From contig NW_008705572.1 in NCBI RefSeq assembly GCF_000186865.1, positions 765,384 through 829,383 of the forward strand: a stretch of 64,000 nt of DNA, read 5' to 3'. The notes below the pieces were generated by a model. The model was not told the origin of the DNA, ran no database searches, and was given only the letters and a program-made list of their open reading frames with translations. Of the stretch, positions 1 to 64,000 are shown piece by piece. The first letter of the stretch is position 1. Each line of letters opens with the position of its first letter. Source of the stretch: Aureococcus anophagefferens (Eukaryota; Sar; Pelagophyceae; Pelagomonadales; Pelagomonadaceae). Both the position numbers and the translations under genes were made by a program.

Positions 1-898
1 CGTCGGGGATGACGGCGTCCTTGTAGGGGTCGCAGCGCTCGCGGTACCAGAGGCGGAGGAACTCCTTGTCGATGTTCTCCGGCTCCTGCTTGGCGGCGAC
101 GCGCGCCTCGTACGACGCGGCGAGCCAGTAGCGGCTCGAGTCGGGCGTCTGGACCTCGTCGATGAGGAGGATGGTGCCGTCGTCGTCGACGCCGAACTCG
201 TACTTGGTGTCGACGAGGATGAGGCCCCGCGACGCCGCGACCGCCTGGCCCCGCGCGAAGACGGCCAAGGCCGTCGCGGAGCAGTGGTCCCACTCGGCCT
301 GGGTCATGCGGCCAGACGCGACGATGTCGGCGGGCGAGATGGGCACGTCGTGCTCGACGTCCTTGGTCGTCGGCGTGCAGAGCGGTTTCGCGAGCTTCGC
401 GTTCTTCTCGAGGCCGTCGGGCAGCTCGATGCCGCAGTAGACGCGCGCGCCGCCCTTGTAGTGGGTCCACATGGACGTCGACGTCGAGCCCGTGATGTAG
501 CCGCGCACGACGAACTCGATGGGGAAGGCCCGGCACTTCTTGGCGACGACGCAGTCCGGCAGAGGCGCGGCGACGACGTGGTTCGGCGTGATCGACCGCG
601 TCTCCGCGAACCACCACGCGGACACCTGGTTGAGCACGCTGCCCTTGAAGGGCACGACGGCGAGGGCGCGGTCGAAGGCGCTCTGGCGGCCCGTGGCGCA
701 GAGCACGACGTGCCGCGGCGCGCAGGCCGGCGAGTAGACGTCGCGGACCTTGCCGTTGTAGACCGTGGCGTCGGCGATGAGCGGCGGCGCCGTGCCGGCG
801 CCGGCGGCGCGCTGCGCGTCGAGCGCCGCCTGGATCGTCGGCAGGTAGCCCTTGGTGCGCTCCTGCGCCTCGGCAACGAGGTCTGCCATTGCGGCCAT
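1..898 (-). CDS. purC: SAICAR synthase (phosphoribosylaminoimidazole-succinocarboxamide synthase), 3' end off the window
   Basis: ATP-dependent ligase that adds aspartate to CAIR in de novo purine synthesis. About 299 residues are visible from MAAMADLVAEAQ. The frame is open to the left edge, so only a few C-terminal residues should be missing (stand-alone enzymes of this family are about 300 residues). Seen: KVRDVY and ATGRQSAFDR in the ATP-binding half, signature EFVVRGYITGSTSTS near residue 127, DTKYEFG near residue 228, then LIDEVQTPDSSRYW. It is a single-domain enzyme, not the animal PAICS fusion with AIR carboxylase, at least on the N-terminal side. A second in-frame ATG lies three codons in. 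It is divergent from the LRR gene across about 196 bp that includes a CAAGAGC/GCTCTTG inverted repeat. No plastid leader is obvious. Confidence 0.95.
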   Translation of the reverse strand, partial: MAAMADLVAEAQERTKGYLPTIQAALDAQRAAGAGTAPPLIADATVYNGKVRDVYSPACAPRHVVLCATGRQSAFDRALAVVPFKGSVLNQVSAWWFAETRSITPNHVVAAPLPDCVVAKKCRAFPIEFVVRGYITGSTSTSMWTHYKGGARVYCGIELPDGLEKNAKLAKPLCTPTTKDVEHDVPISPADIVASGRMTQAEWDHCSATALAVFARGQAVAASRGLILVDTKYEFGVDDDGTILLIDEVQTPDSSRYWLAASYEARVAAKQEPENIDKEFLRLWYRERCDPYKDAVIPD

Positions 899-1094
899 GT
901 TCTCAACTTCGGGACGACGCTGCAGGCGATTTTAGATTTCAAAGCTGTCGAGCGGACATGGGCAAGAGCTTGCTCTTGATCTGCTCTTGTGGCAAATTGT
1001 TAGCGAGCTGAAACTGGCCCAGCTGTTTGGCCCCGCGCCGACCAATCAATAAGACCGTAAAGCCTCTAGCGCGCCGCGGCGCCACCGCTCAGCC

Positions 1095-3299
1095 ATGGGC
1101 GCCGCGGAGACGCCCAAGGAGGAGTGCATCACGAGCGCGCTCATCGAGGAGACGACGGGCGTGGGCGTCGAGGAGCACAACTGCCTCGACGAGCTCGAGA
1201 TCATCTTCGCGTCCCTCAAGGTCATCTCGCTCGGCGGCGACGACGACGACCGGTACCGGAGCGGTTTGGGCCGCTGCGCGCGGCTGCGGCGGCTGAGCCT
1301 CATCGACTGCGGCCTCGAGGCCATCGGGAGCCTGCGGCCCATCTCGCAGACGCTGGAGCGCCTGTGCGTCGCGGACCAGCGGCTCACGCACCTTCGGGGC
1401 CTGGGGTCGCTGCCCCAGCTGCGCTGGCTCTACGCGCAGCAGAACGCGATCGGCAAGCTCGAGGGCTTGGACGAGTGCCCGCGGCTCCGGAGTCTGTGGC
1501 TCTTCAGCAACCGCATCGCCCGCGTCGAGGGCGTCGCGGAGCTCGGCGAGCTGCGCGAGCTCTGGCTCCAGGAGAACCGGCTGAGCCGCCTCGGGGGCAT
1601 GGAGGCGCTCGTGTCGTTGCGGGATTTGCAGCTCGGCGGGAACCGCGTCGCGGACTACCGGGACCTGCCGCGCCTCGCGCGGCTGCCGTCGCTCGAGTCG
1701 GCGTCCTTCAAGGACGCCCACTTCGGGGCGTGCCCCGTGGCGTCGCGCGACGGCTACCGCGACGCGGTGCTCTGCGCGCTGCGCCACGTGACCAAGCTCG
1801 ACGGCGCGGAGGTGACGCGCCAGGACCGCGCGGCGGCGCGCGACGCCCACCTCGAGCACGTTTTGGAGTTCAACGAGCGCGTCGACGCGCTCGCGCGCGA
1901 GCACCGGCGCGACGCGGCGGCGATCGAGGCGCGGCGGAAGCGGTCGACGGCGCACGCGCGCGCGCTCGACGCGGAGATGCGCGGCGCCTTCGCCCAGCTC
2001 GAGGCGCTCGTCGACGACGGCCGCCGGGGCATCGTCGAGGAGCACGCGCGGCACCGGAACGCGCGCGCGCTCTCGCAGAAGGCGCTCGACGCCGCGCTCG
2101 CGTCCGCGCTCGCGAAGCACGTCCAGGCCTGCGGCGACGCCGCCAAGGCCGCCGAGGACCGGGGCCGGCGCGACGGCGCGGCGCTCGACGCCCTCGAGCG
2201 CCGCGCGAAAGGCGAGCGGCGCGCGGCGCTCGTCGTCGCGTCGCTCCAGTACGGCGGCCCGCGCGTCGACGGCGGCCCGCCGCCGTCCTTCACCATGGCG
2301 CCGCCGGCGCGCGTCGCCTGCCAGCTTTTGGGCGAGCACAGCCCGGACTTCCGGTGGATCGACGCGCGCGTCGGCGACCGCGCGGGCGGCCCCGCGCGGC
2401 CGCCGGCGGACCAGCTGTCGCTGCTCCGGGCCTACCGCGTGCTCCGGCTCCGCCGCGAGGGCGACGCGCCCGAGGACTCGACGGCGGCGCCCCCGGGGCG
2501 GCGCTGGTTCTTCGCGGGGTCGCCGCGCGACGTCGAGGACCTGCTCCGCGGCGACCTGAAACGGCCCGTCGAGCTCCACGCGTCGGCCGCGCGCGCGGTC
2601 GACGAGCGGCGCCGGACGCTGGTGCACGACGACTACGACAGCGACGAGTTCGTCGCCGACGAGGACGTCTTCGCGACCGCGCGCGCGGCCGAGGCGTGCC
2701 TCCGCGGCGGCTGCGACTCGTCGAGCGACGACGACGACGCCGCGGACGACGACCCGGACCAGCTCTGGCGCGAGCTCCGCGAGGACGAGCGGGCGCTGGA
2801 CGCGCGCGACGACGCCGTGGGCCGCCTCGCGCTGCTCGTGCTCTGCCGCGAGTTCCTCGCGCCCGCGGACGCCGCGGAGCCCGCGGCCGCGGCGGGCGCC
2901 GCGGGCGCGGCGCGCGCGGGCGGCGGCGTCCTCGCGCTCCCCGACGGCGCGCCGGCCAACGCCCACGGCATCTGCCCCGAGCACCTCCTCCTCGTCGGCG
3001 GGAAGCTCGCCGCGCGCGACGCGCGCAAATTGGAAGCGGAGCTCGGCGAGGACGACGCGCTCGGCGGGCCCACGGCGACGCTCCTCCGCGACCTCGACCT
3101 CCGCGTCCAGGCCGAGCTCGAGTGCCACCGCGAGCGCGTCGCCCGCGACCTCGAGCCCAAGGCCGTCGACGCGCTCCGCGTCGCCGACGCGGAGCTCGCC
3201 GCGCGCGAGGACCAGCTCCGCAAGCGGCGGTCCGTCATCGACGGCGAGCGCCTCGCCCAGGAGCACATCCTCCAGAACTTCAACGCCGCGGGGCCCTGA
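1095..3299 (+). CDS. LRRC9: Leucine-rich repeat protein, LRRC9-like
   Basis: Intronless, 734 residues, start MGAAETPKEE. Residues about 60-200 hold SDS22-type leucine-rich repeats (LRSLWLFSNRIARVEGV, LRELWLQENRLSRLGG, LRDLQLGGNRVADYRDL). They are followed by an LRR cap-like segment (LPSLESASFKDAHFGACPV) and YRDAVLCALRHVTKLDG. This order, then a long charged helical region (DAHLEHVLEFNERVDALARE), is that of LRRC9 proteins, which are much longer in animals. Acidic low-complexity follows (SSSDDDDAADDDPD), and the C-terminus is helical with DLDLRVQAELECHRERVARD. LRRC9 proteins are often linked to cilia, but that is family knowledge and not visible here. The long open frame on the opposite strand is a GC artefact. 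It is convergent with the IF-1 gene, with a 71-bp gap. Confidence 0.75.
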   Translation: MGAAETPKEECITSALIEETTGVGVEEHNCLDELEIIFASLKVISLGGDDDDRYRSGLGRCARLRRLSLIDCGLEAIGSLRPISQTLERLCVADQRLTHLRGLGSLPQLRWLYAQQNAIGKLEGLDECPRLRSLWLFSNRIARVEGVAELGELRELWLQENRLSRLGGMEALVSLRDLQLGGNRVADYRDLPRLARLPSLESASFKDAHFGACPVASRDGYRDAVLCALRHVTKLDGAEVTRQDRAAARDAHLEHVLEFNERVDALAREHRRDAAAIEARRKRSTAHARALDAEMRGAFAQLEALVDDGRRGIVEEHARHRNARALSQKALDAALASALAKHVQACGDAAKAAEDRGRRDGAALDALERRAKGERRAALVVASLQYGGPRVDGGPPPSFTMAPPARVACQLLGEHSPDFRWIDARVGDRAGGPARPPADQLSLLRAYRVLRLRREGDAPEDSTAAPPGRRWFFAGSPRDVEDLLRGDLKRPVELHASAARAVDERRRTLVHDDYDSDEFVADEDVFATARAAEACLRGGCDSSSDDDDAADDDPDQLWRELREDERALDARDDAVGRLALLVLCREFLAPADAAEPAAAAGAAGAARAGGGVLALPDGAPANAHGICPEHLLLVGGKLAARDARKLEAELGEDDALGGPTATLLRDLDLRVQAELECHRERVARDLEPKAVDALRVADAELAAREDQLRKRRSVIDGERLAQEHILQNFNAAGP

Positions 3300-3370
3300 G
3301 GCCTCCCCGCCCGCGCGACCGGGAGAGCCGTTACGCCCGCCGCCGCGCGCGCGGAGCGAGAGAAGGCGGC

Positions 3371-3874
3371 CTAGTTTCTCTCGCGGAACGTGATCCGCCC
3401 GCGCGTGAGGTCGTAGGGCGACAGCTCGACCTTGACCGAGTCCCCGACGAGGATCTTGACGAAGTTCTTGCGGATCTTGCCGGAGATCGTGCACAGCAGC
3501 ACCTGCGGGCGGGGGCGGTCGGCCCCGCGGCGCGCGCGCCGTCGCCGCGCCGGCGCCGCGCCGACTTGGTCACGCCGATCTCGACGCGGAACATGGCGTT
3601 GGGCAGCGCCTCCTTGACGACGCCTGCGGCGGGCGGCGATGGAGCGGCGCGCGGCGCGCGGGACGCGGGCGCACGGACCGTCGACCTCGATCTTGTCCTC
3701 CTTGACCTTGCGCTCGCGCACGGGCTTGGCCACCGTGTCGCCCTTCTTCTTCTTCGCGCACAGGGGGCTGGACGCGCGCGGCGCGGAGCGCCCGACGCGC
3801 GCGCCCGCGGGCGGCTGGAACGCCGACGCGAACGAGGCGCACGCGATGACGAGCAAGAGAGTGGGACGTGCCAT
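3371..3874 (-). CDS. infA: Plastid-targeted translation initiation factor IF-1, three exons
   Basis: S1-like/OB-fold factor that helps IF2 and IF3 assemble the initiation complex, here predicted for plastid ribosomes. Exons 3874-3679, 3623-3574 and 3502-3371 (introns 55 and 71 bp, both GT-AG) give 125 residues. The start is a signal peptide, [18 protein letters not shown], followed by [11 protein letters not shown] Phe right after an ASA-type cleavage site is the classical stramenopile plastid-targeting motif. The mature part reads [13 protein letters not shown], then [20 protein letters not shown] and [20 protein letters not shown], all diagnostic of IF-1. The join at the second intron leaves the strand between EIG and VLLC slightly shorter than usual, so that border is the least certain. 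It lies 74 bp downstream of the thioredoxin-fold gene on the same strand. Confidence 0.88.
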
Positions 3875-3948
3875 CGTCTCGTCCGTCGCTCTGCAATGCA
3901 AGGCAAGGTTAGAGTAGCCGCGATGTTGAAGCGACGCGCAATATCGCC

Positions 3949-4697
3949 TTACAGCTCCCCCTCGCGCTCCTCCGGCAGCCGCCGCCGCTGGAGGCGCCGC
4001 GCCGTGAGGGACGTGCGCAGGAGGTGCATCTTGGGCTCGACGCGGGCCTTGGTCGCCGCGTGCGCGGCCTCGGCCGCGGCGACCGCGGCGGCCTCGGCGG
4101 CGAGGGACGCGTCGTACTCCGCCTCGAGGGCCGCGAGGGCCGCCGCCTGGGCCGACGCGTCCATGGCGTTGACCTCGCGCCCGAAGGCCTCGACGGCCGC
4201 GCACTCGCGGTCGTCGTCGCACGCGGGCTCGAGGGCCTCCTTCGCGTAGGCCGCGACGGCCTCGTAGGTGAGGGCGCCGTCGTAGAGGCTGCCGTTGAGG
4301 GGCGCGCGCGGCGAGAAGGCCTTGAGCGTCGGCAGCTGGCGCACGCCGTAGTACGCGCAGAGGTCGCGCGAGCCCTCGGCGGCGCAGTCGACCTACCGCG
4401 ACACGGCTCCCGCCGGCGCCCCCGGCCGCGGGCGCGCACCTCGGCGATGACGTGGCGGCCCTGGAGCTGCTTCGCCAGGCGCTCCCAGGGCAGCGCGAGG
4501 CGCTGGCAGTGCTTGCACCAGGGCGCGTAGAACTTGACGAAGGCGTTGCGGCCGCCGAAGCGCACGACGGAGTCGAAGGCGTCGGCGCTCTTCACGTCGA
4601 GGACCGCGCTCGGCTCGTTCTCCATGCCCAGGAGCCAGAGCAGCCAGCCCTGCGCCGACGCCACGCAGAGGGCGCAGGCGAGGAGCGCGCGCACCAT
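3949..4697 (-). CDS. Secretory thioredoxin-domain protein (PDI family), two exons
   Basis: Exons 4697-4440 and 4392-3949, separated by a 47-bp GT-AG intron, give 233 residues. The N-terminus is a signal peptide ([17 protein letters not shown]). A single thioredoxin domain follows with the active site [16 protein letters not shown] (CxxC about residues 60-63), then [26 protein letters not shown] with the cis-proline after Leu. The C-terminal half is an Ala/Glu-rich helix with a basic end and no second thioredoxin domain. No KDEL-type retrieval signal is seen: the protein ends EEREGEL, which only loosely resembles one. The likely role is disulfide exchange in the ER or secretory path. An upstream in-frame ATG exists but would place residues before the signal peptide. 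Its start faces the capping-protein gene across 152 bp, a probable shared promoter region. Confidence 0.82.
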
Positions 4698-4849
4698 GTC
4701 GTCGGCCGCGGCCAGGGGCAGCCTCCTCGGGACGCCGGGCTCGCGCAATCGGCGCGCAGCCAACCACACGAGCTCGCGCCGCCGGCGCCGCCTCTGCGTG
4801 GAGCGCCCGCCGGCCGCCCGGAGCTTCCGCGCCGGCGCTTACCGCCGCC

Positions 4850-5692
4850 ATGGGCGACGCCAAGAAGGACCCCATCTCCTGCGCGTTGTCGATCATGCGC
4901 CGCATGCCCCCGAACAAGATCGAGCACAACCTGAGCGGGTTGCTGAACCTCGTGCCCGAGCACACGGACGAGCTGCTCCAGCGCGTGGACCAGCCCCTCG
5001 AGGAGGCGACCTGCGCCGAGAGCGGGCGCAAGTACCTGCTCTGCGACTACAACCGCGACGGCGACTCGTACCGGAGCCCGTGGTCGAACGCGTACGAGCC
5101 GCCGCTCGACGACGGCTTCGTGCCGTCGGCGAAGCTGCGGGCCCTCGAGGTCGAGGCCAACGCGCTCTTCGACGCCTACCGCGAGCTCTACTTCGAGGGG
5201 GGCACGTCCTCCGTCTACCTCTGGGACCTCGACGGCGGCTTCGCCGGCTGCTTCCTCATCAAAAAGGGCGTCTCGGGCCACGAGTTCGTGTCCACGGGCG
5301 CGTGGGACTCGATCCACGTCGTCGAGGTCGCCGAGGCCGGCGACGGCAGGGCGACCTACAAGCTCACGACGACGGTCATGCTCTCCATGGACGTCCACAA
5401 GCCCGCCGTCGGCGACTCGAACCTGTCCGGGTCGCTCACGCGCATGGCCGAGAAGGCCTGCGCCGTCGACGAGGCCCACCCCCACGTCGCCAACATCGGT
5501 TCCATGATCGAGGACATGGAGACCGACATCCGCACCTACCTCGACTCCCTCTACATCCAGAAGACGCGCGAGGTCGTCTCGTCCATCCGCAAGCTCCACA
5601 AGGGGCCCACGCAGGACAAGGGCTTCACCATGAACCTCAACTCCGCCGTCCTCAAGCACGGCAAGAACCGCGCCGTCGACAGCGAGTCCTGA
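4850..5692 (+). CDS. CAPZB: F-actin-capping protein beta subunit
   Basis: Intronless, 280 residues, the usual length for CapZ beta. The protein dimerises with CapZ alpha to cap actin barbed ends. Diagnostic stretches along the whole protein: CALSIMRRMPPNKIEHNLSG near the start, LLQRVDQPLEE, KYLLCDYNRDGDSYRSPWSN about residues 61-80, then YFEGGTSSVYLWDLDGGFAG, GCFLIKKGV and TTTVMLSMD. The C-terminal tentacle region has IRKLHKGPTQDKGFTMNLN. The start ATG lies in a good context (GCCGCC before ATG). The SCAR/WAVE gene at 33.9-37 kb is another actin regulator in the same window, but the two are unlinked. No organelle leader is seen. Confidence 0.96.
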   Translation: MGDAKKDPISCALSIMRRMPPNKIEHNLSGLLNLVPEHTDELLQRVDQPLEEATCAESGRKYLLCDYNRDGDSYRSPWSNAYEPPLDDGFVPSAKLRALEVEANALFDAYRELYFEGGTSSVYLWDLDGGFAGCFLIKKGVSGHEFVSTGAWDSIHVVEVAEAGDGRATYKLTTTVMLSMDVHKPAVGDSNLSGSLTRMAEKACAVDEAHPHVANIGSMIEDMETDIRTYLDSLYIQKTREVVSSIRKLHKGPTQDKGFTMNLNSAVLKHGKNRAVDSES

Positions 5693-5969
5693 GGGGGGGT
5701 CCGGGGCCCGCGCGGCCGCGCGCGCGGCCTTAGTTCAACGGGGACCTCGCCGCCGCCGCGGACGCCGCTGGCCGGACGGGGCGCCGCGCAGGGGCGGCGT
5801 CTGCGACTCGAGCGGGCCTCTCGCTTGGGGCACAGGCTGCGGGCGACGGGGTTCTTCCTACGGCGACGGGGTTCTTCCTACGCCAACTGCGCGTCAACTT
5901 TGCTTCACGCAAGGCCTGTGCCCAAGGCTGTGGCAATGGGTCGAGCTCCGTGCGCGTGAAGGTCGACCG
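5693..5969. repeat. Intergenic stretch with a 20-bp direct duplication
   Basis: This 277-bp gap between the capping-protein and acetyltransferase genes holds no supported gene. Within it, 5841-5860 and 5861-5880 are two adjacent copies of a 20-bp unit ending GGTTCTTCCTA, differing at one or two bases. A looser inverted pair built on GGCACAGGCT and GCCTGTGCCC lies around 5828-5928. The composition is less GC-rich just upstream of the GNAT start, consistent with a promoter/5'UTR, but no motif can be named. Confidence 0.6.
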
Positions 5970-6464
5970 ATGGCGACGCCGCGCATCCGCCAAGCCACGG
6001 TCGACGACGTCGACGCCATCGCGCGGTGCTGGCACACGAACTACCAGGACCAGCAGAACGTGTCGACGCTGCCGCCCGCGCTCCTCGAGAAGCGCACGCT
6101 GGCCGCCTTCGCGGCGCGCGCGGCGGCGCGCGTCGAGCACACCGTCGTCGCGGACGGCGACGGCGTCGTCGGCTTCGCCGTCGCGCTGCCCGACGGCAAC
6201 GAGATGGAGCAGCTCTTCGTCGACGCGCGCGCCCGCGGCGGCGGCGCCGCGGGCGCGCTGCTCGCCGCGGCCGAGGCGCGGCTGCCCGGGCCGACGCTCT
6301 TCCTCGTCGCCGTTCCCGAGAACGCGCGCGCGATCCGCTTCTACGAGAAGCACGGCTGGGTCCGCGCGGGGCGCGTCACCTACGACGCCGAGGTCGAGGC
6401 GGGCGTCGCGTTCCCCCTGCGCCTCCTGCGCCTCGAGAAGACGCGCGCGCGCCCGGCCCGATAG
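5970..6464 (+). CDS. GNAT-family N-acetyltransferase
   Basis: Intronless, 164 residues, start MATPRIRQATVDDVDAIARC. It transfers acetyl from acetyl-CoA to an amine; the substrate cannot be told from sequence. Seen: the N-terminal beta-strand/helix of GNATs (IRQATVDDVDAIARCWHTNY), motif D/A with VVGFAVALPDGNEMEQLFVD, then ARGGGAAGALLAAAEARLPG at the acetyl-CoA pyrophosphate loop. That loop usually reads RxxGxG/A and here lacks the canonical Arg spacing. Motif B is LVAVPENARAIRFYEKHGWVR, ending in the typical FYEKxGW. The length is normal for a small single-domain GNAT. Its 3' end is 35 bp from the convergent giant gene. Confidence 0.85.
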   Translation: MATPRIRQATVDDVDAIARCWHTNYQDQQNVSTLPPALLEKRTLAAFAARAAARVEHTVVADGDGVVGFAVALPDGNEMEQLFVDARARGGGAAGALLAAAEARLPGPTLFLVAVPENARAIRFYEKHGWVRAGRVTYDAEVEAGVAFPLRLLRLEKTRARPAR

Positions 6465-6499
6465 CCTATCCGGGAGAGCGGCGTCGTCGCCGGGCGTCC

Positions 6500-9400
6500 T
6501 TAGGCCGAGCCTCGCGGCTTGGGGTCCGGGTCGCGCTCCCGGAGCCGCGGCGGCGCCATGCGGCCGAGGTTGGGGATCGCCGCGTCGTCGACGGCGACGT
6601 CGCTCGCGGCGACGTCGCCCGCGTCGACGGGCTCCTCGTCCCCGGCGGGCTTGGGCTTGCGGAAGCTGAAGGACGTCAGGGAGTTGAGCGCGGCGAGCGC
6701 GGAATTGAGCGAGGCGCGCCGCCGCTGGCGGTCCTTGGCCAGCGAGAAGAAGCGGCCGACGCCCGCGGAGCCGAAGTGGGAGACGACGACGAGCCAGACC
6801 GCGACGACGAGGATGGAGACGAGGAGCAGGATGAGGCAGATGCCGAAGATCTTGCCCGAGAAGACGCCGTCGTGCTCCTCGAGGTTCTCCGTCGCGTAGA
6901 CCATGACGCAGTAGAAGAAGAAGAGGACGAGCTGCGTGTTCGCGATCTCGAAGACGATGTTGTCGTCCTCCTCGACGTAGGGCCGGTAGTAGTTGCCGAC
7001 GCGGTAGGAGATCATCGTGCCCAGCAGGCCGACGGCGATCTGGGAGATGGAGCCGTCGAGGAACATGGTCAGGCAGCCCGTGAGGAAGATGCGCCGCGTG
7101 ACCTCGAAGACGATGAAGCCGTAGCACTCGGGCCGGAACTCCTCGTAGAGGAAGCGGACGGGCCCGAGCGCCGGGTCCTCCGCGCGCCGGTCGAGCTTCT
7201 CGAGCGTCTCGAGCGCCGCGCGGTGCCGCTCGATGGCCGCGTCGAGGAAGTCGAGGTCCTCCTCGTTGTCGAGGTGCGGGAAGAGGCGCCGGTCGACCGC
7301 GGCGACGGCGTCGCCGCCCGCGTCCGCGCGCGTCTTCCGCCGCGGGATCGGCGGGTTGATGTGCCGCCGCCGACGATACAACACGCACGCGAAGCCGAGG
7401 GGCACGCCCACGGGGTAGGCGAGCACGGCGAGGACGACGTAGGGCAGCCACGCGTCGTAGCCCGGCGAGTCGCAGGAGATCGTCGGGTCGATGCGCATGA
7501 CCCGCAGGTCCGTCTCGCCGCCGTAGCCCTCGTAGCCCGCGCAGGAGAAGTAGCGGAAGACGTAGCTCGACGTGCCGGGCACGAAGATGAAGAGCGCGAA
7601 GCAGACCCAGTAGAGCGCGCCCGCGAGCGCCCTGGACCGCTCCTCGCCGCCCATCCGCGGCCCGCGCCGGAGCGCGACGGCCAGGATCAGCGCGACGACG
7701 GCGGCGGGGAAGAGCGTCGTGAAGAGGAGCTTGTGGAAGTAGGTCACGTCGCCGAAGCACTCGGCCTTGGAGAAGGAGATGAGGCTCAGGTTCACGATGG
7801 ACCCGAGCTTCATGGCCTGCTCGAGCGCCGCCGGGAGGCGGACCTGGGGCAGGCTCCAGGGGATGGACGTCGCGATCTGGTACGTCGCGACGACGATCTT
7901 GAACTTGGTCATGACGCTCGACCTGGGCCTGTGCGGCGCCTCGCCGTCGTTTGCGGCGCCGTCGCCCCCCGCGGGCGCGCTCCGCGCCCGCTTGTCGGAG
8001 ACGGCCTCGCGCTCCGCCGCGTTGCCGTCGACGTGCTTCCGCCGCCGCGAGTCGCTGTAGACGTCGAGCGCGTCGAACTCCTTGAAGAAGGCGACGACGT
8101 AGGACTTGATGGTCTTCCAGCCGTAGCGCTGGTGGAGCGCCGCGTAGAAGAGGAGCGCGAAGGCGACGACGAGGCACGTGCCGACGATGTTGTCGCCGCT
8201 GAGGTCGAACTTGTCGCCGCAGTGCTGGCACCGGTTCCGCGCGGAGTCGTAGTAGTAGCCCGCCTCGCAGGTCCCGCAGCGCACGCCCTTGTGGCCCCGC
8301 GCGCACGTGCTGTTCGCGCCGCCCTCGCAGGCGCCCTGGCGGTCGCACCGATACAGGTGCGTCGCCGCGGCGGACGTGCGCCAGAAGTTCTTCCGCGCGT
8401 CGACGGTCGCGATCGTCGTGCCCGCGGGGCACTTGGCGCAGTCGTCGTCGCTCGCCGTGCAGAGGTCGTCGCACTTGACGCAGCACTCCGTGCACTCGAG
8501 GGCCGCGGACCCCGTCGCGGCGAGCGCCTCGTCGAGCGCGCCGTCCCGGTAGTAGTCGTCGATGCACGCGTCGCACGACGTCTTGCCCTCGTCGAGCGTC
8601 GTCGTCGGCGTCTCGCAGCGCTCGCACTCGGGCTGGCCCGTGCGATCGCTGTAGTAGCCCGCGCGGCACGGCGAGCAGGCGACGGCGGCGGACGTCGAAT
8701 CCGTGCCCGCCGGGCACGGCGCCTGCGCCGACGCGCCCGCGGCCGCGACGAAGAACCCCGGCTCCGCGAACTTGCAGTCCGTCTGGCCCGCGAGCTCCGT
8801 GTAGGACCCCGGCTGGCACGGCGTGCAGGACGCCGCGCCGGACGTCGAGTAGGTCCCCGGCGGGCACGCGACGACGAGCGCGTCCGTCGTCGCGCGGGCC
8901 TCGGAGACCGCGACCCCCGTCTCGCCGGCGACGAGCGCGGCGCTCGACGCCGCGTCGATGACCGCCGACGCGATCGACGTGCCGGCGGTCCGGTTGTCCA
9001 GCGCGCGCTGCGCGTCGCCGCTCGCGATCGAGGCCAGCAGGGGGCTCTGGACGCCTTGAATGTATAGACTTTCGATATAACGCTTGAAGGCGTCATCGAC
9101 AACGTCTTCGCCCGGAACCAGCGTGTAGACTGTGCGCGCGACAAAGCGGACTTCGGTACTTTCGTCCGCGGTCGCGTCGAGGCGTCGACGACCCGCGGAA
9201 AGATGGACATCTTCGGCAGAGACGTCGTAGACAATGCCGCCCGCGCTAACGATCTCGTAGATCGCGGCCGCGAACGCGCGACGAGCCGCGTCATCGCCCG
9301 AGAACCGATCCACGTCCAAGCCGTCGAGCACAAGGCCGGACTCGATCTCGAACGTGACGGTCGACAGCTCGGCGTTCGTGCTCCCGGCGTCGACGGGTCG

Positions 9401-12400
9401 GCACGTCGCCGAGCCGGCCTCGCTCGTCTGCCCGTCGGGACACAGCGCGCAGGAGACCGCCCCGGATCCGGAGAACCGTCCCGCGGGACACGTCGACGGC
9501 TCGACGGCTCCGCGGATCCACGCGAACGTTCCCGGGGGGGCGGCTTCGCACGTGGCGGCCGCTTCGAGGTTCGCGTAGCGACCGGGCTCGCACGGCTCGC
9601 ACGCGGAGGCCTTCGCGCCCGAGTACGAACCGGCTCGGCACTCGGTCTGCTCCGAAGCGCCCTCCTCCTCGACGACGTAGCCCGCGTCCGCGATGACCGC
9701 GGCCACTTCGCCCGACCGCGGCACGTACGACCCGGGCGGACTCGGGTCGCACGACGACTGTCCGGCGCCGCTGCTGAACGTCCCGGGCGCGCAGTCCTGC
9801 TGGTTGGTCGCGCCCTCCTCGGCCACGTAGGATCCCGCGTTCGCCAGCGAGCACGTCGTCGAGCCTTGCTTCGACGCAAAGGTGCCGGGCTCGCACTTGT
9901 CGCAGGAGCTTTGCCCGGCGCCGCTGATCGTGCCGGCGTCGCAGGGCTCCTGCCGGGACGCGCCGTCCGCGGCGACGACGTAGCCGGCGTTCGCGAGGGT
10001 GCACGACGACAAGCCGTCCTCCGCGGCGAAGGAGCCGGCGGGACACTTCGTACACTCGCTCTGCTCAGGGCCGCTGATCGTCCCTGCTTTGCAAGTCGCT
10101 TGTTCACTCGAGCCCTTCTTCGACGTATAGGAGCCCGCGTTCGCGATCGAGCACATCGTCGATCCAGCCGCGGCCGCGTATTTGCCGGCCGGGCACTCGT
10201 CGCACGCGCTCTTGCCGCTCTCCTCGGCGAACGTGCCCGCTTCGCAGAGATCGCACGTCGTAGACCCGGCATCGGACGCGTAGGTGCCGGGCTGACACTG
10301 CTCGCACTTGCTCTGGCCGACGCCGCTGCGTTCTCCTGGTTCGCAGCGGACTTCTGAGGTCGCGCCCGGCTTCGCGACAAAGCTGCCCGCCGACGCGGCC
10401 GTGCAGGTCGCCGATCCTTGCTTGGAAGCATAAGATCCTTCGGCGCACGGGGTGCACTTTGAGGCCGCGGCGCCTGAGTAGCTCCCGGCTTTGCACGGCA
10501 CTTCTGCAGAGGCGCCCGCGTCCGCGCAAAAGTAGCCGGCAACCGCGAGCAAACACGTATCCGCGCCGGATTCAGAGTATCGACCGGCTTCGCAAGCCGC
10601 GCAGGACGTCGCGCCCGAGGCGGAATACTTTCCAGCCGGACACGCCGTCTCGCTCGAGGCGCCGGAGTGTTCCACGTAGAATCCGCCTTTGGAGAGTTGG
10701 CAAGAGGTCTCTCCCGACTCGCCCCGATACGCACCGGGCTCGCAGTTGTAGCACGCGGATGAACCGCCGCCCGGCGAGATCTTGCCCGGAGCGCACGCTT
10801 CCTCCGCGGTCGCGCCGGCGTCGGCCACGAAGTGGCCCGCGCTTGCTAGTTCGCAGATGTTCGCTCCTTCCGCCCTGGTGTATTTTCCAGGAGAACAGGC
10901 TTCGCACGCGGACGCGCCGCTCGACGAGGACGTGCCCGCGGGACACTTGAGCGTCCCTTCAAAGGTTTGCTCCGTGAGCTGCTCCGTCTCCATCGTCGCG
11001 GGAGCCACGTTCGCCTCGAAGATCTCTTTGCTGACGACGGTCGCGCCGCTCAGCGCGGAGACCGACGCCGAGCGCCGGAAGAATCGCGCGCTCGACGAGA
11101 CCGCGGCGTCGATGGCATTTTGGAGGGTCCCGTCTTTGACCTTGTCGAGAAGGTCGACGTCGAAGTCCTCGAGGATGAGCTCTTTCATCGACTCGATGCT
11201 TTCGCTGGCCGAAGCTGAATAGTGCACGGCGACGTCGAACGCGATCGCGGTGCTCCCGTGTGCGGTCGCCGCGGCGGGTCCGACGGAAACGATCGCGGCG
11301 CTGTCAATGATTACGGTGGTGAACAGGTCGACGACCAGCGAGGCGTTGAGAGCCGTCGTCAACTGCTTGTTGGCCGGGGCGTCTGCGTTGAACGCGTCCG
11401 CGTCGACGCCGTCGAGGAGCACGGACGACTGGATGGTCAGCCGGAACTCCACCGGCAGTGGCGCCATGGAGCCCGCGTCGACCGTCGTGCACGTCGCCTC
11501 GCCGCCGTCGTTGGTCGCTCCGACGGGACACAGGGCGCAGTAGCTCGCGCCCGCGCCGGAATACCGACCCGGAGCGCACGCGACCTCCGCCGTCGCTCCC
11601 GCCGACGCGACGAAGGAGCCCGCGTTCGACAGCTGGCAGGAGGCTGCGCCGCCCTCGTCCGCGAAGGTCCCGGGCTGGCATGGAAGGCACTCGCTCGCGC
11701 CGGAGCCGGAGAAGTAGCCCGCGGGGCACGCGGTTTGCTCCGAGGCGCCGGTCTCGCGCACGAAGAACCCGGCGTCCGCGAGGGCGCAGCTCGACTCGCC
11801 GACGCCGTCCGTGTAGCGGCCGGGCTCGCAGTCGCTGCAGGTCTCGGCGCCGGAGCTCGAGTAGGTGCCCGCGGCGCACGGCTTCTGCTCCGAGGCGCCG
11901 TCCGCGTCGACGAAGGACCCGCCGTCGGCGCGCTTGCAGCTCGGCCTACCCGTCGCGTCCTGGTACGTGCCGGGCTCGCAGTCGCTGCAGGCGGCCGCGC
12001 CGGAGCCCGAGTAGGTGCCCGCGGGGCACGCGGTCTGCTCCGAGGCGCCGGTCTCGTTGACGAAGGACCCGGGCTCGGCGAAGACGCAGCTCGTCGCGCC
12101 GGCGGCCTTCGCGTAGGACCGCGCGGCGCAGGGCAGGCACGCCGCCGTGCCCGCGCCGGAGTAGGTGCCCGGCGCGCAGTCGGCGCAGGCGCTCGCGCCG
12201 GAGCCGCTGTACTTGCCCGCGTCGCACGCCGCGCACTGGGCGTCGCCCGCGGACGAGTACGTCCCGGGCGCGCAGTCGTCGCAGGCCGAGAAGTAGAAGA
12301 TGCCGTTGCTCTCCGCGACCTCGAGGGACCCCGCGGGACACTCGCCCTGCTCGCAGCCGGGTCCGTAGAAGGGCGGGAAGCAGGCGCAGGCGCCGGAGCC

Positions 12401-15400
12401 CGTGACGGCGTCGTCGCACGTGCCGCGGCTCCGGCCGCTGTTCTTGACGCCGCACGTGTCCGTGATGCGCGGCCGCGAGCGCTCCTCGTCGCCGCCCTCG
12501 GGGCAGACGTCGCAGGCCGGGCCGAAGTAGCCGCCCTGGCACTGGTCGCACTGGTCGCCGGAGAAGCCGACGAGGCACTCGCAGGAGACCTCGTTGAACG
12601 TTTCCGCGGCGCCCGCGCAGAGGCCGTTGTTGGAGCAGGGGCCCTCGGGGCTGCAGTAGCCCCGGACGAGGAACGAGAGCGCGCCCCGGTCGTCCCCGAC
12701 GAGGAGGTCGGGGTCGCCGTCGCCGTCGAGGTCCCCCAGCGCGGGCACGAGGAGCGAGCCCGACCCGAAGGTGACGCCCGTCGCCTCGCCGGCCGCGAAG
12801 CTCACGTTCGCTCCCGGCGAGCGCTCGAAGTAGACGACCCGCGCCGGGAGCGCCGGGGGATCGCCGGCGTCGCCGACGAAGAGGTCGAGGTCGGCGTCGC
12901 CGTCGAAGTCGACGAGCGCGGGGGCGGGGCTCGTCCCGAGGTCGGTCGCGAGCGACGAGAGGCCGCCGAACTTCGGCGACGCGCGGTCGCCGGCGTTGAT
13001 GGAGTAGAAGAGCGCGCCCGTGGCGCCGGCGCCGTCTTTCGTGAGGTCGCGGCCGACGACGAGGTCGAGGTCGAGGTCGCCGTCGAGGTCGCCGAACGCC
13101 GGGGAGGTCGCGCCGGAGACGGCGCCGGGGACGTCGCCCGGGGAAAAGGTCGCCGGGTACTCGAGGCCGGCGAAGGGCGTGGAGCCCTCCGGGTCGGCGA
13201 AGTTCGGGTGCGTCGCGTTGCCCTCGTTTTCGTAATAGCGCCACCCACCGGCGTCCGCGAGGCCGAGGACGAGGTCGAGGTCGTCGTCTCCGTCGAGGTC
13301 CGCGAACGCCGGGCGAACGAGGCCCCAGGCGGCTTCGACTCCGAGGCGCGAGAAGGGATGGGGCCCCCCGGCGACCGCCAGGACCGGGCGCGTCGCCGAG
13401 CCCGTGTTTTCCAGGTACGTCAATCTGCCCTTCTCCTGTATGACGAGGACGTCCAGGTCGCCGTCGCCGTCGACGTCGACGAAGCAGGGCGCAGCGTCGG
13501 GCTGCAGCGGAGGACTGAATACGACGCTGGCGACGGGGTCCGCCGACGCGGGGACCGTCGAGAAGAACCGGACGTCGCGCACGCTCTCAAAGTACATGAG
13601 AGCGCCGCCCGCCTCGCCCGCGACGAGGTCGACGTCGCCGTCGCCGTCGGTGTCGGCGAGCGCGATCGTCATCGAGAGGCGGAACTCGAACTGGTGGCCC
13701 AGCTCGAAGGTCGGGCGCGTCGACGAGCCCGTGTTGGTGAAGTAGCCCACGGTGCCCAACTCGTTCCCGAAGACGAGGTCGACGTCGCCGTCGCCGTCGA
13801 TGTCGGCGAGCGCGGGCGCGGCGTCCTCGCCCGGGCTGATGCTCGAGAACGGGTCCTCGCTCGCGGGTTCGCTTTCCCGGAAGAAGACGGGCGCCTCGGC
13901 CGTGCCCCGGTTGACGAAGTAGTGCAGCTTGGTGTGGCTCGAGCCGACGACGAGGTCGAGGTCGCCGTCGCCGTCGACGTCCGCGGCGGCGGGCGCCGTG
14001 GACCCGCCGGTGGCGGCGAACGTGATGTTCCGGAAGGGCGAGACCTCGTCCGCGGCGAGGACGAAGGACGGGTGCGTGGCGTTGCCGACGTTTTCGAAGT
14101 ACTTGAGCGCCGCGAGATCGGCCTCTTCGAGCCGGCGCGCGCCGCCCGACTTGAGCGCCGCGAGATCGGTCTCTTCGAGCCGGCGGTCGCCGCCCGGCGT
14201 GCAGTAGCACCACTCGTAGTCGCCGCCGCCCTCCGGCATGCACCACGGCCCAGATTCGTCGCCGTCGCAGGGGGTCGGCGCGCAGCCCGAGATGTCTATG
14301 CAATCGGAAAGACCCTCATATGTCCACACGGCCTGGCAGGCGGTCCCAGACTCTGTGCACGTGCCTGTGCCGCATTCGTTGGGGAGGCTTTCGAGCGTGT
14401 CGCGCGTGATGAGGTACTGATCCCACCCTCCGCCCTCGATGCAGTCGCACGAGCTCTGGCAGTAACAGCTGCCGCCGATGCCGTTGAGCTCGATGGCGAA
14501 GATCGACTCGGCGCCGTAGGCGTCGACGCAGAGGTCCCAGCACTCGGCCGGCGTGCAGGCCTGGCCGACGTACTCGTCGAGGTCCGAGGAGCACCACCCG
14601 TTGCCGCGGCCCCAGAGGGTCGTCCCATCGGGCGCCACGAAATCGGCTTCGTCGTCGAAGCACTCGTTGTACATGGTGAATCCGACGACGAGGTCGAGAT
14701 CGGCGTCGTTATCGAGGTCGACGAGGAGCGGCTTGCTCTCGATGTACATGTAGTGATTGGAATCGTAGGCAAAGGGCCCGGACTCGAACCACGGGATCTC
14801 GATCGCACCAGCTTCGAAGCAGCACGCGACGCAGTCGTCCTCGCCGTCCGACGGGAGGCCGTCCTCGCCGCACGCCTCCCGGGAGGAGAAGGACGCGCAG
14901 GACTCGCAGGTGCCGTAGGAGCCGGAGTCGAAGTTGCAGAACTCGTTCGACGAGCAGCCGCACGCCGACCGCCCGCGGCACGAGTCCAGGGACTCGCGGA
15001 GCTCCACGGCGTAAATGAGGCGCATCTCGGTGGCCGTCCCGTTGTTCTGGAAGTAGGCGAGCCGCCCCGTTACGTCTCCGACGACGAGGTCGACGTCGCC
15101 ATCGCCGTCGATGTCGCCGAGCGCGGGCGCCGAGTACGTGCCCCCTGCCGATACCTTGGACGTGGGCGACCCCGACGAGGTTTCGCGGAAGAATCTGTGG
15201 CCGTCGCCGTAGGCGTAGTAGTAGTAGTAATTGCCGTAGCCGCGCACGAAGATGAAGCGCTCGATGTCGCCGTTCTCGCTCCCGACCGCGAGGTCCGCGC
15301 CCCGCCCGAAGAGGTCCGCCAGCGCCGGCGCGGGGTACGCGCCGGGGGTCAGGTCGTCCGGGAAGCCGGCGTCGATAAGGTAACCGGCCGGAAGGCTCTG

Positions 15401-16295
15401 GCGGCTAGCGAACTCGATCTTCGGCAGTTCCTTGGCGTCCTTCGGATTCTCGATGCCGACGACGAGCTCGGGCACGGCGTCGCCGTCGAGGTCGCCGAGC
15501 GCCGGCGCGTACCACCTGTCCGCGTGGTCCCAGAACGAATACGAAGACGCGGCGTCGAAGCTCGGCGCGCTCTTGGTCCCCGAGTTTTTGTGGAAGTGCA
15601 CGGCGCCGGCGTAGCCGACGATGAGGTCCTGGACCTCGTCGCCGTCGACGTCGCCGAGCGTCGGCGCCGCGTTTTCCTCGCCGGTGACGCCCGCGGGCGC
15701 CCAGCCCACTACCGCGGTGAACCACGGGAGCTCCACCCCAGGGACCATGAAGCCTCGGAAGAAATACAGGGTCCCGTCCTCGACGCCGACGACGAGGTCC
15801 AGGACGTCGTCGCCGTCGAGGTCGGCCAGCGCCGGCCGGGGGTACTTGCCGTTTTTCAACACTAGAGAAAGGACTAGATCGAAGCCCTCGTACGCGTCGG
15901 CGCGTCGGAAGGACGGCTGGTAGGCGGTCCCGACGTTCTCGAACATCTGGAGCGAGCCCTGCGTGCCTTCGTCCTTCCCGACGACCATGTCGAGGTCGCC
16001 GTCTGAGTCGAGGTCGCCGAATCTGCGGGGGGGCGCGCGAACGCGTCTCCGGGGGGTCGATCGGGGGGAGGGGGACGCGGGTGCCGCACGTCGGGGCCGC
16101 GAACGTGCTCCGGCCGAGCGCGACGGCGCTGAAGGTCGTCTCGTCCTGGTTGACGTGGGTGTGGTAGTCGCCCACGCACAGATGAGCGCCGTGAAGGACG
16201 CAGAAGGCGTCTGGAGGTTTGACGTCCCAGGCCGATGCGTCGTCCGCGCGCACCCCGACCAGGCCGACGAGGAGCAGGAGCGCCCGGAGATCCAT
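6500..16295 (-). CDS. Giant membrane protein: FG-GAP repeats, EGF/laminin-like, Cys-rich ephrin-receptor-like repeats, C-terminal multi-pass domain
   Basis: Exons 16295-16090 and 16022-6500, with one 67-bp GT-AG intron, give about 3,242 residues. A signal peptide (MDLRALLLLVGLVGVRADD) leads. Residues ~70-1190 carry about 15 FG-GAP/VCBS motifs of the LGDLDGDGDVDLVVG kind, interrupted by Cys-rich inserts, one PAN/WSC-like (CWDLCVDAYGAESIFAIEL). EGF/laminin-like segments follow (CECLVGFSGDQCDQCQGGYF). Next come three runs of GCC2/GCC3-type repeats (CPAGTYSGSGA...C), separated by two related ~170-residue modules (about 1588-1756 and 2276-2453, each opening FxxxIxSxxxLDGxDxDxF). From ~2680, eight or nine hydrophobic segments form a polytopic end. 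The likely role is as a cell-surface adhesion or sensing protein. Part of the repeat region (about 9.0-11.3 kb) looks less GC-rich than its flanks. The reading frame also runs open into the next gene upstream, but that extension is spurious. Confidence 0.85.
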
Positions 16296-16425
16296 GGATC
16301 GATAGATGAAAGAATGCCTAGGAATGCGGCGAAATGTCGCGCTCCGCGTGGTTCACCGCCGCAAGCGGCGCGCCGCATACTCGCCGCGCGCGAGCCCGCA
16401 GGCCTCGGAGCCCCTATACCCGCCG

Positions 16426-18138
16426 TTAGTCGCAGTAGCGTATGATCTCCATGGGCGGCTTGTCGGAGTAGAGGAGGCCGAGGGCGTCGTCGTCGGCCGT
16501 GCAGCGCATGGAGTCGGAGCGGACGTACCTCGTCTCGACGCCCGCGGCCGCCGTCGCGGGGATGCCGTTGAAGTCGGCCGCGCCCGCGCTCGTGTAGGCG
16601 CCGCAGCAGGGGAAGAGGAGCCAGTCGTCGCGGCGCAGCGGCGGCGCGTTTCGGACGCGCGAGAAGACGACGTCGAGCGAGTCGCACGTCGGGCCGAAGA
16701 CGGTCGTGAGCGCCGCGCCGGCGCCGCGGCCGCCGGCGTCGCCGGCGCCGTGTGCGCGCCGCGGGTCGTCGACGACGACGGCGTGGGGCAGCCAGCCGTC
16801 GTAGATGATGGCGTTGAAGGCGCCGTAGACGCCGTCGGTGATCCAGTACTGCGCCTCGGGCTCCGGCGGCGCGCCGACGTCCGCGCGCGACCGGTGCCGC
16901 TCGCCGACGACGCGGCAGCAGAGCGACGCGGCGGCCTCGGCGAAGTAGCGGCCGGGCTCGGCGATGACGTCGAGGCCCGGGAAGTCGGACGCGGGGAAGC
17001 TCAGGTCGAGCGCGGCGTTGACCGCGGCCGCGACGGTCGCGTCGCCCGACGCGGACACGGCCGCGGTCCCCGACGCGTCGAAGCCGCCGCAGAAGCCGCC
17101 GCCGATGTCGAGCACGTCGAAGGGAGCCCCGCCCGCCGCGGCGTTGGCGTCGAAGGCGCGCCGCGCGGCCGCGATCGCCGCGGCGAACGCCGCGGGCGAC
17201 CGCGCGCCGCTGCCGACGTGGAACGACACGCCCGCGACGGCCACGCCCGCCGCGCGCGCCGCGGCGAGGAGGCCGGGCACCTCGTCCTCGAGGGCGCCGT
17301 ACTTGGGCCCGAAGGGTAGGCGGCTCGTCGGGTCGTCGCAGCGGAGCCGGAGCACGGCCCGCGTCGCGCCGGGGAGGAGCCCCGCGAGCTTCGCGAGCTC
17401 GTCGCAGCAGTCGAAGGTCGTCCAGGGCACGCCGCTCGCCGCGAGGAAGTTCACGTCGCTCGGCCGCTTGCAGGGGTTCGCGAAGACGACGTCGCGCGGC
17501 GTCGCGCCGCACGCGAAGACGAGCCTACACTCGGCCTCGGACGCGCAGTCGAAGCCGCAGCCCTTCGCCGCGAGCGCGCGGCAGAGGCCCGCGTCGGGGA
17601 AGCACTTGACGGCGTAGTGGGGCCGCACGCGGGGCAGCGCCGCCGCCCAGGCGTCGTAGAGCCGCTCGGCCGCGCCCACGTCGACGACGTAGAACGGGCC
17701 CGCGTAGTCGCGCGGCGCCGCGGCGACGACGGACGCGCAGTAGTCCCGCAGGCCGCAGGCGCGGCCGTTGGGCACGGCGCGGGCCTCGGGCGGACCGCGC
17801 GGCGACGGCGCCGGCGGCGCCGCCGCCGCCGCGGCGCGCGACGCCGCCGCCGCCGCGGGCCGCGCCGCGCGGCTCGGCCAGTCGCCGGGCCACGCGCCGC
17901 GCGCGATGCGCGGCGCGCCGCCGCCGCCGCGCGCCGCGACCGCCGCGACCTCGGCCTCGACGCGCGCCGTCCAGCTCGCCGCGATGCAGCGCAGCCGCTC
18001 GTCGCGCGTCCGCCAGGCGTCGGCCTGCACCGTCGACAGCGACCCGGAGCGGGGCCGCGACGACCGCGGCGACTCGCGCGGCGACTCGCCGCTCCGCGAG
18101 AACTTGGACGCGACGTCGAGCATGATCTGCGACGCCAT
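16426..18138 (-). CDS. ODC: Ornithine decarboxylase (group IV PLP decarboxylase)
   Basis: Makes putrescine from ornithine, the first step of polyamine synthesis. It has 570 residues from MASQIMLDVASKF; an upstream non-ATG extension is possible but unsupported. The first ~150 residues are a low-complexity Ala/Arg/Pro extension absent from typical ODCs of about 450 residues. The catalytic core shows PHYAVKCFPD (Lys forms the PLP aldimine), GFDCASEAECR, SFHVGSG, VLDIGGGFCGGFD, IAEPGRYFAEAA, then FGPTCDSLDVV with the active-site Cys on the partner subunit. It ends GAYTSAGAADFNGI. Aspartate in GPTCDSLD and GxxCDxxD spacing favour ODC or a close relative over diaminopimelate or arginine decarboxylase. 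No transit peptide is clear. The 287-bp region down to the giant gene start holds nothing recognisable. Confidence 0.9.
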   Translation of the reverse strand: MASQIMLDVASKFSRSGESPRESPRSSRPRSGSLSTVQADAWRTRDERLRCIAASWTARVEAEVAAVAARGGGGAPRIARGAWPGDWPSRAARPAAAAASRAAAAAAPPAPSPRGPPEARAVPNGRACGLRDYCASVVAAAPRDYAGPFYVVDVGAAERLYDAWAAALPRVRPHYAVKCFPDAGLCRALAAKGCGFDCASEAECRLVFACGATPRDVVFANPCKRPSDVNFLAASGVPWTTFDCCDELAKLAGLLPGATRAVLRLRCDDPTSRLPFGPKYGALEDEVPGLLAAARAAGVAVAGVSFHVGSGARSPAAFAAAIAAARRAFDANAAAGGAPFDVLDIGGGFCGGFDASGTAAVSASGDATVAAAVNAALDLSFPASDFPGLDVIAEPGRYFAEAAASLCCRVVGERHRSRADVGAPPEPEAQYWITDGVYGAFNAIIYDGWLPHAVVVDDPRRAHGAGDAGGRGAGAALTTVFGPTCDSLDVVFSRVRNAPPLRRDDWLLFPCCGAYTSAGAADFNGIPATAAAGVETRYVRSDSMRCTADDDALGLLYSDKPPMEIIRYCD

Positions 18139-18455
18139 CACTAAGGTTGCGAGCTCGGAGCTACCACAGCCCAAGCCATTGCCACTTCATAAAATCATAG
18201 CCAAACTCGGCGAGGCGTGTGCGAGCCCGCCCGCGGCCGCGGACTGGAGCGCCTCGGCCGCTCGCGAGCGCGCGACGTGCCTCGCGCAAGCGTCGTGCAT
18301 GGCCCGCGCACCGCCGAGGTCGCGTCGAGCCGCGTCGACGCGCGCGCGGGGGACGCCGATCGCCGCGATCGCCGCGCGACCCAAGCGCGCGACCCGCGGA
18401 CGTCGCTCGGAGGAGGCGCGCCGCGCGGGAGCAAACGTAGTTACGCCGGCGGGCC

Positions 18456-19103
18456 CTAGTTGCATCCGCACTTCTTTTTCTTGGCGCCCTCCGCGTCGCC
18501 GCCGCCGAGGGAGATCTTCTCGCCCGCGGAGACCGTCGCCTTCTGCGCGCCCTCGGAAGCGAGCTGCTTCTTGTTCATGAGGCGGTAGATCTCCGTGAGG
18601 ATGTTCTGGAAGGCGATGTCGACGCCCGACGCGTCGAGCGCCGACGTCTCGATGAAGGCGAGGTTGTGCTGCTCGGCCATGGCCATGGCCTCCTCCGTGG
18701 GCACGGCGCGCTGGGGCTTGAGGTCGCTCTTGTTGCCGACGAGCATGACGACGATGTTCGCCTCGGCGTGGTCCCTGAGCTCCTTGAGCCAGCGCTCGAC
18801 GTTCTCGAACGTCGCGTGCTTGGTGAGGTCGTAGACGAGGAGCGCGCCGACGGCGCCGCGGTAGTAGGCCGACGTGATCGCGCGGTACCGCTCCTGGCCC
18901 GCCGTGTCCCAGATCTGCGCCTTGATCGTCTTCCCCTCGGCGACGATGGACTTGGTCGCGAACTCGACGCCGATCGTCGACTTGCTGTCCAGCGAGAACT
19001 CGTTGCGCGTGAACCGGCTCAGGAGGTTCGACTTGCCGACCCCGCTGTCGCCGATGAGCACGACCTTGAACAAGTAGTCGTACTCGTTGTCGTCCCCGCC
19101 CAT
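18456..19103 (-). CDS. RAB11: Rab11/RabA-type small GTPase
   Basis: Intronless, 215 residues. It is a membrane-traffic GTPase of recycling endosome/trans-Golgi routes, from family knowledge. Seen: N-terminal [20 protein letters not shown] (P-loop GDSGVGKS), switch I with [12 protein letters not shown], switch [26 protein letters not shown] (GNKSDL) and [10 protein letters not shown] (SAL in place of SAK/SAL). [18 protein letters not shown] and [20 protein letters not shown] are close to the Rab11 subfamily signature. The C-terminus is KKKKCGCN, so prenylation would be on a CGC pair followed by one residue, slightly different from the CCxx ends of many Rab11 proteins. 18139-18455 upstream of ODC has no gene, only GC-rich sequence. 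Confidence 0.95.
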
Positions 19104-19283
19104 CTCGTCGACTCAAGCGACGGGCGGCGCGGCGCGGCCAGGTGGACCACCTCGAGCAGGCTCCTCTGTTTTTTGGCGCTCGAGCGACCCCCGGCCAAGC
19201 GGGCTCCAAGCGCCCGGAGGCGTCGCCGACCGCGCCGCGGCGAGCACGTCCATCCATCGACACGAAGGATCCCTTACGCCCCC

Positions 19284-20338
19284 CTAGAACGACGCCTTGA
19301 ACGTCCGCGCGACGGTCTCGACCGTGTCCCGCTCCTCCTTCCACTTGACCGCGGCCGCGGAGACGACGAAGATGTAGGCCGTGTCGCCGACGGCCGTCGC
19401 CGTCGCGACGGCGCGCCGGTCGATGAGGCGGCTGTTCGGCGACACGGCCGTGAACTTGATGTCGACCTCGCGCGCGCCGCCGGCGCCGTCGCGGACGCCG
19501 AGGATCTTGAACTCGTCGACCGGCGTGCCCGCGCGCTGGATCTTGCCGTCGGGCGAGAAGATGCAGGCGTAAAAGGCCTTGGAGTCGAGGGCCGCCGCGT
19601 CGGGCAGCGGCGCCGCGACGACCGTCGCGACCGTGCCCGTCTTTCCGTCGATGAGGTCGACGCTGTTCTTCAGCCTGGGCAGGAAAAGGGTGCGAAATTC
19701 TCAATTTCAAAGGCTCCGATCTCGGCCGTTTTCCACTCGTTTCGGCTGATTTTTGGACGAGCGATCATCTTTCGGAACGGTCTCGAAGCGTGGATGTTTT
19801 TTCTAGAACGCGCGAGCGCGAAACACTCACATTGAAGCGACATTGAATCACCCTTTTCCTGCCCTGTCTTCAGCGAGCTCCACAGCCGCGGGTACTCGAA
19901 GGCGATGTTGACGACCTTGCGGCTGCCGCGGGGGCCGTTGATCGTGTCCTCGTAGAGCGCGTAGTTCTTGCCCGCCTTGCCGTTGCTGATCGTCGGGCCG
20001 AGCGACACGCGGTCGACGGCGACGGCCGCGCCGCCCGCGGCCGCCGCCGGCAGCGCGCGCGCGGCGGCGGCGGTCGCGGCGGCGGCGGCGCCGCGGCGCA
20101 GCGCGACGCGACCTGCGGAGCGGCGCGCGGACGGTGCGTACGAATGCGAGCGGCGCGGCGCGCGGCGATGCAGACCTCAAGATGCAACTCGAGCTCCTCC
20201 ATCGACGAAAGCCGATTCCAGCTGCAGCGCCAATGGAAAGGACGCCGCGGATCGACGCGTTGTCGTCGCCGTGTCGAGCGCATCTCCGACGAGCGCGACG
20301 CCGACGAGCGCAATAGCTAGAGCACGCAGTGCGATCAT
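19284..20338 (-). CDS. Thylakoid lumen PsbP-domain protein, interrupted by an introner
   Basis: PsbP-family proteins act in or near photosystem II in the thylakoid lumen. The two downstream exons are clear: 20112-19875 and 19674-19284 (intron 19675-19874, GC-AG, made by an introner). The protein has a twin-arginine-like lumen signal, [20 protein letters not shown], followed by VSLGPTISNGKAGKNYALYE, FEYPRLWSSLKNSVDLIDGK, TGTVATVVAAPLPDA and VKWKEERDTVETVARTFKAS, the typical PsbP C-terminal end. A proposed first exon 20338-20257 (MIALRALAIALVGVAL) joins over a 144-bp GT-AG intron in frame, but that border and the start codon are uncertain. No Phe-type plastid motif was found there. The total is about 236 residues. 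It shares a 180-bp divergent upstream region with the NPF-repeat gene. Confidence 0.78.
19675..19866 (-). mobile_element. Introner element, divergent subfamily, in the PsbP-domain gene
   Basis: A 192-bp non-autonomous element that forms an intron. Its ends are an 18-bp near-perfect inverted repeat (on the plus strand CTGGGCAGGAAAAGGGTG at the left, its complement at the right). It is flanked by the 8-bp duplication TCTTCAGC (19667-19674 and 19867-19874). The core shares TTCGGCTGATTTTTGGACGA and CTCACATTGAAG with the other four copies, but the terminal repeats are different. Removing the element plus one TSD restores SSLKNSVDL exactly. The acceptor CAG comes from the element end, while the donor is the GC of the duplicated target. 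It inserted in antisense orientation relative to the gene, taking the copy at 22897 as sense. Confidence 0.88.
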
Positions 20339-20518
20339 CTCGTCAGCGCAGGTGCAGGGACTCGTGTGTTCAAGATGCTCTGCAAGCACCCTGATGCGCG
20401 TTTCATGGTGCCGTCGAGCTGCCCTGATTGCTTCCGCGGCTCCCCAACTCCCTGGCTGCCAAGAGAGCAGCCCTGCGCCGCCGCCGGCCGGGCCGGACAT
20501 GGGCGGCTAGGAGCGACG

Positions 20519-23500
20519 ATGACCGAGGCCGAGCACCCGCTCTACGACGCCGGCGACGACTTCTCCGTCTACGACAAGAAGAAGGCCGCGCCGCCGGCGT
20601 CCTCCTGGAACCCGTTCTCCGGGGCCAAGGCGACGCGGCACGAAGAACCGGCGACGCCGACGTCGCCCGTGAGCATGGTGGCGAACCCCTACAACGCGCA
20701 CCACGTCCAGCAGATGGCCCGCGAGCCGTCGACGTCCGCGGTGCTCGACGACTTCGGCGCGGTCTACGGAGGCGGCGGCGCCGCGGCGCCGCCGCCGCCG
20801 GCCGCGAGCGCCTGGAGCCCCTTCGCGAGCAAGCCCCGGCCACCGGCGCCGGGCGACGACGACGTCGTCATGACGTCGAACCCGAACTCGAGCCACCTCG
20901 TCGCGCGGGAGCCGTCCGCGTCCGCGCTCCTCGACGACTTCGACGCCGTCTACGAGAAGAAGCGGGCGCCGGACGAGCCCCGCTCCTGGAACCCCTTCGC
21001 CTCCGCGAAGAAGGCGCCGCCGCCGAAGCGCCGCGAGTCCCACTCCGCCGACGTCGACGACGAGCCGCTGAGCCCCGCGACGTTCGCGAACAACCCGTTC
21101 TCGCTGCGCCAGCAGGCCGCGGACGCCGGCGGCCCGGAGCTCACCGCGGACGGCGTCTACGGGTCCCGCGACCCGGCGTCGCCCGCGGCGCACATGACGG
21201 CCAACCCCTTCGGGGCGGCGCACCGGAAGAAGACCGTCGACGACGACCCGACGGACTTTGGGGACGCGTACGAGAAAGACGACGCCGCCGTCGGCGGCGA
21301 GAACCCCTTCGGCGCCGCGCACCGCAAGAAGAAGGTGAAGGACGACCCGACGGACTTCGGGGACACCTACGATAAAGACGACGGCGCGGTCGGCGGCGAG
21401 AACCCCTTCGGCGCCGCGCACCGCAAAAAAAAAGAGCAGGACGACCCGACGGACTTCGGCGGCGCCTACGCGACGGACGGCGACGTCGCGATGACGGCGA
21501 ACCCCTTCGCGGCGACGCACGACCAGCGCAAGGAGAGCGCCGTGCCGCCGCGCCGCGGGACGGACTTCCACAACAGCAAGGCCGACTCCGTCGCGATGCG
21601 CCTCGGCAAGCAGCGGCACAAGGTCCGGAAGAGCACGACGCTCCAGAAGCAGGACGTCCACGTGGCGACGGCCGACGTCTACGGCGAGGGCGACGGCGGC
21701 GTCGCCGGGGCCAACCCCATGGCCAAGGACCACAGCCCCGCGGAGAAGCTGACGCTGAAGCTGATTCGCACGTCGCTCGTCGGGAGCCCCTACCATGGCA
21801 AGGACCGCAAGGAGTTCACGACGGAGCTGAACCTCGAGGACGCCTACGATAAAGACGACGGCGCGGTCGGCGGCGAGAACCCCTTCGGGGCCGCGCACCG
21901 GAAGAAGCAGGTCCGCGACGACCCGTTGGACTACGGCGACGCCTACGATAAAGACGACGCCGTCGTCGGCGGCGAGAACCCCTTCGGGGCCGCGCACCGG
22001 AAGAAGCAGGTCCGGGACGACCCGTTGGATTACGGCGACGCCTACGATAAAGACGACGGCGCCGTCGGCGGCGAGAACCCCTTCGGGGCCGCGCACCGGA
22101 AGAAGCAGGTCCGGGACGACCCGTTGGACTACGGCGACGCCTACGATACGAAGGACGACGACGGCGCCGTCGGCGGCGAGAACCCCTTCGGCGCGGCCCA
22201 CCGGAAGAAGCGCGTCGAGGACGACCCGACGGACTACGGCGACGCGTACGAAGAGAAACACGCGCACCTCGGCATGGCCAACCCCATGGGGTCGCGGCCG
22301 CCGCACGAGACGGGCTACGAGTACGAGTCGTCGTTCTACGACCGCGTCTACGGGTCGCCGGACGGCGTCGGCGGCGCGAACCCCATGGGCGGCGACGACG
22401 GCGTCCTCGACACGCTGAGCGCCGTCGAGCAGGAGGAGATGGTCGCGGGGACGTCGAGCCCCTGGCACACCTTCGCCATGGTGCTGCAGCACGCGCGCGA
22501 CGTGCTCGCGGAGGGCGCGGCGAAGCTCGACGCGGCCTACGCGCGCGCGAAGCCCCGCGGCGGCCGCGGCGACGCCGCGGGCCGCAAGGCGTCCTTCGAG
22601 GCGGGCTGGCGCGCGCTGACGCGCGACGTCGACCGGTCGCTGCGGGCCATGGTGAAGATGACGGACGAGAGCCACGGCAAGGACGAGATGCGGGCCCTGG
22701 GGCGGGGCGCGTCCGAGGACCTCCGCGCGTACCTCGCCGCCGAGGGCCGGTGCGTCGACGTGGGCCTCTGCAGCGTGGGCCACTTCGTGCCCCTCGCCGC
22801 CGTCGACGGGTCGTCGAACCAGGAGTCCTTCGAGGTCTTCTCCGGGCGCACGACCTCCGACCGCTTCGGCGACCGGCGGGGCAAGTGGTACCACCGCTGC
22901 GTGGAATTCAACCACTGGTTTGGGTGGTCCTGACCAAACTTCAGAATTCTCTAGCTCGATCAAATCGAAGTCGATTCGGCTGATTTTTGGACGAATCGAT
23001 TGCTCTCGTCGAGTTCTCAAAGCACAGCCAAAGAGCTTGCGTCGCGACTGTCGAATACGCTCACATTGAAGTCGGGTTGAAGATTTGAATTCCACACAGG
23101 TACCACCGCTGCGCCCGCCCGTGCGCGTCGCGCGCGGCCGTCGAGGTCGGCGCGTCGGCGCTGGACAGCTTCGACCCTCACGCGCTGGACGTGGCCCGGG
23201 GCCTCGACGACTACGACATGCGCGAGCGGCTCCGCGTGATCTTCCGGTCCTACGGCATGCGCGGCGCGCTCGGCCTCGACCGCGGCGACCGGCGGCGGCT
23301 CGTCGGCGGCGGCGAGGGCGACGCGCCGGGGGCGCCGCCCGGCGCCGCCCTCGCCGCGTCGGCGACGCCCGTGCTGGGCAAGAGCGAGCTCGGCCACTCG
23401 CTGCGCCGGGGCGCCGCGCGCGTGCTGGAGTCGTTCGCGGCGACGCTCGAGAAGGCGCTCGGCACGTCGACGTCGGAGTCGCCGCTGCTGCTGGACCTGG

Positions 23501-24789
23501 CCTTGGACGTGCGCCTCGTGGCGTTGCGGGGCCGCGTGGCCATGCGGCGCCGGGGCTTCGACCCGTCGGACCTCGCGCACGAGGGCGAGGCGTGGTCGTC
23601 GGGGCTCGCGCCGTCGGTGACGGGCTTAGGCAACGCGCTCCTCAAGAGCGGCCGCCCCCGCGCGGCGCTCGAGGCCCACGGCGTAGCCCTCGCCGTGAAG
23701 CGCGACGACGCCGACGCGGCCCACGCGGCGCTCAAGGCCGCGCAGCGCCGGTCGTCGTCGTCGCGCGGGCTCCGCGCGCCCGCGTCGCCCGGGTCGCCCG
23801 CGCCGCCGACGACGCCGACGGGCGGTTTGGGCGCCGTCGTCAGCGCCGCGACGCCCGCGGCGGGGGGCCTGACCGTCGCGGCGCTCATCGAGCGGCGCCG
23901 CGTCGCGGATTTAGCATTACCGCCGACGCTCTTCAACCTCGGCACGGTGCACCGCGTCGTCGGCCACTTCGGCGCCGCGCGGGACTGCTACAACGACGCC
24001 CTCGCCGTCGCCGAGGCTCTCGGGGGCGACGAGGGCACGGCCGTCGCCGGGTCCGCGCTCCACGAGCGCGCGGCGACGGCCGAGGCCGCGTCGGGGCACC
24101 ACGAGTCGGCCGTCCGCGCGTACACGAAGGCGCTCGACGTCCGCGCAGGCGTGCACGGGCCGGACCACCCGGACGTGGCGAACACGCTCTGGTGCCGCGG
24201 CCGCGCGAAGCACCGGAGCGGCGACGACGGCGGCGCGCTCGCCGACTTCAAGGCCGTGCTCGCGATCCGCCTCGCGACGCTCGGCCCGTCGCACCCGGCG
24301 GTGGCGACGTGCCAGACGCAGCTCGCGGTCGTCCATTTGGCCGAGGGCGAGCACCGCGAGGCCGCCGCGCTCTACGACGCCGCGCGCGCGATCCGCGAGG
24401 CGCGCTTCGGCCCGGGCCACCCGGCCTGCGGGAGCAGCGCGCTCGCGGCCGCGGAGATCCACGGCTTTTTGGGCGACCACGAGCGCGCGTCCATGCTCTA
24501 CGCGGTGGCCTACCACTCCTTCTACAAGGCCGGGCCCCACTACCGCTACCGCGCGAACAAGGCCTGGCTCCGCTGCCGCTACGAGTCGCTCCTCCGCGCC
24601 GTGTCCAAGAAGCCCGTCGACGACCGCTCCTGGGAGGGCCTCGCGACGGACGCCGCGGACGGCGCCGTCGCCGTCGACCCGGACCCGAACTTCGACGAGT
24701 TCGCCGTCGAGGACGAGGGCGGCGCCGTCGAGGACGACGGCGGCGCGATCACGCCCGCGACGCCCCAGGTCGACGCCGAGGACCTCTGA
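20519..24789 (+). CDS. NPF-repeat protein with C-terminal kinesin-light-chain-like TPRs, two exons
   Basis: Exons 20519-22887 and 23100-24789, joined across an introner, give 1,352 residues. The N-terminal ~600 residues carry many WNPF, ANPF, ENPF and ANPM motifs, including two blocks of a 33-residue repeat built on ENPFGAAHRKK. Asn-Pro-Phe is the known ligand of EH domains of endocytic proteins, so an endocytic scaffold role is a fair inference. Residues ~640-790 are helical (SPWHTFAMVLQHARDVLAEG). The C-terminal ~300 residues are tetratricopeptide repeats (LFNLGTVHRVVGHFGAARDC, GPDHPDVANTLWCRGRAKH, GPGHPACGSSALAAAEIHG) of the kinesin-light-chain type. No whole-length homologue is recognised. 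Without splicing, the frame stops inside the element soon after KWYHRC. Confidence 0.82.
21197..22250 (+). repeat. Coding 99-bp tandem repeats (33-residue NPF units), two blocks
   Basis: Block one (about 21197-21500) and block two (about 21837-22250) contain near-identical 99-bp units encoding 33 residues: ENPFGAAHRKK, then a 4-5 residue variable basic linker, DDPxDxGDAY and DKDDxAVGG. In block two, three units share the linker QVRDDPLDYGDAY and are almost identical at the base level, which suggests recent unit duplication or homogenisation. Block one units have KVKDDPTDFG or KEQDDPTDFG. The region between the blocks encodes non-repeated sequence (TLKLIRTSLVGSPYHGKDRK). One unit in block two has extra residues (DTKDDDGAVGG), so copy length is not strictly fixed. 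Confidence 0.85.
22897..23099 (+). mobile_element. Introner element (203 bp) in the NPF-repeat gene
   Basis: The element starts CTGCGTGGAATTC and ends GAATTCCACACAG, an inverted pair with one mismatch. The direct flanking repeat is GTACCACCG (22888-22896 and 23100-23108), 8-9 bp. The intron is 22888-23099: its GT is supplied by the left target copy and its CAG by the element end. Splicing gives back KWYHRCARPC. The interior has the shared core TTCGGCTGATTTTTGGACGA and TCACATTGAAGTCGGGTTGA. It is about 95% identical by eye to the copy at 57285-57487, so both are recent. It contains no open reading frame for a transposase. Confidence 0.93.
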
Positions 24790-24830
24790 GGCGTCGGTAG
24801 GACCGTCTCTTTCCGACGCCTTAGCGACGC

Positions 24831-25430
24831 CTAGTCCCGGAGCCCGTAGACGAGCAGGGCGACGATGACGGCCGCGTTCGCGACGATGGTCACGTAGAGC
24901 GGGCACTCGCCGCTCCGCTTCCCGAACGTCTCCGCCGCGCGCGTCTCCTGGCGCAGCCCCGCGTGCGCGTCCTCGACGTCGCTGTTGACGTCGTCGAGCA
25001 GCCCGACGTGGAGGTGCGTCTCGTCGCGCAGCTGGTACGACAGGTCGTGGACGGCCTCGACGCCCATGCGGATCTCGCTGATGGCCGAATCCTGCTTGCG
25101 CATCAGCGCCTCCTGCTCCTCGATGCGGCTCTCCGTCGCGCGCGTCGCGTGCGCCGTCGGGCTCTCGGCCCCCGGCGCGAAGCGGAGCGCGTCGAGCAGG
25201 CGCCGCCGCCGCCGCGCCTCGGCCTTGGACCTAGCACGTTTGATTGCGGTTTCATCTATTGGTACGGTCCGCGGGACGCGGCGACGGCGCAGGTCGTAGC
25301 TCCGCGGGTCCTCCTCCATGCGGCTCAGGGACTCGTGGAGCGCGCGCAGGTTCGCCTGGCGCGCCGGCGTCGACGACGTCGACTTCTTCACGCGCTCGTA
25401 GTCCTCGAGCCAGTCCTGGGCGTCCATCAT
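24831..25430 (-). CDS. Tail-anchored SNARE protein (Qc/syntaxin-8-like)
   Basis: 199 residues from MMDAQDWLEDYERVKKSTS. It mediates vesicle fusion as one helix of a SNARE bundle. Residues ~105-165 form a SNARE motif (IEEQEALMRKQDSAISEIRM, VEAVHDLSYQLRDETHLHVG with Gln at the expected zero layer, LLDDVNSDVEDAHAGL). The C-terminal anchor is PLYVTIVANAAVIVALLVYG. The layout (short N-terminal region, Q-type motif, one TM) fits Qc SNAREs. The segment encoding VPRTVPIDETAIKRA (about 25226-25275) is unusually AT-rich and ends in CTAG before GTCC. It may be an unspliced short intron whose length is a multiple of three; the donor would again be GC. If so, the protein is some 15-19 residues shorter. 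Confidence 0.8.
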   Translation of the reverse strand: MMDAQDWLEDYERVKKSTSSTPARQANLRALHESLSRMEEDPRSYDLRRRRVPRTVPIDETAIKRARSKAEARRRRRLLDALRFAPGAESPTAHATRATESRIEEQEALMRKQDSAISEIRMGVEAVHDLSYQLRDETHLHVGLLDDVNSDVEDAHAGLRQETRAAETFGKRSGECPLYVTIVANAAVIVALLVYGLRD

Positions 25431-25500
25431 CTCTTTCGATGCGCGCGCGACGATTACTAGTACGCGAGGCCCATCGATGGGCTGCTTCGTGTTGATGTCT

Positions 25501-25556
25501 GCTTCAACGGCTGATGCTGCCGCAACACGCTTCAACGGCTGATGCTGCCGCAACAC
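25501..25556. repeat. 28-bp perfect tandem duplication between divergent genes
   Basis: 25501-25528 and 25529-25556 are two identical head-to-tail copies of a 28-bp unit beginning GCTTCAACGGCTGATGCTGC. They lie in the 174-bp space between the SNARE gene (minus) and the ankyrin gene (plus), so they sit in the shared upstream region. Each copy contains an ATG. The first opens a short frame that ends within the ankyrin leader; the second is in frame with the ankyrin protein. The duplication could therefore change the start region or act as an upstream ORF. Confidence 0.9.
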
Positions 25557-25604
25557 ACCGTCTCAGCTTTGGTGCGTGAGTCGGACGTGGACGCCGCGGT
25601 GAGG

Positions 25605-26648
25605 ATGTTCGCCCGCATCGGCCGCCGCGCCGCCCGCGCCGGCGCCCTCGCGGCCTGCGCCGCCGGGTCCCGGCCTTTGCGCTGCGACGACGCGTCGCTG
25701 GGCCCCGCCCCGGCGCACAAGAAGCCGACGCCCAAAGCCCCGCCGGCGCTCGAGGCCTACAAGGAGCCCGCCGGGAGCGCCGGCGCGGGCGCCCCGGTGG
25801 CGCGGGACGCGGCGCCGGACCTGCTGCAGCTCGTCGAGGCGCGGGACGTCGAGGGCCTCGCCGCGCTCGTCGGCTCGGAGAATTTTGACGCCTCGGCGCT
25901 CGACGCGCGGAACGCGGACGGCCTGACGCCGCTGCTCGTCGCCGCGCGCATGCGGGACCCCAAGGCCGCGGAGTTGCTGCGCGTGCTCATCGCCCGGGGC
26001 GCGGACCTCGACGCGCCGGACAAGCTCGGCCGGTCCGCGCTCCACTTGGCCGCGCTCGCGGGCAACGCCGCGGCGGCGCGCGCGCTCTTGACCGCGGGCG
26101 CGGACGTCGCGCGCGCGGACGCGCGGCGCGGCGCGACGGCGGCCCACTACGCGTCGGCCTTCGCGCGCGTCGACACGATCCGCCTGCTCTGCGCGGCGGC
26201 GCCGGACCAGATCCGCGACGCGCGCGACTCGCTCGGCCGGTCGCCGCTCCACTGGTCCGCGCTGTCCGCGCACCGCGACTGGGCGAGCCCGGGCTCCTTC
26301 GACGTCGTCTCGGCCCTCGTCGACGCCGGGTCCTCCGTGCGGGCCCGCGACAAGACGGGCGCGACGCCCGCGCACTCGGCCGCGCGGCTCGGAGCCGACG
26401 CGTTCCTCGACCACCTCGTCCGCTGCGACACGCGCGCGGCGGACGCCAAGCCGACGAACCACGCGCGGCCCCTGCTCCACGAGTGCGACAACCGCGGCGT
26501 CTCGCCCCTCGACATCATGGTCGCGCGCTACCGCGTCTCGCGCGTCAAGGCCAAGTTCCTCCTCGACGCGCCCTTCGACCTCCCCAGCTTCGGCCTCGCG
26601 ATCTCCTTCCCCAAGTTCTGGGAGACCGGCGCGCCCCCGAAGGCGTGA
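25605..26648 (+). CDS. Ankyrin-repeat protein, possibly mitochondrial
   Basis: 347 residues from MFARIGRRAARAGALAAC, chosen because this gives an Arg/Ala-rich amphipathic leader typical of mitochondrial import. An in-frame ATG at 25542, inside the 28-bp duplication, would add 21 residues. Residues ~70-300 hold about five ankyrin repeats (NADGLTPLLVAARMRDPKAA, DKLGRSALHLAALAGNAAAA, RGATAAHYASAFARVDTIRL, SLGRSPLHWSALSAHRDW, KTGATPAHSAARLGADAFLD). The end, FGLAISFPKFWETGAPPKA, is not a known domain. Ankyrin repeats bind proteins; the partner is unknown. It is intronless. Its 3' end is 58 bp from the convergent membrane coiled-coil gene. Confidence 0.8.
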   Translation: MFARIGRRAARAGALAACAAGSRPLRCDDASLGPAPAHKKPTPKAPPALEAYKEPAGSAGAGAPVARDAAPDLLQLVEARDVEGLAALVGSENFDASALDARNADGLTPLLVAARMRDPKAAELLRVLIARGADLDAPDKLGRSALHLAALAGNAAAARALLTAGADVARADARRGATAAHYASAFARVDTIRLLCAAAPDQIRDARDSLGRSPLHWSALSAHRDWASPGSFDVVSALVDAGSSVRARDKTGATPAHSAARLGADAFLDHLVRCDTRAADAKPTNHARPLLHECDNRGVSPLDIMVARYRVSRVKAKFLLDAPFDLPSFGLAISFPKFWETGAPPKA

Positions 26649-26706
26649 GAGTTGGCTCTCCACGTTGTTTGCACATACGCCCCCTCGTAATTTTCCATCG
26701 GCCAAG

Positions 26707-27264
26707 TTACCAGTGTACCGCCCTTCGAAGCCGCGGCGCCGACGCGAGCACGTTCCGCGCCGCGAGGGCCGCGTAGTCCTTCGGCAGTTTCGTCGCGCCG
26801 CGCAGGGACGCTTTCTTCGTCGGAGATGGGCGCCGCGGGTCCGCGACGAACGGTTCGCGCGCGACGACGGGCTTCGCGGCGGCGACGGCGGGTTCGGCGC
26901 CGGCGACGCCGGGTCGCGCGCCGCCGCGCGCCGCCTCGGCGGCCAGGTCCTTCGCGGACGTGTCGACGACGCGCGCGTCCACCTCCCACTCGAGCTCCGC
27001 GAGCGCGAGGACCGCCTGTCCCGCGGTGTCCTCCAACTTGTTCTCGACGAACTCGCGCGCCTCCTCGAACTTCTCCTCGAGCACGTGCTCGTCGCGGCGG
27101 AGCTCCTGGAACGCGTCCGATAAACGGTGCTCCTGTTTGTGGAGCGAATGCTGGAGGTGTTCCCGCATTTCGGAATGAATCTCTTGATGGATGACCGTCG
27201 ACGCGGTGATCAAGAACCAGGCGACGAACATCAGTGCGATGATGACTTTGGTGTGGCGTTCCAT
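26707..27264 (-). CDS. Small membrane-anchored coiled-coil protein, unknown function
   Basis: 185 residues. MERHTKVIIALMFVAWFLIT carries an N-terminal transmembrane helix (roughly residues 7-27). It is followed by a charged His/Glu-rich helix with heptad character, HLQHSLHKQEHRLSDAFQEL and LEEKFEEAREFVENKLEDTA, then an Ala/Pro-rich tail and a basic C-terminus (NVLASAPRLRRAVHW). The topology suggests a type II or signal-anchored protein with a cytosolic or lumenal coiled coil. I recognise no family. Local base composition in the first 60 codons is less GC-rich than in neighbouring genes. 27265-27425 upstream holds no gene. Confidence 0.6.
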   Translation of the reverse strand: MERHTKVIIALMFVAWFLITASTVIHQEIHSEMREHLQHSLHKQEHRLSDAFQELRRDEHVLEEKFEEAREFVENKLEDTAGQAVLALAELEWEVDARVVDTSAKDLAAEAARGGARPGVAGAEPAVAAAKPVVAREPFVADPRRPSPTKKASLRGATKLPKDYAALAARNVLASAPRLRRAVHW

Positions 27265-27425
27265 CGTCGATTTCGTTGGAGGGGCGAGTTATCGTTGTGG
27301 AGAAATTGTGCGGGGTCGACTTCACCTACGCGCGTCGCGACCCATTGAGGCGACACTGAGGTAAAATCGCACTTGGCGAAGCTCCGCAGCCGGAGACGCC
27401 TCCGGAGGCTCTCAGGCTCGAAGGC

Positions 27426-30400
27426 TCAGACCTCCTCCGTCGCCACGTGCGTGCGTGCGCCATGAGGCGATCGCCTCGCCCGAGCACTACACGCGACGAA
27501 CGGCGTCAGCGGCGCGCCGAGGCCGCGGAGCGCCGCGCGCGCGGCCCGGGCGTCGCCGACGCCGAAGCGGGCGCCGAGGGCGACGAGCGCCCGCGCCCAG
27601 TGCGCCGCGGCGCAGCGCGGGCAGAGCACGGCGTCGAAGAGGCCGCCTGTGCCGAAACCAACCACTGGTTTGGGGGGTCCCCACCAAACTTGAGAATTCT
27701 CTAGCTCGGTCAAATCGAAGTCGATTCGGCTGATTTTTGGACGGATCGATCGCTCTCGTCGAGTTCTCGAAGCCCAGCCGAAGAGCTTGTGTCAAAACAT
27801 TCGAATACGCTCACATTGAAGTCGGGTTGAAGATTTGGTTTCGGCACAGGAGGCCGCGCGCGCCGCGCGCGAGGAACTGCGCGGCCGCGTCGTTCTGGAC
27901 GAGCAGGTCCGCGACCTTGGCCGCGGTGCGCACGTCGACGGCGAGGTGCGTGCGCCCGTTGGCGAGGGCCGCGTGGAACCAGGACCGGCAGTCCGCGTCC
28001 CAGCGCAGCACGGCCGCGCCCGCGGCGAAGAGCGCCGCGTCGTCGTCGTCGGGGCCTGCGCCGAAAGCGGCGGTTTCTCCGATTTCGAGTGGTCTCTCCT
28101 CTCGCACAGGCTTCGGAAACTCGGTGTTCTCTCTCCGCTCCTCAAAGGCGTCCGTCGCGTCGAAGTCTGAGTTCCGCGCGGGCCGAGGCAGCCGCCCGCG
28201 TCCGGCAGCGCGAGCAGGTACTTGGCGCCGAGGTGGGCGAGGGCGGGCACGGGCACGGGCCGCGCCTACGGACCGCGACGATGACCCGTAACGTCCAAGA
28301 TTCGCGACGCGGGGCCGCGCCGTGCCCGACCTCTTCGCGACGACGCGGCGGAGGTGCCGCGCGTAGGCCGACGCGTCGTCGCGCGCGCGCCGGAGGCACG
28401 CCTCCTCGCGGGCGGCCCTGGCCTTGCGCGTCATGCGCGCGTCGAAGAGCGCCGGGTGCGCGAGGGTCAGGGCGACGGCGGAGAGGCGCGCCCACGTGCC
28501 GTCGTCGTCGCAGTTGAACTTCGGGTCGAGCTTGCCCCGCCAGAAGAGGCGCCCCGACCGCGCGTCCCACTCGGACCCCGGGGGCGCCGCGGCGAAGGCG
28601 GCCGCGTCGAGGTCGCCTGCGGCGCGCGTTTGTCGCCGTCCCCCCGGGCGCGCGGGACGCGGGCGCACGCGCCGCGGCTCGCGTTGCGCAGGGCCAGGAC
28701 GCGCCGGGGCCAGCCCGTCTTGACGACGTCGACGAGGCTCGGCGCGCCGCGCCGCCGCGGGAGGGGCGGCGCCTGCCCGAGCCCGAGCGTGAGCGTCCGC
28801 GGGCCGCCGCGGCCCGGCGGCGGCCGCGTCGCGGGATCGCCGGGGATCGTCGCCGGCCCGGGCACCAAAATGCCCCGGCGGTCGTCGGCCTTGGCGTGGG
28901 CGAGCACGGGCACGCGGTCCAGGGCCTCGGGCACCGTCGACGCGCGGAGCGGCTCGCCGGCGATCACGAAGCACGCGGCGTCCGGGAACGCGACGTCGCG
29001 CGAGAAGGGCGCCTCGAGGAGCGCCGAGAGGAACTCGAGGGAGCGGAGCAGCGACGGCGGCGGCACGACGCCGCAGGGCGCGTCCTTGCCAAAGTTGGAC
29101 GCGTCGACCTCGAGCGCCCGCCCGAAGACGCAGGCGAGGATCGCGCCGCAGTCGCCGTAGCTCTCGGCCATGGCGCGCACGGCCCGGCGCGCGTCGCGGA
29201 GGAACGTCGGCGCGTCGCTCGGCGGGTAGGCCCCGACCTGGGCCTCGAGCGCGGCGGCGAGGGCGTCGCGCGCCGCGGCCGCGGCCGCGGCGCGGTCGTC
29301 CGGGAAGCGCGCGGTGCCCTCGAAGCGGCCGACGAGGTCGTAGGCGGGCCAGAGCAGGTCCCGGTCGCCCTCCGCGGGCCGCCGCGCGACGCCGGCGCTC
29401 CGGGACCCGAAGCCCGTGGCGTTGCGGGACCGGCGCCGCGGCCGGAACCGGCGGTCGTCGCCCGCGGACGTCGCCTCGTAGACGGCCCCGAGCTCCGGCA
29501 GGCCCGCGAGGCATTTCGGCGCGGCGAAGGGCAGCCACTCGACGCGGTCCCGCTCGAAGGTCAGGCCCCAGGGCTTGTTCGCGCCGCTCCAGTGCAGCGC
29601 GCCCGCGTCGCCGCGGTCCCAGCACGTGTGGCCCCGCTGGCAGTTCCAGCGGTTGTCGAGGTGCTGGAACCGGTCCCGCACGGCGAGGACGAGGGGCGGG
29701 TTCGAGCCGAGCTTGTAGAGCGGCAGGTCCGAGTTCCAGCGCATCCAGAACTCGACGGCGCGCGTGAGCTCGAGCGCGCGCCAGCGGCCGAGGTGGACGA
29801 CGAGCACGCCCGCGTTGAAGGGGTCGAGCTGCGCGTCCGGGTCCGTGATCTTCTGGGACTTGAGGAGCATGGTCACCTCCGGCGACCGGCAGTTGATGAA
29901 GCTGCCGCACATGGCCTTGTAGCGCCGCGACACCGCCGCGACCGCGAAGTTCCGCGGCGTCGACGACGTCAGCGACGTGTCGAAGAGGTGGGCGACGTCC
30001 TTGCGCACGATCGTGTCCGCGTCCAGGTACACGACCTTGTCGACGCCCGGCGGCAGCAGGTCCGCGAGGTAGAAGCGCGCGAAGTTCGGGCCCGCGGCCA
30101 AATTGCCCTTCCGCGCGTTCTCCGGCGCGCGGATCGTCAGGTTCGCCGCGGAGCTCCGGCCCGCGAAGGCGGCGACGTCGAAGCCGTAGACGCGGACGCG
30201 CACGGCGCCGAGGGCGCAGGCCAGCGCCGCGCGCGCCGCGGCGGCCGTCGGCGGGTCGACGACCGCGTGGATCGCGAGGCGCTCCGGCCGGCGCGCCGAC
30301 GCGGCGCACGACGACGCGCAGGCGACGACGCCGAGCGACTGGACGCGGTCGCCGGCGATGACGACGTGGACGTCGCCGGTCGTGTCGTCCGGCGCCGCGC

Positions 30401-30915
30401 CCTTGAAGCCGCCGACGTCGAGCTCGGGCCGCGGGCCGACGCAGCCGACGTCGTCGGCCGCGGCGCACGCGCGGCCCGCGGCGGCGACGGCCGCGCCGCA
30501 GCAGGCGGCGTCGCCGGCGCAGGCGGCGTCGCAGCGGCCGCAGCGCGCCGGGCAGCACGTCGCGGCGTCGCCGACGGCGCCGCGCGCGTTCCCGCGGCAG
30601 AACGCGAACGTGCCGTCGTCGGCCTCGCGGGGGAAGACGCAGCCCGCGTCGCCGGCGCCGCGGCAGGCGCGGCCGGCCTTGTAGATCTGCGCCGGGCAGC
30701 AGCGCGCCTGCCGCAGCTGGCACTGCACCTCGTCGCAGCCGCCGCAGAACTTGGGGCAGCACACCTAAACGATCGAGTCACGGCGAGACGCGCCGCGATG
30801 GACGCCGCCGCGCGACGGATTTATCGTTCAGCGACGACAGGAGGCCCGTGCGGCAGAACTCGACCGCCGGCGTTGCCACGTGGAATAGGGCCGCGAGGAC
30901 AAACCATCGCATCAT
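27426..30915 (-). CDS. Secretory GT8-GT90 bifunctional glycosyltransferase, six exons
   Basis: Exons 30915-30865, 30764-28673, 28616-28321, 28265-28184, 28055-27858 and 27646-27426 sum to 979 residues. A signal peptide or anchor leads (MMRWFVLAALFHVATPA). A Cys-rich region follows (VCCPKFCGGCDEVQC, CCPAQIYKAGRAC). A family 8 glycosyltransferase domain then spans ~130-420: VVYLDADTIVRKDVAHLF with the DxD Mn site, DPFNAGVLVVHLGRW, ALHWSGANKPWGL. After a linker, residues ~640-960 fit family 90 (CAP10/POGLUT): SEWDARSGRLFWRGKLDPKF, KYLLALPDAGGCLGP, and a C-terminal fold with FDAVLCPRCAAAHWARALVA. The first intron is GT-AG (100 bp). The next four (56, 55, 128, 211 bp) read best as GC-AG, and the last is an introner. 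The donor sugars are unknown. Confidence 0.78.
27647..27849 (-). mobile_element. Introner element (203 bp) in the GT8-GT90 gene
   Basis: On the plus strand it begins CTGTGCCGAAACCAACC and ends GATTTGGTTTCGGCACAG, with a perfect inverted repeat of about 15 bp. It is flanked by the duplication GAGGCCGC (27639-27646 and 27850-27857). The intron of the minus-strand gene is 27647-27857: the acceptor CAG comes from the element and the donor GC from the target copy (GCGGCCTC on the gene strand). Joining gives ARGLFDAVLCPRC in frame. The interior matches the other copies (TTCGGCTGATTTTTGGACG, TCACATTGAAGTCGGGTTGA), but the terminal repeat differs after CTGTG from the GGAATTC type. It is antisense relative to the gene. 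Confidence 0.9.
28266..28320 (-). other. 55-bp GC-AG intron flanked by a 9-bp direct repeat
   Basis: On the gene strand the segment GCGCGGCCC occurs at the 5' border of the intron and again right after the acceptor GTAG. Removing one copy plus the intervening AT-richer sequence (CTTGGACGTTACGGGTCATC) joins KRSGT to ARPVPVPALAHLGAKY and keeps the GT90 frame. The donor is therefore GC. The duplicated border resembles the target duplications of the longer introners, but no clear inverted terminal repeat is visible in so short a segment. Confidence 0.6.
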
Positions 30916-30962
30916 GGCGCCATAATCAACTTTGTACATGCACTCATTAAATTTTGGTTGAA

Positions 30963-31269
30963 NNNNNNNNNNNNNNNNNNNNNNNNNNNNNNNNNNNNNN
31001 NNNNNNNNNNNNNNNNNNNNNNNNNNNNNNNNNNNNNNNNNNNNNNNNNNNNNNNNNNNNNNNNNNNNNNNNNNNNNNNNNNNNNNNNNNNNNNNNNNNN
31101 NNNNNNNNNNNNNNNNNNNNNNNNNNNNNNNNNNNNNNNNNNNNNNNNNNNNNNNNNNNNNNNNNNNNNNNNNNNNNNNNNNNNNNNNNNNNNNNNNNNN
31201 NNNNNNNNNNNNNNNNNNNNNNNNNNNNNNNNNNNNNNNNNNNNNNNNNNNNNNNNNNNNNNNNNNNNN
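30963..31269. other. Assembly gap (307 N)
   Basis: Run of unresolved bases between the start of the GT8-GT90 gene (minus strand, ATG at 30915) and the tubby-like gene (plus). It should contain the divergent promoters and the 5' end of the tubby-like coding region. The 47 bases just left of it are AT-rich compared with the rest of the window. Confidence 0.99.
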
Positions 31270-31663
31270 GACCGCCGCCGCGAGGACCGCGACGCGCCGC
31301 GCGACCGCCGCCGCGACGACTACGACCGCCGCCGCGACGACCGCCGCGACGACCGCGACGACCGCCGCGACGCCCGGCGCGGCGTGTCGCCGCGGCGCCG
31401 GTCGCCGTCGCCGCGGCGCCGGTCGCCGTCGCCCGGCCGCGGCGCGCTCCGGTCCGACCCGACGCGCGGCGACCCGTGCGTCGACGCGGACGAGGCGCGG
31501 TCCCTGCGCCTCGCCATGCGGCTCCAGGCCGAGGAGGAGGGCGCCTACGGCGACGACGAGGAGAAGCGCGAGGAGCCCGAGTGGGGCGGCGCGTCCGCGG
31601 CGATCCTCGAGCCGTCGCCGCGGTCGCGCGACGAGGAGAAGAGCGACGAGGGCGACGCCGCCG

Positions 31664-31694
<31 letters not shown>

Positions 31695-32472
31695 CGGGTC
31701 GCAGGAGGCCGCCGTGCCCCTGCCGTCGACGGGGAGCGCGAGCCGCCTCCGGCCCATGACCTTCGAGGGCGTGCGCGAGCTCCCGGTCATGGACGGGCCC
31801 GTGTCCGAGTCCCAAATTCCGCTCCTCAAGTGCGTGCTCCAGCGCACGAAGTCGCTCTTCGGCCACAACTTGTGCCTCTGCGTCGAGGCCACGGGCGCGA
31901 AGATTTTAGTCGCGAAGCGGCGGACGCGGAGCGGCAACTACCACGTCTACGACGTCTCGCAGGGCACGCTCGGCGGCCGCCTCACGAAGAAGGCGGGCAA
32001 CTACGTCGGCAAGATCGCCGCGGCGTCCGCCGCGGACCCGCACCACCGCGTCCTCCTCGACAACGACAAGAGCCAGGCGCGCAACGAGCACGCGCTCTTC
32101 GTGCACCGCCGCACGGGCACGCTGTCGGCCTTCGTCGACGGCGCGAAGCCCCGCCAGATCTGCGTCGCGCTGCCCGAGGACGGCGACAAGGCCAACCTCC
32201 TCAAGAAGTTCCTCTGCAGCGACAAGTCCCTCCAGATCCTCAACCAGCGCCAGCCGCGCCTCGTCAACGGCCAGTACAGCCTCAACTTCTTCGGAAGAGC
32301 GACCATCGCGTCCGTCAAGAACTTCCAGCTCGTGCCCGGCGACGGCGACGGCAACTCCAAGGTCGTCTTCCAGCTCGGCAAGGTCGGCGCGAACACGTTC
32401 AACCTCGACTTCGCCGCGCCCTTCTCGCCCTTCGTCGCCTTCGCGCTCGCCGTGTCCCAGTTCATCGGCTAG
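31270..32472 (+). CDS. Tubby-like protein, 5' end lost in the assembly gap
   Basis: About 400 residues are visible from the gap edge to the TAG at 32470. Tubby domains bind phosphoinositides and form a beta-barrel around a central helix. Here an Arg/Asp-rich low-complexity lead (DDRRDDRDDRRDARRG, then repeated SPRRRSPSPRRRS) and an acidic stretch (eight Asp) precede the domain. The domain itself: IPLLKCVLQRTKSLFGHNLC, AKILVAKRRTRSGNYHVYDV, GNYVGKIAA, PRLVNGQYSLNFFGRATIAS, VKNFQLVPGD, and FQLGKVGANTFNLDFAAPFS ending FVAFALAVSQFIG. The last three blocks are the conserved tubby C-terminus. Upstream exons may be missing. The RS-like lead is unusual for the family and could point to a nuclear role, which is inference. 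Confidence 0.88.
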
Positions 32473-32555
32473 GCGCCCGCCGCGACGGCGAGACAAGGGA
32501 CCCCCCCCCATTCCCCCCACGAGAAGACTCGGAAGCGAAGCTTAAAATCGGGCGC

Positions 32556-33707
32556 CTACCAGCAGAACGCCTTGTCGACGTAGTTGTGGAGCGCGGTGTC
32601 CGTCGCCGGGCAGGACGCGGACAGCGCGGCGAAGTTGGCGCTGAGGCAGTCGGAGCAGGCGTTGTCCGCGACGGGGTTGCTGCCCTGCTCGGCGCCACAG
32701 GCGTCGAAGGCCGCGGAGAGGCAGGCCGCGTCGACGTTCGTCGACGCCGTCTCGTAGATCTTCGACGCGGACCGCTGCGGCGTGAGCGTGCACGTGCGCG
32801 TCACGGGCGGGCCGTAGCCCGACGCCATGCAGTCCGTCTGCATGGGGCCGTTGGGCAGCGCGCCGGTCTGGGCGCCGTACCAGCCCGCCCACCGGTCCTC
32901 GCCGACCTGTTGCAGGTCGTCGTAGTCCGCGAGAAACGGCACCATGACGTCCGGGAGGAAGGTGAAGTAGAGCTTGCCGTCCTGGACGACCCAGTTGCGC
33001 ACGTCCGTCGGCGGGCCCATGTGCTCGCGGCTCCAGGGCCAGCCGACGGTGGGGTCCGCGGCGTCCATGCCGACGTCGCCGTCGGTTCCGAACTCGGACG
33101 TGATCCCGAACGCGCAGAAGCCGCCGAAGCGCGGCAGGTAGGCGCCGGGGTTCGTCGCGAACTTGGCCAGGTGGTCGGCGCTGCTGAAGTACCACGTCGA
33201 CTCGTAGCTCTCGCCCCGGTCGTCGGTCGTGACGAGGTCGTGGCGGTACGCCGCCGACCCCGCGACGGGCGCCGCGCCCGCGGGCAGGGAGAAGAACGCG
33301 ACGACGTCCGCGCCGCCGAGGGCCGGCGTCGCGCCGTCCCCGAACTCGGGCGCGCCGGCGCCGAACGCCTCCTTCCGGTTCGTGTCGATCTGCGCGAGCC
33401 GCGGGTGCGGCTCCGCTTCCATCTGCAGCGCGGGCTTCACCGGCTGCACCGTCAGCGCCGCGCCGAGGGCGACGACGAGGAGGCAGGCGCCGACGACGCC
33501 CGCGAGCTTCGCCACGGGCACGGACCCGCCGAGGGACCGCGGCCGGTGGAGCGCGCCGTCGTCGAGGCCGCCGTAGGACGACACGCCCATGGGCGCGAGC
33601 TTGCTCCGGCTCGACGCCGCCGCGCGCATGGCCCGTTCCGACCCCTCGAGCCGGAAGGACCGCGTCGTGTCGTCCGTCGTGTCCTTCGAGCAGAGGGTGG
33701 TGTCCAT
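32556..33707 (-). CDS. YHS-domain membrane protein
   Basis: 383 residues, intronless. One transmembrane helix near residues 65-87 (VAKLAGVVGACLLVVALGAA) makes a signal-anchor protein with a 60-residue basic N-terminus. Residues ~130-260 match YHS domains: GGADVVAFFSLPAGAAPVAG, STWYFSSADHLAKFATNPGA, YLPRFGGFCAFGITSEFG, VVQDGKLYFTFLPDVM. YHS modules occur with metal-transport or redox proteins; no metal ligands can be assigned beyond the conserved FGGFCAFG Cys. The C-terminal 80 residues are Cys-rich (ACLSAAFDACGAEQ, NACSDCLSANFAALSASC), perhaps a disulfide-bonded tail. 33708-33854 downstream of SCAR has no gene. Confidence 0.8.
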   Translation of the reverse strand: MDTTLCSKDTTDDTTRSFRLEGSERAMRAAASSRSKLAPMGVSSYGGLDDGALHRPRSLGGSVPVAKLAGVVGACLLVVALGAALTVQPVKPALQMEAEPHPRLAQIDTNRKEAFGAGAPEFGDGATPALGGADVVAFFSLPAGAAPVAGSAAYRHDLVTTDDRGESYESTWYFSSADHLAKFATNPGAYLPRFGGFCAFGITSEFGTDGDVGMDAADPTVGWPWSREHMGPPTDVRNWVVQDGKLYFTFLPDVMVPFLADYDDLQQVGEDRWAGWYGAQTGALPNGPMQTDCMASGYGPPVTRTCTLTPQRSASKIYETASTNVDAACLSAAFDACGAEQGSNPVADNACSDCLSANFAALSASCPATDTALHNYVDKAFCW

Positions 33708-33854
33708 CTCGGTCGTCGAGCCGAGGCGACGAGCTGGGCGTGACGAGTTTCTCCCATTTCCAAGATTTTGAGGTGATGTTGACGTCCTTGACGTTGCCCC
33801 GAGGCTCGACGAGTACTTCGACGAGTCCTCCGATGAAGTCCGTAGCCCATCCAG

Positions 33855-36364
33855 TTAGAAGTCGTCGCTCCCGAACTCGGAGTCGAAGTCGGAGTCGGAG
33901 TCGGAGTCGACCTCGCCGGCGACGGCCTTGCGGTTCTGGAGGAGCTGGAGGACGGCCGCGTCGCGCTTCTCCTCGGGCCGCGGCCGGTCCTCGTTGACGA
34001 CGACGTGCTTGAGGCCTTGCTCGCCCTTCTTCAGCGCGTCCATGAGGTTGGACCGCCCGCTCTTGCGGCGCGCGACGACGACGGTCTTCTTGAGCTTCGC
34101 GTTGCCCGCCTTGATCGCGTCCATGAGGCCGCCGCCGGACGACGGCGCGGCCGCGGCCGGCGCGCCCGCGGCGGGCTTCGGGCGCGGCGCCGGCGGCGGC
34201 GGGAGCGCGTCGAGGTAGGCGGGCCGCTCCGGGACCTCGGGGACGTCGTCGGGGTGCGCGTAGACGATGTTGCCCTCGATGAAGTCGATGCCGTGCGCCT
34301 CGCGGAACTCCCGGTCCATGCGCTCCTCCTCCGTCTCCGGCTCGGGCTCGGGCTCGGGCTCCGGCTCGGGCTCCGCGGGCTCGGGCTCCGGCTCGGGCTC
34401 GTCGGTCTCGTCGAAGTCGTCCGCGGGCGGCGCCTCCGGCGGCGGCGGCGCGGCCGGCGGCGGCCGCGGCGGCGGCGCGCCGGGCGGGGGCGGGCCCGGC
34501 GGTTTGGCTGCCGGCGGAGGCCTCGGCGGCGGCGGGCCGGGCGGGCCCGGCGGCGGCCTTGGCGGCGGCGGCGCGGCCGCGACCGGCGGCGGCGGGCCGC
34601 GCGGCGGCGCGGCCGCGGCCGGCGGCGGCGGCGGCGCCGCGGCGCCGCCCTTGGGCGTGAGGCCCGGCAGCATGGACACGTCGCGGCCGAGGGCGCGCTC
34701 GGGCCGCGCGGCGAGGGTCTCGCCGCGGTGCCGCTCCGTGTCCCTGAAGCGGGTCACGCCGACGACTTTGCCGACGGCCTTCTTCATGCGAGAGAACAGC
34801 CCCTTCTTCTTCTTCTTCTTCTCGGACGTGCGCTCCGCGGCGGCGTCGGCGGCGGCGGCGTCGGAGGCCCGGAGCTCGTCCTCGCTGAAGAGCACGGGCG
34901 GCGGCCGGGACGTGCTCTTCCGCGGCGCCGGGGACGGCGCGTCGGCCGCGTCCGCGTCGCTCTCCGAGCCGCTCTCAGAGCCGGAGCCGGACCCCGAGCC
35001 GGACCCCGACGCCGAGCCGCTCCGCGACGACGATGAACCGCTCCCGCTCCTCGACGACCCGCTCCTCGACGACCCGCTCTCGGAGCCGCTCTCGGAGCCG
35101 GCGGACTCGTCGACCGGCTCGAGCGTCGCCGGCGGCGCGAACGACGGCCGCCGCGCGGCCTCCTCGAGGGCCGCGCGCGCCGCGGCGGCGGCGGCCTCCG
35201 CCGCGGCGCGGTCCGCGGCGAGGGCCTGCCGCTCGGCCTCGGCCTTGGCCGCGAGGGCTTTGCGGTTCGCCTCGGCCTTTTGCTCGAGCGCCTCGAGCTC
35301 CGCGAGCCGCTTCGCCTCCGCGGCCTCGGCGTCGCGCCGCCGCTGCGCCTCGAGGGCGCGCCGCTCCGCGTTCTCCTTGTCGCGCCGGCGCCGCTCCTCG
35401 GCCAGGCGCTCGCCGCGCTCGACGGCCGAGTCGACGCCGAGCTGGCGGCTCAGCCGGTGCGCGGCGTCGTCGACCATGGCCTTGGCGTCGCGCTCGTCGC
35501 CGCCGTCCATGGCGCCGCCCCGCGCGACGGCGAGGTGCTCCGCGATGACCTCCCAGCTGTAGGCGGGCGAGTAGTGCCGCGGCCACTCGAGCGCCTCCGC
35601 GTAGGAGACGACGGCCGCGACGACGGCCGCGTCGCGCGCCGCCTCGCCGCCCTTTTTTTCGGCCCCCCACCAGGGCTCCGGCGGCGCCGCGACGCGGATG
35701 CGCCGCTCCACGGGCTTGGCGTCCGGCGCCGCGAGGTGGGCCGTCGCGGCGATCTCGAACATCGCGTCCGCGTCGTTTACGGCGCCGTCGCCCGCGGCGC
35801 CCTCGCCGTCGCTCGTCGACACGTCGGACGGCGCGTCGTCGTCGTCGGGCGCCGCGTCGCGGACGGCGCTCGCCCGTTTACTCGGGGCGAGCGCGGGCGG
35901 CGCGGACTTGGACGTCTGCGACCGCGCGCGGACGCGGTCCGCGACGCGGCTGCGCGCGCGCTCCCGCGCGGCCGCGCGGTCCGCCTGCTGCGTCGCCGCC
36001 CGGTCCCGCGCCGGCGCCTCGGGCGCGTCGTCCTCGTCGACCTCCTCGACGGCGAAGCCCACCGCGCGCTTCGCGGGCGCGGCGACCGGCTCCTGCGTAA
36101 ACGCGAGGCCGTCGAGGAAGTCCGCGACGGGCTTCGACGCGGCGAGGTCCAGGAGCGAGTGGAGCGGCCGGGGCTTCGCGAGGGGGACGAGGCCCGGCGG
36201 CGCGGCCGCGGCGCCGCCCGGGTCGAGGGGCGGCGGCGGCACGGAGCGGTTGTCCACGGGCTCGCCCTCGGGGCCGACCGAAAAACCCCGGTAGAGCCGC
36301 CGCTTCCGCGGCGCGGGCTTCTTGAAGAGGGACGACGCGCCGCCGCCGCTTTCCGTGGGCCGCG

Positions 36365-36401
<37 letters not shown>

Positions 36402-36983
36402 CGCGGACGCCTTGAGCAGCCGCCGCTCCTTCTCCGCCGCGCGCCGCGCCTTCCGCTCGGCCTTCTTCGCCTTCTTCTCGGCCTTGGCCGCGCGCTGGCG
36501 GTTGAGCTCCGCCGTCATCCACTGCTCCACGAAGAGGCTCGGGTCGCTGTAGGCGTGCGCGCAGGACTCGCCGCCCACGGCCGCGTCGATGCGGTCGAGC
36601 GGCGGCGGCGGCGCGCAGCTCCGCTCCAGGGCGACGAGCCCGTCGGGCCGCGTCGACGGCGTCAGCAGGCTCGGCACGGCGCCGACGACGAGCTCGCGGC
36701 CCCGGCCCGCGCCGCAGCGGAACGACGCGGCGCGCCGCGCGGCCGCGTCCGCCGCGCCGACGCGCCGCGCGAGGCGGTCCGCGCGCGCGGCCGCGCTCGC
36801 GACGCGCTCGTGCGTCTCGCCCGAGAGGCGCAACAAGTTGTCGAAGACCTCGGCCGAGAGCGCCGCGAGCGCGCCGACCTGCTCGAGCGCGCCGCGGAGC
36901 AGGCCGAACGTCTCCTCGCCGCCGGCCGCGCGGCCGTTCGCGAACCACTCCGGCCCGGGCAGCTCGCGGCCCGCCAGCGGCAT
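33855..36983 (-). CDS. SCAR: SCAR/WAVE actin nucleation-promoting factor
   Basis: 1,042 residues. It activates Arp2/3 downstream of Rac as part of the WAVE complex. The N-terminal SCAR homology domain is residues ~8-80 ([40 protein letters not shown]). Next is a basic Lys/Arg helix ([20 protein letters not shown]), then long disordered acidic, coiled-coil ([20 protein letters not shown]), Ser/Gly-rich and Pro-rich segments (~800-870). Two WH2 motifs follow ([16 protein letters not shown] and [16 protein letters not shown]), then an acidic tail [17 protein letters not shown]. The usual Trp of the acidic Arp2/3-binding tail is absent and Phe takes its place. The central region is much longer than in animal WAVEs. 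Its ATG comes one base after the stop codon of the upstream small gene. Confidence 0.85.
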
Positions 36984-36984
36984 C

Positions 36985-37222
36985 TCACCAGTCCTCGCTC
37001 TCCACGGACCAGATCAGCCGCCAGTGCGCGCGCCTACGGTGCACATCGGTCGGCAAGCGGATGGAAACGGGAAACGCACACGACGTAGAAGACGAGGATG
37101 AGCAACGAACCGACGACGAAGAGCAGGAAGCAGACGACGTCCTCCTTCTCCAGGCGCCGGCGCAGGCCGAGCCGGTAGCCGAAGTTGCGCGTCCGCCGGC
37201 TCAGCTTCGACGGCAGGACCAT
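36985..37222 (-). CDS. 63-residue single-pass membrane protein, two exons
   Basis: [20 protein letters not shown] leads into one hydrophobic helix ([19 protein letters not shown]). A 46-bp intron (37034-37079, GTGCGT donor, GTAG acceptor) then gives the tail [15 protein letters not shown] and a stop at 36985-36987. Without splicing the frame ends [14 protein letters not shown], a less convincing tail. The positive N-terminus and acidic C-terminus set the topology. No family is recognised. The stop is one base from the SCAR start codon, so the two genes may share a transcript or have overlapping untranslated regions. The other side faces PSMA2 across about 204 bp. Confidence 0.5.
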
Positions 37223-37426
37223 CGCATTGCCACAACAGACTTAGAGACTGGGGCAGCCCGAGGCGCTTCGAGGCTCGACGGAGCTTCTTGGCCGGGGGTC
37301 GACGGACGACGGTCGGACTCTCTCCGCGCGCCTAAGTCGACTGAGACGGTCGACCGCGAGCGCGCCCGCCGCGACTGCCGCGTAGACAACCGCGCCTCTC
37401 GACCGCGCCGTCGCCGCTCTTCCGCG

Positions 37427-38125
37427 ATGGAGGCCGGCTACGGCTTGACGACGTTCAGCCCGAGCGGCAAGCTCCCCCAGCTGACGAGCGCGATGACGGC
37501 GACGAACGAGGGCAAGACGTCGCTGGGCATCAAGGCGAAGAACGGCGTCGTGCTCTGCACGGACAAGAAGCTGAGCTCGAAGCTCATCGAGTCCGCCGAC
37601 GTGCACAAGCTCGAGAAGATCACGCCGAGCTGCGGCTTCGTGTACAGCGGCGTCGGCCCGGACTACCGCGTCCTGGTGAAGAAGGCGCGGAAGCAGGCGC
37701 AGGCCTACTACCTCACGTACCGGGGCCTCAAGCCCATCCGGGCGCTCGTCCAGGACACGGCGGCGGTGTGCCAGGAGTACACGCAGTCCGGCGGCGTCCG
37801 GCCCTTTGGCGTGAGCCTGCTCGTCGCGGGCTTCGACGACGAGGGCCCGCAGCTCTTCCAGGTCGACCCCTCCGGCGCCTTCTTCGGCTGGCAGGCGTCG
37901 GCCATCGGCAAGAACTCCAAGAACGCCAAGTCCTTCCTCGAGAAGCGCTACAACGAGGACGTCGAGCTCGACGACGCGATCCACACCGCGCTCCTCACGA
38001 TGCGCGAGGGCTTCGAGGGCGAGATGAACGAGCACAACATCGAGCTCGGCGTCATCGGCGAGGACCGCGTCTTCAAGGTCCTCACGCCCGCCGAGGTCAA
38101 GGACTACCTCGACGAGTCCAACTAG
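37427..38125 (+). CDS. PSMA2: 20S proteasome subunit alpha type 2
   Basis: 232 residues, intronless, full length for alpha-2. It is a non-catalytic outer-ring subunit that gates the 20S proteasome. Seen: N-terminal gate segment [19 protein letters not shown] (alpha signature; the usual QIEYA is here QLTSA), [120 protein letters not shown] and [25 protein letters not shown] and [12 protein letters not shown] are subunit-specific for alpha-2. The change of the IEYA core to LTSA in the N-terminal alpha motif is worth noting. Confidence 0.95.
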
Positions 38126-38150
38126 GCCGCCGCCGCCGCCGCCGCCCCGT

Positions 38151-38365
38151 AACCACGCCGCGATTCGAACAATGTGACATCTCGGACGAGTGGACTACGA
38201 CAAGGACCAGGGAGGGGGCGTTCCGTACTCCGCAACCACGCCGCGATTCGATCTCGGACGAGTGTACTACGACGAGGACAAGGGAGGGGGCGTTCCGTAC
38301 TCCGCAACCACGCCGCGATTCGATCTCGGACGAGTGTACTACGACAAGGACAAGGGGAGGGGTCC
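38151..38365. repeat. 72-bp tandem repeat, three copies, between convergent genes
   Basis: Copies start at 38151, 38234 and 38306 with AACCACGCCGCGATTCGA. Spacing is 83 and 72 bp; the first copy has an 11-bp insertion (AACAATGTGAC) after the first 18 bases or so. Each copy continues CTCGGACGAGTG, CTACGACAAGGAC and a G-run followed by CGTTCCGTACTCCGC. They fill the space between the PSMA2 stop (38125) and the antiporter stop (38372), so they lie in the 3' untranslated or terminator region of both genes. No coding role is supported. Confidence 0.88.
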
Positions 38366-38371
38366 GCGGCG

Positions 38372-41300
38372 CTAGCGCCGCGGCGGCGTCCGCGGCATGG
38401 GCGTCAGGTCCGCGTTGGCCGTGAGGCGGAGCGGCGGCGGCGAAGCGCCGTCGGGCGTCCGCGGCGACGCGGAGCCGGGCGGCGAGCCGGGCACCGTGAG
38501 GAGCGTCGGCGTCGCGGACCGCGAGAGCTGCGCGAGCGAGCCCGCGGAGCCGTGGCCGAGCGACGAGAGGTTCGAGCCCGAGGTCGAGGGCGTCGCGTTG
38601 ATGAAGCTGAGCGACGCCGCGCGCGTGATGCCGCCCTTGCGCTCGCAGCGCGCCTCGATGCGGTGGATGCGGTGGAGCGAGTCCTCCATGTTGTGGACGA
38701 TGACCTCCTCGAGGTCCTCCTCCTCCTCGTCGACCGAGGGCGTCGGCGGCCGGCGGCCGCCCATGGTGTGGTGCACGGACGCCTCCTCGTCGATGGGCGA
38801 CATGGCGGCGCCGCGGTCCCGCTTCGCCGCCTCGAGCTGGCGCGGCGCCTCCGGCGGCAGGAGGAGCCGGCGCCCGTCGGGCACGAAGGTCGCGAAGCAC
38901 ACGAGGACGACGGCCGGGGAGAGGCTCATGAGCGCGCCGAACTTGGCCTGGTCCATGACGCGCGCGTTGTCCGCGAAGGCCATGCCGCTGATGAAGAGCG
39001 ACACGGTGAGACCCACGGACGAGATGACGCCGTCGACGACGAGCGCGCGGAACGACATGCCCTCGGGCCGCGGGAAGCCCATGAGCGTCGCGACCTGCGA
39101 CCCGCCGATCATGCCCAGCGTCTTGCCGACCAGCAAGCTGAGGAAGACGACGAGCGAGTAGCCGCCGACGCCGTCGACGCGCACGCCCGCGTTCACGGCG
39201 CCGAACGCGAAGAGCACCCCAAAGTCCACGAAGCCTTTCGTCGCGTGCTCGAAGTCGTGGAGCGGCGACCGGTGGGGCTTCGCGTCGTCCTCGTCGTCGC
39301 TCACGTCGTCGCCGTCGCCGCCGGCGTCTTCGGAGTCCAAGTCGAGCGGCAGGAAGGGCACGACGAAGCAGAGCGCGAGCGACGGGTGCACCGCCGCGTA
39401 GAGCAGGCCGTACCACGCGAGGGGCCCCGCGAGGGCGCAGTAGACCCACCACTGGGCGACGCGGGCGCGCCGCAGCGCGTAGGCGACGCCCATGGCCGCC
39501 AGGCAGAGGAGCAGGTACGCGTACGCGGGCGCGACGGCCGGGTCGGATTCGCGGTAGGCGACGGCGATGATGACGAGGCCGATGCCGTCGTCGATGATGG
39601 CGCAGAGGAGCAGGAAGTTGATGGCCGGGTGGCCCGCGCCGAAGACGCAGAGCGCCGTGACCCAGGCGATGGAGATGTCCGTCGCCGTCGGGATGCCCCA
39701 GCCCTTGGCGAGCGTGGCGAAGTCGTCCGCGAGCAGGCCGGGCACGGCCTTCGCCGCCGCGAGGATGGCGAGGTAGGCGGCGATGGGGCCCAGCACGCCG
39801 CCGACCGTGCCGCAGAGCGGGTTCACGGCCTTGCGCGTCGGCGGGTAGAGCGACCTGTGTGGAAATCAACCAGTGAGCTGGGACGTCGGGGCCAAACTTC
39901 GGAACTCTCGAGCTCCGTCGCATCGAAGTCGATTCGGCTGATTTTTGGACGAATCGATCGCTCTCGTCGAGTTCTCGAAGCACAGCCGAAGAGTCCGGCG
40001 CAATCCGCGCACATTGAAGTCGGGTCGAAGATGTGATGTCCGCGCGGAGATCGACCCGCCGGGCTGGAACGCCTCCGCGATCTCCTTCACCGCGAGGCCG
40101 AAGAAGAGCGCCATGAGGACGTCGTTGACGATGAAGTGGAGCGTCACGTCGTGGCGCCGCAGGCGCAGGCCGAAGAGGGACGGGTGGGCCCCGTCGCTCA
40201 GGCGCCGGTGGTCGTCCGCGTCGTCGTCGCCGTGGTCGACGCCCGTCCACCGGTCGTACGACGGCCGCGCCTCGTTCGCGAGCACGAGCGCGAGGACGAT
40301 GCCGCTCAGCAGGGGCAGCGCGTACTTCTGGGAGAAGTCGACGAGCGCGCCCAGGGACACGCCGTGGCGCCAGGCGTCCTTCTGCCGCGCGTCCCAGCGC
40401 CGGTCCTGCCGCTCGTAGGCGACGCGGAGCACGTAGCCGCCCGCGGGCAGCACGGTCGACTCGCCGTCGGAGTCGCCCTTGAGCAGCGCCGCGCGCTCCG
40501 CCTCGACGAGCTGGTCCTTGAGGTCCCGCAGTTCCGCGACCATGCGCTCCTCGCGCGCCGCGAGCGACCGCTTCGTCGGCCGCGTCGTCCGCGGCAGCAC
40601 GCGGAGCCCGCGGAGGCGGCCGTCCAGGGCGTCGAGGATGGCGCGCCCGTCCTTCGCCTCGTAGAGCGTCTTGACGATGGCGTCTTCCTGCAGGAGCGCG
40701 GCCGCGGCCGCGCCCATCTCGACGTGGCGGTCGTGGCGCTGGCGCGCGCGGCCCTCGAAGACGTCGCCCTTGGGCCCCAGGATGAGCACGATGAAGCGCG
40801 CGCGGAGCGTGCAGGTCCGCGCGTCCTCGCCGTCGGCGAGCACGTGCTCCTCGAGGCCGCTGACGACGGACGACCGGAGGCGGACGAGGGCGGACGCGTC
40901 CGCGCGGAGCCACTCGAAGTCGTCGTCGATGAGCACGTGCACCGCCTCCTCCTCGGCGTCGGGCGCCAACGCGTCCTTGAGCGGCGACGGCGGCGGCGCC
41001 CGCTTCGCCTCCTCGCGCGGCTCCTCGTGGGCCGACGCGTCGAGCGACGTCCGCGACCCGCCGAGGACGTCGTCCGCGGACGTGGACCGCGCGCGGAAGA
41101 GGTCCCCGAAGCTCAGGGTCCGCGAGGGCCGCTTCGGCAGCGCCTCGGCGGCCTCGAGCGCCTTCTTCCGCCGGTGCTCCGCGAGCGCCGCGTCGTGCTC
41201 CAGGACCTTCTTGCGGCCGAGGTGCGACACCAAGGCCGCGAGCGCCGCGCCCGCGTCCGTGCCCGACATCTGGCCGTCGCGCACGAGGTGCTCGACGATG

Positions 41301-41679
41301 GCCCGCGCCACGGGCTCGAAGACGTCGCCCGTGCCCCGGCCCTCGACGTCCAGGAGCACGAGCTCCGGGTGCAGGCTCTCGCGAAACGCCATCGCTCCGA
41401 AGACCGAGATGCTCGGCAGGTGCGCGCGGCCGAACTTGGGGCCCTCGACCTGCGGTGCGTTGGTGTCGCGGGGTCCGGGGCGGGGCGGGGCGGGGCGGGG
41501 CGGGGGGGGGGGGGGGTACTCACGCAGTCCTCCTCTAAATCCTCTTCGAGGCCGTAGTTCCAGCGCCGCGTCTCGTGCCAGCCGTCCTTGCGGAGCTCGT
41601 GCATCTCGGCGAAGAGGTGGCGGTTCCGGAAGACGTGGATGCCGTCCGTGTGGCCCGAGGGCTCGGAGGACATCATCAT
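38372..41679 (-). CDS. Fusion of an SLC4 (band 3) cytoplasmic domain to an NhaA-type Na+/H+ antiporter, three exons
   Basis: Exons 41679-41524, 41449-40056 and 39854-38372 give 1,010 residues. Residues ~15-360 match the cytoplasmic domain of SLC4 anion exchangers: LFAEMHELRKDGWHETRRWN, YGLEEDLEED, ELVLLDVEG, VRLRSSVVSGLEEHV, ARFIVLILGPKGDVFEG, HVEMGAAAAALLQEDAIVKT and DALDGRLRGLRVLPRT. The membrane part is not SLC4 but NhaA: FIVNDVLMALFFGLAVKEIA, KAVNPLCGTVGGVLGPIAAY, GWGIPTATDISIAWVTALCV, LLCAIIDDGIGLVIIAVAYR (the Asp pair of the ion site), VGKTLGMIGG with the TM10 Lys, and DGVISSVGLTVSLFISGMAF. A cytosolic acidic loop and a ~150-residue tail follow. It should exchange Na+ for H+ under control of the cytosolic domain. 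The 74-bp first intron has a long G/C run; the second is an introner. Confidence 0.88.
39855..40047 (-). mobile_element. Introner element (193 bp, older copy) in the NhaA fusion gene
   Basis: On the plus strand it starts CTGTGTGGAAATCAACCAG. Its right end (GATGTGATGTCCGCGCGG) has drifted from the expected complement. The flanking duplication is AGAGCGAC/AGATCGAC (39847-39854 and 40048-40055), seven of eight bases equal. The core TTCGGCTGATTTTTGGACGA and TCTCGTCGAGTTCTCGAAGC are intact. The intron of the minus-strand gene is 39855-40055 with a GT donor from the target copy and CAG from the element. The join gives EAFQPGGSLYPPTRKAVNP, matching NhaA. The mutated end and TSD mark this as the oldest of the four GGAATTC-type or related copies. 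It is antisense to the gene. Confidence 0.88.
41471..41516. repeat. G-tract (GGGGC repeats then 15 G) inside the first intron of the NhaA fusion gene
   Basis: On the plus strand, five GGGGC units are followed by a run of 15 G (41502-41516), ending five bases from the splice donor of the minus-strand gene. On the RNA it is a C-rich tract directly after GTGAGTA. It is a candidate G-quadruplex/i-motif and also a likely place for sequencing length error. Confidence 0.85.
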
Positions 41680-42318
41680 GGCGAGCGTCGTGGGCGGGTC
41701 GCCCCCTCTCGCGGCGGCTCGCGTCGAGACCAAGGTCAAGGTCAAGCGCCGGTAATTTCGTTTAGAGACGCGTAAGGTAATTTCGCTCGGCGAAGGGACG
41801 CCTCCCCGATAGCTCTAGCCGCTCGACACCGGTGGGCCGAAGTCCAGCTTCCCTGTGCCGGGCGTCGTCGCACTGGGGCTCGGCGGACGTAGCCGTGCGC
41901 AGTTGCAGGCGATCTCGCGTCGCGGTCCGCGCGCCGCGAAGCCCGCGAACCGAGGCGGCGCGCCGGGGCCGGGTAGCCGCCGATCGCGCGCGCGCGTATG
42001 AGTTTGCGGGAGAGACGCGGTATAAGGCGTTCTGGAGGGCGAAGTGTGATTAGCCGACCAGGCCAGCGGCGGCCGACGCCTCCGCCGGCCAGGCAGGACG
42101 CCTAACGACCCAGGCCAGGCCAAAGTGTGCGACGTGAGCCTGTTCGCTGAACGAGCATTCGAGCCGCCCGCGTAAGCGTGGTCTCGCCTTCATTCGTCGT
42201 CGTCGGCGAGGGCCCCTGAGCCCGCCCAGGTGCGCCGGACCCCCCCCCGCCCCTCCCCGAACCCTCTGCGAGCCCCTCCATACGAGGGGCCGCCGATGAG
42301 AGCCCCGGCGTGAAGAAT
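41680..42318. other. Long intergenic stretch without a recognised gene
   Basis: This 639-bp stretch lies between the divergent starts of the NhaA fusion gene and the PAH-like gene. Short frames exist on both strands, but they are Arg/Pro-rich shadows without domain, leader or codon signal. A local AT-richer patch (about 41990-42050, GTATGAGTTTGCGGGAGAG) could be promoter or untranslated sequence. No tRNA cloverleaf was found by eye. Confidence 0.5.
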
Positions 42319-42861
42319 ATGGCCCCTCTCGCTGTCGAGGGCGCCGTTGAAGAGACACGCCTCCCGACGGAAATAGAGCGCAGTTCGTCGGCCGACGCGA
42401 AGCTCCTCCTGGGGCTCGCTTCGGCCGTGACGCCGTCCCCCACGCCGTCGCCCCCGCCGCGGCCGCGGTCCGATTCTTCGTCGTCGTCCGAGCCGTCGGC
42501 GGCGCCGACGACGCTGCGGACGGTCAAGGCCAAGGCCAAGGTCGCCAAGGTGGGCAAGACCGCGGCCAAGCGGCGCGAGGTGACGGTCATCCGCGTGCCG
42601 CCGCCGCCGCCGCCGACGCCGCGCGAGGCGTTCGTCGCCAAGTGTCTCGAGTTCACGCGGAAGGTCGCGCGCGAGTTCCCGCCCGGGTGCCCGGCCTTCG
42701 CGCTCTACAAGCTCGCGATCACGGCGCAGCGCGCGGACAACGCCGACCGGTGCGCGGTCGTCGCGCGGCTCCGCGAGCTCTTCCGGACCGACGCGGAGGT
42801 CACGGAGATGTTCTTCGACCTGCTGTCGCCGGGACTCCGGGCGGAGTTCCAGGTCGATTAG
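42319..42861 (+). CDS. Small protein with a C-terminal PAH-like (Sin3-type) helical domain
   Basis: 180 residues from MAPLAVEGAVEETR. The first ~90 residues are Pro/Ser-rich and basic (VKAKAKVAKVGKTAAKRREV), probably disordered and DNA/RNA-philic. The last ~75 residues, AFVAKCLEFTRKVAREFPPG through VVARLRELFRTDAEVTEMFF and DLLSPGLRAEFQVD, resemble the end of a paired amphipathic helix domain: an RxxELFxxxxxLxxxFxxFLPxG-like pattern. PAH domains bind repressor peptides in Sin3 complexes. This similarity is by pattern only. The stop is followed within 13 bases by the hairpin-repeat array, which would form its 3' untranslated region. Confidence 0.55.
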   Translation: MAPLAVEGAVEETRLPTEIERSSSADAKLLLGLASAVTPSPTPSPPPRPRSDSSSSSEPSAAPTTLRTVKAKAKVAKVGKTAAKRREVTVIRVPPPPPPTPREAFVAKCLEFTRKVAREFPPGCPAFALYKLAITAQRADNADRCAVVARLRELFRTDAEVTEMFFDLLSPGLRAEFQVD

Positions 42862-42873
42862 CCTCGACGTGCC

Positions 42874-43248
42874 GCGGAGCTCACAGGCTCGCTTCCCCTC
42901 CGCGCGCGCACGACCTCCTCTCACCAGCCATCAAGTTTCGCGGAGCTAACAGGCTCAGTTCCCCTCCGCACCCATCGACGACGTCTGGAGCTAACCGGCG
43001 CAGCGCCTCGCGGCGCTCAAATCCCCTCCAGCGACGTTCCCAAGCAAATGCTCTGGAGCTAACAGGCTCAGTTCCCCTCCAGCGTATCGCATCATCCAAG
43101 CATAAGTTTATCGGCGTCACGCTCGACACCCGGAGTTAACCGGCTCAAGTCCCCTCCGGGCCCCCAAGTTTCGCGGAGCCACCCGGCAAGATCCCCTCCG
43201 CGCACGCACCATCGACGACCCTGGAGCTAACCGGCGCAATCCCCTCCA
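42874..43248. repeat. Array of seven short hairpin repeats with compensatory stem changes
   Basis: Copies: 42874-42903, 42940-42969, 42985-43031, 43053-43082, 43129-43160, 43173-43201 and 43222-43248. Each is about 27-32 nt (47 in copy 3): a stem of 5-7 bp around an invariant GGAG/CTCC core, closing a 17-18 nt loop of the form CTAACMGGCKCA then RNTCCC. The outer pairs vary together: GC with GC, CT with AG, CCC with GGG. Copy 3 carries an extra internal hairpin (AGCGCC TCGC GGCGCT) within the loop. Copy 7 has one unpaired outer position. Spacers of 12-46 nt are unrelated. All copies are in one orientation by loop sequence. I know no family with this consensus. Confidence 0.8.
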
Positions 43249-43355
43249 TGGCGTCCCCCCACACATCCCCTCTTCGAGGCGTGTGCACGATAATTCTCAT
43301 GAGTATACACAATACCGGCGGCCCTCGGGCGGGCCGCCCGCGCGCGCTCGCGGCG

Positions 43356-44713
43356 CTAGCTGTTACCGGCGCGCCCCGGGCAGGTCGACTGGTCCGCCGA
43401 CGTGAGCTCGACGAGCTCCCGGTAGCGCGGCAGCAGGAAGAACTCGACGGCCTCCTTGGCCTCCTTCGTCGCGCTCCGCTCCTTCCGTTCGCTGTCGCTC
43501 GCGAAGGTGCCGCCGCGGTGCTTGCCCTCGGCGGCCTTGGAGTACTGCGTCGCCGTGGCCCGCATGGCCGCCACGGCCTCGTCGCCGCGCTCGTCGACGC
43601 CGAAGAGGTTCGGGAGCACGTCCTCCACGAAGACGTCCGCGATGTCCGGCCCGTACTCGAGGACGCGGCCGCAGCGGCCGCCGTCGGCCTTCGCCGCGGC
43701 GATGGCGCCGTCGCAGAGCGACGCGAGGTGGGCCGCGCAGAAGTCCTCCTTCTTCGGGCTCCGGCAGTCGTCGCCGAGGATCTCGCAGACCTCGTCCGTC
43801 GGCCGCTTCATCGTCGACGTGCACACGGCCTTGCCGAAGCCGCCGCTCCCGTGCGACATCATGACCTACCGAGCGCGACATCTTTCGGGACATCTCCCCG
43901 GGGGACGCCGGCCGTCGACCTGGAGCGGCTCGCGGTGCACGAAGAGCCAGGGCGTCGTCGGGAACGCCTCGAGGATCAGCGGCATGTCCACGGCGACGGC
44001 GCTCTGGAACTTGACGAAGAGCTTCGCGTGGACCGTCGACGGCGAGCCGTCCGCGCGCCTACCAAGCACGTCGGTAACGATTTTCTCTTCGTTTTCCCGG
44101 TTAAAAGCTCTCGAAAATCGTCACGGCCGCAGGACGCTGCCGCGCGCGCGGGCGCGCCGAGCAGCGATACGTAGTCGCGGAGCGCCGCGATCTGCTGCGC
44201 GCGCGACGCGCGCGGCGACGTCGGCAGCCGGAGGCCCTCGGAGTAGACCAGGTGGTGCGGCACGGCGGCGAGGATGTTCGCCAGGAGCGTCGACCCCACG
44301 CGGCTCTCCTGGAAGATGAAGCCCGCGGGCGCGAGCGGCTTGACGCCGCGCGTCTTCGCCGCGTAGGCCGCCTCCGCGAGGTCGAGCACGCGCTGCCGCT
44401 TCGACTCGCCGCAGCTCGACGCCTGCTGGACCTGCTTGAACTTGCCGAACTCGTGCGGCTTTCGCCAGTACGCGTCCCACTCGACGAGGCAGAGCGTCAC
44501 GCGCCACCGCGGGTCGCCGGCGCCGACCATCTCCTCGCGCACGCCGACGGGTACCCAGATGGCGCCGACGCGGATGTCGTCGTAGCCGCGCGCGGCACCG
44601 GCGCCGCCGCTCCACGTCGCGGCGCAGAGCCAGAGGCCGCCGAGCAGCGTGACGAGGACGGCGATGGCGGCGGCGCTGCGACTGCTGCGTTTCGCCTCCG
44701 TCTCCGTCGACAT
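43356..44713 (-). CDS. Type II membrane sulfotransferase-like protein, three exons
   Basis: Exons 44713-44148, 44058-43920 and 43865-43356 give 404 residues. The N-terminal signal-anchor is AAAIAVLVTLLGGLWLCAAT. The PAPS-binding 5' loop region is PAGFIFQESRVGSTLLANIL, followed by HHLVYSEGLRLPTSP, then the 3' region KLFVKFQSAVAVDMPLILEA, FPTTPWLFVHREPLQVMMSH (the Arg-x-Pro with VFxxRxPxxVxxS pattern of sulfotransferases). The C-terminal part has VDERGDEAVAAMRATATQYS and a helical end. It is likely Golgi-located with a glycan or protein substrate. Intron 1 (89 bp) is a small element with GC-AG splicing; intron 2 (54 bp) is GT-AG. It is divergent from the CdsA gene across about 137 bp. Confidence 0.8.
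44059..44139 (-). mobile_element. Short introner-like element (81 bp), second family
   Basis: It is flanked by the 8-bp duplication CCGCGCGC (44051-44058 and 44140-44147, plus strand). The ends are imperfect inverted repeats that become near-perfect inward: GTGACGATTTTC and GAAAATCGTTAC face each other at equal distance (16 bases) from the two borders. It has no sequence in common with the 203-bp introners. The intron 44059-44147 splices GC-AG, with GC from the target copy and TAG from the element. The join gives GAPARADGSPSTVHAKL in frame. The sequence is distinctly AT-rich. Confidence 0.7.
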
Positions 44714-44850
44714 GGCTGCCCACCTCGCGACGTGCGACGGCTGCTAGGCTAGCAACAAGCACGTCGGCATATGGCTGCCCCACATCGCGCGCAGAAATAC
44801 GACTGCACCCAATTGACTGCACCTTGAAGGTCGATCTCAAGAGCTCCGCG

Positions 44851-46140
44851 ATGATGAGATCGATCATGCGGCGTTCTGGCAGGCAAAAAACCGCGCGCGC
44901 GGCGCTCGCGCTCGCCCTCGCGTGCGCGCAGACCGCCGCGCTCTCGCTCGCGACGCCGCACGCCAAACCATGCCGCACGAGCGCCTTGCGGGCGGCGGTG
45001 GTCAGCGACGAGCTCGGCCACCTGGACAAAAAGGTCGTCGGCGCCGCCGCGGCCCGCGCCCTGCGCTTCGACGGCATGATCGCGTTCGACCGCCGGCGGC
45101 GGCGCCTGCCGCGCGTGCCCGTCGTGAGCAAGTACGTGGAGTACGTCGGCGAGCTCTGGCGCGCGGACGAGGCGAGCACGGCGCGGTCCGACGTCGTCGA
45201 GGTCGGCCGGGGCACGACGCTCGCGACGCGCGTGACCACGGGCGTGGGCCTGGGCCTCCTCTTCACGTATTGGACCATGGTCCCGAACTGGGCCTTCGCG
45301 CTGGGCATGCTGCTCCAGGCGCTCGTCGCGCAGCTCGAGTACTTTCGCATGGCGATCATCCGGGGCGCGCGGCCCGCGCGGAGGATCGTCATGGCCGCGT
45401 CCATCGCGGCCATGGCCGTCGCCGCGGGGGCGCCGGCGCTCCACGAGCTCGTCTTCCCCGTGGGGGCGACGTGGATGATGCTGTGGCTGTGTCTCATGCG
45501 GAAGCACGCGAGTTCGATACAGGACATCTCGACGTCGCTCATGGGCCTCTTCTACACGGCCTATCTGCCGAGCTTCTGGGTGCGCCTGCGGTGCGCGCCC
45601 GAGTGGACCATGGCGGCGGCGAACCTCGCGCCGGAGGGCGCGTTCGCGTCCGTCGCGGCGGCGGCGGCGGCGCACGTGCCGCTCCTGCGGCACGCGGGCG
45701 CGCAGGCCGTCTGGTGGACGGCGCTGACCGTCGCCGTGTCCGACATCGGCGCCTACTTCGGGGGCAAGCGCTTCGGCCGCCACTCGCTCGCGGCGCTGGG
45801 CCTCGGCGCGGCGGCCGAGGCGTCGCCGAACAAGACGATCGAGGGCGCGATCTCGGGCTTTGGTGCCGCGGGCCTCTGCTTCGGCCTCGGCGCCCGGGCC
45901 ATGGGCTGGCCGCTCTGGCCCCTGAGCGGCGTCGGCTTCGGCGTGACCATCGCGATGCTCGCGCTCCTCGGCGACCTCACGGCGTCCATGCTCAAGCGCG
46001 ACGCGGGCGTCAAGGACTTCGGCCACCTCTTCCCGGGCCACGGCGGCGTCCTCGACCGCCTCGACGGCTACTTCTTCGTCGCGCCCATCGCCCTCGTGCT
46101 GCTCCCGCGCCTCGTCGCGCCGGGCGCCTGGGTGCCGTGA
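44851..46140 (+). CDS. cdsA: Phosphatidate cytidylyltransferase (CDP-diacylglycerol synthase)
   Basis: 429 residues from MMRSIMRRSGRQKTARAALA. It makes CDP-diacylglycerol from phosphatidic acid and CTP. A hydrophobic leader (ALALALACAQTAALSLA) precedes about 80 polar residues, suggesting an organelle or plastid targeting signal. Seven to eight membrane segments follow (VTTGVGLGLLFTYWTMVPNW, IVMAASIAAMAVAAGAPAL, WWTALTVAVSDIGAYFGGKR). The family signature is complete: VSDIGAYFGGKRFG, SPNKTIEGAISGF, then SMLKRDAGVKDFGHLFPGHG and GVLDRLDGYFF, matching S-x-x-K-R-x4-K-D...HGG-x-x-DR-x-D. The bacterial-like architecture and leader favour a plastid enzyme, by inference. It is intronless. Confidence 0.92.
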   Translation: MMRSIMRRSGRQKTARAALALALACAQTAALSLATPHAKPCRTSALRAAVVSDELGHLDKKVVGAAAARALRFDGMIAFDRRRRRLPRVPVVSKYVEYVGELWRADEASTARSDVVEVGRGTTLATRVTTGVGLGLLFTYWTMVPNWAFALGMLLQALVAQLEYFRMAIIRGARPARRIVMAASIAAMAVAAGAPALHELVFPVGATWMMLWLCLMRKHASSIQDISTSLMGLFYTAYLPSFWVRLRCAPEWTMAAANLAPEGAFASVAAAAAAHVPLLRHAGAQAVWWTALTVAVSDIGAYFGGKRFGRHSLAALGLGAAAEASPNKTIEGAISGFGAAGLCFGLGARAMGWPLWPLSGVGFGVTIAMLALLGDLTASMLKRDAGVKDFGHLFPGHGGVLDRLDGYFFVAPIALVLLPRLVAPGAWVP

Positions 46141-46335
46141 GGGAGGCGCCGTCGGCCTAATTTCCGTCGTCGACATGTCGTCGAATGGGCGCCGGCTGGG
46201 TCTTGACGCCGACGCGAGTGAATCCCGAGCTCCGCGAGCTGATCGGCGAGTTCCTGCCGCCAGCCTGCAGCGTCGCACAGCGCGTCGTCCGCGCGACCAC
46301 CTACAGCGCCGCCGTAGCAGCAGCGCGCCGCGAGG

Positions 46336-48906
46336 ATGGACGAGCTCGTGAAGCAGGCCGAGGCCGCCGGCGAGGCCGTCAAGGTGGCCAAGGGCGGCGA
46401 CTCCAAGGAGGCGATCAAGGCCGCCGTCGACGCGCTCGTGGCCATCAAGGAGAAGATCACGGCGCTGGACCCGAGCCACCCGCTGGCGCTCGTGGACAAG
46501 GCGGCGAAGAAGAAGGCGGAGAAGGAGAAGAAGAAGAAGGAAGCCGAGGCCGCGGCGGCCGCGAACGGCGGCGGCGACGCCGGCCCGAGCAAGAACGCGC
46601 AAAAGGCCGCGGCGAAGAAGGCGCTCAAGGACGCGAAGAAGAAGGCGCACAAGGAGGGCGCGGCGCCGCCGCCCGCGGCGGCGCCCGCCGCCGCGGCGCC
46701 CAAGGCCGCCGCGCCCAAGGCCGCCGCGCCCAAGGCCGCGCCGGCGCCCGGCGGCTCCGCCGCGGGCGTCGTCTACTTCGGCGCCGACGCGCCGCCCCTC
46801 GCGGCCATGGCGACCGTCGCCGCCGTCGGCGGGGGCGCGACCTTCGCCGTCGACGCGGCGCTCAAGAAGGCGCAGCCCTACACGACGGTCGGCGGCTGCC
46901 GCGTCTTCGGCGCCGTCGCGATCGCGCGGCACGTCGCGCGCGCGGCCGGCGCCGCGGCCTTCCTCGGCGGGGCGTCGCCCGCGGACGCGGCCCTCGTGGA
47001 CCAGTGGGTCGAGCTCTCGCTGTCGTACCCGGCGTTCGGCGACGGCCCGGGCCTGGTCGCGGCGCTCGCGGCGCGCCTCGCGGCGGGCACGTGGCTCGTG
47101 GGCACCGCGGCGACGCTCGCCGACGCCTGCTGCTGGGCGGCCGTGACGACGGCCGCCGCCGACGCCGCGGCGAAGAGCGCGGACGTCGCGCGGTGGCTCA
47201 AGCTCTGCGAGTCGCAGTTCGCCGCCGCGCGCGCGCTGCTCAAGGCCGCGCCGAAGGCGAGCGGCAAGGCCGCCGAGGCCTCCGCCGACGGCGGCTGCCC
47301 GCCGCTGGAGGGCGCCGTCGAGGGCAAGGTCGTCACGCGGTTCCCGCCGGAGCCGTCGGGCTACCTCCACATCGGCCACGCGAAGGCCGTGCTCCTCAAC
47401 GACTACTACGCGCGGCGCTACAAGGGCAAGCTGCTCGTGCGATTCGACGACACGAACCCGTCCAAGGAGAAGGACGAGTACGCGGCGAACATCCTCCGCG
47501 ACCTCCAGACGCTCGGCATCGACCCCGAGGACAAGGATAGCTACGTGTCGTTGAGCCACACGTCGGACCACTTCGACAAGATCGCGTCGCTCGCCGAGCA
47601 GCTCATCGACAAGGGCAAGGCCTTCATGGACGACACGCCCCAGCAGCAGATGCGCGACGAGCGCGAGGCGCGCTCCAACTCGAAGCACCGCGACGTCGAC
47701 GCGAAGACGAACCTGCAGCGCTTCAAGGACATGCGCGAGGGCAAGGCGCCCGAGTGGTGCCTCCGCGCGAAGATCGACATGTCCAGCGACAACGGCACGC
47801 TCCGCGACCCCGTCATGTTCCGCGCGAACGACTCGCCGCACCACCGCACGGGCACGAAATACCGGGCCTACCCGACCTACGACCTCGCCTGCCCCATCGT
47901 CGACTCCCTCGAGGGCGTCACGCACGCGTTACGCACGACGGAGTACAACGACCGCGACGCGCAGTACGCGTGGCTCCAGGAGGCGCTGGGCCTGCGCAAG
48001 GTCCGGATCCACGCGTTCTCGCGCATCAACTTCGTGCGCACGCTCATGTCGAAGCGCAAGCTCGCCTGGCTCGTGGACCAGAAGGCCGTCGAGGGCTGGG
48101 ACGACCCGCGCTTCCCGACGATCCAGGGCGTCGTCCGCCGCGGCGTCTCCGTCGCGTCGCTCCGCGACTTCATCGTCAGCCAGGGCGCGTCGCGGAACAT
48201 CATCAACCTCGAGTGGGACTCGTTCTGGGCGCTCAACAAGGCGGCCTACGAGGCGCCGTCGAAGCGGTTGATGGCCGTCGAGGCCGCGGGAAAAGCGACG
48301 CTGAAGATCACGAACTGCCCGCAGTACGACGTCGGCGACGTCCACGCGCTGGTCGTGCCCTGGCACCCCAAGGACGAGTCCATGGGCATGCGGCCCTGCC
48401 GCATCGGCAACACGATCTACCTCGAGGGCGACGACGCGAAGACGCTGGCCGCGGGCGAGGAGGTCGTGCTCATGCGCTGGGGTCTGGTGAAGATCACCAA
48501 GGCCAACGGGCTCGCCTTCGAGGGCGAGTACGTGCCCGACGGCGTCTACAAGAAGAAGAAGACGCTGTCCTGGCTCGCGGAGACGCCCGACGCCGCGGCG
48601 CTGACCTTGGTGGAGTACGACTACCTCATCGCGAAGCCGAAGCTCGACGAGGACGACGACCTCGCGACGCCGGGCGTGCTCACGCCCGTGTCCATGGTCG
48701 AGACGCCGGCCATCGGCGACCCGCTCTGCAAGTTCCTCATGCAGGGCGACGTCGTCCAGCTCGAGCGCCGCGGCTTCTTCAAGTGCGACGTCGCCCACAA
48801 CCCCTTCGCCAAGGAGCCCGCGCCCATCCGCCTCATCTACGTGCCCGACGGCAAGCCCCAGCACAAGGTGCCCTTCTCCCGCCTCCCCTCCGCGAAGAAG
48901 CCCTAG
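46336..48906 (+). CDS. Cytosolic glutamyl-tRNA synthetase with N-terminal WHEP and GST-like domains
   Basis: 856 residues, intronless. It charges tRNA-Glu. Residues ~1-50 look like a WHEP helix pair ([20 protein letters not shown]), then a Lys/Ala-rich linker ([16 protein letters not shown]). A GST-like domain (~140-310, [37 protein letters not shown]) follows. The class I catalytic core begins [20 protein letters not shown] (HIGH motif) with [47 protein letters not shown] (KMSKS equivalent), [20 protein letters not shown] and [17 protein letters not shown]. The archaeal/eukaryotic anticodon-binding beta-barrels complete it. [19 protein letters not shown] and the P-T-x-R-G-like [10 protein letters not shown] are GluRS rather than GlnRS features. 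No ProRS is fused on this side. Confidence 0.9.
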
Positions 48907-48949
48907 GGGGCCTAGCATGTGCTCAACGGCGCTTCGACTTCGACCGGCG

Positions 48950-49310
48950 GCGCCGCGCGCACGCGGGCGGCATCGGCCTGTCGGTTCGCAACATCCGCGC
49001 GACGGACTCCTACATCCGCGGGTCGAACGGCACGTCGAACGGCATCGTGCCCATGGCACGTCGAACGGCATCGTGCCCATGCTCCGCGTTTACAACGACA
49101 CGGCGCGCTACGTGGACCCTGGAGGGCGGCGGCAGGCGCAAGGGCAGTTTCGCCATCTACCTCGAGCCCTGGCACGCCGACATCGAGACCTGGCTCGACC
49201 TGAAGAAGAATCACGGCAGCGAGCTCGAGCGCGCTCTTCTACGGCCTCTGGATCCCGGACCTCTTCATGAAGCGCGTCGAGGCCAACGGCTCCTGCAACA
49301 TCAAAATAAT
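48950..49310 (+). pseudogene. Ribonucleotide reductase large subunit (class I), frameshifted fragment
   Basis: A ~115-residue piece of the R1 catalytic chain: [66 protein letters not shown] and [20 protein letters not shown] are all readable, but in three frames. A perfect 26-bp tandem duplication (49029-49054 and 49055-49080) shifts the frame after VPM. Another shift follows at GGG before RRKG, and a small deletion lies between KKNHG and LFYGL. There is no start, no active-site Cys triad and no upstream or downstream R1 sequence. The fragment ends abruptly in an AT-rich stretch (CAAAATAATAAATTGG). It reads as a decayed, duplicated exon or a retro-inserted piece. Confidence 0.85.
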
Positions 49311-49406
49311 AAATTGGAAAAGATATAAAACCACAATAATTTTCAGACTCGCCAGATCGGACGTCCTTCCTGATGCTCTCCTAGGTGCAGCAGCGCCGCC
49401 ACGACA

Positions 49407-50496
49407 ATGATCTGCCGCGTCGCGCTGCTCGTCGCCGTCGCGGCCGCCGCCCCGTGCGATCTCCGCTTGGACTTTGACGGCGTGCGCCACGAGGCCGTCT
49501 TCGACGACGGCGCCTCCGACGACGAGCTGGCGGCCATCGTCCGCAACGTGCTGGACCGCGTCGCCGACCACTACGACGAGGGCGCGCTGCTAACGTTTTT
49601 CGGCAGCCTGGCGTCCGACTGCGACGACGCGGGCGCGCCGTTCAATGACTGCTTCCCGAACAAGCTGCGGAAGGCCTTCGCGGAACGGCGCGCGACGTGC
49701 CTCCGGATCGGCGCCGAGGAGCCGGCCTGCGCGGGCACGGTCCACCTCGGAAACGCGGCGCCGAAACACTGCAAGGTGCTCGTGACGGGTAACGGCCCAG
49801 CGTCGAGCGACGGGAGAAGAAACGAGAAGAAACGAGAAGAAACCCTTGGTAGGCACGGGCCGAGCCGCTTCGACATTCCTCATGCGCGTCTTCGCGCTCC
49901 TCGGCCTCGACACGGGCTTCGACGCGGGCGAGGCCGCGGACGAGTCCTTCGAGCAGCCCTTCAGCGCGGCGCGCATTTTAAAGTTGATGTGGTTCATCAT
50001 CCGCAAGGACCAGCGCGTCGGCGCGCAGGAGCACCAGGTGCAGCGTTGGAGCAGGCTCACGGCCGTACCTCCGCACCTCACCTCGTGGCCGGACCTCGCG
50101 TCGACGCTCAGCTTCGTGATCGTGCCGCTGCGCGACCTCGGCGCGGTGTCCAAGAGCCGCGCGCACCGCGGCGACGCGCCCGGCGGGCTCTACACGAAGT
50201 TCTACGCGGCCTACTTCCCCGACTCGTACGGCGACGAGGCCGCCGACGTCGCGCGCGAGCGCCAGGAGAAGATCGACGCGGACGACATGGTCCACCTGCA
50301 CACGTACCTGCTCGAGTACGAGATCCCCCACGTCTACCTGTCCTTCGACCGCCTCACCATCGACGAGGGCTACGCGTACCGCGCGCTCGCTCCGCTCCTC
50401 CGCGGCTACGACGTCTCGCGAGCCGACTTCCAACGCGCCTACGCCGCGGCCGCGGCGCTCTACCGGCGCGGCAACACGTTCGTCGAAGTAGCCTAG
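49407..50496 (+). CDS. Secreted/Golgi sulfotransferase-like protein, two exons
   Basis: Exons 49407-49788 and 49853-50496 (intron 64 bp, GT-AG, containing AACGAGAAGA repeats) give 341 residues. A signal peptide (MICRVALLVAVAAAAPCDLR) leads an N-terminal domain with paired Cys (SLASDCDDAGAPFNDCFPNK). After splicing, KVLVTGTGRAASTFLMRVFA forms a P-loop-like 5' PSB motif, LLGLDTGFDAGEAADE follows, and LASTLSFVIVPLRDLGAVSK fits the second PAPS site (R-D-L with a nearby Ser). The end is FDRLTIDEGYAYRALAPLLR. The P-loop reads intact only when the intron is removed. Substrate unknown. The region 50497-50589 is short and AT-rich. Confidence 0.75.
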
Positions 50497-50589
50497 CGGC
50501 GAAGGGGCGGCGATTTTGAGGCGCCGTGGTGTTACTACTTAGTAGATTGAGGCGGCGTTTAACATATCCCCGGTAGGCCGCCTCTTCTA

Positions 50590-50958
50590 CTAACGGAGCT
50601 CGGACCGGTCGTCGTCGTCGTCGTCGTCGTCCCGCGCGTTCCGGCGGCGGGCGGCGCGGGCCGCGTCGCCGGCCCGAGCGGCGGCCTCCTCGAGGACGGC
50701 CTGGCGCGCGACGTCGCCCGCGCCCAGGGTCGCGTCGTCGTCGTCGTCGTCGTCGCCGTTGGCCGCCCGCTTCTTGGCCTTGTAGGCCGCGCGCGCGGCG
50801 TCTTTGCGCCGCTCAAAGTCCGCGACAAAACCGCCGGCCCCGGCGTCGTAGGCCGGGTCCCAGTGGTGCACGTAGGCCCCGGCGAGGCGCGGGTCGCCGT
50901 CGACGAGGGGCCGGCCGCGGAACTCGGCGAGCCACGCGTCGTCGCCGGCCGCGGCCCG

Positions 50959-50989
<31 letters not shown>

Positions 50990-52089
50990 GGCCGCCCGTA
51001 GTCCAGGGGGATCTTCGCGCAGTGGGGCCCCAGCGCCGCGTTGGCGGCCTCCGGCGCGAGGCCCTTCCGCGCCCTGTTGTGGCGGTTCGGCCTGGCCTGG
51101 TAGGAGTACCACCAGTCGTGCAGGTACGGCGCCCGTTCCAATGCGCACCACGTCTCCGGCGGCGGGTCCAGCACCTGGCGCGGGATGTCGCGGGCGTCGC
51201 AGCAGGGCCGCAGGAACTCGCCGGGCTTCACGGGGCCGAGGCCGTCCTGGCGGCCGCCGATGGCCTCGGCCGCGTGGCCGCGGCCGCCGCGGCCGCACAT
51301 GACGTAGTGCGGGCACGACTCGACGCGCGGCATGCGGTGGCAGGCGTCGGGCACGGGCCGGCCCCACATGCCCAGGTTCGACTCGGCGGCGTCGCGGCCC
51401 ATGGCCTCCCAGAGGTCCATGTGGCTGCTGAACCACTGGGACGCGTTCTCGCCGCGGGGCCAGTACGCGGCCGGCGGGAGGCGGCAGGCGAAGAACGCGT
51501 AGTCCGGCCGGATGCGTATGACGAAGTCGTACTTCGCGCCCCGTTCGGCCTCGGCCTCCTCGATGTGGTCGAGGCACACGCGGTTCCTCGCGCGCAGGCT
51601 CCGCTGGAAGAGGTCCGCGCGCGCGGCGCCGTGCTTGGCCGTCGCCGCGGCGACGGCCGCGTCGTCGTCCAGCACCGTCACGCGCCGCGGCTTCAGCGGG
51701 CCCGTCCGCAGGCCCTCCAGCTCCGCGTCCGTCGCCGGCGGCCGCGCGGCGCGCCTCCGCTTGCCCCAGTCGGGGTCGAGGTCGTGCGGGCCCGTGAGGT
51801 TCCTCCAGCCGTCGCCCTCGCTCCCGTCGCGCCGCGCGCACTTGCGCCGGTCGAAGTAGCAGCCGTTGCGCGGGATGTGGTAGTCGATGTGCTTGAGCAT
51901 GTGCTCGCGCGCGACGACGGCGAAGACGTCGGCGTCTTCCAGGGGCTCCGTGACGGCGAGGCGCAGGTTCTCCTGCATCTCGGGGTAGGTGCCCGTGCGC
52001 AGCTGGCCCGTGAGGCACACGGCGAAGCGCGTTTCCGCGTGCGCGCGCCTTAGGATTGCCAGGCACGCGAGCGCGCGGCGCAAAGCCAT
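50590..52089 (-). CDS. Secretory protein resembling nucleotide-sugar glycosyltransferases, function unproven
   Basis: 499 residues with a signal peptide (MALRRALACLAILRRAHAE). The first domain, TRFAVCLTGQLRTGTYPEMQ with YDFVIRIRPDYAFFACRLPP about residues 190-210, matches a group of algal and plant proteins annotated as glycosyltransferase-like (FAVCLTGQ...R and KYD...RxRPD patterns, the latter standing where a DxD would be). Many Cys, as in a secreted fold (CARRDG, SCPHYVMCGRGG, PCCDARD). The C-terminal 150 residues are low-complexity with three Asp runs (up to 10) and Lys/Ala helices. The real enzyme activity is not shown by the sequence. It lies 45 bp downstream of CtpA on the same strand. 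Confidence 0.6.
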
Positions 52090-52134
52090 CGTCTCGTGAG
52101 AAATTCTACAGCACTTGCAGTGCAAGTTGAATTC

Positions 52135-53763
52135 TTAAGGCACCACGAGATACACGTACTGGCGCCGGTCGCACGTCTGCAGCGGCAGGCAGTCCGCGTC
52201 GCCGTCGAAGCCGAGGACCGGCGGCGGCGGCGGCGGTCGCGGCGGCGGCGCGCGGCCGCGGCCCCGGAACGGCGCCCCGTCGCCGCGGACGGCCGCGAGC
52301 GCCGCGGCGAGGGCGGCGTCGTCGTCGGCGCGGCGCGCCGCGGGCGCGTGCCTCGCGCGGACCGCGTCGGCCGCGTTGCGGAGGCACGCGGCGTCGCCCG
52401 CGGCTCGGGCGGACAGCGCCTCCGCGAGCGCCGCGCGCGCCGCCGCCGCCGCGGCGCCGCGGACCTCCGGCGGGTAGTCTCCGAGGCCCACGTCGACGTC
52501 GACGCCCCGCGCCAGAAACGCGCGCCAGGCCGGCCGGAGGTCGGCCGCGAGCGCGGCCTCGACCCGGTCGTCGGCGAGGCCGGGGTGCGACCGCGCAAAC
52601 TCCGACGCAAAGTCGAAGTAGGCGCCCTTGGCGACGAGGAGCGCGTCGAGGCCGCCGGACGATTTCTCCGCGACGACGTCCGGCGCGACGCCCGCGCCGT
52701 CGAGCGCGCGGCCCTGCACGGCGACGCGCGCGGTCGTGAGCCGGAGCGCGGCGCCCGGCGCGGACCGCAGGGGGAACAGCGACTGCGCCGTGCCCTTGCC
52801 GAAGGTCCGTTCGCCGACGACGGCGCCGCGGTTCGAGCTCTGGATCGCGGCGGCGAAGATCTCCGCCGCGGACCGCGTCTCGCCGTCGACGAGGACGGCG
52901 ACGCGCCGCGCGGCGGGGATCGTGGCGTCGGGCGTCCGCGTGACGACGAAGGGCGGCGCGTTCGTGAGCGTCGCGATGGGCGTCCCCGGCGGCAGGAAGA
53001 GGCTCGCGACGTCGACGGCCGCGTCCAAAAAACCGCCCGGGTTCGCGCGGACGTCGACGACGTAGGCGTCGGCGGTCGTCGCGACGCCCGCCACGGCGCG
53101 CGCCACGTCCCCGGCGACGCCGTCGCCGAAGGAGCTGATCTTGACGTAGACGACGCCGTCGTAGGCCGCCGCGGCCGCGAGCGGCGCCGGCGCGGGCGTC
53201 GCGCCGCGCACGTCGACGGCGAAGCGTTTCGCGCCGGGCCGCTCCACGGTCCAGGCCCGGGCCGACCGTAAGGTCTTCGCCGCCGCCGCCGCACTCGCGC
53301 CGTCGTCGACTTTGCGGCCGTCGACGGCGACGACGGCGTCGCCGACGCGGACGCCCGCGGCGAACGCCTTGGACGCCGGCTCGACGGCCGTCACGGTCAG
53401 CGCGCCGCGCACGGCCGAGTCCTTGACGAGGGCGACGCCGAGGGGCGCCGCCTCGCCGAGCGCGCGCGCGAGCTGCGAGGTCTCGAAGCGGACGACGCCG
53501 CCGTAGCCGTCGAGCGCGCGCGCGACCGCGTCCGCGGCGCGGAGCTCGTCGAAGCCGCCGACGTCGAGGCCGCGGCTGCTCAAGGCGTTGACGACCTCCT
53601 CGACGACGGGCAGCGGCCGCTCCGCACGTGCGAGGGTCGGCGCGACGAGGCACGCGCCGGCGAGGCAGCCGCCGAGCGCGCGGCGCAGCGGTGCCGTCCA
53701 CTCCAGCGGCGCGGTCCAAGCGACGGCTGATGCTGCGCAGGCGGCCAGCAGCAGCGCGCGCAT
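52135..53763 (-). CDS. ctpA: Thylakoid-lumen C-terminal processing peptidase (S41 family)
   Basis: 542 residues. Serine protease with a PDZ domain; plastid CtpA trims the D1 precursor of photosystem II. The leader is in three parts: signal peptide MRALLLAACAASAVA, then WTAPLEWTAPL (an ASAF-type site with Trp at +1), then a lumen signal RRALGGCLAGACLVAPTLARA. PDZ is at ~125-200 (GVRVGDAVVAVDGRKVDDGA). Catalytic blocks: AYVVDVRANPGGFLDAAVDV, VDGETRSAAEIFAAAIQSS (Ser nucleophile) and GAVVGERTFGKGTAQSLFPL (Lys base). The extra C-terminal ~150 residues (Ala/Arg-rich, Pro-rich, ending DRRQYVYLVVP) exceed the usual family length. It is intronless. Confidence 0.92.
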   Translation of the reverse strand: MRALLLAACAASAVAWTAPLEWTAPLRRALGGCLAGACLVAPTLARAERPLPVVEEVVNALSSRGLDVGGFDELRAADAVARALDGYGGVVRFETSQLARALGEAAPLGVALVKDSAVRGALTVTAVEPASKAFAAGVRVGDAVVAVDGRKVDDGASAAAAAKTLRSARAWTVERPGAKRFAVDVRGATPAPAPLAAAAAYDGVVYVKISSFGDGVAGDVARAVAGVATTADAYVVDVRANPGGFLDAAVDVASLFLPPGTPIATLTNAPPFVVTRTPDATIPAARRVAVLVDGETRSAAEIFAAAIQSSNRGAVVGERTFGKGTAQSLFPLRSAPGAALRLTTARVAVQGRALDGAGVAPDVVAEKSSGGLDALLVAKGAYFDFASEFARSHPGLADDRVEAALAADLRPAWRAFLARGVDVDVGLGDYPPEVRGAAAAAARAALAEALSARAAGDAACLRNAADAVRARHAPAARRADDDAALAAALAAVRGDGAPFRGRGRAPPPRPPPPPPVLGFDGDADCLPLQTCDRRQYVYLVVP

Positions 53764-53948
53764 TGCTAGCGATTTTTACGATGGCTGCTGCGTCGGTGGC
53801 TTGCGTCGACGATTGCTACTGCTCTAGAGCGTCAACGAGTGGCGCATTGCCATCGGTGCGCAAGCATGCGCAAGTCATCGACTTCAACTTGGCCTTCAAC
53901 TCACGCACTACGCGCCTGCAAACCTACCCGAAAGTAAGTCGCTGATGC

Positions 53949-54707
53949 TTAGCCAGCCTTCTTCTTCTTCGACGACGCGAGGACGCCGAAGAAGAGGTAG
54001 AGCAGCACGGCGTTGAAGGCCGCGTTCCCCGCGAGCGCGCCGAGGCCGCTGCACGTACTGGGCTCGCCGTGGACGCCCGACGCGAAGACGACGCAGAGCA
54101 AGAAGGAGGACACGAACTGGATGATCTGCACGCGCGTCACCCAGGCCTTCCACGACGTCTCGAGCTTGAGCGCCGCGCGCGCGTAGTAGACGTACATGAG
54201 CACGTGGACGGCGGTGTTCGCGATCAATCCGCCGAACGCGAGCGTCTGCCGGAACTCGAGGTACCCCCAGCTCATGAAGAGCACGCAGGCGTGGTGGAAG
54301 ACGTGCATGCCGAAGTGGCGCGGCACGCGGCCGTGCACCAAAACGGGCAGGAACGTGTCGAGGAGCTCGTAGTACTTGCTGAGGTAGTACGCGTAGGCCC
54401 AAAAGTAGAGCTTCGGCGCCGCGCGTCGGTTCTCGCAGAAGAACCAGCTCCAGGAGTCTTCGAGCGCCGACCGGGCGAAGGCCTCGCGCAGCGCGCCGGC
54501 GCACATGACGAGCGACGCGACGGCGAGGACCGCCGAGTGCGCCGCCAAGACGTAGCTCGCGGAAGTGTGCTTGGGCGGCGTCCGCTGGTCGCAGGCGCGC
54601 TTCGCGAGCAGCGCCAGCAGCACGTACCAGACGGCCACCAGCGTCACGGTCGGACCGTGGCTCAGCGGCGCGGAGCGCCAGTGGAACTCGTCATAGGACA
54701 CAGCCAT
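53949..54707 (-). CDS. ELO-family very-long-chain fatty acid elongase (condensing enzyme)
   Basis: 252 residues with about seven membrane helices. ER 3-ketoacyl-CoA synthase that extends long-chain, often polyunsaturated, acyl-CoA. Diagnostic motifs: YYLSKYYELLDTFLPVLVHG, HFGMHVFHHACVLFMSWGYL with the HxxHH box (HVFHH), NTAVHVLMYVYY and VQIIQFVSSF. The C-terminus SSKKKKAG fits a dilysine-type ER retrieval signal. LLDTFLPVL replaces the more common LxDTxFxxLRK, so its exact substrate class cannot be assigned. 53764-53948 to CtpA holds no gene. Confidence 0.93.
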   Translation of the reverse strand: MAVSYDEFHWRSAPLSHGPTVTLVAVWYVLLALLAKRACDQRTPPKHTSASYVLAAHSAVLAVASLVMCAGALREAFARSALEDSWSWFFCENRRAAPKLYFWAYAYYLSKYYELLDTFLPVLVHGRVPRHFGMHVFHHACVLFMSWGYLEFRQTLAFGGLIANTAVHVLMYVYYARAALKLETSWKAWVTRVQIIQFVSSFLLCVVFASGVHGEPSTCSGLGALAGNAAFNAVLLYLFFGVLASSKKKKAG

Positions 54708-55009
54708 CGGCGTTTATCTTGAAGGACACTGAAGGACTCGCTGAAAACATCAAAATCGCGGCTGGCTTGGCTGGGTCGCTCGGTCGGCGAGGGCTGGTGT
54801 AGGTCGCGGCTCGAGGCTGCCGCGTGTCGTCCGCGCCCCAGCGTCCGTCGGACCGGTTCAGACATAGAGAGGACGACGATTCGCGCGTCGAGCGCTCACA
54901 ACAAGACGCCGCGTCGCGCCGTACACGGGGCTCACTAGCACATCCGCGTCGCCCGCCGCGGCCGCGATCGTGGCGTCGTAGGCCGCGACTCGCACGAAAC
55001 ACAAGAAGC

Positions 55010-56827
55010 ATGGCCGCCTCCGACGGCGAGCTCTCCGAGGAGGAGGAGCCTGCGAAGAACGTGACGGCGTCGAAGAGCAGCAGCGAGGACGGCGCGGCCG
55101 CGGCGGACCGGCGCGTGCCCAAGAAGAAGCGGCTCGACAAGTCGCCGAGCTCGTCCGAGGACGTGTCGCAGCTCCAGCGGACCCTGCGGCAGCAGCAGGA
55201 GAAGCACCGGCCCGACGGCGCGCCGCCGCCGCGCGGGCCCGGCGACGGCGCGGGCGGCCGCGGCGGCGCGACGCCGCGCGGCGGCGACGGCGGCGGGCGG
55301 CCGCGGCCGGCGCCCTGGGAGGACGAGCGCCTGGACCCGGAGTCGCGGGCCATCCTCGGCGAGATGGGCCGGTCCGGGCGCCTGGGCCGCGACGAGATCG
55401 ACGACGGCGCGATGCACTCGCTCGCGAATCTGCCGGAGAGCGACCGCCGCGGCGTCGTGCGCCACCTCGACTCCGTGCCGCGGCACAAGATCAAGAACAT
55501 CTCGGCCTGGCTCTCCAAGGGCTGCGCCGCCGTCAAGCAGTCCCTGCGGTCCGGCGGCGGCGGCGCGCCGGGGCCCGGCGGCGGCGGCGGGCCGCCTCCG
55601 CCGCGCGACGACCGCGGCCGCGCGTCGCCGCCGGCGCACCGGGGCCCGCCGCCGCGGGCCGAGCCGGACCGCCGCGGCGGTGGGGCCACGCCCCGGGGCC
55701 CGCCCGACGACGACGACGCCGAGTTCGCCTTCTTCAGCCGCCTCGGCGGCATGCTCGCGCGGAACGACGTCGACGGCTCCGCGCGCGCGGCGCTCAGCTC
55801 GCTGAGCCGCGACGCCGCCGCGCGCATCGGCGACGAGCTCCGCGCGACGCTGAAGCAGTCCCACGTGCAGAACCCGTCGGCCTGGCTCATGGCGACGATC
55901 AAGCAGGCCGGCGGCGGCGCGCGGCGGCCCGACGGCCCGCCGCGCGCCGGCGGCGACTACGGCGGCCGCCCGCCGGACCGGGGCCCGCCGCCGCGCCACG
56001 GCGGCATGTCGCCCCACGGCGGCCCGCCGCCGCCGCCGGCCTTCGACGGCGCCTTCTACCCCATCGAGCGCGACTACGGCCTGAGCCTGCCCATGGTCGA
56101 CCCGCGCGTCGTCCGCTCCATCCGGGGCCTCGACGACCACCTCCAGCGGCGCATCGCCGAGGACTTGTACCGCACGCTCAAGACGCAGCGCATCCAGAAC
56201 CCGAGCGGCTGGCTCCTGGCGTCCTACCAGCGCCTCGCGCCGCCGCGGAGCCACCGCGGGCCCGACGACGCGCCGCCCCGGGGCGGCCGCGACGACGGCC
56301 GCCGCGACGCGCCCGACGGCCGCCGCGACGCGCCCGACGGCCGCCGCGACGCGCCGCCGCCGCCGGACGACCGCCGCCGCCGCGACGACCGCGAGCCGCC
56401 GCCGCCCCAGGACGACCGCCGCCGCGGCCGGAGCCGGAGCCGGAGCCGCGACCGCGACCGCGACCGCGACCGCGACCGCAAGCGCGGCCGCTCGGACTCG
56501 TCGCCGCGCCGCGACAAGCGCGCCGCCGCGCCGGCGCCGGCGCCGGCGCCCGCGCCGGCCGCCGAGGAGGCGGACATCTCGCTCGCGCGCGACTCGGGGC
56601 CCGTGCTCGACGCCGCGTTCAAAACCGTCGAGGACGCCTACGGCCTCGACCGCGACGACCTGGACCTCGACGTCAAGCGCGACCTGCTCCGGTCCCTCGA
56701 CGACGACGTCTCCGGCGGCATCATCAAGTCGCTCTACAACACGCTCCAGGAGCGCGAGCTCCAGGACCCGCTCGCCTGGCTCCGGGAGCAGATCGGCATC
56801 GCGAAGCGCCTCCACAAGCGGACCTGA
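55010..56827 (+). CDS. RS-rich protein with four hnRNP Q/R-type acidic (NURR-like) domains
   Basis: 605 residues, intronless, start MAASDGELSEEEEPA. Four ~45-residue helical units recur: LANLPESDRRGVVRHLDSVP...NISAWLSKG (~140-185), LSSLSRDAAARIGDELRATL...VQNPSAWLMATIK (~255-305), IRGLDDHLQRRIAEDLYRTL...IQNPSGWLLASYQ (~360-410), and LRSLDDDVSGGIIKSLYNTL...LQDPLAWLREQI (~555-600). The VQNPSAWL part parallels HVQNKSAFLCGVM of the hnRNP Q/SYNCRIP acidic domain. Between units lie Pro/Gly/Arg linkers and an RS/RD tract (RSRSRSRDRDRDRDRD). There is no RRM. An RNA-processing role is likely but inferred. An earlier in-frame extension lacks an ATG. Confidence 0.72.
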   Translation: MAASDGELSEEEEPAKNVTASKSSSEDGAAAADRRVPKKKRLDKSPSSSEDVSQLQRTLRQQQEKHRPDGAPPPRGPGDGAGGRGGATPRGGDGGGRPRPAPWEDERLDPESRAILGEMGRSGRLGRDEIDDGAMHSLANLPESDRRGVVRHLDSVPRHKIKNISAWLSKGCAAVKQSLRSGGGGAPGPGGGGGPPPPRDDRGRASPPAHRGPPPRAEPDRRGGGATPRGPPDDDDAEFAFFSRLGGMLARNDVDGSARAALSSLSRDAAARIGDELRATLKQSHVQNPSAWLMATIKQAGGGARRPDGPPRAGGDYGGRPPDRGPPPRHGGMSPHGGPPPPPAFDGAFYPIERDYGLSLPMVDPRVVRSIRGLDDHLQRRIAEDLYRTLKTQRIQNPSGWLLASYQRLAPPRSHRGPDDAPPRGGRDDGRRDAPDGRRDAPDGRRDAPPPPDDRRRRDDREPPPPQDDRRRGRSRSRSRDRDRDRDRDRKRGRSDSSPRRDKRAAAPAPAPAPAPAAEEADISLARDSGPVLDAAFKTVEDAYGLDRDDLDLDVKRDLLRSLDDDVSGGIIKSLYNTLQERELQDPLAWLREQIGIAKRLHKRT

Positions 56828-56848
56828 GACGCGGTTCCGCTTAACCTC

Positions 56849-58106
56849 CTATGTTGGACTACGTTCCTCGAGGCGCGCGAGCGCGTCGCCGAAGGAGAGG
56901 CGGTCTTCGGGCGCCGGCGCGGCCATGGCCTCCCGGATCGCGTCGACGGCCGCGGCGCCGTCTTTGTCCGGGCCCTTGCGGCCCTCGGCGACGACGAGGG
57001 GGAGCGCCCACCACGACGTCGCGACGTCCTTGACGTGCGGCAGGCGCAGCGCGAGCGCGCAGCGCCGCCGCTCGTCGAGGCACGGTTCCGCGCACCGCTT
57101 CCCGCACGTCGACGTCCGACGCCATTCGTCGCCGTCGCACGTCGCGGCGCAGGCCGTCGCCGCGTCGATGCCTCGCAACGCGCGTCGAAGCGGCGCCGCC
57201 AGCCCCCGGGGCTCGCCCCACGCGTACATGGGGCCGCGCAGCGGGTCCGGCGCGTCGACCATATAGACGGCGCCGCCCCGCAGCCTGTGTGGAATTCAAA
57301 TCTTCAACCCGACTTCAATGTGCGCATATGCGACAGTTACGACGCAAGCTCGTCGGCTGTGCTTCGAGAACTCGACGAGAGCAATCGATTCGTCCAAAAA
57401 TCAGCCGAATCGACTTCGATTTGATCGAGCTAGAGAATTCTGAAGTTTGGTCAGGACCACCCAAACCAGTGGTTGAATTCCACACAGCCCGCAGCGTGAG
57501 CTGACGGCTCGAGAAGTCCGTCTGGAAGTAGCCGCCCAGGTCGACGACGGACCGAAGGCAGGACAGCAAGGCCCGGGCCGCGCGCCGCGGCTCCGACCGG
57601 CAGAACGTCTTCCAGTCGGGACGCGTGAGCTCGCGGCCGCCGTCGTCGACGACGGCGGCGATCGCGACCGCGCCGCGGTGCTCCTCCGTGTACGCGCCCC
57701 GGAGCTCCGGCACGCCGGGCCGCCCGCGGAGCGCCTCGAGAAAGTAGAGCTCGCCGAGGAGGTGCGCCCTCCGGTGCTCGGGCGTGATCTTACCGTTCGG
57801 GCGCGGTCGTACGGTCCCGTCGGGCGCGAGCTTGCCGCCCGAGTCGACGACGGTCTTCACGACGACCTTGGCGCCGGACGACGCGAGGCGCCCGGAGCAG
57901 ACGCGCTTCGACGCGCCGCGCGAGAGCTCGCTCCCCTTGCGGACGTCCGCGGGCGCTCGCACGTCCCACCAGGCCGGCGGCGCCGTGCCGTTGAGGAGCC
58001 AGCGTTCGACGGCTTCGACGCGCGCGACGTCATCCGCGCCGACGGGCTTGAGGTTTTGTGTGTGGGCTGCGGCAGCGATCGCGACGCACGATAGCAGCCA
58101 CAGCAT
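56849..58106 (-). CDS. Putative secretory-pathway kinase-like protein (FAM69/DIPK-like), two exons
   Basis: Exons 58106-57496 and 57284-56849, joined across an introner, give 348 residues. A signal peptide leads (MLWLLSCVAIAAAAHTQN). The body has features of an atypical kinase fold: KVVVKTVVDSGGK (possible beta-3 Lys), LLGELYFLEALRGRPGVPEL (alpha-C-like), AIAAVVDDGGRELTRPDW (hinge), VVDLGGYFQTDFSSRQLTLR (catalytic loop-like, D-F-S-S-R-Q) and GGAVYMVDAPDPL (metal Asp-like). A Cys-rich tail (CAATCDGDEW, CGKRCAEPCLDERRRC) suits the ER lumen. The classical HRD and DFG are absent, so the kinase call is tentative. 58107-58256 is the divergent upstream region shared with the fucose gene. Confidence 0.55.
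57285..57487 (-). mobile_element. Introner element (203 bp) in the kinase-like gene
   Basis: It has perfect ends CTGTGTGGAATTC/GAATTCCACACAG and a perfect 8-bp duplication CCCGCAGC (57277-57284 and 57488-57495). The intron on the minus strand is 57285-57495: the donor GC comes from the duplicated GCTGCGGG and the acceptor CAG from the element. The join gives QLTLRGGAVYMVD. The sequence is about 95% the same as the copy at 22897-23099, and it lies in the sense orientation like that copy. It is the cleanest example in the window for defining the element borders. Confidence 0.94.
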
Positions 58107-58256
58107 GGTCTTTACATCGTCTCTACATCTGAATTTGCGCAGCGTCAACATGGGGGGTACCTTGCAGTAAATTTTGCCACTGAGGTTTTTGCTCGCCCAC
58201 GTCTGGGAGAGCGGATTCTGTCGCGCGTCCACCCAAGAGGGCAGCGGAACGCAAGC

Positions 58257-61200
58257 ATGAAGGTGGCCATCGTCGTCACGGCGGCCAACGAGGCCCAGGC
58301 CGAGTCGTGCCAGAAGGAGCTCGACGGCCGGAAGGACCTGGCCGACTTCCTCTGCCTCGCCGTCGCGGACCCCGCGGGCTGCCGCATCGGCTCCGGCGGC
58401 GGCACGCTGAACGCGCTCGTCGCGGCCCACGACGCCATCGCCGGCCCGCACTCGCAGACCTGCGACTGGCTCGACGAGCACCTCGTCTGCGTCGTCCACA
58501 GCGGCGGCGACAGCCAGCGGTCGCCGAGCCAGAGCGTCTGCGGCAAGGCGTGGTCCACGCTGCCGCTCTTCGGCGGCCGCTCCGGCGGCGAGCTCGCGGC
58601 GCCCTTCGACCTCCTCGTAGACCAGCTGCTGGCGCTCTGCGCGGGCTGCACGGGCGGCTGCGTCGTCGCGTGCAGCGACGTGCTCCTGCACCTGCCGACG
58701 CTCGTTGAGGGCGCGCTCGCGGCGGGCCGGGGCGTGACGGGCCTGGCCGTGAACGCCGACGGCGCGCGCTACGGGCCGAAGCACGGCGTCTACGTCGCCG
58801 GCGGCGGCGACGCGGCGGCCGTCGGCGGCGCGGCCTGCGCGAACTTTCTGCAGAAGGCGTCGATGGGAGCGCTCGAGGCCGCGGGCGCCGTCGACGGCCG
58901 CGGCGAGGTCGCGCTCGACAGCGGCGTCCTCTACGTCGACGCGCCCACGTCGAAGGCCTTGTTGAAGCTCTGCACGGACGACGGCGGCGCCCTGCGATCC
59001 GCGACGAGCCGCGGCGCCGCGGGCGGCTGCGCGCGCGTCGAGCTCTACAGCGACGTCTTGAACGCGGTGTCCGGCGGCGGCTACGACGACTTTCCGACCT
59101 ACGCGGCCATGAAGGCCGACGAGGCCGACCCGGCGAAGGTGCGCCGGTTCCGCGAGGCGCTCTGGGCGGCGCTGCGGCCCGTGGAGCTGCGCGTGCACCG
59201 GCCGCCGGGCGCGCGGTTCGCGCACCTCGGCACGACGGCGGAGTACATGGACCTGCTGACGCTGCCGAGCCTCTTTCGGGAGCCCTTCGGGCTGCGGCGC
59301 TTCGCGCGGAACGCGGCGCCGCCGGGCTGCCTCGTCGACGACGGCGCGGACGCGTGGTCCGTCGCTCTGAATTCCGTCATCTCGAAGCCGTCGACGCTCG
59401 CGGCGAAGGCCGTCGTCGAGCACTCGCGCGTCGACTCGCTGGACGGCCTGGGCGCGGGGTCCCTGCTCTCGTGCTGCCGGGGCCTGCCCGCGGACTTTTC
59501 GCTCGACGCGAAGACGATGCTCCAGCAGGTCCAGCTCCTCGACGGCTCGTTCGTCGCGCTGTTATTCGGCGTCGCCGACGACGTCAAGGCGCCCTTCGAG
59601 CACGCGACGTTCCTCGGCCGGCCCTGGGCCGACGCGCTGGAGCGCTGGGGCGCGGCGGCCGGCGATCTGTGGGCCGGCGAGCCCGGGAGCCTGTGGACCG
59701 CGAAGCTCTTCGCGCCCGCGGCGACGGGCGCCGCGGCCGCGCGGCTCTCCGCGGGCCTCCAGGCGTCGTCCGGCGACGCCGACGCGCGCGCGCTCTGGAA
59801 GCGCGCGCCGCGCCTGAGCATGCGCGAGGTCCTGGCCCGGGGCGACAAGGTCGCGGAGCTCGACTGGAAGCTGCGGCTCCGGCGCGAGGTGTCGGACCGC
59901 GCGGGCCCGTTCGCGGCCGCGCTCTCCGCGGCGCGGCCGGCGGACGACGCGACGGGGCTGCGCGTCGTCGACGGCCGCGTGAGCGAGCCCGTGGAGAGCC
60001 TGGAGCACCTCGAGGTCGCGTCGGGCGCCTGGGACGTGCTCGCGGTCACCGCGGACACGCGGAGGCAGGCGGACTACTACGTCCGCCAGCTCCGGTGCCG
60101 CCCCGGTTTAAAATGCCGGGAGATCGTCGGCGTCTGCACGTCCATCGACGCCGCGGGGAGCCGTCTCGGCAGCGGCGGCGCGACGCTCCACGCGCTGCTG
60201 ACGGTCGCGGAGCGCCTCTCCGCGGCCGCCGGCGACGAGACGTGCTCCGCGGATCGGCTGCGAGGCAAAAAGGTGCTGATCCTCCACAGCGGCGCGTCGG
60301 GCTTGAACGGCGGCGCTCTGTGGCTGCCCGTCCCCCTCGACGCCGGCGGCGGGCCCGCGGCGTCCGTCGACGTCGTGCTGAGCGCGGTCAACGGCGCGGC
60401 GGCGACGTCGGGCCCGGGCGTCTGGGTCTGCTCCGGCGAGCTGCTCCTGTCGTCGGCGACGCGTGCCGCGCTGGCGAGCCTCGACTGGACGGCGGGCGGG
60501 CGGCGCGGCGCCGTGACGGCGCTCGCCGTGCCCGGATCCGGCGCCGTCGCCGCGAAGCACGGCTGCTTCACGAGGATCGACCCCGAGGCGACGTCGGGCG
60601 CCGCGGCGGCCGTGCGGGGCTTCGAGTACATGCCGCGGGGCGCGCCGGCGGGGACCCTCGTGGCCTGCGGGATCTTCCGCTTCGAGACGGAGGCCGCGCT
60701 CGCGTTTTTGGACGCGCACGCGGTGCCGCCGTTCTCGTCGTGCACGGCGCCTGGCGTCGACGACGGCCTCGCGCCGGCGCCCTTCAGCCTCTTCCTGGAC
60801 GTCATCCCGGCGCTCCTCGGCGCCGCGGCGCCCCCGGCGGCGCTCGCGCTGCGGGGCGTGCTGCGGAAGCGCTGCGCGCTGTACGCGGTGGCCGCGGGGC
60901 CCGAGAAGGGCGACGCGCCGCTCTTCTTGAAGCGGCCGCGCGACTGCCTCGACTTCGGGTCGTCCATGGGGAGCTATGTGAAGGAAGAAGAAGGCTCCTT
61001 CACGCGCAAGGCCGTGGTCTTGAATTCCGTGCTCGGGGGCGACGGCGCGGTCGCGGAGCGCGCGGTGCTCGTGAACTGCCGCTTCGCGCCCGGAAGTGCG
61101 TGGTCCGTGGGCGCGGGCTGCGTCGCCGTCGGCCTCCGGGACGCCGACGTCCTCGAAGCGTTGCCCGCGGGCGTCTGCGCGCACCGCGTGCCGCTGCTGC

Positions 61201-63128
61201 GGCGCGGCGCGCACGTCGTCGTCGCGCACGGCGTCGACGACGACGTCGAGGGCACGCGATTCCGCGGCGCGGACCTCGAAACCGACGTGCTCCCGCGCCT
61301 GCGCAACGTCGCCGCCGAGGATCTCTGGCGGCCCGGCGACGTCCGGTGCCTCGCGACGGCGCGGCTCTTCGCCGTCGGGGCGCCGCCGCCGGGCTGGCTC
61401 CTGGCCGCGGCCGCGGGCGACGCGCGCGCCGCGCCCGGCGGGTGGCTCCGGAGCGACCGCGTGTCGCTGCGCGAGGCCTACGACGACTGCGACGTCGTGA
61501 GCGACGGCGCCTGGGCCGCGGAACTCGAGGTGCGGAGCCGCTGCGACTTCGTGAAGCGCGCGCTCGAGGGCCGGTCGCCCGTCGGTTTAAGACCGACGTA
61601 CGACCGCTTGGCGGCGCTCGCGGCCGGCGACCGCGCGATCCTCGACGGCGTGCTCGACGTGCTCGACGGCTGCGCGCGCGGCGCGGCGACGGACGCGACG
61701 CGCCTCGACGTCGCCGCGCGCGCCCTCGCGCACGGCGCGGACTGCCTCTGCGCGTTCGCGAAGCGCGCGGGCGCGCTCGAGCTCCGGAGCGGCGCGGCGC
61801 GGAACCCGCACTGGGCCCGCGCGCTCGGCGCGCTCGACGCCGGCGAAGGTTTGGTGGCGGCGCTCGGCGCGCTCCGGGACGCGACGGCGTCCTGGATCGA
61901 GGCGGGCGGGTGCCTCGTGCGCGCCGCTCGCCACCACGAGGCCGCGGCCGCGCGCCTCGTGTCGGCGGCCGTCGGCGCGTCGCTCCGGAGCTCGGGCGCG
62001 TCGACACGCGGCGCGCCGACCTTCGTCGCCGGCGCCGTCGAGGCGACGGCGCCGCTCCGCGTGGACCTGGCGGGCGGCTGGACGGACACGCCGCCGGTGG
62101 CGTTCGAACACGGAGGCGTCGTGACGAACGTCGCCGTGCGCCTCGACGGCCGGCGGCCCATCGGCGCGCGCGCGACGCGGCTCGACGCGCCCGTGCTGCG
62201 CTTCCGGGTCGAGACGGCCGACGGGTCGGTGCTGGAGACGGAGGCGGCGGCGCTCGCGGATCTCGACGACCGGTCGAACCCGCAGGCGCCCGCGGCGCTC
62301 CTCAAGTGCGCGCTCGTCGTCTGCGGCGTCGTCGACCCCCGGGGCGCGCCGCTGGACGTCCAGCTCGCCGCGGGCGGCCTCGAGGTGGCGTCCTGGAGCC
62401 GCGTGCCCACGGGCTCGGGCCTCGGCACGTCGTCGATCCTGGCCGCGTGCCTCGTCGCGGCCATCGGCGGCGCGGCCGACGCGGCCTACGACGTCGACGC
62501 GCGGCGCCGCGACATCGTCCACGACGTCATGCGCGTCGAGCAGGAGCTCACGACCGGCGGCGGCTGGCAGGACAACGTCGGCGGCGTCTACGGCGGCGCG
62601 AAGATCGCCGTCAGCCCGCCGCGCCTCCCGCTGACCGTCGACACGACGGCCGTCCCCATGGCGCCGGGCCTCCTCGACGCCCACCTCGTGCTCGCCTACA
62701 CGGGCCGCGCGCGCTTGGCCAAAAACCTCCTTCAATCCGTATTACGGAAGTGGCACGCGCGACTGCCGGGCATCACGACGACGACGGACGCGCTCGTCGC
62801 GGGCGCGCGGCGCGCGGCGGCCGCGCTCGAGGCCGGGGACCTCGCGAGGCTCGGCGCGGCGCTCGACGCCTACTGGGCCCAGAAGAAGACGATGGCCGAC
62901 GGCGCGGAGCCGGCCTTCATCCGCGACATGATCGCCGCGCTGCGGCCCCGCGTCCACGGCGCCGCGCTCTGCGGCGCGGGCGGCGGCGGCTTCCTCTGCC
63001 TCATCACGAAGCAGCCCAACGACGTCGACGCGATCCGCCGCGTCCTCGAGGCGCACGCGGACCTCGGCGACGTGAGCCTCCACGTCGCCACCGTGGACCG
63101 CGAGGGGCTCACGCTCGCGCGGTCGTGA
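58257..63128 (+). CDS. FKGP: Bifunctional fucokinase/GDP-fucose pyrophosphorylase with a duplicated pyrophosphorylase-like domain
   Basis: 1,623 residues, intronless; plant and bacterial FKPs are about 950-1,060. It salvages L-fucose to GDP-fucose. Domain one (~1-560): VAIVVTAANEAQAESCQKEL, GCRIGSGGGTLNALVAAHD, CVVHSGGDSQRSPSQSVCGK (nucleotide-binding HSGG-x-S-x-R) and LALSVALNSVIS-like beta-helix turns. Domain two (~580-1,150) repeats the pattern: WDVLAVTADTRRQADYYVRQ, AGSRLGSGGATLHALLTVAE, VLILHSGASGLNGGALWLPV, where the key Arg is missing. The GHMP kinase domain (~1,250-1,623): PLRVDLAGGWTDTPPVAFEH, VPTGSGLGTSSILAACLVAA, and GAALCGAGGGGFLCLI near the end. It is convergent with alr at a distance of 12 bp. 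Confidence 0.92.
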   Translation: MKVAIVVTAANEAQAESCQKELDGRKDLADFLCLAVADPAGCRIGSGGGTLNALVAAHDAIAGPHSQTCDWLDEHLVCVVHSGGDSQRSPSQSVCGKAWSTLPLFGGRSGGELAAPFDLLVDQLLALCAGCTGGCVVACSDVLLHLPTLVEGALAAGRGVTGLAVNADGARYGPKHGVYVAGGGDAAAVGGAACANFLQKASMGALEAAGAVDGRGEVALDSGVLYVDAPTSKALLKLCTDDGGALRSATSRGAAGGCARVELYSDVLNAVSGGGYDDFPTYAAMKADEADPAKVRRFREALWAALRPVELRVHRPPGARFAHLGTTAEYMDLLTLPSLFREPFGLRRFARNAAPPGCLVDDGADAWSVALNSVISKPSTLAAKAVVEHSRVDSLDGLGAGSLLSCCRGLPADFSLDAKTMLQQVQLLDGSFVALLFGVADDVKAPFEHATFLGRPWADALERWGAAAGDLWAGEPGSLWTAKLFAPAATGAAAARLSAGLQASSGDADARALWKRAPRLSMREVLARGDKVAELDWKLRLRREVSDRAGPFAAALSAARPADDATGLRVVDGRVSEPVESLEHLEVASGAWDVLAVTADTRRQADYYVRQLRCRPGLKCREIVGVCTSIDAAGSRLGSGGATLHALLTVAERLSAAAGDETCSADRLRGKKVLILHSGASGLNGGALWLPVPLDAGGGPAASVDVVLSAVNGAAATSGPGVWVCSGELLLSSATRAALASLDWTAGGRRGAVTALAVPGSGAVAAKHGCFTRIDPEATSGAAAAVRGFEYMPRGAPAGTLVACGIFRFETEAALAFLDAHAVPPFSSCTAPGVDDGLAPAPFSLFLDVIPALLGAAAPPAALALRGVLRKRCALYAVAAGPEKGDAPLFLKRPRDCLDFGSSMGSYVKEEEGSFTRKAVVLNSVLGGDGAVAERAVLVNCRFAPGSAWSVGAGCVAVGLRDADVLEALPAGVCAHRVPLLRRGAHVVVAHGVDDDVEGTRFRGADLETDVLPRLRNVAAEDLWRPGDVRCLATARLFAVGAPPPGWLLAAAAGDARAAPGGWLRSDRVSLREAYDDCDVVSDGAWAAELEVRSRCDFVKRALEGRSPVGLRPTYDRLAALAAGDRAILDGVLDVLDGCARGAATDATRLDVAARALAHGADCLCAFAKRAGALELRSGAARNPHWARALGALDAGEGLVAALGALRDATASWIEAGGCLVRAARHHEAAAARLVSAAVGASLRSSGASTRGAPTFVAGAVEATAPLRVDLAGGWTDTPPVAFEHGGVVTNVAVRLDGRRPIGARATRLDAPVLRFRVETADGSVLETEAAALADLDDRSNPQAPAALLKCALVVCGVVDPRGAPLDVQLAAGGLEVASWSRVPTGSGLGTSSILAACLVAAIGGAADAAYDVDARRRDIVHDVMRVEQELTTGGGWQDNVGGVYGGAKIAVSPPRLPLTVDTTAVPMAPGLLDAHLVLAYTGRARLAKNLLQSVLRKWHARLPGITTTTDALVAGARRAAAALEAGDLARLGAALDAYWAQKKTMADGAEPAFIRDMIAALRPRVHGAALCGAGGGGFLCLITKQPNDVDAIRRVLEAHADLGDVSLHVATVDREGLTLARS

Positions 63129-63140
63129 AGAAGGTAAAAT

Positions 63141-64000
63141 TTAAACCTTGCGCTGGCTCTGGGCCGGACTGGTGCGGAGCGCCTCGCCGAGGCTTTCGCC
63201 GAGGGACCGGAGGGGCGCGAGCCAGTCCGCCGCGCGCGCCTGCGGCGGCTCGAAGCCGTCGGGCAGGTTCACGTAGCGTCGCGTCACGCGCCGCGAGAGG
63301 TCGCAGGTCAGATCCGACTGGGCCGTGGCGAGGTCGTCGGCCGTGTCCGCGAGGCTCTGGCCGCCCAGGCCCCAGAGCGCCGCGAAGTCGCCCACGCGGA
63401 CGGCGGCGCCGGGGCCGTCGGGCGGGCCGAGGTTGACCATGGACATGTCCATGCAGACCTTGCCCGCGATCGTGAACTCGTGCCCCCGTATGCCGACCTT
63501 GCCGCGGTTGCTCAGCGACCGCGAGTAGCCGTCCGCGAAGCCGACGGCTAAGGTGGCGATGAGGCAGTCGCACGGCGCGATCCAGGAGCGGTCGTAGCCG
63601 ACGGTCATGCCCTTCTCCAGGCGGTGCACGTGGCGCACCTGCGCCTTGAGCGTCATCACCGGTTTGAGGACGGAGTGGTGCCGCTGGCCGTAGAGCGCGC
63701 CGCCGACGCGGCAGAAGCCCGCCGTGTCCGGGCCGAGCAGTTGCCGCATGCGCTCGGGCCCGACGAGCTCCGAGAGGAGCGTCTCGCTGTTCTCGCAGTG
63801 GACCATGGGCACGCAAACCCCCTTGTCCCGCAGCGCGAGGACGATGTCGCGGAAGCGGCCGAACTGGCGCTGCGTGTAGCGGTGCGTGTTCGCCGTCGCG
63901 TCGGCCATGTGCGTGCACAGGCCGACGAAGGCGAGCGCGGGCGCGGCGGCGACGCGCGACACGACGTCGACGGCCTCGTCGACGAAGATGCCGTGGTACT
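63141..64000 (-). CDS. alr: Alanine racemase, 5' end off the window
   Basis: 286 residues of the C-terminal part; the frame is open to the right edge (YHGIFVDEAVDVVSRV...). PLP enzyme interconverting L- and D-alanine. Seen: ALAFVGLCTHMADATANTHR (barrel strand with the CTHMADAD-like motif), VHCENSETLL, CRVGGALYGQ (R-x-G-x-x-x-YG PLP-phosphate region), LKPVMTLKAQVRHVHRLEKG, MTVGYDRSW, then LATLAVGFADGYSRSLSNRG (strong signature with the catalytic-Tyr region), GHEFTIAGKVCMDMSMVNLG and YVNLPDGF near the end. The Lys-PLP segment lies outside the window. A complete bacterial-type Alr in an alga suggests lateral origin or plastid use; no leader can be seen here. Confidence 0.9.
   Translation of the reverse strand, partial: YHGIFVDEAVDVVSRVAAAPALAFVGLCTHMADATANTHRYTQRQFGRFRDIVLALRDKGVCVPMVHCENSETLLSELVGPERMRQLLGPDTAGFCRVGGALYGQRHHSVLKPVMTLKAQVRHVHRLEKGMTVGYDRSWIAPCDCLIATLAVGFADGYSRSLSNRGKVGIRGHEFTIAGKVCMDMSMVNLGPPDGPGAAVRVGDFAALWGLGGQSLADTADDLATAQSDLTCDLSRRVTRRYVNLPDGFEPPQARAADWLAPLRSLGESLGEALRTSPAQSQRKV

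What the first reader, a model, noticed from the sequence alone, without database searches (positions are those of the whole stretch)
38372..41679. SLC4 (band 3) cytoplasmic regulatory domain fused to an NhaA antiporter
Residues ~15-360 align block by block with the cytoplasmic domain of SLC4 bicarbonate/anion exchangers (RETARW-like HETRRWN, LLD, RFIVLILGP, IVKTLYEAKDG, VLPRT). The membrane part is instead a prokaryote-type NhaA with conserved AIIDDG, ATDIS and GKTLG. SLC4 and NhaA are unrelated transporters, so a regulatory head has been moved onto a different ion pump. The splice that links the first SLC4 block to the rest and the introner that sits inside the NhaA part both keep frame, so this is one gene. 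I know of no described protein of this design. It could couple pH or HCO3- sensing or cytoskeletal anchoring to Na+/H+ exchange.
Basis: partly seen in the sequence, partly recalled or inferred. Interest (0 to 1): 0.85.

Follow-up and report, generated by a model that had tools for sequence, protein, structure and literature searches.

The report
Band 3 head on NhaA pump
A brown-tide alga and its relatives encode a sodium/proton pump of bacterial type that carries, as its inner part, the domain known from the red-cell anion exchanger band 3, which shows that this domain can be moved from one kind of ion pump to another.

Summary
All 22 NhaA modules compared keep D133, D163, D164 and K300. None of 20 heads keeps the arginine at NBCe1 R298, described as invariant in SLC4. 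The NhaA part groups with a bacterial subfamily, not with E. coli NhaA.
Most likely an electrogenic Na+ extruder controlled by a degenerate EIIA-fold cytosolic head; regulation, direction and location are inferred. Eight paper searches showed no description, although databases hold the pair as automatic annotation.
In passing: ten planctomycete SLC4 proteins carry an EIIA head with the PH motif, a candidate origin of the band 3 head.

The parts
41524..41679 (-). Exon 1 (codons 1-52): start codon and the first block of the band 3-type head (HETRRWN...LEEDL)
   Evidence: Splice model; colinear with the paralogue and P0006 across the junction
41450..41523 (-). Intron 1, 74 nt, GT...AG, phase 0, with a C-rich pentamer run
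   Evidence: tandem repeat CGGGG at 41476-41515; absent from the paralogue
40056..41449 (-). Exon 2: rest of the band 3-type head, linker, NhaA TM1 and TM2 up to QPGG
   Evidence: Band_3_cyto over cut-off in this frame alone, 44.0 bits
40586..41619 (-). Band_3_cyto domain, residues 21-340 (interrupted by intron 1)
39855..40055 (-). Introner (201 nt with the GT donor; a GC donor at 40043 would give 189 nt and four more residues), with an imperfect 8-base target-site duplication GTCGATCT/GTCGCTCT
   Evidence: 1727 candidates in the genome, 40 scored, the 39 others 83-89% identical; flanks in 12 loci; database protein P0003 (98.2% identical) runs across the site and P0023 (99.8%) reads into the element
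38372..39854 (-). Exon 3: NhaA core (ATDIS, IIDDG, GKTLG), C-terminal tail and stop
   Evidence: NhaA profile over cut-off in this exon alone, 144.3 bits
38855..40363 (-). NhaA module, residues 415-850, interrupted by the introner; D576, D605/D606, K761 (= E. coli D133, D163/D164, K300); D/H-rich stretch between TM1 and TM2; acidic insert before SPLHDFEH
   Evidence: Pfam 479-834, 174.9 bits; residue mapping
38609..38728 (-). Conserved C-terminal motif (residues about 893-932, EEDLEEVIVHNMEDSLHRIHRIEARCE...)
   Evidence: Conserved in the 11-row family alignment; helix 902-928 in the P0006 model

Best explanation
The gene encodes a single membrane protein in which a eukaryotic SLC4 (band 3)-type cytoplasmic domain is fused in front of an NhaA-type Na+/H+ antiporter, followed by a tail with a conserved motif. 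Shown: the fusion, both domain identities, intact NhaA catalytic residues, and a colinear family. Inferred: it sits in the plasma membrane (or vacuole membrane) with the head in the cytosol and works as an NhaA elevator that swaps about 2 H+ in for 1 Na+ out. It thus uses membrane potential to expel Na+ even when seawater is more alkaline than the cytosol, a condition in which electroneutral NHE-type exchangers cannot. The head, an EIIA-fold domain with no EIIA-type PH motif seen by eye, would control the antiporter from the cytosolic face near the acidic loop in response to a signal such as pH, phosphorylation or a partner protein. In most of the family it would stand in for the E. coli-type histidine pH sensor, which is only partly kept.
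For: Both domains over cut-off on one protein. Paralogue with both in one uninterrupted frame, 99.8% identical over 1029 aligned residues to the A. anophagefferens database protein P0001. 23 listed database proteins carry both Pfam labels; in my own scan 13 of 16 fusion proteins pass the Band_3_cyto cut-off. Fold matches to the band 3 head and to NhaA on homologue P0006. D65, E78, T132, D133, D163, D164 and K300 kept in 22 of 22 modules. H253 is kept in 4 of 22 fusion modules against 33 of 36 bacterial relatives, which fits a change of control with the new head. In this genome Band_3_cyto matches lie at two loci only, both NhaA fusions.
Against: No transport, localisation or RNA evidence for this gene. 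Placement of head against membrane part is not resolved (pTM 0.52). The window protein itself keeps E252 and H253, so the sensor argument does not hold for this very copy; H256 is already K or R in 36 of 36 bacterial relatives, so its loss is not tied to the head. The SLC4 E91/R298 pair is not kept, so functions known from animal SLC4 heads cannot simply be carried over. The 2 H+:1 Na+ ratio is recalled from E. coli NhaA. P0006, P0003, P0019 and the bacterial P0027 fall below the NCBIfam NhaA equivalog cut-off.
Confidence: 0.7

Rival explanations
1. The head is mainly an anchor or assembly part: it dimerises and ties the antiporter to the cytoskeleton or to a partner, as the band 3 head ties band 3 to ankyrin and proteins 4.1/4.2, and does not gate transport.
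For: The AE1 head binds ankyrin-1 and proteins 4.1 and 4.2, and AE1/AE2 transport largely survives its removal (review PMC4664831 section 8). The fold match covers most of the band 3 head (231 aligned residues, rmsd 3.5).
Against: Partner-binding sites of AE1 were not tested here. Conservation of the core fits either role.
Confidence: 0.3
2. The head came independently from a bacterial EIIA domain and only resembles the SLC4 head.
For: SLC4 heads share the EIIA fold. P0024 also scores with PTS_EIIA_2 (47.1 bits). Stand-alone EIIA proteins can pass the Band_3_cyto cut-off. The fusion-head profile scores SLC4A11 at only 31.3 bits, less than the bacterial EIIA heads.
Against: The fusion-head profile scores 12 of 13 matched solved SLC4 sequences at 96-126 bits, mostly over positions about 18-316. 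Seven planctomycete EIIA-headed SLC4 proteins score 35-49 bits in two pieces (positions about 67-131 and 198-314) that leave out the ETARW-type block. That block is present in the fusions.
Confidence: 0.08
3. Assembly, gene-model or splice artefact: two neighbouring genes read as one.
For: The window copy needs two introns removed, one of them with an unusual donor.
Against: The paralogue has no intron between the domains. Other contigs encode colinear proteins. P0003 runs across the introner site.
Confidence: 0.02
4. The membrane part no longer exchanges Na+ for H+ but moves another cation or serves as a sensor.
For: pH-sensor residues differ from E. coli and identity to solved NhaA chains is 26-31% in structure alignments.
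Confidence: 0.1

Closest known systems
E. coli NhaA (Pfam PF06965, TIGR00773)
   Different: A head of about 400 residues in front and a tail of about 150 behind, acidic and D/H-rich inserts, H256 replaced, other subfamily; P0006 and P0003 score 121-124 bits against TIGR00773, cut-off 254
SLC4 anion exchangers and bicarbonate cotransporters (band 3/AE1, NBCe1)
   Same: Cytoplasmic head: ETARW-like block, LLD, RFxxxxLGP, fold
   Different: No HCO3_cotransp membrane domain; NBCe1 R298 position is Arg in 0 of 20 heads
Bacterial NhaA subfamily with FFGIAAKEITE-type motif (Planctomycetota, Geobacter and others)
   Same: Membrane part: KEIxEA, GGSL/GGAL, GWGIPTATDI; D/H-rich TM1-TM2 stretch in several of the ten bacterial rows printed
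   Different: The 118 listed relatives without the Band_3_cyto label are 415-565 aa; P0027 has no head by Pfam
EIIA-headed SLC4 of Planctomycetota (noticed here)
   Same: EIIA-fold domain in front of an ion transporter; partial Band_3_cyto match
   Different: Membrane part is SLC4, PH motif present by eye, no ETARW block in the matches
SLC9C1, SOS1 (eukaryotic exchangers with regulatory domains)
   Different: Other antiporter family, other regulatory domains, placed behind the membrane part (recalled)

Membership tests
NhaA (Na_H_antiport_1) | Profile match over curated cut-off | tested here: met
   174.9 bits, cut-off 23.5
NhaA (Na_H_antiport_1) | Catalytic D133, D163, D164, K300 | tested here: met
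   22 of 22 fusion modules including the window
NhaA (Na_H_antiport_1) | NCBIfam equivalog TIGR00773 cut-off 254 bits | tested here: not met
   On homologues: P0006 121.1, P0003 123.8, P0019 115.6 bits; the bacterial relative P0027 also fails at 129.8. The window protein itself was not scanned (one search failed)
NhaA (Na_H_antiport_1) | Na+/H+ exchange activity | not testable with these tools
   Needs expression
SLC4 cytoplasmic head (Band_3_cyto) | Profile match over curated cut-off | tested here: met
   61.6 bits, cut-off 34.3; 13 of 16 fusion proteins scanned pass, P0020, P0028 and P0016 do not. Two stand-alone EIIA proteins also pass, so the label alone is not decisive
SLC4 cytoplasmic head (Band_3_cyto) | Band 3 head fold | tested here: met
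SLC4 cytoplasmic head (Band_3_cyto) | E91/R298 charge pair of NBCe1, described as conserved in all SLC4 HCO3- transporters | tested here: not met
   R298 position: 0 of 20 Arg; E91 position: Glu in 10 of 17 rows with a letter
SLC4 transporter | HCO3_cotransp membrane domain | tested here: not met
   Not among the families hit at E<=1
PTS EIIA domain | PTS_EIIA_2 profile and phospho-His | tested here: inconclusive
   Window has no PTS_EIIA_2 match at E<=1; the alignment around the His was unreliable; no PH motif there by eye
Introner | Many similar copies, target-site duplication, in-frame removal | tested here: met
   Copies, 8-base duplications by eye, frame kept; splicing itself not observed

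The most novel reading that the evidence does not exclude
The band 3 head is a portable control module older than, or independent of, its use in animal SLC4. In marine protists it was fused once to a bacterial-type electrogenic Na+/H+ antiporter and, in some lineages, doubled. There it puts Na+ extrusion under direct cytosolic control. Together with EIIA-headed SLC4 in planctomycetes this gives a path from the sugar phosphotransferase EIIA domain to the red-cell band 3 head.
Probability: 0.35. Interest if true: 0.85.

Novelty: new variant of a known kind. Interest (0 to 1): 0.7.

Why it matters
A 2015 review states that the SLC4 head seems to come from a pre-existing gene, that no isolated homologue was identifiable in any available genome, and that bacterial, fungal and plant SLC4-like proteins lack it (PMC4664831 section 8). 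Here the head is found on an unrelated transporter. That makes the question of what the head does testable by comparison, because only features shared by both contexts can be its core job. It also gives ocean algae such as Pelagomonas and Aureococcus a candidate regulated Na+ extruder that no paper in my searches was seen to describe.

Tried and rejected
Chance or weak resemblance: rejected, since both domains score far over cut-off and the fold of a homologue agrees. Two genes: rejected by the paralogue. Fusion ready-made in bacteria: I looked for Band_3_cyto in 13 genomes that carry the related NhaA (3 over cut-off) and in 294 genomes of one phylum (11 over cut-off). Of the 12 distinct loci over cut-off, 10 are SLC4 proteins and 2 are stand-alone EIIA proteins; none has an NhaA match. 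Other phyla were not searched, so a bacterial NhaA fusion elsewhere is not excluded. Head on this genome's own SLC4: HCO3_cotransp at three places (C20, C4, C23), none with a Band_3_cyto match at E<=10, but short exons could be missed.

HCO3--entry role: lowered by the R298 result. Single origin of the fusion: not rejected (p-AU 0.573), but the free tree put P0025 outside and 10% of bootstrap trees showed one group. Planctomycetes as donor: not claimed; the fusion modules lie beside all 36 bacterial rows, and the bacterial search used a profile whose first row was bacterial. A local alignment around the EIIA histidine was unreliable and is not used. In one search my script cut the wrong frame for L129, L130 and L131, so the comparison there rests on seven of ten proteins; one search found the right frames, which I then scanned but did not score with the fusion-head profile.

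Papers: searches gave no paper; search 16 (416 papers, 20 listed), 61 (3) and 82 (19) showed none that by title or start of abstract describes the fusion. One search (SLC4, cytoplasmic domain, EIIA) gave PMC4664831 alone; one search was on introners. I saw passages only of PMC9133084 (its Na+/H+ antiporters are PF00999; no mention of NhaA), PMC13284251, PMC9860276 and PMC6597760, and section 8 plus passages of PMC4664831. Subscription papers and preprints were not covered.
Full report
What is there. On the - strand, ATG at 41679 and stop ending at 38372 frame a gene of three exons. Removing intron 1 (41523-41450) and the introner (40055-39855) gives 1010 aa. Pfam finds two families at E<=1: Band_3_cyto at 21-340 (61.6 bits, cut-off 34.3) and Na_H_antiport_1 at 479-834 (174.9 bits, cut-off 23.5).

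Is it one gene. Yes. In the same genome (G000, 49.05 Mb, 86 contigs) a paralogue on the same contig, C12 about 332.7-336.2 kb, has both domains in one uninterrupted frame of 1139 codons from stop to stop (Pfam 74.9 and 155.6 bits). It aligns with the window protein from residue 16 to 953 at 56% identity. It is 99.8% identical (1027 of 1029 aligned) to the A. anophagefferens database protein P0001, so the window is from that species or very near it (inference). Genome-wide, Band_3_cyto matches at E<=10 lie at these two loci only. NhaA is at three loci: these two and a plain NhaA. The SLC4 membrane domain is at three other places, none among the Band_3_cyto matches. These searches score only the best candidates.

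The family. A profile of the two copies found 15 proteins, 14 with both Pfam labels. A wider profile found 25, 21 with both; of the other four, P0016 and P0021 lack the Band_3_cyto label, P0023 reads into the introner, and P0027 is a plain NhaA. One more with both (P0028) came (120 of 5336 listed), making 23 distinct proteins. Three of these (P0001, P0002, P0007) look like models of the same locus. All three searches scored only about 8000 candidates each. Named sources: Aureococcus anophagefferens, Pelagomonas calceolata, Chrysophaeum taylorii (lineages of the first and third looked up: Pelagophyceae) and Alexandrium monilatum (Dinophyceae; contamination of that entry cannot be excluded). In a rescan of 16 fusion proteins 13 pass the Band_3_cyto cut-off; P0020 (29.0), P0028 (32.2) and P0016 (20.3) fall below. 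P0024 and P0025 (about 1520 aa) match Band_3_cyto in four and three stretches and look as if they hold two heads; P0022 has an EF-hand match below cut-off ahead of its head.

What is kept and lost. In 22 fusion modules D65, E78, T132, D133, D163, D164 and K300 of E. coli NhaA are all kept. E82 is Ala in all; E252 is kept in 20; H253 in 4, the window among them; H256 is Lys in 21. The 36 bacterial relatives also lack H256 and E82, so these two changes are not tied to the head; they keep H253 in 33 of 36. The stretch between TM1 and TM2 is rich in Asp and His in most fusions and in several of the ten bacterial rows printed. In the head, the arginine of RFLF (NBCe1 R278) is kept in 20 of 20, but the R298 position is Arg in 0 of 20, and the E91 position is Glu in 10 of 17. 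A review calls E91 and R298 completely conserved among SLC4 HCO3- transporters and reports a debate over a HCO3- entry role (PMC4664831 section 8). The fusion head therefore is unlikely to be such a path.

Origin. In a tree of 60 rows (22 fusion modules; 36 bacterial, 28 chosen from the 80 loci and 8 from the 118 listed proteins; E. coli NhaA and the genome's plain NhaA) the fusion modules lie next to the bacterial subfamily, far from the two classic NhaA, whose end branches are long. P0025 fell outside in the free tree; holding all fusions together fits as well (log-likelihood 0.69 higher, p-AU 0.573). Left out before the tree: P0001, P0002, P0007 (gene-model variants), P0021, P0023, P0026 (fragments). 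One fusion event is thus compatible, not proven.

Head and EIIA. Among 13 bacterial genomes that carry the related NhaA, three pass the Band_3_cyto cut-off, and 11 of 294 genomes of one phylum do. Of these 12 distinct loci, 10 are SLC4 proteins (HCO3_cotransp 517-598 bits) with a PTS_EIIA_2 head (71-90 bits) and Band_3_cyto at 31-77 bits, and two are stand-alone EIIA proteins. All ten show a PH motif by eye. The fusion-head profile scores seven of the ten at 35-49 bits, without the ETARW-type block (the other three were cut in the wrong frame there). So the fusion head is of the eukaryotic SLC4 kind, and these proteins look like a bridge from EIIA to the SLC4 head (inference).

The introner. 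It has many copies (1727 candidates, 40 scored). In 14 alignments of 12 loci, one being the window copy, I saw by eye 8-base duplications (one mismatch in the window copy) and an element that begins like CTGTGTGG and ends in CACACAG. This agrees with a report that Aureococcus introners add 12 bases, 4 from the element and 8 from the duplication (PMC9860276, passages). In the window copy the element's GTGG donor reads GCGG, so splicing uses either a GC donor (four residues added) or the GT of the duplication (none added). P0003 runs across the site without the element and P0023 reads into it, which suggests presence/absence variation (inference from proteins only).

How it may work. Inference from the above and from recalled NhaA physiology: an electrogenic antiporter can expel Na+ at pH 8 outside by using membrane potential, which electroneutral exchangers cannot. 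The head, of EIIA fold, probably modulates it from the cytosol. The same genome has 19 matches to PF00999, some of them pieces of one gene, so this protein would not be the only Na+/H+ exchanger.

Known or new. The pair exists in databases as automatic annotation ('Na+/H+ antiporter 1', 'Band 3 cytoplasmic domain-containing protein'). Eight paper searches that bear on it showed no description in the rows listed. I rate it a new variant of a known kind: a known antiporter family with a head known from another family.

Noticed in passing
L110:1282-3261, L111:1189-3237, L112:1060-3225, L126-L129 and L132 (+), L130 and L131 (-), genomes of Planctomycetota (G003, G002, G013, G238, G302, G163, G148, G205, G037, G031): Ten bacterial SLC4 proteins (HCO3_cotransp 517-598 bits) with an N-terminal EIIA domain (PTS_EIIA_2 71-90 bits) that shows a PH motif by eye (for example STAIGHAVAVPH) and matches Band_3_cyto in part. 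Nine of 294 genomes drawn from the phylum have one. A candidate ancestor of the SLC4 head, which a 2015 review says bacterial SLC4-like proteins lack.
   Followed up: partly
L004:606-1706 (-) next to the paralogue at L004:2362-5664 (+): A PF00999 Na+/H+ exchanger (186.9 bits; G000:C12:331105-332205) lies head-to-head with the fusion paralogue, which could mean a shared promoter.
   Followed up: no
window 38179-38362: Tandem array of a 72-base unit (2.5 copies, 95% matches) just behind the stop codon, between this gene and a proteasome subunit gene.
   Followed up: no
window 36506-38122: Proteasome subunit gene on the + strand, convergent with the fusion gene (184.1 bits).
   Followed up: no
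window 38372-41679: The listed A. anophagefferens proteins were of the paralogue only (P0001, P0002, P0007); the window gene appeared as unnamed ENA proteins (P0003, P0023), so it may be missing or broken in public gene sets.
   Followed up: no
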